Of a stretch of DNA of 64,000 nucleotides, positions 1 through 64,000 are shown in pieces. Origin of the DNA: Candidatus Barnesiella excrementavium (GTDB lineage: Bacteria > Bacteroidota > Bacteroidia > Bacteroidales > Barnesiellaceae); contig DXDM01000059.1 of NCBI GenBank assembly GCA_019115485.1, positions 1 through 64,000 of the forward strand, written 5' to 3'. A program made the translations under genes and the position numbers. Numbering within the stretch: the stretch's first letter is position 1; each line of letters opens with the position of its first letter. The notes below the pieces were generated by a model, which was not told the DNA's origin, searched no databases, and saw nothing but the letters and a program-made list of their open reading frames with translations.

Positions 1-1
1 G

Positions 2-352
2 TATGGCCAAGCGCAGACCGACAAACCGGCGTATGCGTGTGGCGACACCGTGCGGGTGCAGGTCGAGGTGGCCAATGTGGGCCATGTGGACGGAGCCGAG
101 ACCGTGCAGCTTTATGTGAGTCAGCAGAATCCTTCCCTGCCTCGCCCCGTGAAAGAGTTGAAAGGCTTTCAAAAACTTTTCTTGCGGAAGGGTGAGAAAA
201 AACAGGTAACTTTGACAATCCCGGTTCAAGACTTCGCATTCTACGACGACCGGCAATCCCGGTGGGTGGTCGAGCCGGATAGATACAAGTTGCATGTTGC
301 CGCCTCTTCGCGCGATATACGACGAACGGTCGAGGTTGTTGTGAAACCATGA
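2..352 (+). CDS. C-terminal end of a GH3-family beta-glucosidase (partial)
   Basis: The reading frame is already open at the window edge, so the 5' part, with the catalytic (beta/alpha)8 and alpha/beta sandwich domains, lies outside. The visible 116 residues form the fibronectin type III-like domain that closes many GH3 beta-glucosidases and xylosidases: a VANVGHVDGAETVQLYV strand, a PVKELKGFQK segment, then LTIPVQDFAFYD and an EPDRYKLHV end. In known GH3 enzymes this domain packs against the catalytic core. The exact substrate cannot be read from this piece. The next gene starts 34 nt downstream on the same strand, so the two may be co-transcribed in a glycan-use locus. Confidence 0.85.
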   Translation, partial: YGQAQTDKPAYACGDTVRVQVEVANVGHVDGAETVQLYVSQQNPSLPRPVKELKGFQKLFLRKGEKKQVTLTIPVQDFAFYDDRQSRWVVEPDRYKLHVAASSRDIRRTVEVVVKP

Positions 353-386
353 ACCCAAAAAACAGGAATAAAAACAAAATAGATAT

Positions 387-2390
387 ATGAGAGGAATATG
401 TGTATGGTGCACCGTGGCGTTGCTTGTGCTCTTTGCCGGCTGTAAAAGAGGTGCCGAACAGGTGGATATTTGCATATATGGCGGTACCTCGGCCGGGGTT
501 ATTGCCGCTTACACCGCTTCGATGGAGGGTAAGAAGGTGCTGTTGATAGAACCCGGTACCCATTTGGGAGGAATGACCTCGGGCGGTTTGGGATATACCG
601 ATATCGGTAATAAATTTGTCGTGACCGGGTTGGCCCGTGACTTTTACCGCCGGGTAGGTGCCCACTACGGTCAGTTCGAACAATGGATTTTTGAACCGTC
701 GGTTGCCGAGAAAATCTTTCAGGAGTATATCGATCGGGGTCGCGTCGAGGTGTTGTATTCCTATCGGTTGCACGACGTTGAAAAAGAGGGTAGTCGCATC
801 TCGCAGATTGTCGTTGAAAATTCAGACGACCCCTCGCCCGAGAGCTACCGGCGGATAGGGGCCAAGGTATTTATCGATTGTTCCTATGAGGGAGACCTTA
901 TGGCCAAGGCCGGAGTCTCTTATGCCGTGGGGCGCGAGGATAACTCGGTATATGGCGAGACCTATAATGGTGTGCAGCTGATGCGGGGGCACCAGTTTTG
1001 GGACCCCATTGATCCGTATGTCATTCCGGGTGATTCGACCAGCGGTCTCATCTGGGGCGTGAGCGACCATGTGCTGCACCCCGCTGGCTCGGGCGACAAG
1101 AAGATACAGGCCTATAACTTCCGGGTCTGCCTGACCGATAACCCCGAGAACATGATTCCCATCACCCGTCCCGACAATTACGATTCCACCCGATACGAAC
1201 TGGTGCTGCGACTGCACGCCGTGTCGTCTCGAAAATCGGTTTACGACTATTTCATTTGGAGCCGTATGCCCAACTCTAAAACCGATATCAACAACGGTGG
1301 CGGCATCTCGACCGACATGATAGGCATGAACTGGGACTATCCCGAAGCCGACTACGACCGTCGGGCCGAGATTTGGAAAGCGCATGAAGATTATACCAAG
1401 GGTTTGTTCTATTTCCTGGGTCACGATGAGCGTGTACCCCGGTTCATGCGCGATGAGATGTTGAAGTGGGGCTATCCCAAAGACGAGTATGTCGATAACG
1501 GCCATTGGACACACCAGCTCTATGTGCGGGAGGCACGTCGCATGGTCGGTGAGTTGGTGATGACCGAGCATCACTGTGTGGGGCGTGAGGTGGTCGACGA
1601 TGTCATCGGTTGGGCTGCCTACACGATGGACTCGCATAACTGCGATCGACTGGTTGTCGACGGGGTGGTCAAGAACGAGGGGAATGTCGAGATAGGCGGC
1701 TTCCCGCCCTATCCTATCTCTTACCGGGCTCTCGTGCCCAAGCGGCAGGAGGTGACCAACCTGTTGGTACCGGTATGTCTGTCGGCCTCGCATATAGCCT
1801 ACGGTTCAATTCGCATGGAGCCGGTCTTCATGGTGTTGGGACAGTCGGCTGCCGTAGCCGCAAGCCTGTCGATTGACGAGGGTGTCGATGTGCAAGATGT
1901 CGATGTAGCCCGGGTGCGGGAAATCTTGAAAACCGACCCGCTGGCCGATGGCTCGACCCCCGAGATTCTGGTCGACAACGACGACACTACCGCCGTCGAA
2001 GTGCGGGGCGACTGGACCTTGGCTCACGATACCTATCGAGGGTATGGCTTGAATTTTTATGTCGACAGTTCCAAGGGCGATACCCTCAAAACCATCAGGT
2101 ACATACCCGATATTCAGACTCCCGGTACGTACAAGGTCTATGCCTTCTTCCCCCAGTTGAAGGAGTCCGCGACGCATACGCCCGTAACCGTTTGTACCGG
2201 TGTCGATACGGTGCAGGTACAGGTGCATAAAGACGATGTAAAGGTCGTGGGACAAACCGGTGGCGAGTGGGTGAATGTGGGCGAATATACTCTGCCCCAC
2301 GGTCGTGAGGCTTATGTCGAGATTTCCAATCAGGGAGCCGACAATACCGTGGCTGCCGATGCCGTCCTGTTTTTGCCGAAGGAAGAATAG
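387..2390 (+). CDS. Secreted FAD-dependent oxidoreductase lipoprotein with golvesin/xanthan-lyase-like C-terminal domain
   Basis: This 667-residue protein starts with a lipoprotein signal (lipobox LFAGC, Cys19). It is followed at residues 28-50 by a Rossmann dinucleotide-binding motif of the FAD_oxidored family (CIYGGTSAGVIAAYTASMEG, then VLLIEP). Histidine- and tryptophan-rich segments around 330-420 are typical of that family. Residues from about 545 to the end (DNDDTTAVEV..GDW.., ending AADAVLFLP) resemble the golvesin/xanthan lyase carbohydrate-binding-like domain found on polysaccharide-acting proteins. It follows a GH3 glycosidase gene, so oxidation of a sugar or glycan fragment at the cell surface is a fair inference. 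The substrate is unknown. A strong terminator follows. Confidence 0.85.
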   Translation: MRGICVWCTVALLVLFAGCKRGAEQVDICIYGGTSAGVIAAYTASMEGKKVLLIEPGTHLGGMTSGGLGYTDIGNKFVVTGLARDFYRRVGAHYGQFEQWIFEPSVAEKIFQEYIDRGRVEVLYSYRLHDVEKEGSRISQIVVENSDDPSPESYRRIGAKVFIDCSYEGDLMAKAGVSYAVGREDNSVYGETYNGVQLMRGHQFWDPIDPYVIPGDSTSGLIWGVSDHVLHPAGSGDKKIQAYNFRVCLTDNPENMIPITRPDNYDSTRYELVLRLHAVSSRKSVYDYFIWSRMPNSKTDINNGGGISTDMIGMNWDYPEADYDRRAEIWKAHEDYTKGLFYFLGHDERVPRFMRDEMLKWGYPKDEYVDNGHWTHQLYVREARRMVGELVMTEHHCVGREVVDDVIGWAAYTMDSHNCDRLVVDGVVKNEGNVEIGGFPPYPISYRALVPKRQEVTNLLVPVCLSASHIAYGSIRMEPVFMVLGQSAAVAASLSIDEGVDVQDVDVARVREILKTDPLADGSTPEILVDNDDTTAVEVRGDWTLAHDTYRGYGLNFYVDSSKGDTLKTIRYIPDIQTPGTYKVYAFFPQLKESATHTPVTVCTGVDTVQVQVHKDDVKVVGQTGGEWVNVGEYTLPHGREAYVEISNQGADNTVAADAVLFLPKEE

Positions 2391-2418
2391 CCTTTCCCGG
2401 GATTGGAGAATTTTATGA

Positions 2419-2455
2419 AAAAGCTCCGCATTGAATGATGCGGAGCTTTTCTTAT
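2419..2455. terminator. Bidirectional intrinsic terminator between convergent genes
   Basis: A perfect 13-bp stem (AAAAGCTCCGCAT at 2419-2431, its complement at 2438-2450) has a 6-nt loop, with A-run and T-run flanks. It sits between the oxidoreductase (plus) and the secreted protein (minus), so it can serve both. Confidence 0.9.
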
Positions 2456-2478
2456 TTTTCTATTTCCATGTTCTGTTA

Positions 2479-3642
2479 TTATCGCACGATGATTTTTGTA
2501 CGAGTGGTAGCGGTTGATACCAGGTAGAAGCCTGCGGGAAGGGGGAGGAAACCGGAGCCGGTAATGTGCTGTTCGTTCACAAGGGAGCCGTCGAGGGTAT
2601 AGATGTGGATATCGGCAGGTTGTGAAGTCTCGAAACAGAGAGTCCCTGGGGTGCTCCACAGGCGAACAAGAGCTTCGGCCGGGGTGGAGGTGATGTCCGA
2701 TGGGGTAGCGTAGTAATCGCTGATGTGTATGTTGTCGATGTCTATACCGTTGGACGAGTTGTCGGTCTTGGCAATCTTGATGCGCCAGATGCCGGGACGC
2801 ATGATTTTGAATTGGTATTCGGTCAACTCTTTTTCGACAGGAATATTGGTTTGTAAGGGTTCCCAGTTTTTACCTTGGTCATCGGAGAGGAAAATACCGA
2901 ATGAGGCGGAGCCTTTGTCCTCTTTGTAGCGGGCAGCCCACAGGCGCAGGTAGCCTATTCCGTCGGTTTTGTCGTCGAGCATGCAGATATAGCCCGGTTC
3001 ACCGCTTGTCGATTCGGTGAGACGCAGGTGGGCGGCAGCATTGTCCCATTTCATGTCGTTGGAGCTGTCGCCATAGGTGGCACCCGAGAATTTCCACAGA
3101 CAGGTCTCGGCGCTGGCATAGGTGCCTCCTTGGTACATTTGGGAACCGTCAGGGGTGTAGGCTTTTTTCGTTTCGAAGGTTTCATAGAAATTCCAATAAC
3201 GCGATTCGTCATCGAGCGGTTCGGTGGGGGCTATCCAGTCGGTGAGGTTCTTGATACCCGGCAGCGTGAAGTAGTCGGTGAGTGTTCCTTTGACGGTAAG
3301 CTGTTTGTGCCAGTATTGTGGATTTTCGTCGAGGTTGTAGTTGTCGACATAGTCTTTTATCTGTACAGGCATCATTCGGTTCAGGTCAATCTCGTCTACA
3401 TCATCGGCAATGAGGTAGGCCGAGGTGCCGTCGAAGGGCGGAGCCAGGTAGTAGAAATGTTTGTTGTTGGAGTAGTCTCGGTATTCGCCTACGATATATC
3501 CGCTCACGTAGTAGCTCTTATGGTCGTTTTTCTTGGCGAGGGCTTGCGTTACGGTGAGAGGCGATTGGGCCGAACTGCCGTCACCAGCCATAGTCGGGAG
3601 GATATGAGCGATTAGCAGGATAAGGGGTAGCAGTTGTTTCAT
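2479..3642 (-). CDS. Secreted DUF6359-type protein with C-terminal sorting-domain-like tail
   Basis: The 387-residue protein begins with a Sec signal peptide (MKQLLPLILLIAHILPTMAG). Residues about 25-140 resemble the DUF6359 OB-like domain (LTVTQALAKK, then YYVSGYIVGEY). The middle (about 150-310) looks like a jelly-roll, choice-of-anchor-type domain, with YGDSSNDMKWD, SGEPGYICMLD, GIDIDNIHIS. The last 65 residues (IHIYTLDGSLVNEQ, LPAGFYLVSTATTRTKIIV) have the layout of Bacteroidota secretion/sorting tails. It is probably a surface or periplasmic protein, and no catalytic residues are recognised. It stands alone on the minus strand with its own promoter at 3672-3679. Confidence 0.7.
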   Translation of the reverse strand: MKQLLPLILLIAHILPTMAGDGSSAQSPLTVTQALAKKNDHKSYYVSGYIVGEYRDYSNNKHFYYLAPPFDGTSAYLIADDVDEIDLNRMMPVQIKDYVDNYNLDENPQYWHKQLTVKGTLTDYFTLPGIKNLTDWIAPTEPLDDESRYWNFYETFETKKAYTPDGSQMYQGGTYASAETCLWKFSGATYGDSSNDMKWDNAAAHLRLTESTSGEPGYICMLDDKTDGIGYLRLWAARYKEDKGSASFGIFLSDDQGKNWEPLQTNIPVEKELTEYQFKIMRPGIWRIKIAKTDNSSNGIDIDNIHISDYYATPSDITSTPAEALVRLWSTPGTLCFETSQPADIHIYTLDGSLVNEQHITGSGFLPLPAGFYLVSTATTRTKIIVR

Positions 3643-3671
3643 GGGAAAATCAAGTTTTCGTTTGAGAGAGG

Positions 3672-3679
3672 CAAATGTA
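3672..3679 (-). promoter_or_regulatory. -7 box of the DUF6359-type gene
   Basis: The minus strand reads TACATTTG, an exact TAnnTTTG, 30 nt before the start codon. A TTTA sits 21 nt upstream at 3701-3704 as a near-match -33 box. Confidence 0.6.
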
Positions 3680-3999
3680 CGAAAATCACTTGATTTGTTG
3701 TAAACGGTTTAAAACAAAAAAAATTGATTGTCATCACGACAACCAATCTTTGTTAACCTTAATTCTAATACCATGAAAAACACATTGCAAATGTAAGCAT
3801 ATAATTTGACATGCAAGCAAAAGGTACAAAAAAATCACATGTATTTAACATTATTTTTATTTGTAACCGTTTTTATGGCAATATGGAAGCATTTTATTAC
3901 AAATGAATTGCAAAATGGTCGTCCGTTTTTGAGAAATTAAGTATAAAAATTCTGTATGGTTCGACAATCTATCGGGAGGTGAATATTGTTATGGGTATA

Positions 4000-4007
4000 T
4001 ATGTTTG
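4000..4007 (+). promoter_or_regulatory. -7 box of the PepSY-like lipoprotein gene
   Basis: TATGTTTG matches TAnnTTTG exactly and lies 18 nt before the ATG at 4026. An alternative TTG start at 4005 falls inside this box, which favours the ATG. No good -33 box is seen. Confidence 0.45.
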
Positions 4008-4025
4008 TCTTTAAAGCTAAGGTTT

Positions 4026-4478
4026 ATGAAAAAGATTTTGTACTGTTTGGTGGTATTGACGGGGCTGTTTGCCCTGAGTTCGTGTGATGATGACAAGCGG
4101 GTAGATTATCGGTATCTGCCGGCGGCGATACACGAGTTTGTCGATACCTACTTTGCCGATGTGCAGGTGGTCAAGACTGAGGAAGATGATGACGAGCCGC
4201 GCTACAAGGTGTGGTTGAGCAACGGGTTTGAGTTGAAATTCTACAAAGAGGGGGGCTGGCAGGAGGTCGACGGCAACTGGCAGGTGTTGCCGTCGGCGTT
4301 GCAGATAGGGATATTGCCAGGCAATCTGCTCACCTATACGGCTACGGAGTATCCCGATGCCGGAATCGTGGAGGCAGCACGGTATAGCTGGGGCTATCAA
4401 GTGGAGTTGAACACGTCTCCTTCTATTGAGTTGCATTTCAACAACGACGGAGAAATCACAATGACCGACCGCCATTAA
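4026..4478 (+). CDS. PepSY-like (DUF2874-type) lipoprotein
   Basis: The 150-residue protein has a lipoprotein signal (FALSSC, Cys20) followed by acidic DDD. The mature part is a two-unit beta-lactamase-inhibitor-like fold, with paired motifs of the form helix, then AxxxxVV, then W/Y-x-V, then G.ELKFYKEGGWQEVDG. Each half repeats a YF/YP..(A)..V pattern, at TYFADVQVV and EYPDAGIVEAA. Such proteins are abundant in Bacteroidales and their role is mostly unknown. I chose the ATG at 4026 because it gives a clean signal peptide; the upstream TTG lies in the promoter box. A paralogue lies at 36779-37246. Confidence 0.75.
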   Translation: MKKILYCLVVLTGLFALSSCDDDKRVDYRYLPAAIHEFVDTYFADVQVVKTEEDDDEPRYKVWLSNGFELKFYKEGGWQEVDGNWQVLPSALQIGILPGNLLTYTATEYPDAGIVEAARYSWGYQVELNTSPSIELHFNNDGEITMTDRH

Positions 4479-4498
4479 CGGGGAGTTTCCGCTCCTCC

Positions 4499-4999
4499 TT
4501 ATGGTTTGCGCCGGTAGGTTACAAAGGTGTAGGGGTAAGCGTGCCGTTCGTCGGCCGGCATCTCCTGCACCTCTTCTTTTATCCAGCGGGTTTCGTCGAT
4601 GGGGGGGAAGAAGGTGTCGGCATCGTCGAAGGTGTGGTGTATGTGGGTGATGTAGAGGGTGTCGGCCCGATCGATGGTTTCGTTGTAGAGGGTGGCTCCG
4701 CCGATGATGAAGATGAGGTCGTCAGGCGACTGGGCCGTCAATTCGTCGAGGCTGTGCACTACCGTGACCCCCGGCCAGGCGAGGTGGGGGTTGTGGGTGA
4801 GCACGATGTTCCGCCGGTTGGGCAGGGCCCCCTTGGGCAGCGACTCGAAGGTGCGGCGCCCCATCACCACGGTGTGCCCCGAGGTGAGGTTCTTGAAATG
4901 TTTCAGGTCGTTGGGCAGGTGGCACAGCAACTGCTGGTTGCGGCCTATGGCTCCGTTGTCGGCCACGGCGGCGATGAGTGCGATGGGATTCTTCATCAT
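4499..4999 (-). CDS. folA: Dihydrofolate reductase
   Basis: This protein reduces dihydrofolate to tetrahydrofolate with NADPH in the cytosol, restoring the cofactor oxidised by ThyA. Its 166 residues are the usual length for bacterial DHFR. Visible hallmarks are [14 protein letters not shown] at the N-terminus, the LPNDLKHFK segment with the active-site Asp, the cofactor motif [12 protein letters not shown], and [11 protein letters not shown] in the second half. The start codon overlaps the thyA stop (ATGA). Two ATGs are adjacent, at 4999 and 4996, and either gives a normal N-terminus. The ThyA-FolA pairing is a common arrangement. Confidence 0.96.
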
Positions 5000-5790
5000 A
5001 CGGCTACTTTCCCGGCAATGTGGGGGTGCGGATTATAATCGGTCAGTTCAAAGTCTTCGTACTGGAAGTCGAAGATGTTTTTTACCTCGGGGTTCAGCTT
5101 CATCTTGGGGAGCGGTCGCGGTTCGCGGGTGAGCTGTTCGCGCACCTGTTCCAGGTGGTTGTTGTAGATGTGGGCGTCGCCCAGGGTGTGGACGAACTCG
5201 CCGGCTTCGAGCCCGGTGACCTGGGCTACCATGAGCAGCAGCAGGGCATACGAGGCGATGTTGAAGGGTACGCCCAGGAAGATGTCGGCACTGCGCTGGT
5301 AGAGTTGCAGGCTCAGTTTGCCGTCGGCCACATAGAATTGGAAGAAGGCGTGGCACGGGGGCAGATTCATCTGAGGCAGGTCGGCCACGTTCCAGGCGCT
5401 CACGATGATGCGGCGCGAGTCGGGGTTGTGCTTGATGGTCTCGATGGCCTCGGTTATCTGGTCGATGTGGCCGCCGTTGTAGTCGGGCCAGGAGCGCCAT
5501 TGATAGCCGTAGATGTGGCCCAGGTCGCCGTTCGCATCGGCCCATTCGTTCCAGATGCGCACGCCGTGCTCTTGCAGGTATTTCACATTGGTGTCGCCTT
5601 TGAGAAACCACAGCAGTTCATAGATAATCGATTTGAGGTGCAGTTTCTTGGTGGTGAGCAGGGGAAATCCGTCGTGCAGGTCGAAGCGCATCTGATAGCC
5701 GAATACGCTATGGGTACCCGTACCCGTGCGGTCCTCTTTGAGGACACCGTGGTCGAGCACGTGTTGCAGTAGGTCGAGATATTGTTTCAT
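4996..5790 (-). CDS. thyA: Thymidylate synthase
   Basis: This enzyme converts dUMP to dTMP using methylene-tetrahydrofolate, which leaves dihydrofolate for FolA. The 264 residues match the E. coli-type enzyme. They include the phosphate-binding RTGTGT at 21-26, the folate segment [20 protein letters not shown], and the catalytic Cys146 in [29 protein letters not shown] and HIYNNHLEQ follow. The stop overlaps the folA start, so translation is likely coupled. The upstream gene at 5807 is 16 nt away and probably in the same transcript. Confidence 0.98.
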
Positions 5791-5806
5791 GGTGTGGGTT
5801 TATGCG

Positions 5807-6967
5807 TTATTTGATTTGCAGCAGGCGGCTGAACCCGAGGCACGAGATGGAAAATCCCAGTTTGCAGCCCCGAATCATGTCGCCCTCTATGGCGTTGAAA
5901 TTTTTGAATTGTTCGCGGTTGATAAAAATCTTGGTACGAATCGACGCGGTGAATATTTCGCGATGACCCCGCCAGAACGAAGGTACCAGCGAGATGGTGT
6001 TGGAGAAGCGGTAGTCGAAACAGATGCCCGCCGTCCAGTTGAAGTTGGTATAGGCCAGCGTAGCCCGTTCGTTGCTGCCGTCGGGGATACGTACCTGATC
6101 GGAGTAGCCCGACCAGATGCACCCGGCATAGGGCATGAGGGCAAAATATTTGGTCGAGACGAGTTGTTGTCCCAGACTCAGCGAAATCGAGGTGTAGGTG
6201 TTGTGTCCGTTGCGGTACCAGGTGTCGCGAATGTCGTCTTTCTGTACGTTGATGTCTTGTCGGGTACGAGCCATACCGGCCGAGAAGTCGCACAACAGGT
6301 GGGTGTTGGCATAGCCCAGGTCGAACCCGAAGTGGATTTGCCAGGCAGGGTCCCAGTAGCGGGCAATGTCGCCCACGGGCCACGAGGCGCCTGTACCCAG
6401 GTAGAAGCCGTATCCGAATCGGCGGGGCGAGATGCGGGGAACAGCCGGGGCCGGGTTGTCGATAAGCTCTTTGGTCACGTAGAACTCCCACTCCTGCAAC
6501 CGCTCTTCGTTCTGTCCGTGCTCGGTCTCCTCCTCGGCTTTCTGGCTCTGTTCCTTGTAGAGGTCCATGTACTGGCGGGTGCGGTTATCGGCCTCGATGC
6601 CTACCACGCCCAGGTTCAGCTCGGTCTGCAAGCGGCGGCGGTAAAATTCGAGCAAGTCATATTTCAGTTGGAACAGGCGCAACTGGTTATCGGTGCGAAT
6701 GGCCGGATTGGCAAAGGAGTGGCGTTTGTCGAAGCAGGCTTGTGCCTCGTTGCGTACCGTGCTGGTGTTTCCGTCGCGGCTTTTGGTCTTCTCGATTTGC
6801 AGGAAGGCGACGAATGCCGAGGGCACGCTTTTGAGGCTGAGCGTGTCTTGAAAATCGTCCCACGTCAGTTTGCCTTCGTTCCAGAATTTGTATTCGGTGA
6901 ACTCTTCGGCCCGGGTGACTGTCGGGAGCAGGAGCGCAAGAAGCAGAAGTATCGAAAGCCGTTTCAT
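5807..6967 (-). CDS. Exported protein with probable outer-membrane beta-barrel C-terminus (unknown function)
   Basis: The 386-residue protein has a Sec signal peptide (MKRLSILLLLALLLPTVTRA). Residues 20-90 begin EEFTEYKFWNEGKLTWDDFQ, a W-x-DF pattern like that of DUF922-type domains. Residues 95-175 are helical and charged. From about 190 there are alternating aromatic strands (GFYLGTGASWPVGD, IHFGFDLGYANTHLLCDFSAGM, YTSISLSLGQQLV, WTAGICFDYRFSNTISLVPSFW) that look like a small beta-barrel. I do not recognise a specific family. It lies between argF' and thyA with gaps of 12-16 nt, so it probably shares their transcript, although its role seems unrelated. Confidence 0.6.
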   Translation of the reverse strand: MKRLSILLLLALLLPTVTRAEEFTEYKFWNEGKLTWDDFQDTLSLKSVPSAFVAFLQIEKTKSRDGNTSTVRNEAQACFDKRHSFANPAIRTDNQLRLFQLKYDLLEFYRRRLQTELNLGVVGIEADNRTRQYMDLYKEQSQKAEEETEHGQNEERLQEWEFYVTKELIDNPAPAVPRISPRRFGYGFYLGTGASWPVGDIARYWDPAWQIHFGFDLGYANTHLLCDFSAGMARTRQDINVQKDDIRDTWYRNGHNTYTSISLSLGQQLVSTKYFALMPYAGCIWSGYSDQVRIPDGSNERATLAYTNFNWTAGICFDYRFSNTISLVPSFWRGHREIFTASIRTKIFINREQFKNFNAIEGDMIRGCKLGFSISCLGFSRLLQIK

Positions 6968-6979
6968 AGGTGTGCGGTA

Positions 6980-7933
6980 TTATAGAGATTCGAGAATGCG
7001 TTTTAAGACCACTTGTGCCGATATTTCGCGGTTGGCTGCCTCGGGGATAACCAGCGACCGGGAGCTTTCGATAACGTCGTCGGTCACAATCATGTTGCGT
7101 CGTACCGGCAGGCAGTGCATGAAGTAGGCGTGGTTGGTCAGTGCCATCTTCTCGCTGTCGACCGTCCAGCTGCGGTCGGTACTCAGCACCTCGCCGTAGT
7201 GCGGGTCGGCATAGGCGGCCCAGTTCTTGGCATAGATGAAGTCGGCCCCCTCGAAGGCTTTGCGCTGGTCATACTCCACCCGGGCCCGTCCCACGAAGCG
7301 CGGGTCGAGTTCATACCCTTCGGGGTGGGTGATGACGAAGTCGTAGTCGGTCTCGTTCATCCACTCGGCAAACGAGTTGGGCACTGCCTGCGGCAAGGCC
7401 TTGGGGTGCGGGGCCCAGGTGAGCACCACTTTGGGGCGTGCCGTCTGTTTGTGCTCCTCGATGGTGATGAGGTCGGCAAAGCTTTGCAAGGGGTGACGGG
7501 TAGCCGCCTCCATGCTGAACACGGGGCGTCCCGAGTATTGGATAAACTGGTTGAGGATTTTCTCTTCGTAGTCGTCGCTCTTGCTCTCGAAGCGGGCAAA
7601 GGAGCGCACGCCTATCACGTCGCAGTAGCAGCCCATCACGGGAATGGCTTCGAGCAGATGCTCGGGTTTGTCGCCGTCCATGACCACCCCGCGTTCGGTT
7701 TCGAGTTTCCAGGCCCCCTGGTTCACGTCGAGCACCATCACGTTCATGCCCAGGTTCATCGCCGCCTTTTGGGTGCTTAGCCGGGTGCGCAGACTCGAAT
7801 TGAAGAAGATCATCATGAGGGTGCGGTTCTCGCCCAGCCGCTTGTAGGCAAAGCGGTTGGCCTTGACTTCGAGGGCTTCGCGGACGGCCGTTTGCAGGTC
7901 GCCTATGTCGTGTACGTTGGTAAAGTGTCTCAT
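6980..7933 (-). CDS. argF': N-succinylornithine carbamoyltransferase
   Basis: This enzyme transfers a carbamoyl group to N-acylated ornithine in the Bacteroidota version of arginine synthesis. Its 317 residues keep the carbamoyl-phosphate loop as SSLRTR (about residues 46-51, in place of the STRTR of ordinary OTCases). They also have the HPLQSFADL segment and HCLPVRRN, instead of the HCLP-A/G of ornithine enzymes. The tryptophan-rich segment around residue 75 and the GVVMDGDKPEHL loop fit succinyl- or acetylornithine specificity. It follows proA by 8 nt, grouping glutamate-derived proline and arginine synthesis together. Confidence 0.93.
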   Translation of the reverse strand: MRHFTNVHDIGDLQTAVREALEVKANRFAYKRLGENRTLMMIFFNSSLRTRLSTQKAAMNLGMNVMVLDVNQGAWKLETERGVVMDGDKPEHLLEAIPVMGCYCDVIGVRSFARFESKSDDYEEKILNQFIQYSGRPVFSMEAATRHPLQSFADLITIEEHKQTARPKVVLTWAPHPKALPQAVPNSFAEWMNETDYDFVITHPEGYELDPRFVGRARVEYDQRKAFEGADFIYAKNWAAYADPHYGEVLSTDRSWTVDSEKMALTNHAYFMHCLPVRRNMIVTDDVIESSRSLVIPEAANREISAQVVLKRILESL

Positions 7934-7941
7934 CTCTTTTT

Positions 7942-9195
7942 CTATTGACGGGTTTGTCCGTTGCCGGAAATGATATATTTATAAGTGGTCAGCTCGGGCA
8001 GAGCCATGGGCCCCCGGGCGTGGAGTTTCTGGGTACTGATACCGATTTCGGCACCGAAGCCGAACTGGCCTCCGTCGGTGAATGCCGTGGAGACGTTGGT
8101 GTAGACACAGGCGGCATCGACCTGGCGGGTGAATTGCCGCTTGCGCTCCTCGTCGTCGGTCACGATACACTCGCTGTGTTTCGACGAGTAGCGGGCAATG
8201 TGGTCCAGAGCTTCGTCAAACGAAGCCACCGTCTTCACGGCCATCTTGTAGTCGAGAAATTCGGTGCCGAAACTCTGGTCGGTCGCCGGTTGCAGCAAGG
8301 CGTCGGGGTAGTGTCCCGACAGAGCCTCGTAGGCTTGCGGGTCGGCATAGATGATGACCTGCTTCCCGGCCAGCGGCTCGCAGAGGGCGGGCAGGTCGGG
8401 TAACCGCTTTTCGTGAACGATAAGGCAGTCGAGGGCGTTGCACACGCTCACCCGTCGGGTCTTGGCATTGAACACGATGTCGCGACCCATGGTCAGGTCG
8501 CCGTATTCGTCGAAATAGGTGTGGCATATTCCCGCCCCGGTTTCGATGACCGGCACGAGGGCATGTTCGCGCACGTAGTTGATGAGGCGGCTGCTCCCCC
8601 GGGGAATCACCAGGTCGACCTTCCCCACGGCTGTTAACAACTGGTCGGTAACGTGGTGGTCGTTGGGTAGTAAAACCGCTGTATTCGAGTCGATTCCATG
8701 ACTTATCAACACCCTGTTGATAATGTTCATAAGTGCCTGGTTGGAACAAGCGGCGTCGTGCCCGCCCTTCAAGATGCAGACGTTGCCCGATTTCAGACAG
8801 AGCGAGAAGACGTCGAACGTTACGTTGGGGCGCGCTTCGTAGATGATGCCGATGACCCCGAACGGTACCGATATCTTGTCGATGTGCATGCCGTTGGGGC
8901 GGTCGAACGAGGCCAGCGTGCGTCCCAGCGGCGAGGGCAGCGAGGCGACGCGCCGCATGTCGGCCGTGATGCCGGCCAGACGTTCCGGGGTAAGCATCAG
9001 CCGGTCATACCGAGGGTCGCTCGGGTCCATGCGTTCCAGGTCGCGACGGTTCTCCTGCAAGAGGTAGTCGGTCTGCCGGTCGGCCTCGTCGGCCACGGAG
9101 CAGAGCACACGGGCTATCGTGGTGTCGTCGATGAGGTTCAGCTTGTTGGCTGCCACCCGGGCCTGGTCGAGAATGTGTGACAGATCGGTAGTCAT
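7942..9195 (-). CDS. proA: Gamma-glutamyl phosphate reductase
   Basis: This enzyme performs the second step of proline synthesis, NADPH-dependent reduction of glutamyl 5-phosphate to the semialdehyde. The 417-residue protein belongs to the aldehyde dehydrogenase superfamily. Recognisable segments are [28 protein letters not shown], the PRGSSRLI loop, and the catalytic-cysteine region [14 protein letters not shown]. The C-terminus is [32 protein letters not shown] chose the start at 9195 ([11 protein letters not shown]) because residues upstream of it lack homology and lie inside proB. A good -7 box sits just upstream, so proA-argF' may also be transcribed separately. Confidence 0.96.
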
Positions 9196-9217
9196 GACTG
9201 TGATGTGTGTATTTGAA

Positions 9218-9225
9218 CAAAAGTA
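9218..9225 (-). promoter_or_regulatory. Internal -7 box upstream of proA
   Basis: The minus strand reads TACTTTTG (TAnnTTTG) 22 nt before the proA start, in the 64-nt proB-proA gap. The -33 region is a poor match. Confidence 0.5.
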
Positions 9226-9259
9226 ATCTTTTTTTTCGAGTACGGGGACAAGATTCCCG

Positions 9260-10348
9260 TTAAAGTTGTTCGAGATAGAGATAATCGCAATGGACGAGCG
9301 GACGGGCTCCCTGCTTGCCGATGAGCTCCCGGGCCGAGGTGCTGTCGAATGCGACTCTTCCCACCCCGATGGCACGCCCTTCGGCATCGACAATGCGCAC
9401 GATGTCGTCGCGCTCGAAATCGCCCTCGATGCGGGTGACCCCGATGGGCAGGATACTGGCGGCCGGTTGCGAGTGAATGGCTTCGACGGCTCCGGCGTTG
9501 AGGTGGAGCCGTCCCTTGGCAAACCCCTCGGAGTGGGCAATCCACCGTTTGATGCTCGATATGGGGGTCGACGAGGGGACGAACCGGGTGCACACCTCGG
9601 TACTCCCGGCACAGAGCAGACGGGGCAGAATGTTCTCGCGCTTGCCGTTGGCGATAATCACTTCGATGCCTTCGTCGGCCACTTTGCGGGCGATGTGGCA
9701 TTTGGTGAGCATGCCGCCCCGGCCGAACGACGATTTGCCCGACTGGATATATTGCGACAGCTCCTGCCCGGGGTGTATCTCGGTGATGACCCGCGTGTCC
9801 GCTTCGCCCGGTGTCCCGTTGTAGATGCCGTCGACGTTGCTGAGAATGACCAGCGTCTCGACATCCATCATGGCCGAGATGAGTCCCGACAGTTCGTCGT
9901 TGTCGGTAAACATGAGTTCGGTCACCGAGATGGTGTCGTTCTCGTTGACGATGGGAATCACCCGGTTTTCGAGCATCACCTCCATGCACTGTTTCTGGGT
10001 GAGGTACTGCCGGCGGGTGGAGAAGTTCTCCTTGGTGGTGAGCACCTGTCCGCAGGCGATGTGGTGCTCGCGGAAGAGTTCGTAATAGCGGTTGATGAGC
10101 TTGGCCTGCCCTACGGCCGAGAAGAGCTGGCGGGCCGATACCGCGTCGAGCTTGTGGTCGATGTGCAGTTCGCTGCGGCCCGAGGCGACTGCCCCCGACG
10201 AGACCACAATCACGTCGAGCCCGGCCTTGTGCAGGTCGGCAATCTGGTCGGTGAGGGCCGACATGCGGGTGATGTCGAGCGATCCGTCGCGTCGGGTGAG
10301 CACGTTGCTCCCTATCTTCACGGCTATGCGTTTGCGGTTGTAACTCAT
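9260..10348 (-). CDS. proB: Glutamate 5-kinase
   Basis: The first enzyme of proline synthesis, it phosphorylates the gamma-carboxyl of glutamate and is usually feedback-inhibited by proline. The 362 residues contain an amino-acid kinase domain with [10 protein letters not shown]-like start (residues 8-18), [22 protein letters not shown] and the [16 protein letters not shown] loop. They end in a PUA domain from about residue 275, with [20 protein letters not shown]. The start overlaps the stop of the upstream DUF695-like gene by four bases, so the two are translationally coupled. ProA follows 64 nt downstream. Confidence 0.97.
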
Positions 10349-10776
10349 GGCTGTATGGCAAATTGTTCAATCATCTCGATGTAGCGGCTCCACTGGGGGT
10401 CGCTCTCGGCCCCTATCTGTACGGGCAGGAGCGGATAGGCGGCAAAGGTCTGCTCGACCACCTGCCCGAAGGCTTCGGCCGAGGTTCCGTAGTATTCGTA
10501 TCGGGCCGTCCGGTTGCCGATGAAGATGGCCGTGAGTACCGCTACCCCGTCGGCTTCGAGTGCCTGGCGCAGCTGTTCGTTGAGCAGGTCGAGCCCTTGT
10601 GTCTCCTTGTCGGTGGGCATACCCTTCGAGTCGCCCCCGTATTGCCACACGAGGGCGATGCGGGTGGCAAAGCGACCCGACTGCCGCACGGTGTCGAGGA
10701 AAAGCCGTCCCCGCACGATGAGGGGTTTGCCCTCGTTTTCGGCGTCGGCTACGAACCATTCGTTGCTGGTTTGCAT
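10345..10776 (-). CDS. DUF695-like protein
   Basis: The 143-residue protein has no signal peptide or membrane segment. The pattern of NEWFVADAENEGKPLIVRGRL, RIALVWQY, DLLNEQLRQALEADGVAVLTAIFIGNRTARYEYYG and IEMIEQF resembles DUF695 proteins. The function of that family is not known. Its stop codon overlaps the proB start (ATGA), and the acyl-CoA synthetase gene ends 22 nt upstream. It therefore sits between fatty-acid and proline genes in one series, though nothing in it shows a link to either pathway. Confidence 0.65.
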   Translation of the reverse strand: MQTSNEWFVADAENEGKPLIVRGRLFLDTVRQSGRFATRIALVWQYGGDSKGMPTDKETQGLDLLNEQLRQALEADGVAVLTAIFIGNRTARYEYYGTSAEAFGQVVEQTFAAYPLLPVQIGAESDPQWSRYIEMIEQFAIQP

Positions 10777-10798
10777 GGCGTCTGTATCGGTTAGGCGG

Positions 10799-12463
<1,665 letters not shown>

Positions 12464-12558
12464 AATCGTGTATCTGATGTGAGGAGGATATGCATCTTCC
12501 CTCCTCGTGTTTCCTTGATGTTTATAATATGAAAATAGACGGTTGAGGCGCCGGCCCT

Positions 12559-13113
12559 TTAAAAGATGATGGCCAGGAACCGTACCGGTTTGTCGCCGAT
12601 GGCCTTCATGCCGTGGGGACGGGTGGAGTCGAAAATGATGCTGTCCCCCTCGTGGAGCACAAGCTCCTTCTCGCCGATGCGCAGGTGCATGCTCCCCTCC
12701 ATCACGATGTTGAACTCCTGTCCCGGGTGGGTGTTGAGGGTGAAGGGTGCCTCGGGTGCCGAGGGCTCTACGGTCACCATGAAGGGGTCGGCCTTGCGGT
12801 TGGCAAACCCGGCGGCCAGCGACTGGTATTTGTAGGCTTTGGTACGCTCGACGGCCACTCCCTTGTCCTTGCGGGTGAGGAAATAGGAGTTCATGCGGGG
12901 TTCGTAACCAAACATGAGGGCCGGCAGTTCTACGCCATAGTGGCGGGCAATCTGGTGCAGGAAACTCACGGGAATATCTTTCTCGCCCGACTCGTATCCC
13001 CGGTAGGTTTCAAGGTCGACGTGGCAGGCGGCAGCTATCTCTTCGGGCGTCAAGTCGAGTGCGTCGCGCAATCCGACAAGCCGTTCGGCTATCTGTTTTA
13101 TCTCTTCGCTCAT
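12559..13113 (-). CDS. XRE-family transcriptional regulator with C-terminal cupin domain
   Basis: The 184-residue protein has an N-terminal helix-turn-helix (residues about 5-60: VGLRDALDLTPEEIAAACHVDLETYRGYESGEKDIPVSFL). A small-molecule-binding cupin follows at about 105-184 (FTLNTHPGQEFNIVMEGSMHLRIGEKELVLHEGDSIIFDSTRPHGM). The cupin keeps a histidine/glutamate pattern (HPGQE, RPHG). Such proteins usually sense a metabolite and control a neighbouring gene. Here the neighbour is the acyl-CoA synthetase, so the ligand may be a carboxylic acid or its CoA ester, by inference. The start at 13113 was chosen since upstream residues are AT-rich non-coding sequence. Confidence 0.9.
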   Translation of the reverse strand: MSEEIKQIAERLVGLRDALDLTPEEIAAACHVDLETYRGYESGEKDIPVSFLHQIARHYGVELPALMFGYEPRMNSYFLTRKDKGVAVERTKAYKYQSLAAGFANRKADPFMVTVEPSAPEAPFTLNTHPGQEFNIVMEGSMHLRIGEKELVLHEGDSIIFDSTRPHGMKAIGDKPVRFLAIIF

Positions 13114-13148
13114 GGTGTAAATGTTTAAAAGAGGATTAATATCTCTTA

Positions 13149-13156
13149 CAAAATTA
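13149..13156 (-). promoter_or_regulatory. -7 box of the XRE-cupin/acyl-CoA synthetase operon
   Basis: The minus strand reads TAATTTTG, 35 nt before the regulator start. A TTTC at 13178-13181 is a near-match -33 box with 21-nt spacing. Confidence 0.55.
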
Positions 13157-13287
13157 GCAAAACGAGAACGAAAAAAGGAAAAATGAAATAAAAATAGCCC
13201 ACCCGATTCTATTTTGTAACTTTTATTAAGAAAAATAATGCGGAGTGGTTGCCGTTGTTGCGCATTTGCAAAACGGGTGTGCAACGT

Positions 13288-14715
13288 CTACTCTTCGACC
13301 TCGGCCTGAGGTACATACTGGTAGGCGCCGATGTCTACCCGTTCGAGACGGGAGTTGCCATACATGTCTTTGTCGAGAGGCGACAGGGCAAATGCCGGGT
13401 CGCCCTTGCCGATGGCTCCCGACTCTTCGGAACCTATCTGGTAGTTGTAGTAGTAATGCTCTTCGCCCGTAGCCTTGAAGAGCGGCATGCCACCCCACAC
13501 GGTGTGGATAAAGTTGGCATCGTCCTCACCCATGGAGTTGAAGAGACAGGAGCGGAAAAACACATGGCTGCCCGTGAAGTCGATACCCGATACCTCGGAG
13601 GCCTTTCCGCAGAGTATCGAGTTGTTGAAGCTGGCCCGCAGCAGCGGTGCGCCGCCCTGTATGGAGTCGGCCGCAGCACAATAGCCCAGCGTAACGATGG
13701 GAGCGGTAATCACGTCGTAGAAATAGTAGTTGACGATGGTGCAGTGGGTAAAGTCGGCAACCCCGCCCGTGAGCGAGAGCACGGCTCCGGCGGCGTCCGA
13801 CAGTTCGCTGTTCCAGCAGTAGAGTCGGCTGTATTTCGAGGTGATGAGGTTGCCCGACGAGTTGCGTATGCGTGAGTTGGCGATTTCGAGGCGCATCTCT
13901 TCGGTGGCACACGAGTCGAGCACGATGCCCGAACTCATGCCCCGCACATAGGCATGGGCGATTTTGTTCCCCACGCTCTCGGGGTAGAAGCGTATGCCGC
14001 CCCACTGCCCGCCCAGGTTGTCGTAGGGGAGGTCGGAGAAGAGCCGGTCGAGCCGGTCGCCCCGAATCTGTATGGGTGCCTCCTGCGTCCCTTCGGCCTG
14101 CAAGCGTCCCTGTACCAGCAGCGAGGCCCGGTTGTGGAAATGGAGCCGCGCCCCCGGGTCGAGTTGCAGGGTAGCCCCCGGTGCCACTACCAGACTGTCG
14201 TAGATGAGGTAGGGGCGGTCGGCCGTGAGGCGGGTATCGGCGGTGAGCGTCTCGCCCCGCTTGATGATTACGTCCTGCCCGTAGGCGGTGAGCTTCACGT
14301 CTTGCTGCACCCCGTTGGTGAGGAAGACAATCGAGTCGACGATGAAGATGGGATTATCTTCGTTGGTGGGGTCGATGTTGGCCTCGACAAAGACATAAAG
14401 ACTGTCTTTGCCCCGAATCTCGACATCGGTAAAATAGTCGCCCGACATGCCGTCGACGTTGATGTGGAAACCCGAGTGCTCGGCATCGGCCAGCTTGATG
14501 CTCGAGATGTTGAGCGATTTCTTGTTGGGGTTGTAGATGCGGAACGAGCGGGTCGAGGTTCCTATCGTGGTGAACACGGTGTCGAACGCTACCGTGTCGG
14601 TCGAGAATGCGAGCACGTGCGACGGACTCGTGGTGAAGTCGTCGTCGATGCAGCCGGTCAGCAGCATGGCGGCCAGCAGGCACAGCGAACAGATGGCAGC
14701 GGTTATGGCTCTCAT
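13288..14715 (-). CDS. Beta-helix-type lipoprotein (unknown function)
   Basis: This 475-residue lipoprotein has the lipobox LLTGC (Cys22) followed by IDDD, a surface-export-like acidic stretch. Residues 30-150 look like an immunoglobulin-like, ASPM/BACON-type domain (AFDTVFTTIGTSTRSFRIYNPNKKSLNISSI, then a long strand set). Residues 175-430 carry repeated short strands with N/S turns (GGIRFYPESVGNKIAHAYVRGMSSGIVLDSC, LEIANSRIRNSSG, FTHCTIVNY), as in right-handed parallel beta-helices. The end (DIGAYQYVP) is typical of that group. No catalytic triad is evident. It is likely an outer-membrane surface protein, possibly adhesive or glycan-binding. Confidence 0.7.
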   Translation of the reverse strand: MRAITAAICSLCLLAAMLLTGCIDDDFTTSPSHVLAFSTDTVAFDTVFTTIGTSTRSFRIYNPNKKSLNISSIKLADAEHSGFHINVDGMSGDYFTDVEIRGKDSLYVFVEANIDPTNEDNPIFIVDSIVFLTNGVQQDVKLTAYGQDVIIKRGETLTADTRLTADRPYLIYDSLVVAPGATLQLDPGARLHFHNRASLLVQGRLQAEGTQEAPIQIRGDRLDRLFSDLPYDNLGGQWGGIRFYPESVGNKIAHAYVRGMSSGIVLDSCATEEMRLEIANSRIRNSSGNLITSKYSRLYCWNSELSDAAGAVLSLTGGVADFTHCTIVNYYFYDVITAPIVTLGYCAAADSIQGGAPLLRASFNNSILCGKASEVSGIDFTGSHVFFRSCLFNSMGEDDANFIHTVWGGMPLFKATGEEHYYYNYQIGSEESGAIGKGDPAFALSPLDKDMYGNSRLERVDIGAYQYVPQAEVEE

Positions 14716-14794
14716 AGTATTATAGAAACGTCCTGCCGGGCGCTTTATTGCACCCTGCCTCCGATTTCTTTGGAACGGGGGGAATAAAAATGAA

Positions 14795-14826
14795 TTTGTA
14801 AAATCGGATTCTTTTCTATAAGTTTG
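14795..14826 (+). promoter_or_regulatory. Promoter of the ybjQ-lpxB operon
   Basis: TTTG at 14795-14798 and TAAGTTTG at 14819-14826 are separated by 20 nt, a full match to the Bacteroidota promoter. This predicts a 5' leader of about 100 nt before the ATG at 14931. Confidence 0.75.
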
Positions 14827-14930
14827 CTCAACGGTAGCGAAGAGTTATGAAGCCAATGAAAACACCGGTTTCAACCGGATTGTGCCGAACTCGGCCTATC
14901 GTTATCCAACTGATAAAAACAGAGACGACT

Positions 14931-15251
14931 ATGTTACTGACGACAACGCCCACGGTAGAGGGGCGACGAATTGTGACCTATTACGGGGTAGTGACCGGAG
15001 AGACCATTATCGGGGCCAACGTGATGCGTGACTTCATGGCTGGCATACGCGACTTTTTCGGCGGTCGCTCGGGTGCCTATGAAGAGGTGCTGCGCGAAGC
15101 GAAGGACACGGCACTCGAAGAGATGTCGCGAGAGGCGCAGCGGCTGGGAGCCAACGCCGTGGTGGGTATCGACCTCGACTACGAGACGGTGGGCGGTTCG
15201 GGCAGCATGTTGATGGTGACGTGTAGCGGTACGGCCGTACGCATCGAGTAA
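14931..15251 (+). CDS. YbjQ/UPF0145 family protein
   Basis: The 106-residue cytosolic protein belongs to the YbjQ (UPF0145, putative heavy-metal-binding) family. Hallmarks are the start [14 protein letters not shown], then [15 protein letters not shown], a central helix [35 protein letters not shown], and the closing strand [14 protein letters not shown]. Family members form pentamers and their function is not established. The start at 14931 matches the family; the frame upstream is not conserved and lies in the leader. lpxB follows 27 nt downstream and probably shares the promoter at 14795. Confidence 0.88.
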
Positions 15252-15278
15252 GGAAAAGTATTTGAAATCGTTTCGTCT

Positions 15279-16406
15279 ATGAAATACTATTTGATTGCCG
15301 GCGAGGCGTCGGGCGACCTGCATGCCTCGAACTTGATGAAGGCGTTGAAGCGCGAGGACCCCGATGCCGATTTCCGTTACTTCGGGGGCGACCTCATGGC
15401 TGCCTGTGGCGGCACGCTGGTGAAGCACTACCGCGACATGGCCTACATGGGCTTTATTCCGGTGCTGATGAATCTCGACAAGGTGCTGGCCAATATGCGC
15501 CTGTGCAAGCAGGATATTGCCGCCTGGCGTCCCGATGTGGTGATTCTGGTCGACTACCCGGGCTTTAACTTGAAGATAGCCAAATATGTGAAGACTCGGT
15601 TGGGGTTGCCGGTCTACTACTATATTTCGCCCAAGATATGGGCTTGGAAGGAGTGGCGGGTGAAGAGTATCCGCCGTTATGTCGACCGGCTCTACTCCAT
15701 CTTGCCTTTTGAGGTCGATTTCTATGCCCGCCACCACTATGCGGTGGAGTATGTGGGTAATCCCACGGTCGATGAACTGGCGGCGCGACCTTTTGCCGAT
15801 GAGACTTTCGACGAATTTGTAACCGCCTGCGGGTTGGAGCGCAAGCCCATCATTGCCCTGCTGGCCGGCAGCCGGGTGGCCGAAATCCAGAATAATCTGC
15901 CGCTGATGATCGAGGCGGCCGAGGCCTATCCCGAATACCAACTGGTGGTGGCGGGGGCTCCCGGAATCCCGCTCCAACTCTATGCCCCCTATTTGCAGGG
16001 GCACCGGGTGAAGGTGGTCGAGGGCAAGACCTACCGGCTGTTGCAACAGAGCCGGGCGGCACTGGTCACCTCGGGGACCGCTACGCTCGAAACCGCCCTG
16101 CTGCGGGTGCCGCAGGTGGTGTGTTACTGGGTAGGCGGTGGCAAACTGTTCTACAAGACGTTCGAGAAGATTTTGCGGGTGCCTTACGTTTCGCTGGTCA
16201 ATCTCATTGCCGATGCCCCTGTGGTGTGCGAACTGTTGGGCTACCGGGCTACGGTCGAGAACCTGCGTCGCGAACTGGCCTGCCTGTTCGACGAAGAGAA
16301 TCGGGAGCGCATGCTGGCCGGGTATGACCGGGTGGCTCGCCGGTTGGGCGAGCCGGGTGCGCCCGAGCAGGCCGCTCGCTCCATGGTGTCGGCTCTGCGG
16401 GGTTGA
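15279..16406 (+). CDS. lpxB: Lipid-A-disaccharide synthase
   Basis: LpxB joins UDP-2,3-diacylglucosamine and lipid X to make the lipid A disaccharide at the inner face of the inner membrane. The 375 residues begin with the signature YYLIAGEASGDLHASNLMKAL. They go on with the GGDLMAACGG motif, AYMGFIPVL, DVVILVDYPGFNLKIAKYVK, and YYISPKIWAWKEWRVKSIRRYVDRLYSILPFE. The C-terminal glycosyltransferase-B half includes LLAGSR and TSGTATLETAL. It is co-oriented with the ybjQ-like gene and converges with the ABC transporter genes, only 7 nt apart. Confidence 0.97.
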   Translation: MKYYLIAGEASGDLHASNLMKALKREDPDADFRYFGGDLMAACGGTLVKHYRDMAYMGFIPVLMNLDKVLANMRLCKQDIAAWRPDVVILVDYPGFNLKIAKYVKTRLGLPVYYYISPKIWAWKEWRVKSIRRYVDRLYSILPFEVDFYARHHYAVEYVGNPTVDELAARPFADETFDEFVTACGLERKPIIALLAGSRVAEIQNNLPLMIEAAEAYPEYQLVVAGAPGIPLQLYAPYLQGHRVKVVEGKTYRLLQQSRAALVTSGTATLETALLRVPQVVCYWVGGGKLFYKTFEKILRVPYVSLVNLIADAPVVCELLGYRATVENLRRELACLFDEENRERMLAGYDRVARRLGEPGAPEQAARSMVSALRG

Positions 16407-16413
16407 GGATAAA

Positions 16414-17439
16414 TCAGTTTTGTTTTTTCAGCCGCTCGATGAGGGTGGCAAAGTCGTTGAAGGTCTGCGTGCCGGTCGGGGTGTGCAGAGTGAGCGTGTG
16501 TGCGTCGGTCACGGTGAGGCGGGGCAGTGCGGGCGAGCTTTCCCCCGGGGCGATACGGCAGCCGTAGCTGTTGCGGTTAAGGGCATTGACCGTCCAGTGG
16601 AGCAGGGTATCGTCGGTCGCTTCGACCACAATCTCCTGTCCCCATCGCACCGAGGGGTAATAGCTGCCGTGCGCGCGGTCGAAACAGATGTCGCGGCGGT
16701 CGAACAGCGTGTCGAGGTCGCCGTTGAGAATGAGGTCTTCGGTCACGCCGCAACTCATGCCCTGTCCCTTGCGCAGCAGCCACAGGCGGTCGGCCAGGAC
16801 GAGGGCCTGTTCGATGTCGTGGGTCGAGAGCAGAATCGCCTTCTGTTGCGAGGTAGCGATGCGGTGCAGCAGTGTCATGGTCTCGATGCGGCTCACGGCA
16901 TCGAGAAAGGCGGTGGGCTCGTCGAGAATCACCAGGGGACACTCCTGGGCCAGCACTTTGGCAATCATCGCTTTCTGTTTTTCTCCGTCGGAGAGTTGCG
17001 CCATGTAGGTATGGGCCTTGTGGGTGATGCCTACGGCCTCGATGGCCTCTTCGACTACCTGTCGGTCGAGCCGGTCGAGCCGGCCGAAGAATCCGGTGTG
17101 GGGTTGTCGGCCCAGAGCTACCAGTTCGTAGACGGTGAGTCCGCCGGTCTGGGTCTTGTCGGTCAGTACCACGCCGATGAGGCGCGAGAGCTCCCGCTCC
17201 GAGAGCGTTGACAAGTCGTGACCTTCGAGCCGGATTTCACCTGCGAGGGGCGGTTGTGCGGCTGCAAGCGTGCGCAGCAGTGTCGATTTGCCCGACCCGT
17301 TGGCTCCCAGCAGACAGGTGAGTTCGCCCCGGTGCAGAGCGAAGGTGAGGTGGTCGTGAACCGGTTTCACCCCCTTGTGTCCCGTTCGGTAGCCGATGCT
17401 CAACTGTTGTGCCGATAGTATGGTGGTCGCGCTCTCCAT
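16414..17439 (-). CDS. ABC transporter ATP-binding protein, iron-siderophore/cobalamin type, with C-terminal extension
   Basis: The 341-residue ATPase energises the FecCD-type permease encoded upstream. It carries Walker A (GANGSGKST, about residues 39-47), the signature AQLSDGEKQKAMIAKVLAQE, Walker B (CPLVILDEPTAFLD) and an H-loop (LLSTHD). FecE/BtuD-type ATPases are normally about 250-260 residues. Here roughly 85 extra residues follow (from DICFDRAHGSYYPSV to the end), forming what looks like a small separate domain. The ATG at 17439 shares one base with the permease stop (TAATG). Substrate identity (haem, corrinoid or siderophore) cannot be decided. Confidence 0.9.
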   Translation of the reverse strand: MESATTILSAQQLSIGYRTGHKGVKPVHDHLTFALHRGELTCLLGANGSGKSTLLRTLAAAQPPLAGEIRLEGHDLSTLSERELSRLIGVVLTDKTQTGGLTVYELVALGRQPHTGFFGRLDRLDRQVVEEAIEAVGITHKAHTYMAQLSDGEKQKAMIAKVLAQECPLVILDEPTAFLDAVSRIETMTLLHRIATSQQKAILLSTHDIEQALVLADRLWLLRKGQGMSCGVTEDLILNGDLDTLFDRRDICFDRAHGSYYPSVRWGQEIVVEATDDTLLHWTVNALNRNSYGCRIAPGESSPALPRLTVTDAHTLTLHTPTGTQTFNDFATLIERLKKQN

Positions 17440-18488
17440 TAGTTGAAATATTGTATTTTGCGTTGGTTGATGATGACGTAGATGATGACCGGTGCTCCCA
17501 GTACCGGGGTGATGGCGTTGATGGGCAGGATACCCGACTCGCCCGGCAGAATGCAGATGAGGTTGCACAACAGCGTGGTGACAGCGCCACAGAGCAGCGT
17601 GACGGGCAGCAGTGTGTTGTGGTTCGAGGTGCCCAGCAGCAGGCGGGCTATGTGCGGCACGGCCAGTCCGATGAACGAGATGGGGCCGCAGAAGGCGGTG
17701 GTCGATGCCGTGAGCAGCCCCGTGACGATGAGCAGCAGGTTGCGGGTGAGCTTGATGTTCACTCCCAGGTTGGCTGCGTAGCGGTCGCCCAGCAGCAGGG
17801 CGTTAAGCGGTTTGATAAGGAGAATGGCGATGGCCAGACCGGCCGATACCGACAGGGCGAAGTAGGGGAGCTGTTCACCCGTGACCCCGCTGAAATTGCC
17901 CATGCCCCAGATGGTGTAGGAGTGTACTCCCTCGGCCGTGGCAAAGTAGTTGAGCAGCGAGATGACCGACGAGGTGATGTATCCCACCATGATGCCCACG
18001 ATGAGCAGCATGATGTTGTTCTTGACCAGAGTCGAGAAAAAGAGAATCGTTCCCAGTACGATGATCGACCCGGCGAAGGCCCCCGCGATGATGGCGGTAA
18101 AGCCCGTGAGGGTGGTCGACCCGGTGAGTCCCAGGCTCCCCCCGCAGAAGAGCATGACCAGTGCCACGCCCAGGCTGGCTCCCGTGTCGATACCCAGAAT
18201 CGAGGGACCCGCCAGCGGGTTGTTGAAGGCGGTTTGCAGCAGCAGACCCGCCACGGCCAGCGCGGCGCCCGAGAGTAGCGCGGCCACCATCTGCGGCAGA
18301 CGCGATTCGAGAACGATGAACCGCCACACCTCCTTTTCGCACTCCCGCCCGCAGAGGATATCCCACACGGCCGAGGCCGGTATCTGCACCGACCCGAACC
18401 ACAGGTTGGCGGCACACAGCACGACCAGCAGCAGAATCAGCAGGACGATGAGGCGTTTTTCGCGCAGTTTGTCGGGGCGGGCATTCAT
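17439..18488 (-). CDS. FecCD-family ABC transporter permease
   Basis: The 349-residue inner-membrane protein has about ten hydrophobic segments. It shows BtuC/FecCD hallmarks: ESRLPQMVAALLSGAALAVAGLLLQTAFNNPLAGPSILGIDTGASLG near the N-terminus, and FCGPISFIGLAVPHIARLLLG..H..LLP toward the C-terminus. It forms the translocation channel with the ATPase downstream (one-base overlap) and receives substrate from the binding lipoprotein upstream (four-base overlap). No TonB-dependent receptor lies within the neighbourhood, so the outer-membrane partner must be encoded elsewhere. Confidence 0.95.
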   Translation of the reverse strand: MNARPDKLREKRLIVLLILLLVVLCAANLWFGSVQIPASAVWDILCGRECEKEVWRFIVLESRLPQMVAALLSGAALAVAGLLLQTAFNNPLAGPSILGIDTGASLGVALVMLFCGGSLGLTGSTTLTGFTAIIAGAFAGSIIVLGTILFFSTLVKNNIMLLIVGIMVGYITSSVISLLNYFATAEGVHSYTIWGMGNFSGVTGEQLPYFALSVSAGLAIAILLIKPLNALLLGDRYAANLGVNIKLTRNLLLIVTGLLTASTTAFCGPISFIGLAVPHIARLLLGTSNHNTLLPVTLLCGAVTTLLCNLICILPGESGILPINAITPVLGAPVIIYVIINQRKIQYFN

Positions 18489-19618
18489 TCGGACAGGGGT
18501 TGGAAATAACGGAGTTGATAATCGGGGAAGCGGTCGGGGTGGAAGAGAGCCGCCAGCTCCTGCAACAGCAGGTCGGGCCGGAAGGGGGTCTCCTCGTAAT
18601 AGTTGCAGGCGGCCGTGTTGCAGCCGTAGATGTTATGTTCGCGGAACGCCTTGAAGCGGGCATAGGGGGCATACTCCTTCTGCAAGGCCTTGTAGGAGAG
18701 CTGGCCCGCGTTGAACGACTTGATGAGCCAGATGTCGGCCTCGCCGGCCCGGTTGAACACCGTCTCGAAGGCGAGGGGAATGGAGCCCGACTCGCCGTTG
18801 TCGCTCCATGGATAGGAGCCTCCGGCGTCGGCAAAGAGCCGGGCCATGTAGCTCTTCCCGCCCGGCATGTACCAGGCCGAGCCGCTCTTCAATTCGCTGA
18901 TGACCATCGGTGCCGAACCGGTGTGCTCCACCAGCTCTTTCAGTTGGTTGTAGCGTTGCTCGATTTGAGCGAAGAGCGAATCGGCTTCGGCCTCTTTCCC
19001 GTAGAGCAGCCCCAGCAGTTTAATCCATTCGGCGCGGCCCAGCGGCGAGGTTTCGAGGTAGTCGGCACACTCGATGATGGGAATGCCCATCTTACCGATG
19101 CGCCCGTAGCCCGCATTCTCGAAGGGCGACAGCAATATGGCGTCGGGCGAGAGCTCCATTACCCGTTCGATGTCGGGGCTCATCGAGTTGCCGGCATCGA
19201 CCAGTCGGCCGGCTTGGGCCCGTTCGAGCAGGGCCGGTGTCTTGATATAGGCGAGGTCGCACACGCCGCCTATCCGGTCAATCGCTCCCAGTATGTCGAG
19301 GGCACTGGCGTGTACCGACGAGTAGACCAGCGACTTTTCAAGGGGTGTCCTCACCACCGTACCTTGTGGCAGCGAGCCGGGCAAGGGGGCCTCGCGGGGG
19401 ACGAGCAGGTAGCGATGCAGTACCCGGGTGGTATCCCAGGGGTTCGTAGTGGTCACATCGGTATAAGTGTCGTGACGGATTATCGAGAGCAGGTCGGCAT
19501 GATGCACGAGGGTGTCGTTGCCGGTCGCTCCGTCGGCCGGCTGACGCTTCGGGTTCTGGCATTGCACCGTGAGGAGCAGGAGTGCGACGAGTGAAATCCA
19601 TCGGAACAGCGAGTTCAT
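18485..19618 (-). CDS. ABC transporter substrate-binding lipoprotein (BtuF/FecB type)
   Basis: The 377-residue lipoprotein (Cys20 in LTVQC) has the two-lobed periplasmic-binding fold of the iron-siderophore/cobalamin class. Recognisable parts are LVYSSVHASALDILGAIDRIGGV, SPDIERVMELSPDAILLSPFENAG and MGIPIIECADYLETSPLGRAEWIKLLGLLYGKE. A long helix linker with an ALxFxQIEQRYNQL-like segment follows, then ISELKSGSAWYMPGGKSYMARLFADAGG. It presents the ligand to the FecCD permease, with whose start its stop overlaps. The upstream LTA-synthase-like gene ends 12 nt away, suggesting one transcript starting at about 21634. Confidence 0.92.
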   Translation of the reverse strand: MNSLFRWISLVALLLLTVQCQNPKRQPADGATGNDTLVHHADLLSIIRHDTYTDVTTTNPWDTTRVLHRYLLVPREAPLPGSLPQGTVVRTPLEKSLVYSSVHASALDILGAIDRIGGVCDLAYIKTPALLERAQAGRLVDAGNSMSPDIERVMELSPDAILLSPFENAGYGRIGKMGIPIIECADYLETSPLGRAEWIKLLGLLYGKEAEADSLFAQIEQRYNQLKELVEHTGSAPMVISELKSGSAWYMPGGKSYMARLFADAGGSYPWSDNGESGSIPLAFETVFNRAGEADIWLIKSFNAGQLSYKALQKEYAPYARFKAFREHNIYGCNTAACNYYEETPFRPDLLLQELAALFHPDRFPDYQLRYFQPLSE

Positions 19619-19630
19619 AGTGGTGTCGGT

Positions 19631-21610
19631 TTAGCGGGGTTGGTAGCCTATGTATTTGCCGGTGAGACTGTTGCTCATGAGATATTGAGCCGTTTGCAAT
19701 ATCGAGAAGGAGTAGTTGCGCAGCGACTGGCGGGCGGTTTCGTCGGCAATGTCGCCGCTCTGCTCGACGGCCTGTTTGTGGGCGAGCAGCCACTCCTGGT
19801 TATCCTTGGGTTTGTAGATGTAAAAGAGCGAGTCGTTCACGCAGCCGATGGCATCGTCCGAGGTGAAGACCACCGCAGGCCGTTTCTCCCGCAGCAGGTC
19901 TACACCGAATCCGTTGTTGGTGTAGTCGATGTGGAGCAGTCCCAGCAGCGTGGGGGCGATGTCGGTCTGTCCGCCCAGGTCGTCGATTTGGCGGGGCTCG
20001 ATTGACTTGGGGGCGTAGATAAGCAACGGCACGTGGTTGAAGCTGAGCGGCATGTCGCTGCGGGGAGTCCCCACGATTTTTCCGTGGTCTCCCACGAACA
20101 CGAAGATGGTGTTGTCGAACCACTCCTCCTGTCGGGCCTGTTCGATAAACTCCTGCAACGCGTGGTCGGCAAACTCGACGATGCGCAACTCGTCGGTTTT
20201 GTTGCGGGTCTTGAAATCGGTCGGAACCACATAGGGCGGGTGGTTGCTGACACTCAGCAGAGCGGCAAAGAAGGGCTTGCCTTCGCGGGCCGTTTGGGTA
20301 AGCACCGGCAGGGCATACTGGTAGAGGAAGTCGTCCTGTACGCCGAAACTGTTCACCACCTTCTCCTTGGGATAATCCTCCTGGGCAAAGATGCGGTCGA
20401 ACCCGTTGGTGCGCAGGTAGCCGTTCATGTTGTCATATTGCGACTCGTGGGTCATGAAGAAGAGGGTGCTGTACCCGTTGTCCTGCAAGATGGTGGGCAG
20501 CCCGGCAAAGAAGGGTATGACCGCCCCTTTCATCGAGTTGCGTTTCATCAGGGCCGGGTAGGAGTAGAGCGTCGAGTGAATGGCGTGGTTGGTATGCGTG
20601 CCGGCCGAGAAGAAGCGATTGAAGCAGAGCGATTTCGTGGCAAGGGTGTCGAGGAAGGGGGTCAGCTGCCAGGGGTTCCCGAAGTGTCCCATCAGCTCGG
20701 CCGACATCGACTCCATGAAGACGAGCACCACATTCTGTCGCGTAGGCTCACCCGGGTTCTCCACCCGGCGGGCGATGGGCGAGACGTCGGGAAGCGAGTC
20801 GGTGATGTGCAGCTCCTGGCGCACCCGGGCGATAGCCTCCCGGTCGTCCATGAGGTCGATTTCCCGGTTCTCCGATTTCGAGGCCTCCAACCAGCTGCGC
20901 AGCAGGTTGAACGAAGGACTCACTCCCAACTGGTTCAGAAACGTGTTGTTGCAGTAGTAGGCCGCACTCACCTTGATGGGGTTGTAGCCCACCCGTCCCC
21001 GTATGCCGAAGAGGCAGCCGCCAATCAGGACGATTGAAGCCAGCAGGGTGAGCACCTCGTTGCGCCAGTGGAATTTCTCGGCCGCTATTCGTTGCAGGTC
21101 GCGGCTGGTGCGTTTGCGCAACAGGCGGGCCAGGTAGACGAAGAGTACCGATAGCCCCACGAACAAGATGAAGGCCACGATGTAGGAGAACTCGCCAAAC
21201 ATGAGCCCCAGAGTCGTGCCCGCGTAGCCGAACCAGTTGAAAATCGAGGCGTTGATGTGTTTAAAGAAGTAGGCAAAGTAGGGTATGTCGGAGGCCGAGA
21301 TGGCAAAGGCCAGCACATAAAAGAGGGAGAAGTAGATATTGATCACCCGGAACAGGCCTCGGCCGTAATACCCCATCAGGGCACATACCGAGACTACCGT
21401 GAGGGGCAGAATCATGATGTAGCAGGCTACCACGTTGTCGAGCCAAAGCCCCCGGACGAAGGCTTCGGCCCGGGTGAGGAACGACAGATTTTCTCCTGCC
21501 AGATAGTCGTAACCTTGCAGGAAGAGAATCCAGCGGAATGCCGCAAAAAAGAGAAGCCCCATCAGATGTATCGATACCAGATAACGCAGGGCATATAAAT
21601 ATCGTTTCAT
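19631..21610 (-). CDS. LTA-synthase-like membrane sulfatase/phosphotransferase
   Basis: The 659-residue protein has about five N-terminal membrane segments (residues 10-32, 62-80, 88-108, 140-162, 188-205). An external sulfatase-superfamily domain follows from about 290. The metal and nucleophile sites look intact: NVVLVFMES (Glu300), FFSAGTHTNHAIHSTLYS (nucleophile Thr near 338-340), LSVSNHPPY and FVFVGDHGK. Relatives transfer phosphoglycerol or phosphoethanolamine groups to envelope glycans. Because Gram-negative Bacteroidales lack lipoteichoic acid, the acceptor here is probably a lipid- or glycan-linked envelope molecule, which is inference. The downstream genes form the ABC importer. Confidence 0.88.
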   Translation of the reverse strand: MKRYLYALRYLVSIHLMGLLFFAAFRWILFLQGYDYLAGENLSFLTRAEAFVRGLWLDNVVACYIMILPLTVVSVCALMGYYGRGLFRVINIYFSLFYVLAFAISASDIPYFAYFFKHINASIFNWFGYAGTTLGLMFGEFSYIVAFILFVGLSVLFVYLARLLRKRTSRDLQRIAAEKFHWRNEVLTLLASIVLIGGCLFGIRGRVGYNPIKVSAAYYCNNTFLNQLGVSPSFNLLRSWLEASKSENREIDLMDDREAIARVRQELHITDSLPDVSPIARRVENPGEPTRQNVVLVFMESMSAELMGHFGNPWQLTPFLDTLATKSLCFNRFFSAGTHTNHAIHSTLYSYPALMKRNSMKGAVIPFFAGLPTILQDNGYSTLFFMTHESQYDNMNGYLRTNGFDRIFAQEDYPKEKVVNSFGVQDDFLYQYALPVLTQTAREGKPFFAALLSVSNHPPYVVPTDFKTRNKTDELRIVEFADHALQEFIEQARQEEWFDNTIFVFVGDHGKIVGTPRSDMPLSFNHVPLLIYAPKSIEPRQIDDLGGQTDIAPTLLGLLHIDYTNNGFGVDLLREKRPAVVFTSDDAIGCVNDSLFYIYKPKDNQEWLLAHKQAVEQSGDIADETARQSLRNYSFSILQTAQYLMSNSLTGKYIGYQPR

Positions 21611-21633
21611 CGGTTGTGTATGGTTAAACGGTC

Positions 21634-21641
21634 CAAAGATA
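21634..21641 (-). promoter_or_regulatory. -7 box of the LTA-synthase-like/ABC importer gene series
   Basis: The minus strand reads TATCTTTG (TAnnTTTG) 24 nt before the start at 21610. No -33 match is evident. Confidence 0.5.
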
Positions 21642-21688
21642 GTGAACTCTCTTCATTCTTCCCACTCGTGGAGGCGAATAAGGCGCCG

Positions 21689-22399
21689 TTATCGGGCTGT
21701 GATGTGGAAACAGCCCTGGCGTATTTCGTATTTCACGTAACACTTGTGTTGCTTGCGCAGGTCGTAGAGTACCTCGCCCAACAGCAGGCGCAGGCGGTCG
21801 GAGGGGACGAAGCAGGTCGAGTCGGTCACGTTGTAGCGGTTGTAGGCAATGTCGAAGGTGGTGCCGTAGCGGTGGGCCGAGTTTTCGCTGGCGTTGGTGT
21901 TGCGGCGGCGCAGCGAGCGTATCGACTCGTCGGAACGCAGGGCACTGGTGAGAATGATTTGTCGACCGCCGGTACCCCGGCTCGCCAGGGAGTCGTTGAA
22001 ATTCTTCCCGATGGTCATGAGCAGCCACTTGGTGCGGGGTGTAAGGTAGGGAATGGAGTGGGTGAGCTTGTCGACGGTGTAGTATTCGCAACTGTCGATT
22101 TTGGCCAGTTTCCAGAAACCCATCTGGCGGGCCTCGTCGAGCGATTCGAGCGGAGCGATACCGTTTTTGCGGGCGATGGCCAGGTGCCTGTCGTTCAGGT
22201 CGTTGAATAGTTTCCGAAAGCTGGTGTACTGTATGGGGCTTTTCCGCCAGCCGGTGGTGCGGGGCTGGGTCGGCCGTTTCATCTCGAAGGTATCGATGAG
22301 GGTACTCTCGGGGTAGTCGGGCTCGACCTGCTTGCCTTTGCAGCCGGCGATGAGTAGGGTGGCGAAGATAAAGACGAGGGGGAGTAGGGTGTGACGCAT
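21689..22399 (-). CDS. DUF5715-type lipoprotein with M15-peptidase-like zinc motif
   Basis: The 236-residue lipoprotein (LLIAGC, Cys20) belongs with the DUF5715 proteins of Bacteroidales. Residues 174-183, SAHRYGTTFD, match the SxHxxGxxxD zinc-site motif of M15 D-alanyl-D-alanine carboxypeptidases. A final CFHIT (His232) is placed as the third ligand, following YEIRQG. The segment IILTSALRSDESIRSLRRRN also parallels the TSGYRS..-N/Q stretch of that clan. It is therefore probably a peptidoglycan-acting hydrolase anchored in the outer membrane, inferred from motif only. The exported nitroreductase gene lies 22 nt upstream. Confidence 0.75.
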   Translation of the reverse strand: MRHTLLPLVFIFATLLIAGCKGKQVEPDYPESTLIDTFEMKRPTQPRTTGWRKSPIQYTSFRKLFNDLNDRHLAIARKNGIAPLESLDEARQMGFWKLAKIDSCEYYTVDKLTHSIPYLTPRTKWLLMTIGKNFNDSLASRGTGGRQIILTSALRSDESIRSLRRRNTNASENSAHRYGTTFDIAYNRYNVTDSTCFVPSDRLRLLLGEVLYDLRKQHKCYVKYEIRQGCFHITAR

Positions 22400-22421
22400 G
22401 GGTGAGAGGCTTTTCCGGGGG

Positions 22422-23033
22422 TTATTGAGCCGGATAGCCGACCGTCTGTGTCAATATCGCTTTTTGTCGTTCGTTCAGTTTCAAGACCTGGGCCAGTTCG
22501 GTGGCATCGAACGAGCCGCGCACTACGCTGCCCAGTCCGGCCGAGGCGCAGTAGAGGTAGATATTCTGGACGATGCAGCCGCAGTCGACAAACATCATGT
22601 CGTTGCCTGGCGCCTTGTCGAGGTCGGCCACGAATACGATGTTGAGCGGAGCCGTCTGGGCAAAAGGCTGCTTGCCCGCACTGTGTCGGAAGTCGCCGGC
22701 GGCCACCTGGTTCAGTACGTTTTGACGGGCGTCATAGCGGTATACCCCTTGGGCGGTGATGGCATAGAGCGAAATCTCCTGCCGGTTGAGAGCCGAGGGG
22801 GCCGTGCGCTTGTCCTCGCGGTTGTAGCCCCAGGCGGCCCACAGCAGGTTGGAGAGCGTTTGCGGTTCGATGGCCCTGTCGGTGTCGAACTGGCGGGTCG
22901 ATGCCCGTTGGGCGAGAGTCTGCATGAGCGGTAGTCCGCCCTCTTTCTGTGGGGTGGGTAGCTCAATCTGTTGAGCCGAGGCCAAGAGCGACCCCCCTAT
23001 GAAGAGCGAAAGGAATAAACCTTTGATTTTCAT
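22422..23033 (-). CDS. Exported SagB/ThcOx-type nitroreductase-family protein
   Basis: The 203-residue protein has an N-terminal signal peptide (MKIKGLFLSLFIGGSLLASAQ), unusual for a flavin enzyme. The rest is a compact nitroreductase fold of the SagB/thiazoline-oxidase type. Visible parts are QRASTRQFDTDRAIEPQTLSNLLWAAWGYN, RTAPSALNRQEISLYAITAQGVYRYD, FVDCGCIVQNIYLYCASAGLGSVVRG and a closing LTQTVGYP. FMN binding is expected from the family (S/R-x-R-x-F motif). The start at 23033 gives a clean signal peptide and lies 25 nt from a -7 box. The substrate is unknown. Confidence 0.82.
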   Translation of the reverse strand: MKIKGLFLSLFIGGSLLASAQQIELPTPQKEGGLPLMQTLAQRASTRQFDTDRAIEPQTLSNLLWAAWGYNREDKRTAPSALNRQEISLYAITAQGVYRYDARQNVLNQVAAGDFRHSAGKQPFAQTAPLNIVFVADLDKAPGNDMMFVDCGCIVQNIYLYCASAGLGSVVRGSFDATELAQVLKLNERQKAILTQTVGYPAQ

Positions 23034-23058
23034 GTTACTTGGTTTTGAGTGTGACAAG

Positions 23059-23066
23059 CAAAGATA
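23059..23066 (-). promoter_or_regulatory. -7 box of the exported nitroreductase gene
   Basis: The minus strand reads TATCTTTG (TAnnTTTG), 25 nt upstream of the start codon at 23033, in the divergent gap with lnb. Confidence 0.5.
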
Positions 23067-23190
23067 GCGATTTATTCGGTAAGGCACGCCAATAAAAATG
23101 TAAAAATTATCAAAGTCAAAGAAAATAAAAGAGTTACCACAAGGGGGAATCGGGGCGAAAGTTGTACCTTTACCCCACATTTTCCTGACG

Positions 23191-24420
23191 ATGAAAACGA
23201 GTGCGTTTATGAAGATACGACTATTCGTGGCAGCGATAGTGGCCGCTTGTTGGGTGGGCGTGAGTGCCCAGGTGCCCGGGCGGGATTCGTTGCAGGTGAG
23301 TTTGCTGACCTGCGGTCCCGGCACAGAGGTGTATGAACTGTTCGGCCATTCGGCTCTGCGGGTCAGACAGCCGGGGCCCGACGGCTTTGATTACGTATTC
23401 AACTACGGCATGTTCGATTTCAACGCTCCGGCTTTTGTGTGGCGCTTCACCAAGGGTGAAACCGACTATTGTCTGGGGGTGAACGACTTCCGCGATTTTC
23501 TGTTCAACTACGTCATGCGCGAGTCGAGGGTCGACGAGCAGGTGCTCAACCTCACGCCCGAGCAGAGCGGGGCCTTGTTCGATGCCCTGTTGGAGAATGC
23601 CCGGCCCGAGAATCGGGTCTATCGTTATAACTTTCTGTTCGACAACTGTGCCACCCGTCCCCGCAACATGGTCGAGGCGACCCTCGACAACCGGGTGCGG
23701 TATCGTGAGCCCGAGGGGGTGTTGCCTACCTTCCGCGAGGAGATTGACCGCTATGCCGAGCGTTGCCCGTGGCTTATCTTCGGGATAGACCTGGCGCTGG
23801 GTAGCGGGCTGGACCGCCCCATGACCTACCGGGAGCAGATGTTCGGTCCCGAGGTGTTGAAAGAGGCCTTTGCCCGGGCCGAGATACAGCTCTCGCCCGA
23901 CTCGGCCGCCGTGCCGCTGGTGAGCCGCACCGAGGTACTCTACGACCCCGAGACTCCGGCCCTGCCCGGCATCACCCCGTTTTACCTCACCCCCCTCTTC
24001 TTCGCCTGGCTGTTGCTGGCGGTGGTTGCCGGTGTTTCGGTCTACGACATCAGGCGGGGCCGTTGCTCCCGGGTGTTCGACACGGTGCTGTTCACCCTCT
24101 ACGGATTGGGCGGTGTGATTATCTTCTTTTTGGTGTTTGTCTCGGTACACCCGGCCACCTCACCCAACTACTCGGCCTTCTGGTTGCACCCCCTGTGGCT
24201 GCTGGTGGCTCTTTTTATTTGGTTTAAATCTCTTAAAAAAATCGTCAGATACTATCATTTTGCTAACTTTGCGGGGCTGTTGATTTTCCTGTTGCTCTGG
24301 CACTGGATTCCACAGCAGTTCAACGCGGCATTCATTCCGCTGGTGCTGGTGTTGATTTTGCGCTCGTTTACCGCCTTGTGGGTGGGGCGCAGAGAGAAAA
24401 GCGGGACTGAACAGGTATGA
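23191..24420 (+). CDS. lnb: Lipoprotein N-acyltransferase, Lnb type (DUF4105 plus five membrane helices)
   Basis: The 409-residue protein has a signal peptide, a periplasmic DUF4105 domain (about 30-255), then five membrane segments (about 262-285, 298-319, 330-346, 358-375, 378-395). This is the layout of Bacteroides Lnb, which adds the third acyl chain to lipoproteins in species without classical Lnt. The papain-like catalytic pair is visible as His53 in LFGHSALRV and Cys153 in LFDNCATRPRNM. Two starts are possible (23191 or 23209); both leave a signal peptide. A weak -7-like TACCTTTA lies at 23165-23172. The next gene overlaps by four bases (ATGA). Confidence 0.85.
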   Translation: MKTSAFMKIRLFVAAIVAACWVGVSAQVPGRDSLQVSLLTCGPGTEVYELFGHSALRVRQPGPDGFDYVFNYGMFDFNAPAFVWRFTKGETDYCLGVNDFRDFLFNYVMRESRVDEQVLNLTPEQSGALFDALLENARPENRVYRYNFLFDNCATRPRNMVEATLDNRVRYREPEGVLPTFREEIDRYAERCPWLIFGIDLALGSGLDRPMTYREQMFGPEVLKEAFARAEIQLSPDSAAVPLVSRTEVLYDPETPALPGITPFYLTPLFFAWLLLAVVAGVSVYDIRRGRCSRVFDTVLFTLYGLGGVIIFFLVFVSVHPATSPNYSAFWLHPLWLLVALFIWFKSLKKIVRYYHFANFAGLLIFLLLWHWIPQQFNAAFIPLVLVLILRSFTALWVGRREKSGTEQV

Positions 24421-26000
24421 AAAATAAGGTATTAGCAACACTCCTCTTTTCGCTGCTGGTTGTACCCCTGGTGCAGTCGGCCGACCATGCCCCCCGTCTG
24501 GTGGTGGGGATTACGGTCGACCAGTTGCGCACCGACTATCTGGTCGCCTTGCAGAACCTCTTCGGCGAGAAGGGTTTCAAACGGCTCATGGCACAGGGGG
24601 TGGTTTGCGAAAATTTGGTTTACGATTATCCCAATGTCGACAAGGCCTCGGCCACGGCGACACTCTATACGGGCACGATGCCCTTTTTTCACGGCATTCC
24701 TTCGGAACGGTTTTTCAACACCACTTTCCAGCGCGAGGAGCTCATCTTGAACGACCCTTCCAAAATCGGGAACTACACGCAGGAGACCTTCTCGCCCGAG
24801 CGAATCAAGACCTCGACCATCAGCGACGAAGTGAAGATTGTGAGCGGTGGTCTGGGGCGTGTGTATGCCGTGGCTCCCGATGCCCAGCAGTCGATTATCA
24901 GCGCGGGGCACGCCGGCAACTGTGCCTTCTGGATTAACGACCGCAACGGCAAATGGGCTACGACCACCTACTACCGTGACGTGCCGGCCTATGTCGAGCA
25001 GTTCAACTATGTGCGCTCGCTGTCGGTACGGGTCGATACGCTGGCCTGGACACCGGTCTATACCCCCGACCTCTACACGGCCATTCCCTATCTGACCAAC
25101 GATTTTTCATTCAAGCATACCTTTTCGCACGACAACCGCGACCGTTTTACGCAGTTCAAGACAACCGCACTGGTCAACCAGGAGGTGACCGATGTGGCGG
25201 TCGAGTTCCTCGACAAGGGGCTGCTGGGTCGCCGGGGTGTCCTCGACATGCTCAACGTGGGCTATACGGCCGGGGTCTATCTTGACAAGACCGTGCAGGA
25301 GTATGGCTTGGAGTTGCAGGACGCCTATGTGCGCCTCGACCGCGATATTGCCCGTCTGCTCGACGCCATAGACAAGCAGGTGGGGCTGGACCACACGGTG
25401 GTATTCCTGGCCTCGACCGGCTATTTCAAGGGCGAAGCCAAGGAGTCGCCTATCTACAACATACCCTCGGGCGAGTTTTATCCGCGTCGTGCCGTGGCCT
25501 TGCTGAACGTCTATCTGATGGCGCTCTACGGACAGGGCGACTGGGTGACGGGATACCAGAACCGACAAATATTTCTGAATCGCAAACTCATCAAGGAGCG
25601 CGACCTCGATGCCGACGAGATGCGCAACAAGGCTGCCTCGTTCCTTATCCAGATGGCCGGTGTGCAGGACGTCTACACCTCGCAACGGCTCTTGCTGAGT
25701 CATGGGACCGACCGGCTGTCCGCCATGCGCAACGGCTATTGCCCCAAGCTCTCGGGCGACCTCGTGCTCGACCTTTGTCCCGGCTGGGAGGTCGTTTATG
25801 AAGACAACAACGACACTCGCGAGTATGTGCGTGTCAACGCCATTCCGACCCCCTGTTTTATCCTGGCTCCCGACGTGAAGCCGGTGCACATCACCACACC
25901 CGTGCGGGCCACGGCCATCGCACCCACCGTTTCGCGCCTGTTGCGCATTCGTTCGCCCAACGGTTCTTCCGAATCTCCGCTCTCCGAAATAGAATACTAA
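24417..26000 (+). CDS. Alkaline-phosphatase-superfamily exported protein lacking the usual metal ligands (probable pseudoenzyme)
   Basis: The 527-residue protein has a signal peptide and the overall PafA-type phosphatase fold: VVGITVDQLRTDYL (Asp35), LYTGTMPFFHGI at 83-94, and DAYVRLDRDIARLLDAIDKQVG at 302-323. Key catalytic positions appear lost. The nucleophile segment usually reading TGPGHAS is replaced by VDKASAT. The DYxGH metal motif is replaced by GYTAGVY near 282-288. The ADHG motif is replaced by ASTGYF at 332-337. It overlaps the lnb stop by four bases and precedes secA, so it is probably co-translated with Lnb. A structural or adaptor role is more likely than phosphatase activity. 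Confidence 0.8.
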   Translation: MKNKVLATLLFSLLVVPLVQSADHAPRLVVGITVDQLRTDYLVALQNLFGEKGFKRLMAQGVVCENLVYDYPNVDKASATATLYTGTMPFFHGIPSERFFNTTFQREELILNDPSKIGNYTQETFSPERIKTSTISDEVKIVSGGLGRVYAVAPDAQQSIISAGHAGNCAFWINDRNGKWATTTYYRDVPAYVEQFNYVRSLSVRVDTLAWTPVYTPDLYTAIPYLTNDFSFKHTFSHDNRDRFTQFKTTALVNQEVTDVAVEFLDKGLLGRRGVLDMLNVGYTAGVYLDKTVQEYGLELQDAYVRLDRDIARLLDAIDKQVGLDHTVVFLASTGYFKGEAKESPIYNIPSGEFYPRRAVALLNVYLMALYGQGDWVTGYQNRQIFLNRKLIKERDLDADEMRNKAASFLIQMAGVQDVYTSQRLLLSHGTDRLSAMRNGYCPKLSGDLVLDLCPGWEVVYEDNNDTREYVRVNAIPTPCFILAPDVKPVHITTPVRATAIAPTVSRLLRIRSPNGSSESPLSEIEY

Positions 26001-26010
26001 TTGGTTCCTT

Positions 26011-26043
26011 TTTGCGGAGTTAGCAAAATTTGCATTATTTTTG
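26011..26043 (+). promoter_or_regulatory. secA promoter
   Basis: TTTG at 26011-26014 and TATTTTTG at 26036-26043 are separated by 21 nt, a full match to the Bacteroidota promoter. The predicted leader is about 60 nt. Confidence 0.75.
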
Positions 26044-26108
26044 CAGGGGTAGAAATATCCCCCTCAGGGAGGAGGAACTCTTATTAACGAATAAAATAGA
26101 CACTTTAT

Positions 26109-29100
26109 ATGGGATTTAACGATTTATTGAAAAAGATGTTCGGCAACAAGTCGCAGCGCGACTTGAAAGAGATTGAGCCCTATATCCAGAAGATAAAGGC
26201 CATATCGCCCGAACTCGAAACGCTGACAAACGATGAATTGCGTCATCGTGTCGATGTAGTCAAGCAACACATTCAGGATACGGTCGCACCCGACCGTCAA
26301 CGCGTGGCCGAGCTTAAAGAGCATGTCGAGACGCTCGACTATGACAAACGCGAATCGACCTGGGAAGAGATTGACAAAATCGAAAAGGAGATTCTGAAAA
26401 AGATTGAAAAGGTACTCGACGAGTCGCTTCCCGAGGTTTTTGCCATCGTGAAGGAGACCGCCCGCCGGTTCTGCAACAATGCGACCATCGAGGTGACGGC
26501 CAACGACTTTGACCGTAGCCTGGCCGTGGACCACGATTTCGTCCACATCGAGGGCGATAAAGCCATCTATGTGAACCACTGGATGGCCGGTGGTAACGAA
26601 GTGGTGTGGGACATGGTACACTACGACGTGCAGCTGATTGGTGGCGTGGTGCTGCATAAGGGAAAAATTGCCGAGATGGCTACCGGTGAAGGTAAGACGC
26701 TGGTGGCTACGCTGCCGGTATTCCTCAACGCCCTTTCGGGCAACGGCGTGCATGTGGTGACGGTCAACGACTACCTGTCGAAACGTGACTCGGAGTGGAT
26801 GGGGCCGCTCTACATGTTCCACGGCCTGTCGGTCGACTGCATCGACAAGCACGAACCCAACTCCGAGGCCCGTCGCAATGCCTACAATGCCGATATTACC
26901 TTCGGAACCAACAACGAGTTCGGTTTCGACTACCTGCGTGACAACATGGCCAGTTCGCCGCTCGACCTGGTACAGCGCATGCACAACTACGCTATTGTCG
27001 ACGAGGTCGACTCGGTGTTGATCGACGATGCCCGTACCCCGCTGATTATTTCGGGTCCCACCCCCAAGGGCGACGACCAGATGTTCGAACAGTTCCAACC
27101 CAAGGTCGAGGAGCTGGTCAAGATGCAGCGTACCTTGATTACGAAGCTGCTGGCCGAGGCCAAGTCCAAGATTGCTTCGGACGACAAGAAGACGCGCGAA
27201 GAGGGTGCCGTGCTGCTCTACCGCTGTTTCAAGGGTCTGCCCAAGAACGGAGCCCTCATCAAATATCTGAGCGAGCCGGGTATCAAACCTCTGATGCTCG
27301 AGACCGAGGCCATCTATATGGCCGACAACAACCGTCGTATGCCCGAGATTACCGATGACCTCTATTTCGTCATCGACGAGAAAAATAACAGCATCGACTT
27401 GACCGATAAGGGTATCGATGTCATGACCGGCAAATCGGACGACCCCAACTTCTTCGTGTTGCCCAACATCAGCGAAGAGCTTTCCGACCTTGAAAACCTG
27501 GGGCTCTCGCCTGAGGAGAAGCAGAACCGCAAGGACGAACTGCTGCAAAATTATGCCATCAAGGCCGAGCGGGTTCACACCGTCAACCAGTTGTTGAAGG
27601 CCTATACCCTCTTCGAACTCAACGACCAGTATGTGGTTATCGACAACAAGGTGAAAATCGTCGACGAGCAGACCGGCCGTATCATGGAGGGCCGCCGCTA
27701 TTCCGACGGTCTGCACCAGGCCATCGAAGCCAAGGAGCACGTGAAGGTCGAAGCCGCTACGCAGACCTTCGCCACCATCACCTTGCAGAACTACTTCCGC
27801 ATGTATCACAAGCTGGCCGGTATGACCGGTACCGCCGAGACCGAAGCCGGTGAGTTCTGGGACATCTATAAACTCGATGTGGTGACTATCCCTACCAACA
27901 AGCCGGTAGCCCGTATCGATATGGAGGACCGCGTCTACAAGACCAAGCGGGCCAAGTACAACGCCGTTATCGAAGAGATTGTGAAGATGGTCGAGGCCGG
28001 ACGTCCCGTGCTCGTGGGTACCACCTCGGTCGAAATATCGGAGCTGTTGAGCCGTATGCTCACCCTGCGTAAAATCAAACACAACGTGTTGAACGCCAAG
28101 TTGCACCAGCGCGAGGCCGAAATCGTGGCCCAGGCCGGACAGACGGGAACCGTGACCATCGCCACCAACATGGCCGGTCGTGGTACCGATATCAAGCTGT
28201 CGCCGGCCGTACGTGCCGCCGGCGGTTTGGCCATCATCGGCACCGAGCGCCACGAGTCCCGACGGGTCGACCGTCAGTTGCGTGGTCGTGCCGGACGTCA
28301 GGGCGACCCGGGTTCTTCGGTATTCTTCGTCTCGTTCGAGGATACGGTGATGCGTCTGTTTGCCACCGACCGCGTGGTGAAGATGCTCGACCGTCTGGGA
28401 CTCAAAGAGGACGAGATGATTGAACACCGCATGGTATCCAAGTCGATTGAGAATGCACAGCGTCGTGTCGAAGAGAACAACTATGGTATCCGTAAACGTC
28501 TGCTTGAATACGACGACGTGATGAACGCCCAGCGGAATGTCATCTACACCAAGCGTCACCACGCCTTGATGGGCGAGCGCATCGGCATCGACATCATGAA
28601 CATGTTCTACGACACCATCGAGTCGCTGGTCGAAGCCTATAACGGCAGCAACGACTACGAACCCCTGTCGATGGAGATGTTCAAGATTTTTGCCGTCGAG
28701 ATGCCCTTCAACGAAGAACAATTCCGCTCGATGCGAAAGAACGAGATTATCGACAGCCTCTACGATACGGTAGTAGCCACCTTCAAGCGCAAGGGCGAAC
28801 GCATGGCCGAGATTGCCAACATGAACATCAAACCCTTTGTTGAGCAACGGGGCCTGTCGACCGGTATGATACGGGTACCCATTACCGACGGCAAACGGGT
28901 GTTCGGCATCGCCTGCGACCTGAACGAGGCCTACAAGAGCGAATCGCAGTCGGTCGTTAAGCAGTTCCAGAAAGCCGTGCTGCTCATGACCATCGACGAG
29001 GCCTGGAAAGAGCACCTGCGCGAACTCGACCAGTTGCGCCAGTCGGTACAGAATGCCAGCTACGAGCAGAAAGACCCGCTGTTGATTTACAAGCTCGAAT

Positions 29101-29414
29101 CGTTCAACCTCTTCAAGGAGATGGTCGAGACGATGAACCGCAAGGCCATTGCCATTCTCATGCGGGGTCAGATATACATTCAGGCACCGCAAGACGTGCA
29201 CGAGGCAGCTCCCGAGCGTCGGGAAGATTACAGCAAGTACCGCACGCAAAAGGACGAGTATCCCGGACAGTCGGCACAGGCAGCCGCCGCAGCGGCACCC
29301 CAGCGACCCCGGGTTACCGAGCCCATCAAGGTAGCACCCCGCGTAGGCCGCAACGACCCCTGCCCTTGCGGTAGCGGCAAGAAATACAAAAACTGTCACG
29401 GGAGAGGCCTTTAA
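26109..29414 (+). CDS. secA: Preprotein translocase ATPase SecA
   Basis: SecA drives preproteins through SecYEG. The 1101 residues are longer than the roughly 900 of E. coli but normal for Bacteroidota SecA. Hallmarks are Walker [16 protein letters not shown] (193-197), [36 protein letters not shown], the [20 protein letters not shown] box, and [26 protein letters not shown]. Motif VI follows as GRGTDIKL, then [21 protein letters not shown]. The extra length includes a charged insertion around 335-480. The C-terminus has the zinc-binding SEC-C tail (Cys1085, Cys1087, Cys1096, His1097), used for SecB or ribosome contacts. Confidence 0.99.
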
Positions 29415-29435
29415 TCTCCCATTTGCCATACCCCG

Positions 29436-29476
29436 CAACCGGCGGTTCCCTTACGGGAGCCGCCGGTTGTATTTTT
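29436..29476 (+). terminator. secA intrinsic terminator
   Basis: A 15-bp stem with one G-U pair (29436-29450 with 29455-29469), a 4-nt loop and a following T-run form a strong terminator. It starts 22 nt after the secA stop. Confidence 0.9.
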
Positions 29477-29605
29477 AAGGGGAGGGGAAGAGCGTCTATT
29501 TGTGCCCGTTTTCGCGGAAAGGGAGTAAAAGGAATTCTTCTTCTGAGTCTCGAACCGATTTTTGCAGGGGCATTTGGAATAAAGGATAAAGGAGACGCAT
29601 CAGTC

Positions 29606-31921
29606 TTAGAACGGATAGCCGATGGCCAAGTGGAAGGCGAGGCTGTTCTTGAACGACGTCATGTTGTAATAACCCTTTTTGCCGGTGTCGTAGGGGGCGT
29701 GGATACCGATACCCAGGTCGCCGCGCAGCACCAGCATGCCGATGTCGTAGCGCAGTCCCACACCGGTACCCAGGGCGATGTCCTTGAAGAAGGTTCGGCC
29801 GTCGAGTTCGCCGCCGGGACGGTTGGGGTCCCGTTTCAACAGCCAGATGTTGCCGGCATCGACAAAGGCGGCGCCGTGCAGGTCGCCCCAGATGGGGAAG
29901 CGGTATTCGAGGTTGGCTTCGAGTTTGAAGGTACCCGTCTGGTCGAAATAGCCGTCGACATCGTCCTGGGGCGGCAGGTAGCTGCCGGGGCCGAGCGAGC
30001 GTATGGTGAAGGCGCGTATGCTGTTGGCACCGCCGATGTAGAACTGCTCGCTGTATGGTACCTCCTGTGAGTTGCCGTAGGCGTGCTCGGCACCCACGAA
30101 CACACGGCCTACCAGCCAGTGGTCGGGGCGGAAGCGGTGGTAGTAGACCATCTCGGCGCTACCTTTGACAAACTGGGAGAAGTTGCTGCCGAAGATGCGT
30201 TTCTCGCCGTGTTGCCCCAGCAGCGAGGTGATGCCGCTGAGTATGTTGCCGGCCGACATGCCCATGAGTTGCCACACGAAGCGGTTGTCGACCTCGCGCC
30301 CGTAGGAGGTGTCGTAAGTGTAGGTGTAGCTCGACGAGGGGATAAACTGGTCGCGGAAGCTGAGGGCGATGGCAGGATTCTCCTCCATGGTTTTATCGAA
30401 CGACTCGGTGGTGTTGAGCAGCTTGGTGTAGACCAGCTTGAACGGGGTGACCGAGTGGCCTGCCCGCAGCGAGGTGCGATACTCGTAACTCATCGACCCG
30501 TTGAACGAGACCATGCGGAAGTAGTGCGGCCGGTTCATCAGGTTGGCTCCCAACTGGAAGCGGGTGAAGGCGGGATAGCGGCGGGTGCGGGGCATCTGCG
30601 GCAGGAATCCCGGTACGATGCGGGGGTAGGAGAGCGACGAGTTGAGTCCGAACTCGTAGGAGTTGAAGAGCGAGGCTTTGCCGTGTTGCGAGCCTCCACC
30701 CGTCTGCCATTCGTAACTGCCGTTGAGTTTGACCGACAGCTTCTCTCCCCCGCCGAACAGGTTGTTGTGGTTGATACCGAAGATGAGTCCCGGGCCGATG
30801 TAGCTGTTCGACTTGGACGAGACGTTGGCTTCGATGGTGGCTTCGAGCGGTACGTCGAAGGTGGCCTGTATGGTCACGTCGAGTGAATCTTTCTGAGCGA
30901 GCGAGTCGAGCGGTGTCACTTCGACCGACACGGTGCGGAAGATGCCCAGCCGGCCCAGGTTCGACTGGGTGGCGTTCTGGGTGTCGAGCGTGTAGAGGGT
31001 GCCTGGCCTGAATGTGACGTTGCGGGGCAGAATCCAGCGTTTCAGATGGACAGGCTTGTGGTAGGCCACGGTCATGTGGGGATACCTGATGGTATCGGGA
31101 GTACCGCCGCCGGTCGCCCCGTTGAGCTGTACGTTCACGCGGCCCACGTAATAGGGTTTGAGTGCCTGGGCGGGAATACCCTTTTTGAGGGTCATGCGCA
31201 GGGCCACCTTGCCGGGCGACAGGGTGGTGTCGGCCAGGTATTCGATATACTCGGGGCGGAAGTAGAAATAGCCGTTGTTGCGCAGGGCGGTGGTGATGCG
31301 GTTGCGCTCGGCCGAGAGCGAGTCGAGACAGTATCGGTCGCCGCCTTGCAGAATGGTGGCGCTGTTGATGCTGTCGATGAACCGGGTGATGGGACTGGTG
31401 GGGGCCGGCAGTTCGATGGTGTCGAGTGTATAGGCTGGCGGCACCTCTATCTTGTAGGAGATGCGGGCCTTCTTGGGGTTGCGTTTGTTGTAGATGAGTT
31501 CGTAGTTGGCGTCGGCCCCGAAGTAGCCGTTGTTTCCCAAGATGTCTTTGATGACACTCATGCGCAGCTCGGGCTGCACGTTCGAGACGAGAACCGGCTC
31601 TTTGGCCAGCTTCTCGTAAATCCAGTGTTTCAACCCCTTGTCGCGTTTGGGTTCGAGGTAGTTCCACACCCACAACCCGATGGGGAAGGGGGTGCGCACG
31701 TAGGGCGAGAAGAGCGGATTGTTGGGGGCGACCGAGAGGGTCGACTTGATTTCGCTCTTCACGTTGTCGGCAATCTTCACCCCCGAGTCGGGGATAATCT
31801 CCATCTTCTTGACACCGGTATAGAGCACCTCGTCGTCGGCGAGCCGCTTGGTGGTGGAGCAGCCGATGAGGATTGCCGTCGAAAGCAGTGTGGCGAAGAG
31901 GTAGGCGATTGACTTTTTCAT
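29606..31921 (-). CDS. tamL: TamL: BamA/TamA-family outer-membrane assembly lipoprotein
   Basis: The 771-residue protein is an Omp85 barrel with POTRA-like domains. It differs from proteobacterial TamA in being a lipoprotein (LIGC, Cys21, then STTKRLADDEVLYTGVKKMEI). POTRA-like units cover about 30-380, with LRNNGYFYFRPEY and LGRLGIFRTVSVEV. The beta-barrel covers about 385-771, with NHNNLFGGGEKLSVKLNGSYEWQ and the L6-type motif YIGGANSIRAFTIRSLGPG. The C-terminal strand is SLAFHLAIGYPF. Its start overlaps the tamB stop (ATGA). With TamB it probably forms an inner-to-outer-membrane conduit for outer-membrane protein or lipid delivery. Confidence 0.93.
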   Translation of the reverse strand: MKKSIAYLFATLLSTAILIGCSTTKRLADDEVLYTGVKKMEIIPDSGVKIADNVKSEIKSTLSVAPNNPLFSPYVRTPFPIGLWVWNYLEPKRDKGLKHWIYEKLAKEPVLVSNVQPELRMSVIKDILGNNGYFGADANYELIYNKRNPKKARISYKIEVPPAYTLDTIELPAPTSPITRFIDSINSATILQGGDRYCLDSLSAERNRITTALRNNGYFYFRPEYIEYLADTTLSPGKVALRMTLKKGIPAQALKPYYVGRVNVQLNGATGGGTPDTIRYPHMTVAYHKPVHLKRWILPRNVTFRPGTLYTLDTQNATQSNLGRLGIFRTVSVEVTPLDSLAQKDSLDVTIQATFDVPLEATIEANVSSKSNSYIGPGLIFGINHNNLFGGGEKLSVKLNGSYEWQTGGGSQHGKASLFNSYEFGLNSSLSYPRIVPGFLPQMPRTRRYPAFTRFQLGANLMNRPHYFRMVSFNGSMSYEYRTSLRAGHSVTPFKLVYTKLLNTTESFDKTMEENPAIALSFRDQFIPSSSYTYTYDTSYGREVDNRFVWQLMGMSAGNILSGITSLLGQHGEKRIFGSNFSQFVKGSAEMVYYHRFRPDHWLVGRVFVGAEHAYGNSQEVPYSEQFYIGGANSIRAFTIRSLGPGSYLPPQDDVDGYFDQTGTFKLEANLEYRFPIWGDLHGAAFVDAGNIWLLKRDPNRPGGELDGRTFFKDIALGTGVGLRYDIGMLVLRGDLGIGIHAPYDTGKKGYYNMTSFKNSLAFHLAIGYPF

Positions 31922-34900
31922 GGGGTGACCTCCTTTCGGGTTTTGCGGGAGCGGAAGAGTTCCCAGAGGTTGACCAGTTGTTTCTTCACGACGAAGCCCA
32001 CGCCGGTCTGGGTAATTTCGCCTTCGAGAATACTCTCGTAGCCCGTGTGGCGGAACACCTTGATATACATGTTGTCGCGCTGGTTGAAGTAATATTCCAG
32101 CGAGATGTCGTCGATGAAGTTCTCCTTGAAGTTGACGTCAGCATTGTCGTCGGGGCTGAGGCTGCCCCCGATAACCACCTTCACCCGGTTGTTGAACAGA
32201 CTCTTGGCCGCCCGGTAGGAGTAGTCGGTGCGGGTGTTGATGCCCGAGGCGTCGGTGTAGGAGTTGATGCCGAACGAGAGGTCGATGCCTTTCAGCCCCT
32301 GTGCCCACTGGTTGAGCTCCTTTTCGAGGAACGAGTTGAGCGGGTTGCCCAGCAGGTCGCTCCGGGTGGTCGAGGTGCCGGGGCCGGTATAGGTGTTGTA
32401 GATGAGCAGGCTCATGGCCTGCGAGGCCCGTTGTTCGGCCGTGAGCGAGGCAAGCTGGTTTTGCAGGGTGAGGTCCTCGGGGGCGGCCAGGTCGAACGAT
32501 ACCGACAGGTTTTCGAGCGAGTTCTTGATGATGATGCTGATGTCGAAGTTGACCTGCCGGGAGTTCTTGTCGTCCTCGGTGATGGTGGTGCGTACCGTCT
32601 CGACGGCGGTAATCGACATCTGGGGATCGGCTATGTTGCCGTTCCACGAGACGAAACTGCCGTCCTGTATCTTGAAGAGTTTCTCCGAGATGATGGGCGG
32701 GTTGTAGCGCACGAATCCGCCCGAGAGGGTGTAGCGGCCCGAGAACCGGCTGTCGCCCAGGGCGTTCATGGTATAGGTGAGGTTGCCGCCGCCTTGCAAG
32801 TCGATGCGGTTCTTGCCGTCGGGCGAGAGGTTTACCCCCATCTTCACCGTAGGCGATATGTTGATGTTGACCAGAATATCCATGCCCAGCAGGGCGCCGG
32901 AAGGCAGAGTATCGGTTTCGGCCACCTCGGTACTGTCGTTGAACGAGACGAAGGTGACGATGTTGTTTTCCTGCTGTTGCAGGGCGAACGGCGAGTCCTG
33001 CATCACATAGGTAACCTCGGTCCCGGTGAGCAGACCCACGTTGCCGTTGATTTTCAGGGCGTCGAGCGGGCCGACGACCCGCATGTCGAGGTCGGCGATG
33101 ACCGAGCCGTAGACCGTGGCCTTGGAGCTGCGGGCTGCCTTGACAGGCTGGAAGGCCGAGGCGAAGATGTGAAGGTCGGTGTTGATTTTCGCAAAGTCTC
33201 TGAAATCGATATTCCCGTCGATGTGCAGCGGATTCTTGTTGGCACCGGTGATGGCGTAGTCGTCGAACCGCAACACATTCTTTTTAACACGTATCGGGCT
33301 GGTGGGGAAGTTGAGGCTTGCCCCCATCGACTTGGAGTTGGCCGATGCCCCCACCATTTGCAGGTAGCCGTCGAGTAGCGGGGCCGAGGTGCTGCCGCCC
33401 ACCTGCATCTCACCGTTGAGGAAGCCTTGCAGCTGGGCCATGTCGGCGGGGAGGAAGGGGTTGGCCGTGGCCAGCGGAAGGCTGTCGACGGCCAGTTGCA
33501 GCGACACGGGGCTGTCGGCCTTGTCGTCGAGCAACCCCGACAGGGTCAAGACCTGCCGGCTGTCGATTTGCAGGGCGGCTCTGGCCTCTTGTCGACCCAG
33601 CGAATCGAGTTGGTAGTTGACGTTCAGGTCAAAGTCGCCCACCCGTTGTTTCCCGTAGTAGAATTGCGATACCCCCACGTTGCCGGCTACCTCGGTACCG
33701 CCTATCGGGAAGTGAATCAGCAGGTTGGCCGATACGCTGCCCGCAATCTGCGGCGAGAAAGGCGACAGGGCCAGCCAGGGGGCTATCTCCATGCCGCTGA
33801 TGTCGACCCGCAGCGGTTCCTGTCGGGCCAGGGTGTGGTTCAATGACTCATGCAGGGTGGTGACGATGAGGTGCCGCTCGCCGTGGGTGAGGGCGATGTC
33901 GGCATCGAAATGGCCGCCGTAGTGATAGGCAAAGAAGTTGTCGGGGTTCAGTGCCCAGGTCTCGAACCCGATGACGGGGTTCTTGGGGAAGAACGATACC
34001 TGGACGAGCGAGTCGAGGAAATTGGCCTGGCAGCCGATGCGGAATCCCTCCTCTCCCTGCCGGTTCTTCTGCACGCAGAAGAGTTTGGTGGTGTTGCCCG
34101 AGAGGAATCCGTTGAGCTCGACCGAGGCCAGCTGGTCGAGGTTGCCGGGCTTGTTGCCCACATGCAGCGAATAGTAGAGCCGCTCCTCGCGTTCGTGCCG
34201 CTCGAAGAGCGACAACTGTATGGTGTCGATAACGATTCCGCCCGTCGAGAAGCGGTCGACCGTCCCTGTCGTACCGAGCAGCGAATCGTTTCGGGCATTC
34301 AGGTCGAACTGGAAGAAACCCATGCCCAGCCCTTTGAGGTATTGTTGCACCAGGTTGTTGCGCTTGGCGCTGGCCTGCAATTCAAAGGGGGGCAGCGCCT
34401 GGTGGAGAGCCTCCATGTTGAGGCGTTTCTCCTCTTGTGCCGAGGCCAGAATGGGCATGGCCCGGTTCAGTTTTTCGAGGAAGGGGGTGAGCCCTATCGA
34501 CGAGGCAAAGCGCACGGCCAGGTCGCCGCTTTGCAGGGTGGCGTGTATCTGAGTCGAGTCGGTTCCGGCGGTTAGCGACAGGGCGTCGGTTTGCAGGCGG
34601 CCGGTCGGTAGCAGGGCCGACAATTTGTCGAGTTGCAGCGAGGCCTGGTATAACTCTTCGGGTGGTGCCACCTGTCCCGAGAGCGACAGCGAGGTCGAGA
34701 GCTGGCAGGGTTCTGCGGTGAGGCGCAGCGCTTCGAGGTCGGTGTGAATATCGCCCGACACGGCAAAGATATACCGTTGGGGAGCTATCGAGGCCGAGAG
34801 GCTGAGTCCGGTGAGCAGGTTGGGGTCGGTGCAGGCGATGCGTCCCGTGGCCCGTCCCCGGTTCAGTCGGGCGTCGACGGTGATGCCCGAATAGTGGTAG

Positions 34901-36645
34901 CCTGCATATTGGGCGGTGTCGATGGCGAGGTGTGCGGTGAGCCGGGCCAAGGAGTCGAGCGGGTTGTATCGCTCCCCGTCAATCGCTATCGAAGCTGAGA
35001 GGGGGCCCAGTCCCAGCGAGTCGTGCGGCAGGAAGTCGGCCAGGGGGAAGCGGTCGATGTGTATGTCGCCCTCGTAGCGTTGGTGTCGGGTATTGAGCCG
35101 GGCTCTCAGGTCGATGGTGCCGCGACCGGTTTCGAGCCGGGCTTCCGACCGGATAGTCGGGCCCGCAAGATAGGCCTTTCCGGAGAGTCGGGTCGGTGGC
35201 AGGTAGAGACGGTTGCGCAGCGAGTCGGGCATGAGGTGGGCGATGAGCGGCGATTCCCTGAGGGCGATGCCCCATTGCAGGTTGCCGGTCAGACGCTCGG
35301 TATCGGGCAGATGCTGCACCCGGCCGGAGGTGCGGGCGTTGAAGGTGCCGGGCAGAGAGAGGTCGCCCCGGGTCAGATGCAGGTCGCCCAGTGTGCCGTT
35401 CACGGCGATGTCCGATTGCAGGGCGGTCGTGAGGAGCAGACCCCGGGTGTAGGTGCTGTATTGAGGGAAGAGCTGAACGAGGTCGCCCACGGCGATGCGG
35501 GCCTGTACCCGAGCCTCAATCGGGGCTTGGGGTGATTGGGCGAACAGTTCGCTCCCGGCTTTCAGTTGTGCCGAGATTTCAGAGAGGGAGGTGCGCAGGA
35601 GGAAGTCGTGCAGGGCGATTCCCGTCGAGTCCATTACGAAGAGCCCCTGGGTTTGGGTCACCGCCAGTCCCGACCGCTCGACAAAGGCGAGCTGCCGTAT
35701 CGGTACCCGTATTTCGCTGCCCCGGTTGTAGAGCGAATCGATGGCAATCTCGATGCCGTTGAGCGACAGGTAGCCGAGGTCGAGCCCCTTTTGCGGTATC
35801 TGTGCGGGCAGGGCATAGAGAGCGCTGTTGTCGTGCAGCCGTAGCCGGGCGATACGGACGGTCCAGGGGAGCGATGCGGCGGTATCGGCCGCAGTCGCTT
35901 CGGGTGCCGTCTCGACCGTCTCGCCGCTACCCGGGTAGTAACGGTAGTCGCCCCGGTCGATGGTGGCCTCGGTCACATCGACCTGCTGCCGGTAGAGGTC
36001 GATGTTTCCCTGCCGCAGGGTGGCTTGGCTTATCGAGGCGTCGAGCTGTTGAATCGTGGGGCGCATCTGCATGGCATAGTGAATCTGCGACAGACCCAGT
36101 TCGCCCACCGATATGCGCCAGTCGAGGGGCGGGCTGGCAGTTTCGACCGTGTCGGGTTGTTGCCCTGTGATGTCCAAGGTGATGTCGCCGCCTTGCAGTT
36201 GGCTCGACGGCAGGTCGATGAGCGAACTTTTCAAGTCGATGCGGGCCCTCTGTGTGGCAAACTCCTTGACCCAAGCCGACAGGGTGAGTGTGGAGTCGGC
36301 GCTCGCAAAGCGGAAGCGGACTCCCTGCAAGGCAATCTCGTTCACCTGTACCTGCCGTTTCAGCAGCCCCAGCGGAGCGATCCCCACCTCGATGCTCTCG
36401 CTTTGCAGCAGCGTGTCGGCCGGCGCGGTGAGCAGCAATATGTCGTCGATGTGCAGCTTGAAGGGGAAGCGCAGCGAGAGGTCGCCGATAGCGAGTTGCA
36501 TCTCGGTCGACCGGTTCACGTAGCGGCATATCTCGGTTTTCCCCCATCGCTGAACGGCCGGGATATAGATACACAGCGGCAGAACGAGCAGCAGCGCCAA
36601 AAGCGAGACGAGGGTGACGGCGATATATTTCAGCGCTTTTTTCAT
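31918..36645 (-). CDS. tamB: Translocation/assembly module protein TamB
   Basis: The 1575-residue protein has one N-terminal membrane anchor (MKKALKYIAVTLVSLLALLLVLPLCIYIP). A very long AsmA-like beta-taco follows, made of short repeating strands. The C-terminal DUF490/TamB domain covers about 1120-1530, with GFVRYNPPIISEKLFKIQDGSFVSWNGNIADPQMSITAVETVRT and LSFGINSYTDASG. Such proteins bridge the periplasm and are linked to phospholipid transport and outer-membrane protein assembly. TamL is encoded directly downstream with a four-base overlap. I see no convincing promoter in the 133 bp upstream. Confidence 0.93.
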   Translation of the reverse strand: MKKALKYIAVTLVSLLALLLVLPLCIYIPAVQRWGKTEICRYVNRSTEMQLAIGDLSLRFPFKLHIDDILLLTAPADTLLQSESIEVGIAPLGLLKRQVQVNEIALQGVRFRFASADSTLTLSAWVKEFATQRARIDLKSSLIDLPSSQLQGGDITLDITGQQPDTVETASPPLDWRISVGELGLSQIHYAMQMRPTIQQLDASISQATLRQGNIDLYRQQVDVTEATIDRGDYRYYPGSGETVETAPEATAADTAASLPWTVRIARLRLHDNSALYALPAQIPQKGLDLGYLSLNGIEIAIDSLYNRGSEIRVPIRQLAFVERSGLAVTQTQGLFVMDSTGIALHDFLLRTSLSEISAQLKAGSELFAQSPQAPIEARVQARIAVGDLVQLFPQYSTYTRGLLLTTALQSDIAVNGTLGDLHLTRGDLSLPGTFNARTSGRVQHLPDTERLTGNLQWGIALRESPLIAHLMPDSLRNRLYLPPTRLSGKAYLAGPTIRSEARLETGRGTIDLRARLNTRHQRYEGDIHIDRFPLADFLPHDSLGLGPLSASIAIDGERYNPLDSLARLTAHLAIDTAQYAGYHYSGITVDARLNRGRATGRIACTDPNLLTGLSLSASIAPQRYIFAVSGDIHTDLEALRLTAEPCQLSTSLSLSGQVAPPEELYQASLQLDKLSALLPTGRLQTDALSLTAGTDSTQIHATLQSGDLAVRFASSIGLTPFLEKLNRAMPILASAQEEKRLNMEALHQALPPFELQASAKRNNLVQQYLKGLGMGFFQFDLNARNDSLLGTTGTVDRFSTGGIVIDTIQLSLFERHEREERLYYSLHVGNKPGNLDQLASVELNGFLSGNTTKLFCVQKNRQGEEGFRIGCQANFLDSLVQVSFFPKNPVIGFETWALNPDNFFAYHYGGHFDADIALTHGERHLIVTTLHESLNHTLARQEPLRVDISGMEIAPWLALSPFSPQIAGSVSANLLIHFPIGGTEVAGNVGVSQFYYGKQRVGDFDLNVNYQLDSLGRQEARAALQIDSRQVLTLSGLLDDKADSPVSLQLAVDSLPLATANPFLPADMAQLQGFLNGEMQVGGSTSAPLLDGYLQMVGASANSKSMGASLNFPTSPIRVKKNVLRFDDYAITGANKNPLHIDGNIDFRDFAKINTDLHIFASAFQPVKAARSSKATVYGSVIADLDMRVVGPLDALKINGNVGLLTGTEVTYVMQDSPFALQQQENNIVTFVSFNDSTEVAETDTLPSGALLGMDILVNINISPTVKMGVNLSPDGKNRIDLQGGGNLTYTMNALGDSRFSGRYTLSGGFVRYNPPIISEKLFKIQDGSFVSWNGNIADPQMSITAVETVRTTITEDDKNSRQVNFDISIIIKNSLENLSVSFDLAAPEDLTLQNQLASLTAEQRASQAMSLLIYNTYTGPGTSTTRSDLLGNPLNSFLEKELNQWAQGLKGIDLSFGINSYTDASGINTRTDYSYRAAKSLFNNRVKVVIGGSLSPDDNADVNFKENFIDDISLEYYFNQRDNMYIKVFRHTGYESILEGEITQTGVGFVVKKQLVNLWELFRSRKTRKEVTP

Positions 36646-36778
36646 TGTGGAGGAATCTTCTTTTTCAGCTCTCGGGACAGGCCTTGTTTAACGATATTTC
36701 GGGATTCGGCTTATAAACATTGGCACGAAAGATTTTGTTTTTAGAATAGATGGAAAACCTAAAAACCGAGGTAAATAT

Positions 36779-37246
36779 ATGAAAAATTATTTGTATCTGA
36801 TTGTTTTGTTTTCGATGATTGCGTTGGGCATAGGACCGGGGCGGGGAGGGAACCGGACGAATGATAAAAAAATCTCGATGTCGGAGCTTCCTTCGCCGGC
36901 CCGACAACTGTTGAAAACCTATTTCCCGGGAGCCCGGGTGTTGCAGTGTGTGCATTCGCGCACCTGGGACGAGTATGGGGTGAAGGTCTCGGGCGGTTAT
37001 GAGTTGGGCTTCGACCGGCAGGGGCATTGGGAGGAGATTGAGTCGGACGACAAACCGCTCTCGGCCGAACTGGTGAATTTGCTGCCGGCTCCCGTTATCG
37101 AGTACCTGAAACAGCACTATCCCGGTGCGAAAGTCGAGAGCATGGAGCAGCGGAAGAATATCTATAAGATTACCCTGGTCTATCCCGACACTCACCTCTA
37201 TTTCTCCAAGTCTGGTGAGTTTGTCAAGGCTCGGGACGACGATTGA
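36779..37246 (+). CDS. PepSY-like (DUF2874-type) exported protein
   Basis: The 155-residue protein starts with a hydrophobic signal segment (MKNYLYLIVLFSMIALGIG) without a clear lipobox. The mature part contains two similar units: SELPSPARQLLKTYFPGARVLQC...YELGFDRQGHWEEIES, and LPAPVIEYLKQHYPGAKVESMEQRKNIYKITL...HLYFSKSGEF. This is the PepSY-like layout. It is a paralogue of the lipoprotein at 4026-4478. It is flanked by tamB and converges with the plug-domain gene (3 nt apart). Function is unknown. Confidence 0.7.
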   Translation: MKNYLYLIVLFSMIALGIGPGRGGNRTNDKKISMSELPSPARQLLKTYFPGARVLQCVHSRTWDEYGVKVSGGYELGFDRQGHWEEIESDDKPLSAELVNLLPAPVIEYLKQHYPGAKVESMEQRKNIYKITLVYPDTHLYFSKSGEFVKARDDD

Positions 37247-37249
37247 CGC

Positions 37250-38533
37250 TTAGCGGCCCGAGTAGCTCATGCCTATCCCGATGAGCCGGTCGTACCGCTC
37301 GCCCGGAGCCCGGTGGTATACCTTCACCAGGTATTCGTTGACCGTCTGGTAATAGTTGCCCTCGACCGGTGCGGCCGTGGCCGTGCGTGCCCCGTCGGGC
37401 AGGAACAGATATTGGTAGTTGTAGGAACCCTGTTTCAAAAGCAGGGTTTTCTCGTATTGTTCGGTCTGCGGGTTGTAGATCATTTCGTTGTAGGGCGAGT
37501 AGAGGTGGTTGGTCAGTTCGCCGTCGATGTAAATCTTCCCGCCGGGAATGGGGTCGGAGTCGAGGGTGAAATGTACCACGAAATAGTCGGCCTCGGTATC
37601 GCTGTCGTTGGCGCCGCTCTGGCGGATTACGAAACGGCCGTTTTGGGTCTGGTCATAGAGGTAGCTCGATTCGGAGCGCGGTTCGACGGGAGTCAGTTCC
37701 ACGTGATAGTAGGGGTCGAAATGGTAGATATTGGAGACTCCCAGTCCGGCATAACGGGTGGCTACCATCTCGAACCGGCGGAACTCGTTGCCCGCCTCGA
37801 AGATGAGGTTGCGGTCGTGGTCGAAGAAGATTTGACTGCCCTGTACCCGCAGGGGGCGGTTCACAATCACCTCGTTGTCACGACGTCCGTTCTGGGTCAC
37901 GCTCACTTTCAATTCGTTGTAGGGATTCTGTATGCGATAGTTGTTGGTGTTGAGGGTGACGCTCACCTGCTGGTGCTCGCGGTTGTAGTCGATGTCGGTG
38001 CGCGAGGTGACACCGGGAGCTACCAGAATATTGTTCTCGTAGACCGAAAAGCACACTTGCAGCAAGACCCGCTCGGGCTCGTTCTCGGGATAGACCAGGA
38101 GCACGTAGTTGCCCGACACCTTGAATTGCACGTCTTCGTTGGGCAGGGTGAGACTGTAATGCACGTAGTGGGCAAAGGTGGCTATCGAGAAGTCGAACTC
38201 CTCGATAGGGTTGGTATTGAATCCGTCGAGGTATTCCAGTTCCGACAGGGCCGACGGGCGCCAGTCGGCATTGCAGTGCACGAGGCTGTATTGCAGATAG
38301 GAGACCTCCTCGGTCATCTCGTCGAACGAGATGGTGATGTGTTCGTTGGTGTTCAGGTCGATAATCGGGGGAAACAGTTCCCGGCCCTCGACCTGCGTGC
38401 GCAGGGTCTTGAACCGGTCGGAGAAGGAGCGGGTCTCGTAGGGTTGGTTCGAAAGCGATTGCGCTGTCAGGGCGCAAGGGCTCCACAGGGCGATTGCGGC
38501 CAGGAAGAGGCGAAGGATATGAATAGGTTTCAT
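37250..38533 (-). CDS. Type IX secretion plug-domain protein (DUF5103)
   Basis: The 427-residue exported protein has a signal peptide ending at SAL TAQ. It matches the DUF5103 family, now called the T9SS plug protein domain. Recognisable stretches are PIIDLNTNEHITISFDEMTEEVSYLQYSLVHCNADWRPSALSELEYLDGFN, QYSLTLPNEDVQFKVSGNYVLLVYPEN and GGKIYIDGELTNHLYSPYNEMIYNPQTEQYEKTLLLKQGSYNYQYLF. In Flavobacterium the plug blocks the SprA channel. The family also occurs in species without a complete T9SS, so its presence alone does not prove the system. It converges with the PepSY-like gene. Confidence 0.9.
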   Translation of the reverse strand: MKPIHILRLFLAAIALWSPCALTAQSLSNQPYETRSFSDRFKTLRTQVEGRELFPPIIDLNTNEHITISFDEMTEEVSYLQYSLVHCNADWRPSALSELEYLDGFNTNPIEEFDFSIATFAHYVHYSLTLPNEDVQFKVSGNYVLLVYPENEPERVLLQVCFSVYENNILVAPGVTSRTDIDYNREHQQVSVTLNTNNYRIQNPYNELKVSVTQNGRRDNEVIVNRPLRVQGSQIFFDHDRNLIFEAGNEFRRFEMVATRYAGLGVSNIYHFDPYYHVELTPVEPRSESSYLYDQTQNGRFVIRQSGANDSDTEADYFVVHFTLDSDPIPGGKIYIDGELTNHLYSPYNEMIYNPQTEQYEKTLLLKQGSYNYQYLFLPDGARTATAAPVEGNYYQTVNEYLVKVYHRAPGERYDRLIGIGMSYSGR

Positions 38534-38562
38534 GCGGTTCTCGGTTTGAAAGTTAATTATGG

Positions 38563-38570
38563 CAAATGTA
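38563..38570 (-). promoter_or_regulatory. -7 box of the plug-domain gene
   Basis: The minus strand reads TACATTTG, 30 nt before the start. The same sequence context (GCAAATGTACGAAAA on the plus strand) also precedes the gene at 2479-3642. Confidence 0.55.
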
Positions 38571-38643
38571 CGAAAATTTATACCCGATTCCTAATATCTG
38601 TTACAGGAATGGCCAAGTTTTCACCAAATATGAAAATAATGGC

Positions 38644-38651
38644 TATATTTG
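38644..38651 (+). promoter_or_regulatory. -7 box of the exported C1 peptidase gene
   Basis: TATATTTG fits TAnnTTTG exactly and lies 28 nt before the ATG at 38679. The -33 region (GTTTT near 38617-38621) is only a rough match. Confidence 0.55.
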
Positions 38652-38678
38652 TGCGCAATTTTAAATAATGGATAGTAT

Positions 38679-39881
38679 ATGAATTATAGACATTTGACCA
38701 TCGCATGTGCTTTGTCGGCCGTTTCGGTTCTTGCCTGGGCCGGAGAAAACAAGCCCGATTCAGTAGGATACCAGTTTACCGTAACGAAAGAGTTGAAAAC
38801 CAATCCGGTGAAGGACCAGAGTCGCTCGGGCACGTGCTGGAGTTTCTCGACCCTGTCGTTTATCGAGGACGATTTGTTGCGTCAGGGCAAGCCGTCGGTC
38901 GACCTCTCCGAGATGTTTGTCGTACGCAACGACTATATCGAGAAGGCCATCAAGTATGTGCGCATGCACGGCTCCATCTCGTTCTCGGCCGGAGGTAGCG
39001 CTTATGATGTACTCTATATTATCGACAAATACGGTATCGTGCCCGAGGAGGTTTACACGGGCTTGAACTATGGTACCGACAAACATCAGCACGGTGAGCT
39101 CGATGCCATACTCAAAGGTTATGTCGACGCCGTTATCGCCAACCCCAACAAGAAACTCTCGACGGCCTGGCTCGATGGCTTCAAGGCGGTACTCGACAGC
39201 TATCTGGGCAAGGTGCCCGAGAAGTTTACCTACAACGGGGTGGAATACACGCCCAAGTCGTTTGCCGAGTCGCTGGGTATCAAGTCGAGCGATTATATTC
39301 CGTTGACCTCGTTCACGCACCACGATTTCTACAAGCCCTTTGCCATCGAGGTCCCTGACAACTGGCTGTGGTCGCAATACTACAATATCCCGCTCAACGA
39401 ACTGATGGAGACCATCGACCATGCCATCGATAATGGCTATACCGTCATGTGGGCTTCGGACGTGAGCGAGAAGGGGTTCCAATACCTCAAAGGCTTTGCC
39501 GTTGTACCCGTGGAGAAGAAGAACGACAACCTGTCGGGTACTGAACTGGCCCGTTGGGTGAAACTGTCGAAGGCCGAGAAAGAGGGCGAGCTCTACAAGT
39601 TCGAGGCTCCCGAGGAGGAGAAGGTCATCGACCAGAAGGTGCGTCAGGAGGCTTATGACAATTACGAAACGACCGACGACCACGGCATGGTCTTCGTGGG
39701 TACGGCCGTCGACCAGAACGGGACGAAGTACTACAAGGTGAAAAACTCGTGGGGGACCGAGCAGATTTATGGCGGATTCTTTTATGCGTCGGAGGCCTTC
39801 GTCAAATACAAGACCATGAATATCCTCGTGCGCAAAGAGGCTGTACCGGCCAAAATCCTGAAAAAGCTGCACATGGAGTAA
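38679..39881 (+). CDS. Exported C1 peptidase, bleomycin hydrolase/aminopeptidase C type
   Basis: The 400-residue papain-clan peptidase has a signal peptide (ending VLAWAG), while classical PepC and bleomycin hydrolase are cytosolic. The catalytic triad is visible: Cys53 in RSGTCWSFSTLS, His335 in DDHGMVFVG and Asn356 in KNSWGTE. A helix-rich insert between about 110 and 255 fits the hexameric aminopeptidase C/BLH group. It probably trims peptides in the periplasm, supplying amino acids to this asaccharolytic-capable gut group, which is inference. The next gene starts 4 nt after the stop and is likely co-transcribed. Confidence 0.92.
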   Translation: MNYRHLTIACALSAVSVLAWAGENKPDSVGYQFTVTKELKTNPVKDQSRSGTCWSFSTLSFIEDDLLRQGKPSVDLSEMFVVRNDYIEKAIKYVRMHGSISFSAGGSAYDVLYIIDKYGIVPEEVYTGLNYGTDKHQHGELDAILKGYVDAVIANPNKKLSTAWLDGFKAVLDSYLGKVPEKFTYNGVEYTPKSFAESLGIKSSDYIPLTSFTHHDFYKPFAIEVPDNWLWSQYYNIPLNELMETIDHAIDNGYTVMWASDVSEKGFQYLKGFAVVPVEKKNDNLSGTELARWVKLSKAEKEGELYKFEAPEEEKVIDQKVRQEAYDNYETTDDHGMVFVGTAVDQNGTKYYKVKNSWGTEQIYGGFFYASEAFVKYKTMNILVRKEAVPAKILKKLHME

Positions 39882-39885
39882 AGCC

Positions 39886-40620
39886 ATGAAACGGCGTCTG
39901 GCTGCCGCTTTTTTATTGGTGTTGTGTCTGCCGTTATTGACAATCCCCCTTTGTAACGACAAAGTGGTAGACCATTATATCGACAAGATATGGTTGCACC
40001 GGACCAACACGATAGAGAAGTTGCACGAGTTTGAAGATGAGTATAAGAATTTTGAATGCGATGTGCTGTTTGTGCCCGAGCTGGACGATTTCAGAATCGG
40101 GCACGACACGCCGTCGTCCCAGTCGCTCGGCCTGTATCTCGATTACCTGGGGCGGAATTCCGAGCGCGAATTGTGGGTCGATTTGAAGAATCTCACCGAG
40201 GCGAACTGCCGTCAGGCCGAGTCGCTTCTGACTACCATGTTGGCTCGCGCCGGAGCCGATAAAGAGCAGCTGATTGTCGAGTCGCGCGACTGGAAAGCCC
40301 TGCGCCAGTTCACCGAGCAGGGATATTATACCTCGTGCTATCTCGATATACCTCGTCTCGACGAGATGAGCGACGACGAGCGCACCCAGCGGCTGGACTC
40401 GGTGCAGCGGGTGGCCCGTAGCGGGGCCGTGTCGGCCGTCTCGTTCCCGGCATCGTATTACGTATTTCTGCGCGACCTCGATTTTCCCATCGATATGCTC
40501 ACCTGGGAGCACCGTCGGTGGGCCTGGCAGCTACCCTTCTTCTCCCGGTCGAGAGCCATACTCAAAGACAATCGGGTCAAAGTGGTGTTGGTCAAGGAGA
40601 AGGGGCACCATCACCAGTGA
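39886..40620 (+). CDS. GDPD/menorin-like exported protein
   Basis: The 244-residue protein has a signal or anchor segment (residues 4-22). The core resembles glycerophosphodiester phosphodiesterase-like (FAM151/menorin type) TIM barrels. It begins IWLHRTNTIEKLHEFEDEYKNFECDVLF, with His38, Arg39, Asn41 and Glu44 as in HRG..N-E of GDPD, plus Asp59. FRIGHDTP (His73, Asp74) and ELWVDLKNL follow. The remainder repeats strand-helix units (LIVESRDWKALRQF, SCYLDIPRL, AVSFPASYYVFLR, DMLTWEH). Activity on phosphodiesters is a possibility only. It follows the C1 peptidase by 4 nt, and its 3' end overlaps the convergent acyltransferase gene by 10 bp. Confidence 0.7.
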   Translation: MKRRLAAAFLLVLCLPLLTIPLCNDKVVDHYIDKIWLHRTNTIEKLHEFEDEYKNFECDVLFVPELDDFRIGHDTPSSQSLGLYLDYLGRNSERELWVDLKNLTEANCRQAESLLTTMLARAGADKEQLIVESRDWKALRQFTEQGYYTSCYLDIPRLDEMSDDERTQRLDSVQRVARSGAVSAVSFPASYYVFLRDLDFPIDMLTWEHRRWAWQLPFFSRSRAILKDNRVKVVLVKEKGHHHQ

Positions 40621-41663
40621 ATCCGCTTGTAGAACGAGAGCAATGCCCAACGGTATATCCAGGCAACGGTAAGGCAGAGAGCCAGATAAATTAGCCCCGA
40701 CCATTCGATGGGGAGTGTTTTTGCATAGATGAGAACTTGTTGACGCACAAAGGCATGGGTAATAAACAGGGCGGCCGATAGATTTCCCAGAAATAGGGCA
40801 GTATTTTGGGCTATTCCTTTTCGAAACAAGGGAAGCAGGGCTGCAAAAGGGAACAGAACCAGTACCGGGCTAAATACCCATAGATAAGGATTGAAGAGAC
40901 TCAGTACAAAGAGTATGCAGCCAAGAGATACCCATCTTCCCGACAGATTTAGAGGGTGTCGGGCTACAAGTATACCGATACCGAATATCGGCAGCCAACC
41001 CACAAAATTGTAGCGAAGGGTAAATACCAGATTGTCGAATCTCATGCCTTGTAAAATCAAGAGAAGCGTCCAAACCGAAACAATGGTAATCCATATTGTG
41101 CGGTCGGAGGCTCGACGTAAAAACAGTACATAGAAGATATAGAGCTGGAAGGCCATACCAAAATACCACCAAGGGCCAGCGATGATAAAACGATCGGCCA
41201 GTTCATTGGCTGTGAAAGTAAGCATGAACAGTAAATCGGTCCAGATGTTTTGGTTGTCTAAATATTGGTAGGTGAAATGGGTGTGACCTGAGTAACGGTC
41301 GAGCAGGAGTAGCAGGGCCATAGGTATAATCCATTTCCATAATTGAATAGCCCGGTGAAGCAAGATACGCCACCACACATCATTGCTCTGTCCATAACGC
41401 TTGGTCAGGCCGTAACCACTCACAAATACAAAAAACGATACGCCATAATGACCTAAGAAAGAAAATAAAGAGAACAGCGTTGTGAGGAAGTTCCCCGAAG
41501 CCATGGCTTTGATAAAGAGACCAACATTTTCAGATGTGTATTTGAATTCGCATTCAGGGGGGAATTCGGGAAAAGTGTGAAAAAAGTTGTGTAGAATAAT
41601 CAATAAAATTCCGATACCCTTCCAGATTTGAGAATCGGTATGATTATAACTTAAATATGGCAT
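40611..41663 (-). CDS. Acyltransferase-3 family membrane protein
   Basis: The 350-residue protein has about ten membrane segments and the acyltransferase-3 layout. There is an N-terminal QIWKGIGILLIILHNFFHTF with the conserved His in helix 1, FLGHYGVSFFVFVSGYGLTKRYG, then successive hydrophobic helices to the end. Relatives O-acetylate or O-acylate sugars of surface polysaccharides. Base composition is visibly more AT-rich than the flanking genes, and codon choice uses many AT-ending codons, which suggests acquisition from another source. It lies 6 nt after the C_GCAxxG_C_C gene on the same strand. Its end overlaps the convergent GDPD-like gene by 10 bp. Confidence 0.85.
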   Translation of the reverse strand: MPYLSYNHTDSQIWKGIGILLIILHNFFHTFPEFPPECEFKYTSENVGLFIKAMASGNFLTTLFSLFSFLGHYGVSFFVFVSGYGLTKRYGQSNDVWWRILLHRAIQLWKWIIPMALLLLLDRYSGHTHFTYQYLDNQNIWTDLLFMLTFTANELADRFIIAGPWWYFGMAFQLYIFYVLFLRRASDRTIWITIVSVWTLLLILQGMRFDNLVFTLRYNFVGWLPIFGIGILVARHPLNLSGRWVSLGCILFVLSLFNPYLWVFSPVLVLFPFAALLPLFRKGIAQNTALFLGNLSAALFITHAFVRQQVLIYAKTLPIEWSGLIYLALCLTVAWIYRWALLSFYKRIHW

Positions 41664-41669
41664 GATTTA

Positions 41670-42146
41670 TTAATCATTTTTAATCTCCTTATTTAGTTTC
41701 TCGCCAATCAGGCGGGCAGCCGATGCCACATAGTCGGCGCAGGGGCGGCGTTTGTAGTAGGCTTCGGTGCGAGCTTCGGGGGTAGGGGCATCGCTCTTAT
41801 GGTCGAGTCCCAGCAGCTCCCGGCAGATAATCGAGCCGTTCAGGGCTTTTGATTGCTCGGCCAGTTCCTGTACCGTGGCGTAGACCTGTTTTCGGCAGGC
41901 CATGTCCGACGGCACATCGTTCTTGTAATACAGGCCGGCAATCATGAACATGCCGCTCACGGCACCGCACACCTCTCGCAGTCGTCCCATGCCTCCGCCC
42001 AGCGGGGCACTTATCGAGGCGGCCAGGGAGGGGTCGAGGTCAAACAAATCGCTGTATGCCAGTACTACCGACTGGGCACAGTTATATCCTTCGTGAAAAA
42101 GCTGGCGGGCCTTTTCGGCTCTCTCTTTTACATTTATCTTTTCCAT
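41670..42146 (-). CDS. C_GCAxxG_C_C family putative redox protein
   Basis: The 158-residue protein carries the cysteine pattern that names this family. Cys23 lies in HEGYNCAQSV, Cys60 in REVCGAVSGMFMI (the CGAxxG core), then MACRKQV, and a late ICRELLG and PCADYVA. The cysteines may bind a metal or work as a redox pair. Function is unproven, and relatives often sit near redox or metal genes. The ATG at 42146 is preferred, because the upstream ATG at 42167 would overlap the end of ung by 7 bp; the alternative adds seven residues. Confidence 0.85.
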   Translation of the reverse strand: MEKINVKERAEKARQLFHEGYNCAQSVVLAYSDLFDLDPSLAASISAPLGGGMGRLREVCGAVSGMFMIAGLYYKNDVPSDMACRKQVYATVQELAEQSKALNGSIICRELLGLDHKSDAPTPEARTEAYYKRRPCADYVASAARLIGEKLNKEIKND

Positions 42147-42160
42147 ACGTTTGTTGTGTT

Positions 42161-42823
42161 TTACCATTGAATGGGTTCAATGCCGTGAGCTGCCAGATAG
42201 GCATTGGTCTGGCTGAAATGGTGGTTGCCGAAGAATCCCCGGTGTGCCGACAGAGGCGACGGGTGGGGCGATTGCAGCACCAGATGCCGGTTGCGGTCGA
42301 TGAACTCCCCTTTGCGTTGGGCATAAGCCCCCCACAGGATAAAGACCAGGTGCTCGCGCTCCTCGGCCAACTTGTGAATGACGGCGTCGGTAAAGGTCTC
42401 CCACCCCTTGCCCTGGTGCGATGCGGCCCGGTGTGCCTCGACCGTGAGGGTGGCGTTGAGCAGCAATACCCCTTGGCGGGCCCATCGGGTGAGGTCGCCG
42501 CTTTTGGGTACGGGGATACCCAGATCGCTCTCAATCTCCTTGAAGATGTTTTGCAGCGAAGGGGGGAAGGACACGTGGTCGTTCACCGAGAAACACAGTC
42601 CGTGAGCCTGGTTGGGTTCATGATAAGGGTCCTGCCCGAGAATGACCACTTTCACCCGGTCGAAAGGACAGGCGTCGAATGCGGCGAAAATCTGACGACC
42701 CGGCGGGTAGACCGTTTTGGTGGCATACTCGTGACGTACAAAGGCAGTCAGCTTTTCAAAATAGGGCTTGTCAAATTCGGGTTGTAACCGTTGTTGCCAA
42801 CTGGGTTCGATGCGAACGTTCAT
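42161..42823 (-). CDS. ung: Uracil-DNA glycosylase
   Basis: Ung removes uracil from DNA to start base-excision repair. The 220-residue protein has the family-1 signatures VVILGQDPYHEPNQAHGLCFSV (Asp65 is the water-activating residue). It also has LLLNATLTVEAH for uracil recognition, VFILWGAYAQ and the DNA-intercalating loop HPSPLSAHRGFFG. The start at 42823 (MNVRIEPSWQQ) gives the normal N-terminus; an in-frame start 39 nt upstream lies in the promoter region. Its promoter overlaps that of the divergent tRNA gene. Confidence 0.97.
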   Translation of the reverse strand: MNVRIEPSWQQRLQPEFDKPYFEKLTAFVRHEYATKTVYPPGRQIFAAFDACPFDRVKVVILGQDPYHEPNQAHGLCFSVNDHVSFPPSLQNIFKEIESDLGIPVPKSGDLTRWARQGVLLLNATLTVEAHRAASHQGKGWETFTDAVIHKLAEEREHLVFILWGAYAQRKGEFIDRNRHLVLQSPHPSPLSAHRGFFGNHHFSQTNAYLAAHGIEPIQW

Positions 42824-42855
42824 AATCTTTTTGTGTAAGATTTTAACCGTAACTG

Positions 42856-42886
42856 TTTGCAAAGCTACAAATATTTCTTACTTTTG
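42856..42886 (+). promoter_or_regulatory. tRNA-Arg promoter
   Basis: TTTG at 42856-42859 and TACTTTTG at 42879-42886 are 19 nt apart, a full consensus match. The tRNA begins about 58 nt downstream. Confidence 0.75.
42860..42867 (-). promoter_or_regulatory. -7 box of ung
   Basis: The minus strand reads TAGCTTTG, 36 nt before the ung ATG. It directly abuts the -33 element of the divergent tRNA promoter. Confidence 0.5.
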
Positions 42887-42944
42887 CCACGCAATTGGGG
42901 GCAGATTCTTATGCAGGGTCTGATTTTCCCGATTTCGTTTAGCG

Positions 42945-43016
42945 GCACCCGTAGTTCAATGGATAGAATAAAGGATTCCGGTTCCTTCGATTGGGGTTCG
43001 ACTCCCCACGGGTGTA
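42945..43016 (+). tRNA. tRNA-Arg (anticodon CCG)
   Basis: A full cloverleaf can be drawn. The acceptor stem is 42945-42951 with 43009-43015, with a terminal G-U pair. The D-stem is GTTC (42954-42957) with GAAT (42966-42969). The anticodon stem AAGGA/TCCTT (42971-42975, 42983-42987) holds loop TTCCGGT, giving anticodon CCG at 42978-42980. The T-stem TGGGG/CCCCA (42992-42996, 43004-43008) has loop TTCGACT. The discriminator is A, and CCA is not encoded. It reads the CGG arginine codon. A terminator follows directly. Confidence 0.93.
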
Positions 43017-43020
43017 CAAG

Positions 43021-43060
43021 GCGTTCCAAAAGGGGAGAGACCCGTTGGAACGCTTTTTTT
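43021..43060 (+). terminator. tRNA-Arg terminator
   Basis: A perfect 9-bp stem (GCGTTCCAA at 43021-43029, complement at 43045-43053) is followed by seven T. It closes the single-gene tRNA transcript. Confidence 0.88.
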
Positions 43061-43084
43061 GTTCCCGATAAAAAACTACTTTTG
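43054..43084 (+). promoter_or_regulatory. Promoter of the HAD phosphatase gene, overlapping the tRNA terminator
   Basis: TACTTTTG at 43077-43084 ends 4 nt before the ATG at 43089. The -33 region falls in the terminator T-run (TTTT at 43054-43057, 19-nt spacing). It predicts a leaderless or nearly leaderless mRNA. Confidence 0.5.
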
Positions 43085-43088
43085 CCAC

Positions 43089-43745
43089 ATGAAAAAAATG
43101 CAAGTCGATTGGAGCCGTACCGATGCTCTTATGTTTGATATGGACGGCACCCTGTGGGACGCGGTCGATACCTATGCCCGCATCTGGAACGAAGTCTTTT
43201 TGCGGGCCGGCCGCGAGGTTCATGTCACCCGCGAGTCGCTCATTCGCCATATAGGCATGCCTATCCCGAACATTATAGCGAGTATGTTCCCCGATATCAC
43301 ACCCGATGAGTCGGCCCGTTTCTCGGCCGAGTTGGCCGCCGAGGAGCCTCTCTTGCTGGCCCGTTACGGAGGAACGCCCTATCCCGGGGTGGTCGAGGGG
43401 TTGGAACGGTTGTCGCACAAGTACAAACTGTTCCTGGTGAGCAACTGCGACAGCCATACGCTGCCCATCTTCATGTCGTGCATAGGTATCACGCCCTATA
43501 TTACCGAGGGACTCGCCTATGGCAATACGCATAAACCCAAGGGCGACAACATGTTGTTACTCAAAGAGAAATACAGGTTGCAACAGCCGCTCTACATGGG
43601 CGATATCGATGCCGACGGGCGGGAGGCCCATCGGGTGGGGGTGCCCTTTGTGCATGCCCGTTACGGCTTTGGCCAGATCGACGATTGTGAACTGGCCTTC
43701 GATTCATTCACCGATTTTACTGAATTCTTTTTAAATTGCAGATAG
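43089..43745 (+). CDS. HAD-superfamily phosphatase (phosphoglycolate phosphatase-like)
   Basis: The 218-residue cytosolic enzyme has the HAD motif I MFDMDGTLWD (nucleophile Asp17, acid Asp19), a helical cap (about 25-90), motif II LFLVSNCD and a motif III Lys in THKPKGDNMLLL. Motif IV is YMGDIDADGREAHRVGVPFVHARYG. It belongs to the PGP/beta-phosphoglucomutase-like subgroup and the substrate is not clear. The ATG at 43089 gives the conserved start; a second ATG nine bases later is possible. The M24 peptidase follows after only 2 nt, so the two genes form an operon. Confidence 0.9.
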   Translation: MKKMQVDWSRTDALMFDMDGTLWDAVDTYARIWNEVFLRAGREVHVTRESLIRHIGMPIPNIIASMFPDITPDESARFSAELAAEEPLLLARYGGTPYPGVVEGLERLSHKYKLFLVSNCDSHTLPIFMSCIGITPYITEGLAYGNTHKPKGDNMLLLKEKYRLQQPLYMGDIDADGREAHRVGVPFVHARYGFGQIDDCELAFDSFTDFTEFFLNCR

Positions 43746-43747
43746 CT

Positions 43748-44920
43748 ATGTTTTCGAGTGATTTCCAGTCCGAGATTCTTCGGCGTAGTGCGAAGATTCA
43801 GGCAGGCATGCGGGCCGTTGGAGCCGACGCAGCCTTGATTCATACGAATGCCAACCTCTATTACACCTCGGGTCGGGTGTTCAGCGGGTATACCTATCTC
43901 CCGGTCGAGGGCGAGCCGCACTATTTCGTGCGCCGTCCCGTGGGGTTGAAGGGCGATACTGTGCATTATATCCACAAGCCCGAGCAGATACCGGCGCTGC
44001 TGGCTGAATTGGGACTTACCCAACCGCGCTGTGTGGCGTTGGAGTGGGACGCCGCCCATAGCGACTACATGCGGCTGGCGGCGCTCTTCCCCGAGGCCAA
44101 GATGGTGAACGCTTCGTCGGTGATGCGCGGGGCGCGTGCGGTGAAAACCGAGTATGAGCTGGCGCAGTTGCGCGAGTCGGCCGTGAAACATGCCGAGGTG
44201 TATCACCGCATCGAGTCGGTCTATCGCGACGGTATGACCGACATCGAGTTGCAAATCGAAATCGAACGGTTGTTGCGTCTGCACGGTAATCTGGGACTGT
44301 TCCGCATCAACGGGGCGAGCATGGAGATATTCATGGGCAACGTGTTGTGCGGCGATAATGCCGATACCCCTACACCCTACGACTTTGCCATGGGCGGTGC
44401 GGGCATGGACTGCTCGATTCCGGTGGGCGCCAACGGTACGCTCATGCGACCCGGTATGGCGGTGATGGTCGACATGTGCGGCAACTTTACCGGCTACATG
44501 ACCGACATGACGCGGGTCTACTCCATAGGCGATTTGCCCGAAAAGGCCGTTGAGGCACACCGTTGCTCCATCGAGATACATCGCGAGCTGAGCCGTATGG
44601 GCAAGCCGGGCGTAGCAGCCGCCGACCTCTATCACCGGGCTGTCGAGATGGCTCGCGAGGCCGGGTTCGACGACTACTTCATGGGGCATACCCAAAAGGC
44701 CGGATTCGTGGGGCACGGTGTGGGCATCGAGGTGAACGAGGCCCCGGTGCTGGCACCTCGCTCGAAAGATGTGTTGGTCGAGAACCAGGTTATCGCACTC
44801 GAACCCAAATTTGTCATTCCCCACGTGGGGGCGGTCGGTATCGAAGATACCTATGTGGTCACCCCCGACGGGTTGCAGGCGATTACCAGTGCGCCGGTCG
44901 ATATTGTCCCCCTGTTTTGA
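43748..44920 (+). CDS. M24 family metallopeptidase (Xaa-Pro aminopeptidase/prolidase-like)
   Basis: The 390-residue enzyme has a creatinase-like N-terminal domain (about 1-130, with MRAVGADAALIHTNANLYYTSGR). The C-terminal pita-bread fold carries the dinuclear metal ligands: Asp in MAVMVDMCGNFTGYMTDMTR (two Asp), His in GFVGHGVGIEVNEAP, Glu in VIALEPKF and Glu in GIEDTYVV. It probably cleaves X-Pro dipeptides or peptides in the cytosol. The start at 43748 is the ATG; a TTG four codons upstream overlaps the HAD gene. A good terminator follows at 44962. Confidence 0.92.
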   Translation: MFSSDFQSEILRRSAKIQAGMRAVGADAALIHTNANLYYTSGRVFSGYTYLPVEGEPHYFVRRPVGLKGDTVHYIHKPEQIPALLAELGLTQPRCVALEWDAAHSDYMRLAALFPEAKMVNASSVMRGARAVKTEYELAQLRESAVKHAEVYHRIESVYRDGMTDIELQIEIERLLRLHGNLGLFRINGASMEIFMGNVLCGDNADTPTPYDFAMGGAGMDCSIPVGANGTLMRPGMAVMVDMCGNFTGYMTDMTRVYSIGDLPEKAVEAHRCSIEIHRELSRMGKPGVAAADLYHRAVEMAREAGFDDYFMGHTQKAGFVGHGVGIEVNEAPVLAPRSKDVLVENQVIALEPKFVIPHVGAVGIEDTYVVTPDGLQAITSAPVDIVPLF

Positions 44921-44961
44921 CCGTCCGACCACGGCGAATCCAATATGTTTATACCCATTCG

Positions 44962-45000
44962 GCTATCCGGACAGAGTATGCTGCCCGGATAGCTTTTTTA
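44962..45000 (+). terminator. Intrinsic terminator after the HAD/M24 operon
   Basis: A 9-bp perfect stem (GCTATCCGG at 44962-44970, complement at 44985-44993) is followed by six or more T. It separates the operon from dnaE. Confidence 0.88.
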
Positions 45001-45071
45001 TTGAGAGACAGTTGTTTGTAACTTGTTCAAAAATCTTCGGACTACGGCTTTATACTCTGCGAATATCTTTG

Positions 45072-45079
45072 TAACTTTA
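45072..45079 (+). promoter_or_regulatory. Possible -7 box of dnaE
   Basis: TAACTTTA differs from TAnnTTTG in the last base and lies 29 nt before the ATG at 45109. The -33 region is unclear. Confidence 0.35.
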
Positions 45080-45108
45080 AGCCCACGAAACTAAATCCAC
45101 GCTTGTTT

Positions 45109-48100
45109 ATGCAACCTTTTATTCATCTGCACGTTCACTCCCAGTATTCGATTCTCGACGGACAGGCCTCGATTCCGGCTCTGGTCGACAAGGCCATGAA
45201 AGACGGCATGAAGGGATTGGCGCTGACCGATCACGGCAACATGTTCGGAATAAAGGAGTTTTTCAATCTGGTAAAGAAGAAAAACGGTGCGGTGAAAGAC
45301 GATATGAAAAAGGCGCAGAAACGCATCGAGGCCATTGAGAGCGGCGCCGAGGAGGTGGCTGACAAGGAGGCCGAACTGACGGCGCTGCGCGAGGAGATAG
45401 CTCGCCTTGAAGCGAAAATCTTCAAACCCATTTTCGGCTGCGAAATGTATGTGGCACGCCGCCGGCTCACCGACAAGGAGGCCACGCCTCGCGAGGTGCG
45501 GGGCGCCGTGGTCAACGAGGTGGGGGGCATCTCGGTACGCAGCGGTGCGGTCGACGAGGGCGGTTACCACCTAGTGGTTCTGGCCAAGAACCTGAAAGGG
45601 TATCACAACCTGATCAAGCTGGTCTCGAAAGGGTGGACCGAGGGTTTCTATTCGCGTCCCCGTACCGATAAGTACGAACTCGAAAAATACCACGAGGGGT
45701 TGATTGTCTGCTCGGCCTGCCTGGGCGGCGAGATTCCCCGCAAGATACTGACCGGCGACCTGGCCGGTGCCGAGGAGGCGATACTCTGGTTCAAACAGGT
45801 TTTCGGCGACGACTACTATCTGGAGCTGCAACGTCACAAGGCGACGGTACCCCGGGCCAACCACGAGACCTTCGTGCTGCAAAACGAGGTGAATGCACGG
45901 CTCATCGAGTTGGCACACAAGCACAACATCAAACTGGTTTGTACCAACGACGTCCACTTTGTCGAGGAGGAGAATGCCGAGGCACACGACCGGCTCATCT
46001 GTCTGAGCACGGGCAAGGACCTCGACGACCCCACCCGCATGCTCTACACCAAACAGGAGTGGTTGAAGACGCAACAGGAGATGAACGATATCTTTGCTGA
46101 TGTGCCCGAGGCGCTGGCCAACACGCTCGAAATTCTCGACAAGGTCGAGTTCTATTCAATCGACCACGCCCCGCTGATGCCTACTTTCCCCATTCCCGAG
46201 AGCTTCGGCACCGAGGAGGAGTATCGCCGCAAATATACCGACGAAGATATTTTCAACGAGTTTACCCGCGACGAGAACGGCCACGTGGTGATGGACGAGG
46301 AGTCGGCCCGCAAGAAAATCGAGAAACTGGGCGGGTATGAGAAACTTTACCGTATCAAACTCGAAGCCGACTATTTGAAGGAACTCACCTTCAAAGGGGC
46401 GCACGAGCGCTACGGCGAGGAGCTCTCGCCCGAGGTCTTGGAACGCATCAACTTCGAGCTGCACATCATGAAGACGATGGGTTTCCCCGGTTACTTCCTT
46501 ATTGTGCAGGACTTTATCAACGCCGCCCGCAAGGAGCTCGACGTGTCGGTAGGTCCCGGTCGTGGTTCGGCTGCCGGTTCGGTGGTGGCCTACTGTTTGA
46601 AGATTACGCAAATCGACCCCATGAAGTACGACCTGCTGTTCGAGCGGTTCCTCAACCCCGACCGTATCTCGTTGCCCGATATCGACGTCGATTTCGATGA
46701 CGACGGCCGTGGACGGGTGCTGCAATGGGTGACCGAGAAATATGGCGCCGAGAAGGTGGCCCACATCATTACCTACGGTACGATGGCCACCAAGCTGGCC
46801 ATCAAAGATGTGGCCCGGGTACAGAAGCTGCCCCTCCCGGAGTCGGACCGGCTGACCCGCCTTATTCCTGACCGCTTGCCCGAGAAGAACGGTAAGCCTC
46901 AAAAAATCAATCTGAAAAACTGTATCGAGAATGTCAAGGAGCTGCAAGATGCCTGCAATTCGAGCGACCAGCTCCTGGCCGACACGATGAAATATGCCCA
47001 GATGCTTGAAGGCAACGTGCGTAACACCGGCGTGCATGCCTGCGGTGTCATCATCGGGCGTGACGATATTACCGACTGGGTGCCCGTGAGTACGGCCGAC
47101 GACAAGGAGACCGGCGAAAAGATGCTCGTGACCCAGTATGAGGGGAGTGTAATCGAGGATACCGGCCTCATCAAGATGGACTTCCTGGGACTGAAAACCC
47201 TCTCGATTATCAAGGAGGCGGTCGAGAATATCAAGCAGACCCGCCACATCGACCTCGACATCGACTCCATTCCCATCGACGACCCCAAGACCTACGAGCT
47301 GTACAGTGCCGGCCGCACGACCGGGACCTTCCAGTTCGAGTCGGCCGGCATGCAGAAATACCTGCGGGAGCTGCACCCCTCTACCTTCGAGGACCTCATC
47401 GCCATGAATGCCCTCTATCGCCCGGGACCTATGGAGTATATCCCGCAGTTCATCGCCCGCAAACAGGGCAAGGAACCTATCGTCTACGATATTCCCATCA
47501 TGGAGAAATATCTGAAAGATACCTACGGCATCACCGTCTACCAGGAGCAGGTGATGTTGCTCTCGCGACTGCTGGCCAACTTCACCCGCGGCCAGTCCGA
47601 CGGTCTGCGCAAGGCGATGGGTAAGAAACTCAAAGACAAGCTCGACGCCCTGAAACCGCTCTTTATCTCGGGCGGCGAGAAAAACGGCCACAAGAAAGAG
47701 GTGCTCGAAAAGATTTGGGCCGACTGGGAGAAGTTTGCCTCCTACGCCTTCAACAAGAGCCACGCCACCTGCTACTCGTGGGTAGCTTTCCAGACCGCCT
47801 ACCTCAAAGCCAACTACCCCTCGGAGTACATGGCGGCCGTCCTCAGCCGAAACCTCAACAACATCACCGAAATCACCAAATTCATGGACGAATGCAAGTC
47901 CATGAAGATTCAGGTACTCGGGCCCGATGTCAACGAGAGCCAGTACAAGTTCTCGGTCAACAAGAAGGGGAATATCCGCTTCGGGCTGGGCGCCATCAAA
48001 GGCGTGGGCGACTCGGCCGTGCAGGCTATCGTGCGGGAGCGCGAAGCCAACGGGCCTTACAAGGGGATATTCGATTTTGTCGAGCGCGTCAACCTCTCGG

Positions 48101-48990
48101 CCTGCGGCAAGAAGACCATCGAGTCGCTGGCCATCTCGGGGGCTTTCGACTCGTTCAAGGAGATTCACCGCGAAGATTTCTCGGCTCTCACCAGCAAGGG
48201 CGAGCCATTTCTCGATACCCTGGTACGCTACGGTGTGAAGGTGCAGAGCGACAAGATGTCGCAGGTGGCCTCACTCTTTGGTAGCGAGGCTCCCATCGTG
48301 ACCACTCCGCCCGAAATACCCCGGGGTGTGCCTCTGTCGGACATCGAACGGCTCGACAAGGAGCGCGAACTCGTGGGCATGTACCTCTCGGCCCACCCGC
48401 TCGATGCCTACAAACTCGAACTGCTCTACGGCTGCAACACCCGCATGACCGACTTGAAGAACCGTGAGGCCCTGCTCGACAAGGAGATTACCTTCGGCGG
48501 CGTGGTGGTCGACTACCGCACCGGCATCGGCAAACGTGGCGGTCAATACGGCTTCCTGAAAATCGAAGACTACTCGGGTGCCGACGACATTCCTCTCTTC
48601 GGACAAGACTTTATCGACTATGGCAAATTCGGAGCCAACAACGGTACCTTCGTGTGGGTACGGGCCCGGTGTGTCCCCTCGAAATATACCCCCGGCCGCA
48701 TCGACTTGAAGATACTCGAAATGAAGCTGCTCTCGGAGTTGAAGGGGACGATGCTCAACTCCATCACCATTGAGATGCCTGCCCGTCTGGTGAAAAACGG
48801 CTTTATCCAGACCCTCTCCGATTTCATGCCGCCGGCTCATCAGCACAAGGCCGAACTCAACTTCAAGATCTATGATTCGGAGCTGGGCAAGTCGGTGCGG
48901 TTGCGCTCGCGTCGCCGCCCCATGATTACCGAAGAGCTGATCGATTTCCTCAACGAGAATGAAGAGGTGACCTTCAAAATAAATGAATAA
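45109..48990 (+). CDS. dnaE: DNA polymerase III subunit alpha
   Basis: The replicative polymerase catalytic subunit has 1293 residues, somewhat longer than E. coli DnaE (1160). The N-terminal PHP domain begins FIHLHVHSQYSILDG and GLALTDHGNMFG. A lysine/glutamate-rich probable coiled-coil insertion follows at about 60-110 (KKAQKRIEAIESGAEEV, ELTALREEIARLEAK). Catalytic signatures are VSVGPGRGSAAGSVVAYCLKIT and the aspartates in SLPDIDVDFDDDGR, with ARVQKL, the tau-binding-type helix-hairpin-helix and an OB fold near the C-terminus. I chose the ATG at 45109; a TTG six bases upstream is possible. It is separate from neighbouring genes, with trxA 79 nt downstream under its own promoter. Confidence 0.98.
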   Translation: MQPFIHLHVHSQYSILDGQASIPALVDKAMKDGMKGLALTDHGNMFGIKEFFNLVKKKNGAVKDDMKKAQKRIEAIESGAEEVADKEAELTALREEIARLEAKIFKPIFGCEMYVARRRLTDKEATPREVRGAVVNEVGGISVRSGAVDEGGYHLVVLAKNLKGYHNLIKLVSKGWTEGFYSRPRTDKYELEKYHEGLIVCSACLGGEIPRKILTGDLAGAEEAILWFKQVFGDDYYLELQRHKATVPRANHETFVLQNEVNARLIELAHKHNIKLVCTNDVHFVEEENAEAHDRLICLSTGKDLDDPTRMLYTKQEWLKTQQEMNDIFADVPEALANTLEILDKVEFYSIDHAPLMPTFPIPESFGTEEEYRRKYTDEDIFNEFTRDENGHVVMDEESARKKIEKLGGYEKLYRIKLEADYLKELTFKGAHERYGEELSPEVLERINFELHIMKTMGFPGYFLIVQDFINAARKELDVSVGPGRGSAAGSVVAYCLKITQIDPMKYDLLFERFLNPDRISLPDIDVDFDDDGRGRVLQWVTEKYGAEKVAHIITYGTMATKLAIKDVARVQKLPLPESDRLTRLIPDRLPEKNGKPQKINLKNCIENVKELQDACNSSDQLLADTMKYAQMLEGNVRNTGVHACGVIIGRDDITDWVPVSTADDKETGEKMLVTQYEGSVIEDTGLIKMDFLGLKTLSIIKEAVENIKQTRHIDLDIDSIPIDDPKTYELYSAGRTTGTFQFESAGMQKYLRELHPSTFEDLIAMNALYRPGPMEYIPQFIARKQGKEPIVYDIPIMEKYLKDTYGITVYQEQVMLLSRLLANFTRGQSDGLRKAMGKKLKDKLDALKPLFISGGEKNGHKKEVLEKIWADWEKFASYAFNKSHATCYSWVAFQTAYLKANYPSEYMAAVLSRNLNNITEITKFMDECKSMKIQVLGPDVNESQYKFSVNKKGNIRFGLGAIKGVGDSAVQAIVREREANGPYKGIFDFVERVNLSACGKKTIESLAISGAFDSFKEIHREDFSALTSKGEPFLDTLVRYGVKVQSDKMSQVASLFGSEAPIVTTPPEIPRGVPLSDIERLDKERELVGMYLSAHPLDAYKLELLYGCNTRMTDLKNREALLDKEITFGGVVVDYRTGIGKRGGQYGFLKIEDYSGADDIPLFGQDFIDYGKFGANNGTFVWVRARCVPSKYTPGRIDLKILEMKLLSELKGTMLNSITIEMPARLVKNGFIQTLSDFMPPAHQHKAELNFKIYDSELGKSVRLRSRRRPMITEELIDFLNENEEVTFKINE

Positions 48991-48993
48991 TCG

Positions 48994-49025
48994 TTTGCGA
49001 CTCAACCATAGATTACCTAATTTTG
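48994..49025 (+). promoter_or_regulatory. trxA promoter
   Basis: TTTG at 48994-48997 and TAATTTTG at 49018-49025 are 20 nt apart. The predicted leader is about 40 nt. Confidence 0.75.
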
Positions 49026-49069
49026 TTCCGCAATAAAAAGAACGATAAAACACAAAAAAGAATAAAGTT

Positions 49070-49384
49070 ATGGCATTGCAAATCAATGATGAAAATGCAA
49101 AAGAGCTGATTGCCTCGGGCAAGCCCGTCGTGATTGACTTTTGGGCAGAATGGTGTGGCCCCTGCCGGTCCATCGCCCCTTCGGTTGACGAACTCGCCGA
49201 AGAGTATGAAGGCAAAGTGATAATCGGTAAATACAACGTCGACGAAGGCGACGATATCAGTGTCGAGTACAGTATCCGCAGTATCCCCACGTTGCTCTTC
49301 TTCAAGGACGGCAAGTTGGTGGACAAGCACGTGGGCTCGGCCTCGAAAGCCGACCTCGAAGCCAAAGTGAAGGCTCTGCTCTAA
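49070..49384 (+). CDS. trxA: Thioredoxin
   Basis: The 104-residue cytosolic disulfide reductant carries the active site WAEWCGPC (Cys29, Cys32), the cis-proline loop SIPTLLFFKDGK and the normal length for Trx1. It is reduced by thioredoxin reductase and supplies electrons to ribonucleotide reductase, methionine sulfoxide reductase and peroxiredoxins. There is no signal peptide. It has its own promoter (48994) and terminator (49403), so it forms a single-gene unit after dnaE. Confidence 0.98.
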   Translation: MALQINDENAKELIASGKPVVIDFWAEWCGPCRSIAPSVDELAEEYEGKVIIGKYNVDEGDDISVEYSIRSIPTLLFFKDGKLVDKHVGSASKADLEAKVKALL

Positions 49385-49402
49385 ACGTTGCGAAAAAGAT
49401 TG

Positions 49403-49441
49403 AAAAAAGGCTGGCCCGATTGTTTTCGGGTCAGCCTTTTT
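49403..49441 (+). terminator. trxA terminator
   Basis: An 11-bp stem with one G-U pair (49409-49419 with 49426-49436) is flanked by an A-run and a T-run. Confidence 0.88.
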
Positions 49442-49494
49442 GTATTGTGGTGTAGTTACGTCTCCCCCTCCCCCCCCCTCCCGATGCCGTCTTG

Positions 49495-49563
49495 GTGTCA
49501 CCCCGATGCGGGGGAGCATGGCAGGGGGAAGCAACGTCATTCCCGAGGGTGGTATATTGGGAA
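49495..49563. repeat. REP-like palindromic elements (two adjacent hairpins)
   Basis: TGTCACCCCGATGCGGGG (stem CCCCG-ATG-CGGGG at 49501-49513) and GTCATTCCCGAGGGTGGT (stem TTCCCGA 49540-49546 with TTGGGAA 49557-49563) resemble the GTCA-headed REP elements of other bacteria. Related words occur at 50705-50730 and, inverted, at 51008-51025. Confidence 0.4.
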
Positions 49564-49570
49564 CACCTGG

Positions 49571-49858
49571 CTACAACTTCAAGTAGCTTTTGAGCGCCTC
49601 GACATAGCGCTCGAAAGCCTCGCGCCCCTTCTCGGTAATCTGGCAGGAGGTACGGGTCTTCCGCCCTACAAACTCCTTGGTCACCCGAATGTATTCGGCG
49701 GCAGCCAGCTTGTCAATCTGCACGCTCAGATTCCCGGCCGTAGCTCCCGTCTGCTCTTTCAGGTAGACAAAGTCGGCTTCATCGACCGAGAGGAGAATCG
49801 ATACGATGGCCAGTCGCAGTTGCGAGTGCAACAAAGGGTCCAGTTCCTGTAACATCAT
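49571..49858 (-). CDS. Small winged-helix transcriptional regulator
   Basis: The 95-residue protein is almost entirely one winged helix-turn-helix. It starts MMLQELDPLLHSQLRLAIVSILLSVDEADFVYLKEQTGATAGNLSVQIDKLAAAEYIRV, with a TAGNLSVQIDKL recognition helix. The wing is TKEFVGRKTRTSCQITEKGREAF. This matches the HTH_34/transcriptional-regulator family that is often paired with a membrane protein. Its ATG at 49858 overlaps the stop of the upstream membrane-protein gene (ATGA), so both are made together. Two palindromes at the operon promoter (50495, 50564) are the likely binding sites, by inference. Confidence 0.88.
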   Translation of the reverse strand: MMLQELDPLLHSQLRLAIVSILLSVDEADFVYLKEQTGATAGNLSVQIDKLAAAEYIRVTKEFVGRKTRTSCQITEKGREAFERYVEALKSYLKL

Positions 49859-50466
49859 TTTCGGCATTTGGCGTTGAGATTATGTCCCGGAATCACCATC
49901 ATGATGAGAAACGAGAGTCCAAAGTAGAGGTGCCACGTAGCCGGTGTGTGGAGCAACGAGGGTAAAGCCACAAGCATATAGATGGCAAAGACGAGTCCGA
50001 AAAGCGGCAGATAGGCCAGGATTGAATCCTTAATCACCAGGCCCGTAATCGAGCTACCTATGCCACAGTAGATCAGAGCCAGTGGCATCATCAATGCGAA
50101 ATTGACACTCCCCAGCGCGTAGCCCAGAATCATCATCACCAGCACGGTAATCACAAACAGGGTCCCTATCACCTTCCAGGTCTCGTTGATCATGCGGTCG
50201 GTATAGGTGACAACCGCCGGGCGATGCTTGCGGTCGTATAGCCATGAGTAGATAAAGGGAAGGAACATGCCGAACCAGAGGGCCGCCCAGGTAAGGTGGC
50301 CGGTCGTGCGGACAAGCACAAAGACAATAATCGAAAGTATCACGGCCGAGTAACCGTAGAGCAGAAACCTGTTACCGCTGCCTACGACCATATTCCTGCG
50401 GCTTTGCCTGATCATCTGTGTGATGAGTTCCAGGCTCTCTTTTTCATTCAGTTTTTTCTCTTCCAT
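49855..50466 (-). CDS. Multi-pass membrane protein paired with the winged-helix regulator
   Basis: The 203-residue protein has a short charged cytosolic N-terminus (MEEKKLNEKESLELITQMIRQSRRNMVVG). About six hydrophobic segments follow (FLLYGYSAVILSIIVFVLV, AALWFGMFLPFIYSWL, VIGTLFVITVLVMMILGYAL, FALMMPLALIYCGIGSSITGLV, SILAYLPLFGLVFAIYMLVALP, HLYFGLSFLIMMVIPG). No catalytic motif is seen. Its stop overlaps the start of the regulator. The operon promoter contains an operator-like palindrome, so its level is probably autoregulated. Function is unknown; an anti-regulator or transporter role would be speculative. Confidence 0.8.
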   Translation of the reverse strand: MEEKKLNEKESLELITQMIRQSRRNMVVGSGNRFLLYGYSAVILSIIVFVLVRTTGHLTWAALWFGMFLPFIYSWLYDRKHRPAVVTYTDRMINETWKVIGTLFVITVLVMMILGYALGSVNFALMMPLALIYCGIGSSITGLVIKDSILAYLPLFGLVFAIYMLVALPSLLHTPATWHLYFGLSFLIMMVIPGHNLNAKCRK

Positions 50467-50494
50467 AAGTCGATTCTTTTAAGGCTTACAAATT

Positions 50495-50511
50495 GGTTTA
50501 TTTTATAAACT
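50495..50511. promoter_or_regulatory. Operator-like palindrome, copy 2 (in the leader)
   Basis: GGTTTAT-TTT-ATAAACT repeats the 50564-50580 palindrome with one mismatch at the last base. It lies between the predicted transcription start and the start codon at 50466. Confidence 0.55.
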
Positions 50512-50523
50512 ATATAGCTATAT
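50512..50523. promoter_or_regulatory. Central palindrome between the two operator copies
   Basis: ATATAGCTATAT is a perfect 12-bp palindrome. The flanking AAAC (50507-50510) and GTTT (50525-50528) are also complementary, giving a 22-bp symmetric site. Confidence 0.4.
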
Positions 50524-50551
50524 GGTTTCTTTCCAAAAATTATCAATGATA

Positions 50552-50583
50552 CAAATATAAATCGGTTTATGATATAAACCAAA
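50552..50583 (-). promoter_or_regulatory. Promoter of the membrane-protein/winged-helix operon
   Basis: On the minus strand, TTTG (50583-50580) and TATATTTG (50559-50552) are 20 nt apart, a full consensus match. A leader of about 80 nt is predicted. Confidence 0.75.
50564..50580. promoter_or_regulatory. Operator-like palindrome, copy 1 (inside the promoter)
   Basis: GGTTTAT-GAT-ATAAACC is a perfect 7-3-7 inverted repeat. It fills the spacer between the -33 and -7 boxes of the membrane-protein/regulator operon, a classic repressor position. Confidence 0.65.
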
Positions 50584-50639
50584 TATTTTGGGAGATATTT
50601 TTAGAGATAAGAGAAAAATTTTTCAGGGGAGGGGGCATT

Positions 50640-51192
50640 CATAGTTAAAAGAAGGCTCAACCTCCATGCGTACGGTGCTGTTCCGTGTGTGGTGTGGCTT
50701 TTGTGTTGTCACCCCTCACTCGATGCGGGACTCAGGAAGAGGAAAGCGAAAGGTGTGATGGAAGACGCCCTGTTCAAGGTGTATCTTGTGGGTGTCCTCA
50801 CGTTTCGATATGGGAGAAGTAGGAACGTGCGGTTCGTGTGGCCTAAGATATACTCTCTTACCCGGGTATTGCTGGATACCGCGTTGTGATGCGGTATGAC
50901 AAGCCTATCCCATCGTAGTGATAACCACTACTTTATTGGACCGGGAGGAGTCCTGTCGACCGAGGAATGAGGGCGAGGGCTGTCTGAGCGTAGCGAGCTC
51001 CACAGCTCCCGAGGGTGGTGACAACCTCCGAGCGACGAAGCTCGATAACAGCGGCGGCGCTTCTTGGTTCGTTCTTATCGCCGTGGAGAAGAATGAATAT
51101 TAATATATCGTGTCACTGTACCTCGATGCGGAAGGCAACGATACGTTGCGGTGTGACATACCCGCTGCGGCGCCATGACTTACCTCTACTTG
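50640..51192. other. GC-rich, hairpin-rich non-coding block
   Basis: No frame here looks like a real gene, but the composition is GC-rich rather than AT-rich as in other gaps. Perfect or near-perfect hairpins occur at 50865-50880, 50876-50897 (ATACCGC/GCGGTAT, mutually exclusive with the former), 50915-50931 (GTAGTG/CACTAC) and 51111-51158 (TGTCAC/GTGACA outer arms, GCAACG/CGTTGC inner arms). It may be a structured RNA, a mosaic of REP-like elements, or decayed mobile DNA. Confidence 0.45.
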
Positions 51193-51253
51193 ATAAGCCA
51201 TAATCACAACAGGCGGGAGACTCTTTGGAGAATCTCCCGCCTGTCTGGCTTAT
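51193..51253 (-). terminator. Hairpin downstream of gdhA, probable terminator
   Basis: A 12-bp perfect stem (51209-51220 with 51233-51244) is nested in outer arms ATAAGCCA/TGGCTTAT (51193-51200, 51246-51253). It lies 24 nt after the gdhA stop. The U-tract is weak. Confidence 0.6.
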
Positions 51254-51276
51254 TCAACAATAACTAACTCGGTTTA

Positions 51277-52611
51277 TTACAAGATGCCTTGTGCCATCAT
51301 GGCCTTGGCCACTTTCATGAAGCCGGCGATGTTGGCCCCTTTCACGTAGTTGGTGTAGGTATCGCTCTCTTTGCCGTAGCGGGTACACTGTTCGTGAATG
51401 TCGTGCATGATTTGTTTCAGTTTCTGGTCCACCTCCTCGGCTGTCCAGCTGATTTTCATGGAGTTTTGTGTCATCTCCAATCCGCTTACCGACACGCCTC
51501 CGGCATTGGCTGCCTTGCCCGGAGCATAGAGTATTTTGGCAGCGAGGAACTGCTCGATAGCTTCGGGGGTCGAGGGCATGTTGGCTCCCTCCGACACGGC
51601 GAAACAGCCGTTGGCCAGCAGGGTGCGGGCATCGTCGCCATCGAGTTCGTTCTGGGTGGCACTGGGCATGGCGATATCGCATTTCTCGCCCCAGGGACGT
51701 CCGCCCTCGACATATTTGCAACCATACTCCTCGGCATATTCGCGTATGCGGCCGCGGTAGAGGTTTTTGAGTTCAAAGATATAGGCCAGTTTCTTCTCGT
51801 CGATACCGTCGGGATCGTAGATGTAGCCGTCGCTGTCGGACATGGTCACTACCTTGGCTCCCAGCGAGATGAGCTTTTGAACGGTATATTGGGCCACGTT
51901 GCCCGAACCCGAGACGGTGACCACTTTGCCTTTGAGGTCGATGCCGCGGGTTTTGAGCATCTCGAGCAGGAAATAGACGTTGCCGTAGCCGGTGGCCTCG
52001 GGACGAATGAGCGAACCGCCGAATTCGAGCCCTTTGCCGGTGAAGGTTCCCGTGTTCTCGCGGGCCAGCTTCTTGTACATGCCGTACATGTAGCTTACCT
52101 CGCGACCGCCCACGCCGATATCGCCGGCCGGCACGTCGGTGTCGGGGCCGATGTAGCGCCACAGTTCGGTTACGAAGGCCTGGCAGAAGCGCATGATTTC
52201 CATGTCGGACTTGCCTTTGGGGCTGAAATCGGAACCTCCTTTACCGCCACCCATCGGCAGCGTGGTAAGGGCGTTTTTGAAGGTCTGTTCGAAAGCAAGG
52301 AATTTCAAGATAGAAGGATTGACCGACGAGTGGAAACGGATACCCCCCTTGTAGGGGCCGATCGCGTTGTTGTGCTGCACACGGTAGCCCATGTTGGTCT
52401 GCACGCGGCCCTGGTCGTCGACCCAGGTAACCCGGAACGAGAAGATGCGGTCGGGGATACACAAGCGTTCAATCAGGTTGTAACGGTCAAACTCGGGGTG
52501 CTGGTTATACACCTCCTCGATGGTCGATAATACCTCTTCCACCGCCTGGTGGTACTCCGGCTCGTTGGGGAACCGGCGTTTCAATTCGTTCAATACTTCT
52601 GTCGTTTTCAT
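51277..52611 (-). CDS. gdhA: Glutamate dehydrogenase (NADP-type, hexameric)
   Basis: This enzyme fixes ammonia on 2-oxoglutarate to make glutamate, the main nitrogen-assimilation route in many Bacteroidales. The 444 residues show YKGGIRFHSSVNPSILKFLAFEQTFKNALTTLPMGGGKGGSDF with catalytic lysines. Also visible are the PAGDIGVGGREVSYMYG loop, TGYGNVYFLLEML, and a Rossmann VVTVSGSGNVAQYTVQKLISLGAKVVTMSDSDG. S-x-D after the second strand fits NADP preference, by inference. The C-terminal WTAEEVDQKLKQIMHDIHEQC is typical. I chose the ATG at 52611; the frame upstream is leader sequence. An inverted repeat lies upstream of its promoter. Confidence 0.97.
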   Translation of the reverse strand: MKTTEVLNELKRRFPNEPEYHQAVEEVLSTIEEVYNQHPEFDRYNLIERLCIPDRIFSFRVTWVDDQGRVQTNMGYRVQHNNAIGPYKGGIRFHSSVNPSILKFLAFEQTFKNALTTLPMGGGKGGSDFSPKGKSDMEIMRFCQAFVTELWRYIGPDTDVPAGDIGVGGREVSYMYGMYKKLARENTGTFTGKGLEFGGSLIRPEATGYGNVYFLLEMLKTRGIDLKGKVVTVSGSGNVAQYTVQKLISLGAKVVTMSDSDGYIYDPDGIDEKKLAYIFELKNLYRGRIREYAEEYGCKYVEGGRPWGEKCDIAMPSATQNELDGDDARTLLANGCFAVSEGANMPSTPEAIEQFLAAKILYAPGKAANAGGVSVSGLEMTQNSMKISWTAEEVDQKLKQIMHDIHEQCTRYGKESDTYTNYVKGANIAGFMKVAKAMMAQGIL

Positions 52612-52761
52612 TGATAAGTATGTTATTTGGTTAGATAGATGTAACTGCTTGTGTAACACACTGTAAGTGTGTAGGTTTGTTTCGCAGCATAGTGGCATTT
52701 GCTCATTCAATCCTGTAACAATTTGCACAGGATAGAGGGCCCTTTGCTTTGCATGTGCCGG

Positions 52762-52769
52762 CAAAGATA
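52762..52769 (-). promoter_or_regulatory. -7 box of gdhA
   Basis: The minus strand reads TATCTTTG, giving a long leader of about 145 nt before the gdhA ATG. The -33 position (TTTC near 52787-52790) falls inside the inverted repeat at 52780. Confidence 0.5.
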
Positions 52770-52779
52770 GTAAAAATAA

Positions 52780-52819
52780 ATAAAGTGAAAGCATTTTTAT
52801 CGAAAAACTTTCACTTTAT
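52780..52819. promoter_or_regulatory. Perfect 12-bp inverted repeat upstream of gdhA
   Basis: ATAAAGTGAAAG (52780-52791) and its exact complement (52808-52819) are separated by 16 nt. The site overlaps the predicted -33 region of gdhA, so it is a plausible regulator-binding site. Confidence 0.55.
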
Positions 52820-52892
52820 AATAAAAATTGGCGGAATAATATCTATTTGAGTGGTTTATAAGCCGAAATGTGTAAGATATTTAATATTTATG

Positions 52893-54338
52893 CTATTTCA
52901 CCACGGGTTGAAGTCCCATCGTGGCAGCTGTTTCGAGCATGAACTGTCGGGCGGGTTCGTGTTCGTTGGGAATTTTCCCGTCGAGAATCGCCTCTTTGAT
53001 GGCCGACAAGATTTCGCCTACCGGTCGCGAGGGGGGTAGCCCGAAGGTCTCCATAATCTCTTCGCCGCGTATGGGCAGTTTCATGTTGCGAATGCTGTCT
53101 TTCTCTTCGATTTCGCGCAGTTTGGTACGTACGAGTTCAAAGTTGTCGAGAAACCGTTTCACCTTTTCGCGGTTCTTCGAGGTGATGTCCGACTCGCAGA
53201 GCATCATCAGGTCGTCGATGTCGTCACCCGCATCGAAGAGCAACCGGCGCACGGCCGAGTCGGTAACCACATCTTCGGCCAGCACGATGGGACGCATGTG
53301 CAGCCCCACCAGTTTCTGCACATATTTCATTTTGTCGTTGAGCGGCAGCTTCATGCGGCGGAAGATACCGGGAATCATCTTTTCGCCCACGTAGTTGTGG
53401 TTGTGGAAGGTCCACCCCAACCGGGCATCGTAGCGTTTGGTGCGGGGCTTGCCGATGTCGTGCAGCAGGGCAGCCCACCGCAGCCATTCGTTCTGACTGC
53501 GCAACGCCACATTGTCGAGCACGGCGAGTGTGTGGTAAAAGTTGTCCTTGTGTCCGCGTCCCTCGACGGTCTCCACCCCTTTGAGTGCCGCAACCTCGGG
53601 GAAGATGAGGGGCAGCAGTTTGCATTCGTCGAGCAAGATGAATCCCTTCGACGGAATGTCGGAGCGCATGATTTTGCCCAGCTCGTCGATGATGCGCTCC
53701 TTTGAGATTATCTCGATGCGTGAGCGGTTGCGTTCGATGGCGGCAAACGTATCGGGCTCGATTTGGAAGTTGAGTTGCGTGGCAAACCGTATGGCCCGCA
53801 TCATGCGCAGGGGGTCGTCGCTGAATGTGATGTCGGGGTCGAGCGGGGTGCGAATGATGCCCCGTTCCAGGTCGGCCATACCGCCAAAGGGGTCGACCAG
53901 TTCGCCCCACCGGTCATGGTTCAGACACAGAGCCAGGGCGTTGATGGTGAAGTCGCGCCGGTTCTGGTCGTCCTGCAAGGTGCCGTCTTCGACTACCGGC
54001 TTGCGCGAGTCGTGGCTGTACGACTCTTTGCGGGCACCTACGAACTCGATTTCCAGGTGTTCGCCCCGACGGTTGTATTTCACCTGGGCCGTACCGAAGT
54101 TGCGGAAGGTCGACAGGTGGGCCCGTTTGCCCAGCCGGGCGGCCAGCGCCTCGGCCAGTTCGATGCCGCTGCCCAGGGTGACGATGTCGATATCCTTGGA
54201 GGGGCGGTGCAGAAAAATGTCGCGCACATAGCCTCCGATGACAAAGCAGGGCCGGTTCATCGCGTCGGCAACCTCGCCGATGAGCCGGAATATGGGTTGG
54301 TCCAGATGGTCAAGTATAAGCTGATTGTCGGCTTGCAT
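52893..54338 (-). CDS. tRNA nucleotidyltransferase/poly(A) polymerase family protein with HD domain (CCA-adding type)
   Basis: The 481-residue class II nucleotidyltransferase has the head-domain motif FVIGGYVRDIFLHRPSKDIDIVTLG (catalytic Asp pair in DIDIV). It also has RRDFTINALAL, FSDDPLRMMRAIRFATQLNF and the ERIIDELGKIM helix. A metal-dependent HD domain follows at about 265-365 (NEWLRWAALLHDIGKPRT with HHNY-like residues after). The family adds or repairs CCA at tRNA 3' ends. Because tRNA-Arg in this window lacks an encoded CCA, such activity is needed. Separation from bacterial poly(A) polymerase is not certain by motif. lptD starts beyond its own promoter, upstream. Confidence 0.92.
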   Translation of the reverse strand: MQADNQLILDHLDQPIFRLIGEVADAMNRPCFVIGGYVRDIFLHRPSKDIDIVTLGSGIELAEALAARLGKRAHLSTFRNFGTAQVKYNRRGEHLEIEFVGARKESYSHDSRKPVVEDGTLQDDQNRRDFTINALALCLNHDRWGELVDPFGGMADLERGIIRTPLDPDITFSDDPLRMMRAIRFATQLNFQIEPDTFAAIERNRSRIEIISKERIIDELGKIMRSDIPSKGFILLDECKLLPLIFPEVAALKGVETVEGRGHKDNFYHTLAVLDNVALRSQNEWLRWAALLHDIGKPRTKRYDARLGWTFHNHNYVGEKMIPGIFRRMKLPLNDKMKYVQKLVGLHMRPIVLAEDVVTDSAVRRLLFDAGDDIDDLMMLCESDITSKNREKVKRFLDNFELVRTKLREIEEKDSIRNMKLPIRGEEIMETFGLPPSRPVGEILSAIKEAILDGKIPNEHEPARQFMLETAATMGLQPVVK

Positions 54339-54404
54339 AGCAATGGGATTGAATGAGGTGTAAAAGTACGACTTTTTTGCCGTTGCGGCAAGAGCCGTCG
54401 GCGA

Positions 54405-57203
54405 CTAATACCAGTCGAGACTGTTATAGGAGTTGCCTCGTTTGTCGTATTTGAGGTCTTGCAACAGCGACGATTTCACGCTGATGTGGAAGTTGTACGA
54501 CTTGTAGGGCCCCACGGGTACGAAACTGGCGCTCATCGACCAGCAGTGCATGTCGCGGGTGATGTTACAGTTCATGTAGGCAATCTTCTTGGCATCGAAA
54601 TCATAGCTGGCCGAGAAGTTGAACGACCAGTTCTTCGTGAGGTTGATATTGCCCGACAGACTGAGGTTTTGGGTGAACCGGCCGTTATACTCCATCTTCT
54701 TCTTGTTGAAGGTACCGTACCCGTAGTTGACCGAATAGTTGATGGAGAGGCTCCACGGGATTTCCCAGATGGAGTAGCCGTCGGGGCCAAATTGCACGTC
54801 GGAGTCACTGCCGGACGAGTCCTCTTCCTCGTTGGTCGAGTTGGGGTCGGGTGGCAGTGCGTTGGGCTGTTGCCTGGGCTGTTGCGTATTCTTGGAATTG
54901 GAATCCTTGTCTTTCTTCTTGAAGGTGTCGTTGTTGAAGGTGTAGGAGAATGAGGTACCTGTGCTCGACAACCGGCCCAGCCCCTTGCCCACGGTCCAGC
55001 GAGGTTTGTTCACCCGCACGGGGTTCCCGTATCGGTCGAGCTGGTAGGTATAGGTATCCCATACGGCACTCATCTGCAAGTTGAAGTTCTTGGTCAGTTT
55101 GATGAGAATCGAGGTATTCAGGTTGCTCCATTTCATGGAGTCGGCCGCCATGTTGTAGCTCATGTTGGCCGAGAGGTTCTCGATGAGCGAAATCTTGCGC
55201 ACGCCGGTCGAGTCGCGGTCCGACTTGACCTTCATCTCCAAGTTGTTCGACACAGAAAACGACACGGTTCCCTGCCGTCCCTGCGATACCGTACCATACA
55301 CACCGTTCGAGAAGGGCGAGTATTTGGTCGTCACCGTCTCGCCCATTTCGTTGACGTAGGAGTAGGAGTCCCAGAATCCGTACCGGGGAGCGCTGAAATC
55401 GGGCGCGGCACTGAACGATACCGAGGGGGTGAAGATGTGGCGAATGGCCTGTACCTTGTCGCCGAATATCTTCCACGGGGTGTAGAAACCGTAGAGCTTG
55501 GTGTCGGCGCTCAGCGAGCCGTAGTAGTTGTACACGTTGTAGAAACCGTAGACGGTATCGCGCACAACGCGAGCCTGTTGCGTGTCCCAATCCTGCATCA
55601 CCTTGTTGGAGTACATGCGGTCGGTGAAGTTGAAGCTGGCAGTGAGGTTGAGGTATTTGAACAGGTTGAAGGTGGCCGAGATGGGTATGTTGTGGTACAT
55701 GCCGTTGCGCCAGTCCTTGATGAGATTCGATTTGAGAATCTGGTCCTGCTTGGTGAGAATCGAGTTCTGGAAGCGGCCGCTGTATGAGAGCTGTATCCGC
55801 TCGTACCAACGTTCGTTGCCCACTACCGTTTTCCGCTTGAAGGGATAGACCTGCCCCATCGAAATGGTGAGGTTGGGGAACGAGACGTTCAGCGTAGAGT
55901 CCTGGGTACGCTGGGTGACGTTGGCGGTGGCCGAGAAGCTCCATGGCGAGTTGGGCACCCGGTAGGTCATGTTGACCGTCGAACTCTTGGTGTTCTCGGT
56001 GAAGGCGTTGGCGTTGTAGTAGCTGTTCAGGTCGTTACGCGTGTATCCGCTGGTGGTATAGTTCACGCTGGCCGAGAGCGACATGTTGGGGTTGTTCTTG
56101 GTATCCTGGGTGTGGGTCCATGCCACTTTGAAGTTCTTCATCTTGGAGTAGTCGGGTAACCCCTTGTCGCCCGTGATGGTGGTGATGAAGCTCAAATCGA
56201 CGTTGCCCGAGTATTTGTATCGCTTGATATAGGCCGACTTGGCATTGACTCCCCACGACCCTTTGGTGTAGATTTCGCCGGTGAGGGCCAGGTCGACGTA
56301 GTCGTTGATGGCAAAGTAGTAACCTCCGTCGCGCAGGTAGTAGCCCCGTTCCAATTCATCGCCGAAGGTAGGCATGATGATACCTGACGAGTATTTCTCA
56401 GTGAAGGGGAAGAAGCCGAAGGGTATGGCCAGCGGCAGGGGCACATCGGCCAGCACCATATAGGCGGGACCCGTAACGATGTTTTTCTTGGGACGCACCT
56501 TGGCCTGGGTCAGTTGCAGGTAGAAGTGCGGGTGCTCGTGATTGTCGCAGGTGGTGTACTTGCCGTCCTTCATGTAGAACTCGTCGTTGTCCATCTTTTT
56601 GGTCTTGCCTCCGGTCAGGTAGCCTTCGCCCTGCTGGGTCACGATGTTGGTGATATATCCCTTTTTGGTCTTGAAGTTGTAGTGCATGGTTTCCGACTCA
56701 TACTCGCCGCTCTTGTCCTTGAAGACGGGGCGTCCCACGATGTCGCCCACCGTGTCGGGACGACCTACGGCGTAGACCTGACTGCTGTCCATGTTCATCT
56801 CTATCTGGTCGGCGTTCAGCTCCATGCCTTCGAACTGGACAATGCCTTTCCCGTACATGTACACCTCGTTGCCGTTGGTAAAGACAATCGAGTCGTTGGC
56901 CTTGTAGTCGACCACCGAGGTGAGTCCGCTCTTTTTCTTCTTGGGCACCGAGTCGTTGGCCAGCGAATCGTTCAGGAGCGAATCGGCAGCGAGAGAGTCG
57001 ACACCGGCACTGTCGGGCAGAGCTGGTAGCGTGAGTGGCAAAGTGGAAGCTGAACTGTCGCTTGTGGGCGTGGAATCGGCTGATGCCGTGACACTATGTG
57101 ACGGATGCCTGTCTTGTGCAATGAGCGACACAAACAGGGAAGAGAATAGAAGCGATAAAAGTATGGCGTATTTCTTGCTCTCTTTTGGCATCGGGGTGTC
57201 CAT
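54405..57203 (-). CDS. lptD: LPS assembly outer-membrane protein LptD (OstA-like)
   Basis: The 932-residue protein places LPS in the outer leaflet with LptE. After a signal-like segment (YAILLSLLFSSLFVSLIAQ) there is a Ser/Asp-rich linker (about 35-90). The OstA jelly-roll lies at about 100-220 (YKANDSIVFTNGNEVYMYGKGIVQFEGMELNADQIEMNMDSSQVYAVG). The large C-terminal beta-barrel follows (ITGPAYMVLADVPLPLAIPFGFFPF, SYSGRFQNS, a K/D-rich loop at 785-830, and a closing YNFHISVKSSLL). The cysteine set seen in proteobacterial LptD is not evident. A second ATG four codons in (57191) is possible. Promoter box at 57218. Confidence 0.9.
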   Translation of the reverse strand: MDTPMPKESKKYAILLSLLFSSLFVSLIAQDRHPSHSVTASADSTPTSDSSASTLPLTLPALPDSAGVDSLAADSLLNDSLANDSVPKKKKSGLTSVVDYKANDSIVFTNGNEVYMYGKGIVQFEGMELNADQIEMNMDSSQVYAVGRPDTVGDIVGRPVFKDKSGEYESETMHYNFKTKKGYITNIVTQQGEGYLTGGKTKKMDNDEFYMKDGKYTTCDNHEHPHFYLQLTQAKVRPKKNIVTGPAYMVLADVPLPLAIPFGFFPFTEKYSSGIIMPTFGDELERGYYLRDGGYYFAINDYVDLALTGEIYTKGSWGVNAKSAYIKRYKYSGNVDLSFITTITGDKGLPDYSKMKNFKVAWTHTQDTKNNPNMSLSASVNYTTSGYTRNDLNSYYNANAFTENTKSSTVNMTYRVPNSPWSFSATANVTQRTQDSTLNVSFPNLTISMGQVYPFKRKTVVGNERWYERIQLSYSGRFQNSILTKQDQILKSNLIKDWRNGMYHNIPISATFNLFKYLNLTASFNFTDRMYSNKVMQDWDTQQARVVRDTVYGFYNVYNYYGSLSADTKLYGFYTPWKIFGDKVQAIRHIFTPSVSFSAAPDFSAPRYGFWDSYSYVNEMGETVTTKYSPFSNGVYGTVSQGRQGTVSFSVSNNLEMKVKSDRDSTGVRKISLIENLSANMSYNMAADSMKWSNLNTSILIKLTKNFNLQMSAVWDTYTYQLDRYGNPVRVNKPRWTVGKGLGRLSSTGTSFSYTFNNDTFKKKDKDSNSKNTQQPRQQPNALPPDPNSTNEEEDSSGSDSDVQFGPDGYSIWEIPWSLSINYSVNYGYGTFNKKKMEYNGRFTQNLSLSGNINLTKNWSFNFSASYDFDAKKIAYMNCNITRDMHCWSMSASFVPVGPYKSYNFHISVKSSLLQDLKYDKRGNSYNSLDWY

Positions 57204-57217
57204 CTGTAATCAACGCG

Positions 57218-57225
57218 CAAAAATA
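57218..57225 (-). promoter_or_regulatory. -7 box of lptD
   Basis: The minus strand reads TATTTTTG (TAnnTTTG), 15 nt before the first ATG at 57203 and 27 nt before the second. Confidence 0.5.
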
Positions 57226-57311
57226 CACATTTTCTACGACTTATCGGCTTTTGGACTTTATTTAATATATTTTATTCTATATTGGGCTGGACTTGACTGA
57301 ACGGCTGAATG

Positions 57312-57848
57312 TTAGAGGAACAGTGCGGCCATCTCGTCGAACCGCCGCAACGAATCTTCGCCATAACGGGCCACGCTCTGGCGTACCTTGTCGAGGGGTT
57401 TCTCCCGATCGGGATTCGACTTGGAGTAGAATTTGTCGGCTAGACAGACGAGTTTTTCTTCGAGTGTGACCGGGCAGAGGTCGCGATGCGGCAGAGGCAG
57501 ATTCTGGGCGATGATGTCGTCGACGGTGAGTCCTGTGCCGGTGTGACGTTCGCACACGAGGGCATGCCGGGGATAACCGTCGGCCCGCATCAGTTCGGCT
57601 CCCAGTACCCCGTGACAGATGTAGGGCTTGTCGCCCATGCAGTAAATCGAAGGGGCGTAGGTGAGGAAGACGCCGATGTCGTGGAGCATGGCGGCTTCGT
57701 AGACGAAGTCGCGGTCGAGTTTGAGCTCGGGGTGAGCCTGAGCCAGTTGCAGGGCCTTCTCGGCCACCAGGCGGCTGTGCGACCACACACTTTGGTAGAG
57801 GGGGGTACCCGGTTGGTAGTATTTGTTGAAAACTGCTTGAACGTCCAT
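57312..57848 (-). CDS. HD-domain metal-dependent hydrolase
   Basis: The 178-residue cytosolic protein has the HD-superfamily pattern: His in LYQSVWSHSRLVAEKALQLA, the HD pair in VYEAAMLHDIGVFLTYAP, a downstream His in ICHGVLGAELM and CERHTGTG, and a late Asp in EEKLVCLADKFYSKS. This resembles small HDIG proteins such as nucleotide or oligonucleotide hydrolases. The exact substrate is unknown. The ilvE terminator lies just upstream (57867-57903), so this gene probably has its own weak promoter or is reached by read-through. Confidence 0.87.
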   Translation of the reverse strand: MDVQAVFNKYYQPGTPLYQSVWSHSRLVAEKALQLAQAHPELKLDRDFVYEAAMLHDIGVFLTYAPSIYCMGDKPYICHGVLGAELMRADGYPRHALVCERHTGTGLTVDDIIAQNLPLPHRDLCPVTLEEKLVCLADKFYSKSNPDREKPLDKVRQSVARYGEDSLRRFDEMAALFL

Positions 57849-57866
57849 GGTTGTGAGATTGATGGA

Positions 57867-57903
57867 TAAAACGGCAGCCCGAAGCGGATCGCTCGGGCTG
57901 CCG
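57867..57903 (-). terminator. ilvE terminator
   Basis: An 11-bp perfect stem (CGGCAGCCCGA at 57872-57882, complement at 57893-57903) has a 10-nt loop and is followed on the minus strand by TTTT. Confidence 0.85.
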
Positions 57904-57924
57904 GATATAGGGTTTGATTGTCGA

Positions 57925-58944
57925 TTACTCTACGATGGTAACCCAGTGGTGCGTATCGGGCTCGTCGCCATATTGAATGGCGCGCAGCTTGTGATAGAGT
58001 TTTTCGCAGATGGGTCCGGGTTTGCCGTCTTTCGAGAAGACATACGACTTGTTCTCGTCGAGGTCGTCGATGCGGGCGATGGGGCTGATTACGGCAGCCG
58101 TACCACAGGCTCCGGCTTCGTCGAACGTGGCAAGCTCCTCCTCGGGTACCTGACGCACCTCGACGGTCATGCCCAGGTCTTCGGCCAGTTGCATGAGGCT
58201 CTTGTTGGTAATCGAGGGGAGAATCGAGGTCGATTTGGGGGTGATATAGCTGTTGCCCCGGATTCCGAAGAAGTTGGCCGGGCCGCATTCGTCGATATAT
58301 TTCTTCTCTTTGGCATCGAGATAGAGCACGGCCGAGTAGCCCATGGCATGAGCCTTCTCGCCCGAAACCAGACTGGCAGCATAGTTACCGCCCACTTTGT
58401 AGCGGCCGGTGCCGAGCGGTGCAGCGCGGTCGTACTGACGCAGGATAACCATGGGAGTGGGTTTGAAACCCTCCTTGAAATAGGGGCCTACCGGCGAAAC
58501 GAAGACGATGAAGAGGTACTCCTTGGCCGGTTTCACACCTACCTGGGCCGATGTGCCGATGAGCAGCGGGCGAATGTAAAGCGAAGCGCCGCTCTCGTAG
58601 GGAGGCACGAAACGTTCGTTTTTCTTCACGGCCGTCAGTATAGCCTCGTTAAATTTCTCGGTAGGCAACTCGGGCATCATGATGCCGCGGCACGAGCTTT
58701 GCAGACGGGCGGCGTTCTCGTCCATGCGGAAGATGCGAATCTTTCCGTCTTTTCCCCGGAAGGCTTTCATTCCTTCGAAGGCTTCTTGCCCGTAGTGCAG
58801 ACAGGTGGCTGCCATGTGTATTTCGAATGTTTGAGAACTGGTAACCGTGATGTCGCCCCATTTTCCGTCTTTATAGGTGCATCGTACGTTGTAGTCGGTG
58901 GGCATATAGCCGAACGACAGGTTTGACCAATCGATACTTTCCAT
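57925..58944 (-). CDS. ilvE: Branched-chain amino acid aminotransferase
   Basis: This PLP enzyme makes the last step of valine, leucine and isoleucine synthesis and also starts their breakdown. The 339-residue fold-IV protein has FEIHMAATCLHYGQEAFEGMKAFRGKDGKIRIFRMDENAARLQ. The region with the PLP lysine is YKVGGNYAASLVSGEKAHAMGYSAVLYLDAKEKKYIDECGPANFFGI. The C-terminal EAGACGTAAVISPIARID loop follows. It uses its own promoter (58979) and terminator. The length fits the group II, BCAT-type enzymes. Confidence 0.96.
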   Translation of the reverse strand: MESIDWSNLSFGYMPTDYNVRCTYKDGKWGDITVTSSQTFEIHMAATCLHYGQEAFEGMKAFRGKDGKIRIFRMDENAARLQSSCRGIMMPELPTEKFNEAILTAVKKNERFVPPYESGASLYIRPLLIGTSAQVGVKPAKEYLFIVFVSPVGPYFKEGFKPTPMVILRQYDRAAPLGTGRYKVGGNYAASLVSGEKAHAMGYSAVLYLDAKEKKYIDECGPANFFGIRGNSYITPKSTSILPSITNKSLMQLAEDLGMTVEVRQVPEEELATFDEAGACGTAAVISPIARIDDLDENKSYVFSKDGKPGPICEKLYHKLRAIQYGDEPDTHHWVTIVE

Positions 58945-58978
58945 AGTTTCGTTGTTTATGTGTTTGACTTTATACGGA

Positions 58979-58986
58979 CAAAGATA
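58979..58986 (-). promoter_or_regulatory. -7 box of ilvE
   Basis: The minus strand reads TATCTTTG 35 nt before the start. A TTTC at 59007-59010 is a near-match -33 box with 20-nt spacing. Confidence 0.55.
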
Positions 58987-59083
58987 ACGATAAAAGACGA
59001 ATATGAGAAATTTGGGCTCAATTAGTTTGGGATAAGTACCAATGTTTTCTTCCTTGGAATTTCCGTAGGGGGCGAGGGGACAG

Positions 59084-59126
59084 GGTATTCTCCTTTCTTC
59101 CGGGAGGAATTGCCGTGGAGAATACC
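59084..59126 (-). terminator. Hairpin after the sorting-domain-like small protein gene
   Basis: A perfect 10-bp stem (GGTATTCTCC at 59084-59093, complement at 59117-59126) with an inner TTCC/GGAA pairing lies 8 nt beyond the stop of the minus-strand gene. No U-run follows, so it may instead stabilise the mRNA end. Confidence 0.5.
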
Positions 59127-59134
59127 GGTGCGGA

Positions 59135-59470
59135 TTACAGGGCTACTTTCTGGGTGCGGCCTTCGATTTTGACCAGATAGATGCCGCGGGTGCCTATCTT
59201 GATTTCCGACAGGCCGGGATTGAGTGTACGGTCGGTAACGACCTGTCCCAAGATGGTGTAGATGGTTACCTGTATCTTGCGGGGTGTGCGGACATAAATG
59301 TTACCCTCCTTGCTTGATACTTCGATTTCCTGCTCACGGGAGTTGTTGTCGTTGCTATTGTTGCCGTTGAGAGTCCATACGGCCTGTTCCGCAGGCATCT
59401 GAGCGAAAGCCTGTGGTGCAATGGCAACCCCCAGAGCCACGATGAAGAGTATGGCGTATAGTTTTTTCAT
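59135..59470 (-). CDS. Small secreted protein consisting mainly of a sorting-domain-like tail
   Basis: The 111-residue protein has a signal peptide (MKKLYAILFIVALGVAIAPQAFA), a short Asn/Ser-rich linker (NGNNSNDNNSREQE), and then about 65 residues with the layout of T9SS/Por-type C-terminal domains: IEVSSKEGNIYVRTPRKIQVTIYTILGQVVTDRTL, NPGLSEIKIGTRGIYLVKI and a final QKVAL. There is almost no cargo domain between signal and tail. It has its own -7 box at 59493. Such minimal proteins are common in Bacteroidales but unexplained. Confidence 0.7.
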   Translation of the reverse strand: MKKLYAILFIVALGVAIAPQAFAQMPAEQAVWTLNGNNSNDNNSREQEIEVSSKEGNIYVRTPRKIQVTIYTILGQVVTDRTLNPGLSEIKIGTRGIYLVKIEGRTQKVAL

Positions 59471-59492
59471 ATCAACAGCAATATATCAACGG

Positions 59493-59500
59493 CAAAGATA
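59493..59500 (-). promoter_or_regulatory. -7 box of the small sorting-domain-like protein gene
   Basis: The minus strand reads TATCTTTG (TAnnTTTG), 23 nt before the start codon at 59470. Confidence 0.5.
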
Positions 59501-59555
59501 ACCTTTTTTTGCCGTATTGTTATACGGGGAGCCGTTAAATATGGGTTCCCGAGCC

Positions 59556-59867
59556 TTAAAATTTGTAGGTGCGTCGGGGATTTTTGGGGAACCAGCCTTT
59601 TTGTACTCGCTTTTCCTGGTCGAACAGCTCTTTGATGGTCCAGAACGAGGAGAAGGCAAATACTCCGGCCAGCGACGAAAACATTACATTTTCAAGGCAT
59701 AGCGAGGCGGCGATTCCGCCCAGCCCGAGCAACAGGAAAATCCACCAGCAACGGGTGCCCCAGTGGTATTCGGCTTTGACTACGACCGGGTGAAACAGCC
59801 CGATGATGAGGAAAGTGCAGACTCCGATAACGAGTCCTTGCAGGTGGTTGTCAAGAATGAAATCCAT
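59556..59867 (-). CDS. DUF4491 membrane protein
   Basis: The 103-residue protein has three hydrophobic segments (LQGLVIGVCTFLIIGLFHPVVV, WWIFLLLGLGGIAASLCL, SSLAGVFAFSSFWTIKELF) and a basic tail, QEKRVQKGWFPKNPRRTYKF. The YHWGTRCWW and GWFPKNPRR stretches are typical of DUF4491. It is probably an inner-membrane protein of unknown role, common in Bacteroidota and Firmicutes. The start at 59867 was chosen because upstream residues in the frame are not conserved. Confidence 0.85.
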   Translation of the reverse strand: MDFILDNHLQGLVIGVCTFLIIGLFHPVVVKAEYHWGTRCWWIFLLLGLGGIAASLCLENVMFSSLAGVFAFSSFWTIKELFDQEKRVQKGWFPKNPRRTYKF

Positions 59868-60019
59868 AACGAAACAGTAAAGGTGTTTGTCGACGGTAAG
59901 GCCGCCCGCTGTCTTTCCCCCGGGAGTCCTGACAGGGGGATTCGGGAGGAGCGGCCTGCAAAAATAAAAATTCCCGTCGAAAGTAAAACTCTCCAATGGG
60001 AACTTGGTTCGATTGAAAA

Positions 60020-60667
60020 TTATATTTCTTTGAAACAGCTACGGGGAGCCTGGCATACCGGGCATTTGAAATCGTCGGGCAGTTCGCCCTCGTGAATGTA
60101 GCCGCACACCTCGCATACATACCGTTTCGTGCTTTGCGGGCGGGGTGCCTCCGTGACAGGAGCCTCGGGCTCGGCCACGTAGGTGGGAGCATTCTTGGGT
60201 GCCCGTCCCTTGATTACCTGGTGGTAGTAGGCATAGGTCATGGGGGTGCCGTCGTCGGGCAGAGTGTCGATGACTCGGGCGAAGAATACGTCGTGGGTTT
60301 CGTTGTCGGCCACATGCAGCAGTTCGCAGATGATGTGTCCGGCAAATTTTCCTTGCAGTACCGGAGTGTCGTGTTGCCACGAGTAGTCGCGACCTTCGTA
60401 TTTGTTGCGGTCGCGTCCGCACTGGAATCCGAAGGTGGTGATGAGGCTCGCGTCACTCTCCTCGGCCAGAATGGCCAGGCTGAACCGGCGGTGCCGCACG
60501 ATGGCATCGTGGGTGTAGTTGTTCTTGTTCATCGAGATGGCCACGATGGGGTTCTCGCTGGTCACCTGGAAACAGGTGTTGATAATGCAGCCCGTGGGGC
60601 GTCCGTTATCGCTGGTACCTACCACGTAGAGCCCGTAGGTGATTTGTCGTAAGGCGGTTATATCCAT
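60020..60667 (-). CDS. Flavin reductase-rubredoxin fusion (Hrb-type)
   Basis: The 215-residue protein joins a flavin reductase-like FMN domain (about 1-155: LRQITYGLYVVGTSDNGRPTGCIINTCFQVTSENPIVAISMNKNNYTHDAI) to a C-terminal rubredoxin (about 178-215). The rubredoxin has CxxC pairs in YVCEVCGYIHEGELPDDFKCPVCQAP. This is the layout of high-molecular-weight rubredoxin (Hrb), which passes electrons from NAD(P)H to flavo-diiron or rubrerythrin-type oxygen and peroxide reductases. Rubrerythrin is encoded 70 nt upstream, a likely partner. The start at 60667 gives the family N-terminus MDITALRQITYG. Confidence 0.92.
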   Translation of the reverse strand: MDITALRQITYGLYVVGTSDNGRPTGCIINTCFQVTSENPIVAISMNKNNYTHDAIVRHRRFSLAILAEESDASLITTFGFQCGRDRNKYEGRDYSWQHDTPVLQGKFAGHIICELLHVADNETHDVFFARVIDTLPDDGTPMTYAYYHQVIKGRAPKNAPTYVAEPEAPVTEAPRPQSTKRYVCEVCGYIHEGELPDDFKCPVCQAPRSCFKEI

Positions 60668-60737
60668 ATCGGTACAGGTGAACGAAACCCCTGTCGGTAA
60701 TCCCGGTAGAGCCGGCCGACAGGGGTTGGGGCGATTA

Positions 60738-61313
60738 TTAGTAGTTGTTCTTTTTACGTTCGAAGTAGGCACGCGGGTGGGCGCAGGCCGGGCATTGCTC
60801 GGGCGCATTCTTGCCGCGGTACACATATCCGCAGTTGCGGCATTGCCATTCAATCTCTTCGTCGGCCGAGAATACGGTTCCGTTCTCGACATTGGCCAGC
60901 AGTTTGCGATAACGTTTCTCGTGCTCGGCCTCTACCTTGGCCACGTTGCGGAAGGTGAGGGCCACGGCGGGGAATCCCTCTTGCTCGGCTACGTCGGCAA
61001 AGTGAGGATAGAGGTCTACCCACTCTTCGTTTTCACCCTCGGCGGCTGCTTTCAGGTTCTCGGCTGTGGTGCCGATAACTCCGGCGGGAAAAGCAGCGGT
61101 AATCTCGACCATGCCCCCTTCGAGATATTTGAAGAATTTTTTGGCATGCTCTTTCTCCTGCTCGGCCGTCTCCATGAAGATGGCACTGATTTGTTCAAAA
61201 CCCTCTTTCTTGGCTACGCTGGCAAAGAAGGTGTAGCGGGTGCGGGCTTGTGATTCACCGGCGAACGATTTCAACAGATTCTGTTCGGTTTGAGTTCCTT
61301 TAATACTTTTCAT
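60738..61313 (-). CDS. rbr: Rubrerythrin
   Basis: This NAD(P)H-linked peroxidase protects anaerobes from hydrogen peroxide. The 191-residue protein has a ferritin-like diiron domain with ligands in [33 protein letters not shown] and [21 protein letters not shown]-terminal rubredoxin follows, with [15 protein letters not shown] and [10 protein letters not shown]. It requires an electron donor, likely the flavin reductase-rubredoxin just downstream. The promoter contains tandem PerR-like boxes at 61363-61394, so it is probably induced by peroxide. Confidence 0.97.
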
Positions 61314-61353
61314 GACGTTTCGTTTTTGGTTGATGTGTTTGTGATTTCTGATG

Positions 61354-61361
61354 CAAATATA
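61354..61361 (-). promoter_or_regulatory. -7 box of rbr
   Basis: The minus strand reads TATATTTG 40 nt before the rbr start. A TTTA at 61384-61381, 19 nt away, is a near-match -33 box. Confidence 0.6.
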
Positions 61362-61362
61362 A

Positions 61363-61394
61363 TTAGAATAATTCTAACTCTAAAATTATTCTAT
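61363..61394. promoter_or_regulatory. Tandem PerR-like boxes in the rbr promoter
   Basis: TTAGAATAATTCTAA (61363-61377) is a perfect 7-1-7 repeat of the PerR-box type (compare TTATAATNATTATAA). Two bases later, 61380-61394 (CTAAAATTATTCTAT) matches it at 12 of 15 positions on the other strand. Together they cover the -33/-7 spacer and -33 box. Confidence 0.6.
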
Positions 61395-61661
61395 ATAAAT
61401 ATGCCGGTTTTTAAGAATATTTTTGAATTGGGGGTAAAGATAGCTTTTTTGGAATAAGAAACAAATAAAAGTGAAGAATAGTGCCGTGAGAGGAAGCAAA
61501 GCTATTTGGGGAATGGAGAGGTACGGTTTCATGAGCCTGAAATAGTGATACGACGTATTATTGGTTTTTTATTTATTCGGGGAGTGATAGCTTTGTAGTT
61601 TGAGGCAAGGCTATCGAGATGAAATGGCGGCATCTATGTTCCATCTTAGTAAATTTTTTGT
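61395..61661. other. Gene-free stretch between rbr and the GNAT/IbrA/IbrB cassette
   Basis: This AT-rich 267-bp stretch holds no coding frame that I can support and no clear terminator. It belongs to a divergent gap of 429 bp that includes the rbr promoter at one end and the cassette promoter at the other. Confidence 0.5.
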
Positions 61662-61669
61662 TATTTTTG
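61662..61669 (+). promoter_or_regulatory. -7 box of the GNAT/IbrA/IbrB cassette
   Basis: TATTTTTG matches TAnnTTTG exactly and lies 74 nt before the ATG at 61743. The -33 region (TGTT at 61637-61640, 21-nt spacing) is a weak match. Confidence 0.5.
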
Positions 61670-61742
61670 TTGGACCTTAAAAAAGATGAACAATGGCTCT
61701 TTTCTTGCAGGAGAGTCTGAGAAATCGAATAAATGCTCCACC

Positions 61743-62138
61743 ATGATAATAGAGAAATTGCAGGGGACAGAAGAGCGACTTTACAAACTTGTCGCGCCGT
61801 TGGTTATGAGTATTCCCGTTATTCGTCAGAATAACAACTATCCGTTTAAAACTTCGCGCAAACACCTGTGGTTTGTAGCCGTGGACCGCGATTCGGTCGT
61901 GGGATTCATGCCTGTCGAGTGTAAAACCTCCGGAGCATATATCGATAACTATTATGCGGCCGGCGATTCGCCCGAGCTGTTGAAGAAACTTGTCGAGGCG
62001 GTTGTTGCCGAGTTTGTTCCGGAGCAGCCACTCAGTGCAATGGTACATGTGAGGCACTCTGATATTTTTAAAGCCTGCGGTTTTTCGCCCGTGAAGAATT
62101 GGAAACTGTATGTCAAAATGGAGTACGAGGGGTTATGA
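61743..62138 (+). CDS. GNAT-like protein heading the IbrA/IbrB cassette
   Basis: The 131-residue protein has a fold pattern like GNAT acetyltransferases: MIIEKLQGTEERLYKLVAPLVMSIPVIRQNN, strands KHLWFVAVDRDSVVGFMPVECKTSGAYIDNYYAAG, then SPELLKKLVEAVV and the closing LSAMVHVRHSDIFKACGFSPVKNWKLYVKM. The CoA-binding Q/RxxGxG/A loop is not clear, so activity is uncertain. I favour the ATG at 61743, although an upstream ATG at 61686 adds 19 residues. Its stop overlaps the ibrA-like start (ATGA), showing translational coupling. Its placement suggests it works with the sulfur-transfer-like pair downstream. Confidence 0.65.
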   Translation: MIIEKLQGTEERLYKLVAPLVMSIPVIRQNNNYPFKTSRKHLWFVAVDRDSVVGFMPVECKTSGAYIDNYYAAGDSPELLKKLVEAVVAEFVPEQPLSAMVHVRHSDIFKACGFSPVKNWKLYVKMEYEGL

Positions 62139-63421
62139 ACAGTTTCAGAAACAGCGTGTATGATGTAGCCATGGAGCGACTCGACCGCATATTTACCGAC
62201 TTTGACAACGTTTATGTCTCCTTTTCGGGCGGAAAGGATAGCGGGGTGCTGTTGAATCTCTGCATCGATTATCTCCGTCGCAAGCAGCCGGGTCGCCGAC
62301 TGGGGGTGTTTCACATCGACTACGAGGTGCAATACCAGGAGACCGTCCGTTATGTCGACAGGGTATTGGCCTCCAACACCGATATATTGGACGTTTATCG
62401 GGTGTGCGTGCCCTGCAAGGTGTTGACCTGCACCTCTATGTTTCAGAGCTACTGGCGCCCGTGGGAGGAGTCGAAGCGGGAACTTTGGGTGCGGGAGATG
62501 CCCGAAGGGGCCTACACGAGTGAGGATTTCGATTTCTTCACCGATGAGTTGTGGGACTATGAGTTCCAAATCAAATTTGCCGAGTGGCTGCACAAGCGGA
62601 AGTCGGCCCAGCGCACCTGTTGCCTGATAGGTATCCGTACTCAGGAGAGTCTGAACCGTTGGCGTACGGTGCACAGCGACCGCAACTATAAAAAGTACAA
62701 GGGGCTGAAATGGATTCGCGAGATGAAATATGGCATCTGCAATGCCTACCCCATACACGACTGGCTCACGACCGACATTTGGGTGGCCAACGGCCGCTTC
62801 CGTTGGGACTACAACCGTCTCTACGACCTGTACTATCGGGCGGGTGTCCCGCTCGACAAGCAGCGGGTGGCCAGTCCCTTTATCTCGCCGGCCATTTCGA
62901 GTTTGCGCCTCTACCGGGCCATCGACCCCGACATGTGGGGCAAGATGATAAGTCGGGTCAACGGGGTGAATTTTGCCGGTCTCTATGGAAACTCTTCGAT
63001 GATGGGGTGGCAATCGATCAAGTTGCCGCCCGGCATGACATGGGAACGGTATCTTCATTTCCTGTTGCAGACCCTGCCCGAGGAGACGCGGTGCAATTAC
63101 CAGCGCAAACTGGCGGTGAGTATCAACTTCTGGCGCGAGAAGGGGGGCTGTCTGGCCGATGAGACTATCGAAAAACTCGAAGCCATGGGCATTCCCATCG
63201 TCGTGGGCGACCACTCCAACTACAAGACCGACAAACGACCTGTAAAGATGGAGTATCTCGACGACATCGACCTGCCCGAATTCAAGGAGTTGCCCACCTT
63301 CAAGCGCATGTGCATCTGCATTCTTAAAAACGACCACACCTGCAAGTATATGGGTTTCTCGCTCAACAAGGTGGAGAAGGAGTTGAAAAATCGAGTTATG
63401 GAAAAGTATAAAACATTGTAG
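62135..63421 (+). CDS. ibrA: IbrA-type PAPS-reductase-like ATP pyrophosphatase (DUF3440)
   Basis: The 428-residue protein carries the PP-loop SFSGGKDSGVLLNL (SGGKDS at residues 31-36) of the adenine-nucleotide alpha-hydrolase superfamily. GVFHIDYEVQYQETVRYVDRVL and RVCVPCKVLTCTSMF follow, with WRPWEESKRELWVREMP. The second half, about 200-428, is the DUF3440 region (CLIGIRTQESLNRWRTV, YPIHDWLTTDIWVANGRFRWDYNRLYDLYYRAGVPLDKQRVASPF). It matches IbrA of E. coli immunoglobulin-binding-regulator loci; relatives such as DndC adenylate or reduce sulfur compounds. The start at 62135 overlaps the GNAT-like stop. ibrB follows 5 nt later. Confidence 0.9.
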   Translation: MNSFRNSVYDVAMERLDRIFTDFDNVYVSFSGGKDSGVLLNLCIDYLRRKQPGRRLGVFHIDYEVQYQETVRYVDRVLASNTDILDVYRVCVPCKVLTCTSMFQSYWRPWEESKRELWVREMPEGAYTSEDFDFFTDELWDYEFQIKFAEWLHKRKSAQRTCCLIGIRTQESLNRWRTVHSDRNYKKYKGLKWIREMKYGICNAYPIHDWLTTDIWVANGRFRWDYNRLYDLYYRAGVPLDKQRVASPFISPAISSLRLYRAIDPDMWGKMISRVNGVNFAGLYGNSSMMGWQSIKLPPGMTWERYLHFLLQTLPEETRCNYQRKLAVSINFWREKGGCLADETIEKLEAMGIPIVVGDHSNYKTDKRPVKMEYLDDIDLPEFKELPTFKRMCICILKNDHTCKYMGFSLNKVEKELKNRVMEKYKTL

Positions 63422-63426
63422 AAGAG

Positions 63427-63939
63427 ATGGAAGCGTATAAAAGTCCGGTTTATCAGGTCATCGCCGTCCCTGTGGAGAAGGTGGTGGCCAATACCTATAA
63501 TCCCAATGTGGTGGCTCCGCCCGAAATGAAATTGCTCGAACTCTCGATTTGGGAGGACGGCTATACGATGCCTTGTGTGTGCTACTACCGGCCCGAGACC
63601 GACCAGTACGAGCTGGTCGACGGCTTTCACCGCTACAAGGTGATGCTCACCTCACCCCGCATCTATGAGCGGGAGAAGGGGCTGTTGCCGGTAGTGGTCA
63701 TCGACAAGGATATCTCGAACCGCATGGCTTCGACCATTCGACACAATCGGGCCCGGGGCATGCATAACGTCGAGTTGATGTGCGAAATCGTTTCGGAGTT
63801 GACCAAGGCCGGAATGTCCGACAGCTGGATTATGAAGAATATCGGCATGGACAAGGACGAGTTGTTGCGCTACAAACAGATTTCGGGGTTGGCCGAACTC
63901 TTTGCCGACAAGGAGTTCAGTCTCACGAAGGAGATATAG
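63427..63939 (+). CDS. ibrB: IbrB-type ParB/sulfiredoxin-fold protein
   Basis: The 170-residue protein has a ParB-like fold: an N-terminal PVYQVIAVPVEKVVANTYNPNVVAPPEMKLLELSIWEDGYTMPCVC, the conserved core YELVDGFHRYK (residues 61-71, like the GxHR..A of ParB/Srx), then VVVIDKDISNRMASTIRHNRARGMH. An HTH-like end follows (MCEIVSELTKAGMSDSWIMKNIGMDKDELLRYKQIS). It matches IbrB. The ParB/Srx fold binds CTP or ATP and can have nuclease or phosphotransfer activity. Only 5 nt separate it from ibrA. The gene seems complete, ending 61 bp before the window edge. Confidence 0.9.
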   Translation: MEAYKSPVYQVIAVPVEKVVANTYNPNVVAPPEMKLLELSIWEDGYTMPCVCYYRPETDQYELVDGFHRYKVMLTSPRIYEREKGLLPVVVIDKDISNRMASTIRHNRARGMHNVELMCEIVSELTKAGMSDSWIMKNIGMDKDELLRYKQISGLAELFADKEFSLTKEI

Positions 63940-64000
63940 CGGGCGGCCTGGCTGTCGGGCGGTTTGGTGAAAACGACAAGGGCTGTATCCCACAACGGGG

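Follow-up and report, generated by a model that had tools for sequence, protein, structure and literature searches.

A variant of the IbrA/IbrB gene pair with a recurrent third member of predicted GNAT fold

The cassette described here is a variant of the IbrA/IbrB kind that carries a recurrent third member, predicted to have a GNAT fold. On the chromosomes of some Bacteroidales, which are gut bacteria, the three genes stay together as a fixed unit and are inherited jointly. The family of the third member was also found beside IbrA/IbrB in viral contigs, on a Streptomyces plasmid and on a haloarchaeal plasmid.

The window analyzed is a stretch of 64,000 nucleotides, bases 1-64000 of a 219-kb contig from a 94%-complete genome (2.68 Mb in 60 contigs). 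The cassette consists of three tightly packed ORFs on the + strand. orf1 (61743-62138, 131 aa) encodes the third cassette member, the predicted GNAT-fold protein without an acetyl-CoA P-loop, orf2 or ibrA (ybdN-like; 62135-63421, 428 aa) a protein with a PP-loop/PAPS_reduct domain and DUF3440, and orf3 or ibrB (ybdM-like; 63427-63939, 170 aa) a protein with a ParB N-terminal fold. The start codon of ibrA overlaps the TGA of orf1 in an ATGA (62135-62138, + strand), while 5 nt separate ibrA from ibrB. The resulting -4 spacing was the commonest orf1-ibrA gap among related loci (15 of 73). An in-frame ATG at 61686 is a possible alternative start of orf1; most aligned relatives begin at 61743. A rubrerythrin-like gene (60738-61313, - strand) is divergent from the cassette, and the arrangement is thus as described in an initial annotation of the sequence. 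Upstream of orf1 there are three candidate matches to the Bacteroides -7 pattern TAnnTTTG (61418, 61588, and 61662, the last about 80 nt ahead of the orf1 start).

Further cassette genes had been thought possible beyond 64 kb. The next plausible gene there encodes 284 aa (metallo-beta-lactamase-like by eye) on the opposite strand, and the cassette therefore ends at ibrB; the ORFs of the contig past the window rule out a fourth cassette gene. By eye, the flanks (57-64 kb of the window and about 11 kb past the cassette) look like housekeeping regions, with branched-chain aminotransferase, rubrerythrin, galE-like, ribosomal L25-like and peptidyl-tRNA hydrolase-like genes, and no integrase or defence gene was recognised in them.

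The product of orf1 was predicted to have a GNAT-like fold by structure modelling, which is in agreement with the GNAT-like character first suggested for it. No match was found to Pfam (E ≤ 1), NCBIfam or PADLOC profiles, and no Pfam GNAT cut-off was reached. Sequence search gave 130 relatives and profile search 1900. Among the 120 listed from each search none carries a precomputed Pfam domain, and one, P0123, was named by its source as an N-acetyltransferase-domain protein. GNAT acetyltransferases such as ElaA and RimI have the acetyl-CoA loop Q/RxxGxG/A. Between strand 4 and helix 3 this loop was absent from all 106 aligned orf1 sequences; the same letters occur elsewhere in five of them. 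Because the P-loop is missing after strand 4 we refer to orf1 as a GNAT-fold protein and not as an acetyltransferase, and the earlier idea that it adds an acyl group is, for CoA-borne transfer, not supported in this lineage.

IbrA was found to match PAPS_reduct (PF01507; 49.5 bits, cut-off 22.5; residues 26-235), DUF3440 (PF11922; 298.4 bits, cut-off 25; residues 237-416) and phrog_2302 (5e-99), so the second gene is of the IbrA PP-loop type as annotated. Its nearest relatives were those of Barnesiella. In the structure model residues 1-264 are predicted to resemble FAD synthase, CysD and APS/PAPS reductases, the first two being the nearest folds, and residues 265-428 lie outside most of the fold matches listed. 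The PP-loop was invariant. In 82 aligned sequences Cys91 (81/82), Cys393 (80/82), and Cys403 (77/82) were nearly so, which rules out an IbrA without any conserved catalytic cysteine. One or another of them is missing in 8 of the 82 rows, from phage, viral and E. coli sequences, and we therefore claim no universal metal site. The IbrB product matched phrog_2159 (5.8e-74) and, by profile, Noc/ParB structures (Noc 7ol9, 4.5e-06), while its Pfam ParB_N match (E 0.0016) remained under the curated cut-off; the ParB fold assigned to the third gene holds on these grounds. It contains the motifs DGFHR and RHNRARG, and its tail is by eye a possible HTH.

A place in sulfate assimilation, the metabolic reading allowed for initially, was rejected. 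IbrA did not reach the NCBIfam cut-offs for CysD (25.2 bits vs. 195) or PAPS reductase (14.8 bits vs. 154), and sulfate-assimilation genes were not common neighbours of the homologous loci. Such a role is also unlikely because IbrA is the only protein of the 94%-complete genome that matches PF01507.

Among 295 genomes of the order to which the window belongs, the orf1 profile was found in 22 and DUF3440 in 25. All 22 genomes with orf1 were among the 25, and the two genes were adjacent in 21 of them; in G284 they are on separate contigs. The linkage exceeds chance (hypergeometric 2.7e-30, in a calculation that treats the 295 genomes as independent of kinship). One of the 22 copies, in G264, has a stop inside orf1. 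DUF3440 occurred without orf1 in G105 and G025, where a helicase gene is located upstream of it as in phages, and in G060, where the DUF3440 match is weak and partial. A draw from the genus gave orf1 in eight of nine genomes. Across the phylum DUF3440 was found in 4 of 296 genomes, three of them above the cut-off, and two of the four belong to the order of the window.

In the best 80 of at least 558 confirmed loci from a genome-wide scan, a set biased because it was chosen as nearest to the IbrA of the window, orf1 precedes ibrA in 77. The exceptions are L073, where a contig edge hides the position of orf1, L140, a phage-type locus with helicase, and L069. In the latter (5055-6803; Barnesiella sp. 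An22, draft) orf1 was not found, ibrA is split and ibrB is whole, and the unit may be decaying in this strain. In two Odoribacteraceae loci (L112 and L115) orf1 and ibrA are present and ibrB is not directly behind ibrA. Beyond the trio no family of flanking ORFs, pglZ/brx genes included, occurred in more than 16 of the 80 loci (the next in 14 and 13), and no modification enzyme or sulfur donor was a common neighbour. The GNAT-like gene is thus not absent from most homologous Bacteroidales loci.

Over 73 loci orf1 evolves fast, with a mean identity of 41% compared to 64% for IbrA and 75% for IbrB. Pairwise distances among the orf1 proteins were correlated with those among the IbrA proteins (matrix correlation 0.76, with none of 500 permutations as high), which we take as co-inheritance rather than function since the permutations ignore tree structure.

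Outside Bacteroidales we analyzed 224 viral loci, 206 of them with distinct IbrA, obtained from three scans. Each scan contributed its best 80 of 532, 426, and 377 confirmed loci, and the set is therefore a sample. To be counted as a partner, a family member had to be encoded on the strand of the IbrA/IbrB genes and no more than 400 nt away from them. The commonest partner was fam2 (129/206; 130 anywhere in the loci), followed by an 80-90-aa protein homologous to the C-terminus of IbrA (67/206; 68 anywhere) and an SNF2-type helicase (PF00176/PF00271; 46/206; 50 anywhere). The orf1 family was represented by a GNAT-like partner in 16 of the 206 loci. Fifteen of these were placed by script, four upstream of both genes, ten between them and one after both, and the sixteenth (L299) also sits between the two genes. 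In the BLAST cluster that holds the IbrA of the window, 44 of 49 viral loci contained the helicase.

Among the partners of phage IbrAB, fam2 is the chief one still lacking an explanation. It is a phage family of about 115-195 aa (for example L308, 3445-3870, and L173, 4413-4997) with the consensus R..H.Y..WE....GM ... SCE..LT....NR.AW.G.AA ... PE..TR.AW, and four members scanned had no Pfam match of their own. The IbrA-tail mini-protein was seen just upstream of IbrA in L162, L168, L174, L183, and L195-L198, and appears fused to fam2 in L170 and L173; that of L174 matches positions 128-179 of PF11922. In L167 a segment with homology to the tail of IbrA appears fused to a GNAT-like domain.

The phages Streptococcus CHPC877, Lactobacillus CR28 and Fusobacterium phiFN37 have IbrA 46-56% and IbrB 65-71% identical to those of the window. 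None of five named phages (L058, L061-L064) had the GNAT and three had the helicase. In phiFN37 (L062) a second ParB-like gene (8745-9266) is located beside a gene annotated as of queuine tRNA-ribosyltransferase type, a pairing that resembles one described for Dpd DNA modification. When viral sequences were scanned with the alignment of orf1 proteins from Bacteroidales, 29 pattern matches came up, none of which was confirmed. Searching 50,697 phage records by tblastn with orf1 returned only four unannotated faecal records, all four also IbrA matches, and the GNAT of L285 returned none. The Bacteroidales form of orf1 was accordingly not seen in these phage sets, and the viral GNATs, found by profile, are its distant kin. 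The unverified 'Bacteriophage sp.' faecal records MT839645.1 (L060) and MT835983.1 (L059) resemble by eye fragments of Bacteroidales chromosomes, in which the trio is surrounded by galE-like, aminotransferase-like and transporter genes.

Enterobacterial plasmids commonly carry IbrA homologues (598 plasmid records, 323 from Klebsiella and 191 from Escherichia). Five plasmids, chosen among 40 listed of the 598 matching records, were examined. The GNAT gene lies behind ibrB on one plasmid each of Streptomyces (L226) and of the haloarchaeon Halomontanus (L229), where it is annotated as GNAT, and ahead of ibrA on a plasmid from Parabacteroides (L228). In L229 the DUF3440-ParB-GNAT genes are followed by another gene of the PAPS-reductase family, which is shorter (6415-7161). 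Siderophore genes adjoin ibrAB on both enterobacterial plasmids examined. Those plasmids, from Klebsiella and E. fergusonii, and E. coli K-12 have the pair without a GNAT beside it, unlike the window. The idea of a three-component system is supported within Bacteroidales, and elsewhere the GNAT partner is found in a minority of loci (16 of the 206 viral ones).

Pfam GNAT cut-offs were passed by the proteins of L285, L330, and L286 and by the archaeal P0197, and not by the Streptomyces P0200. A CoA-type loop such as RGKGI was present in 8 of 41 rows (L285, L286, L300, L305, L330, L364, L372, and L229), and L299 has a similar RRRGIY loop. The loop is absent from the Bacteroidales copies, from L167, L181, L192, L205, L209, L216, L221, and L295, and from the Streptomyces copy. 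The GNAT tree, in which only 9 of 38 inner branches were starred, was weak and is compatible with one loss of the loop or with several. On a FastTree of 296 IbrA sequences, with 15 viral GNATs labelled and L299 not, the label for an adjacent GNAT changes at least 17 times, 15 of them forced by starred branches, compared to 80 changes for shuffled labels. Twelve changes fall among the 214 rows outside Bacteroidales. These counts are approximate, as contig ends or profile limits can also erase labels. That the GNAT functions together with IbrA/IbrB is best supported by its recurrence beside them at varying positions.

The closest described counterpart of the cassette is the IbrA/IbrB pair of E. 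coli, YbdN/YbdM in K-12, where DUF3440/PP-loop and ParB-fold genes are likewise adjacent. The ParB-fold gene of the window lies directly downstream of the DUF3440 gene, as in such pairs, and YbdN/YbdM (L145) matched the same profiles; YbdN has an Ala at the position of Cys91. Phage IbrAB modules differ in their usual partner, which is fam2, the DUF3440-tail mini-protein or the SNF2-type helicase instead of the GNAT. A PP-loop enzyme of PAPS-reductase type is common to the cassette and to Dnd and Type-4 BREX (DndC, BrxP). The kinship to DndC that this had suggested did not hold up, as PADLOC gave no DndC row at E ≤ 1 and no fourth common neighbour was found. The only BrxP match covered 53 residues (3.1e-05), far from the whole protein, and membership of either system was rejected on profiles. 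A further GNAT-fold protein, Mom of phage Mu, modifies DNA.

In the portions of open-licence PMC text available, DndB is called a ParB-superfamily protein, and a GNAT is described with TGT in BREX-related loci and not with IbrAB (PMC12839542, the single paper found to combine PAPS reductase, ParB and GNAT). A prophage PAPS-reductase-like gene is likened there to DndC (PMC8092301), phage FCL-2 has IbrAB with two ORFs upstream (PMC4541368), and a ParB-DUF3440 pair of Listeria is a toxin-antitoxin candidate by association (PMC7020466). For E. coli K-12, the same kind of excerpt has ybdN/ybdM repressed by YbdO/CitR (PMC9068703) and YbdM termed uncharacterised (PMC8764527). In these portions we found no report of a GNAT partner of IbrA/IbrB, and a search of open-licence PMC text gave no biochemical activity of the pair.

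The best-supported reading, which we hold tentatively and give clearly less than an even chance, is that the three products jointly form an enzyme that modifies nucleic acids. In this view the target would be activated by IbrA at the expense of ATP, IbrB would likely keep the complex on DNA or RNA, and recognition or positioning of the substrate would likely fall to the GNAT-fold protein, which lacks the acetyl-CoA loop. We infer that IbrA adenylates something and that its target is a nucleic acid, the latter from the ParB fold of IbrB and from the SNF2-type helicase gene that adjoins the genes in many viral relatives. The GNAT-like subunit would descend from an acetyltransferase of which only a substrate-side role is left in Bacteroidales, and the chromosomal cassette probably shares its origin with the phage modules. 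Against this stands the lack of a modification enzyme or sulfur donor among the common neighbours. Moreover, the association with the helicase is pronounced chiefly among the viral loci nearest to the IbrA of the window and may simply mirror the usual gene order of phages, fam2 rather than the GNAT is the most frequent viral partner, and the enterobacterial pairs examined have no GNAT. The description of IbrAB as activators of prophage genes (Sandt et al., 2002, as cited in later papers) also fits regulation.

A more specific form of this reading, possible although we consider it rather unlikely, is that GNAT-IbrA-IbrB is an unrecognised phage DNA-hypermodification system domesticated by gut Bacteroidales. 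In this scheme IbrA would adenylate a group on a base or on the backbone, the new group would be added or placed by the GNAT-fold subunit, and IbrB would load the complex on DNA; the Bacteroidales GNAT, having lost CoA, would use another donor or serve as specificity subunit.

Alternatively the cassette regulates gene expression, with IbrB likely binding DNA through its ParB/HTH parts and IbrA and the GNAT-like protein tuning it via a bound nucleotide. This agrees with the ParB/Noc matches of IbrB and with E. coli IbrAB being cited as activator of the prophage eib genes (Sandt et al., 2002, through citing papers), but the invariant PP-loop and the near-invariant Cys91, Cys393 and Cys403 suggest catalysis, and we regard regulation as unlikely. 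Doubtful, and more so, is a modification of RNA, probably tRNA, in the manner of TilS, NcsA and TtuA, which have the same PP-loop fold. Equally doubtful, in our view, is a protective role, in which a phage module would have been domesticated and would guard its owner against phages by self-marking, exclusion or interference. Its phage kin, the patchy presence of DUF3440 (25 of 295 genomes) and the fast evolution of orf1 would fit such a module. However, the flanks look like housekeeping regions, the cassette has no nuclease or effector gene, and the short, weak BrxP match is all that PADLOC returned for the defence role raised in the initial annotation.

Least probable is the making or modification of a small molecule, such as an adenylylated or phosphorylated metabolite, with IbrB as a kinase like SerK, a ParB-fold serine kinase; the folds nearest to IbrA are those of FAD synthase and CysD, and IbrB has a weak SerK profile match (E 0.07), but the 80 loci share no common metabolic neighbour and the sulfate-assimilation role is unlikely because the genome has no PAPS_reduct protein other than IbrA.

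IbrA/IbrB pairs occur in phages, on enterobacterial plasmids and in gut commensals. Now that a third component of catalytic-type fold is seen to recur with them, with or without the CoA loop depending on lineage, their function becomes testable via the substrate common to the three proteins. If the cassette does mark DNA or RNA, gut bacteria and phages would have a modification that is new.
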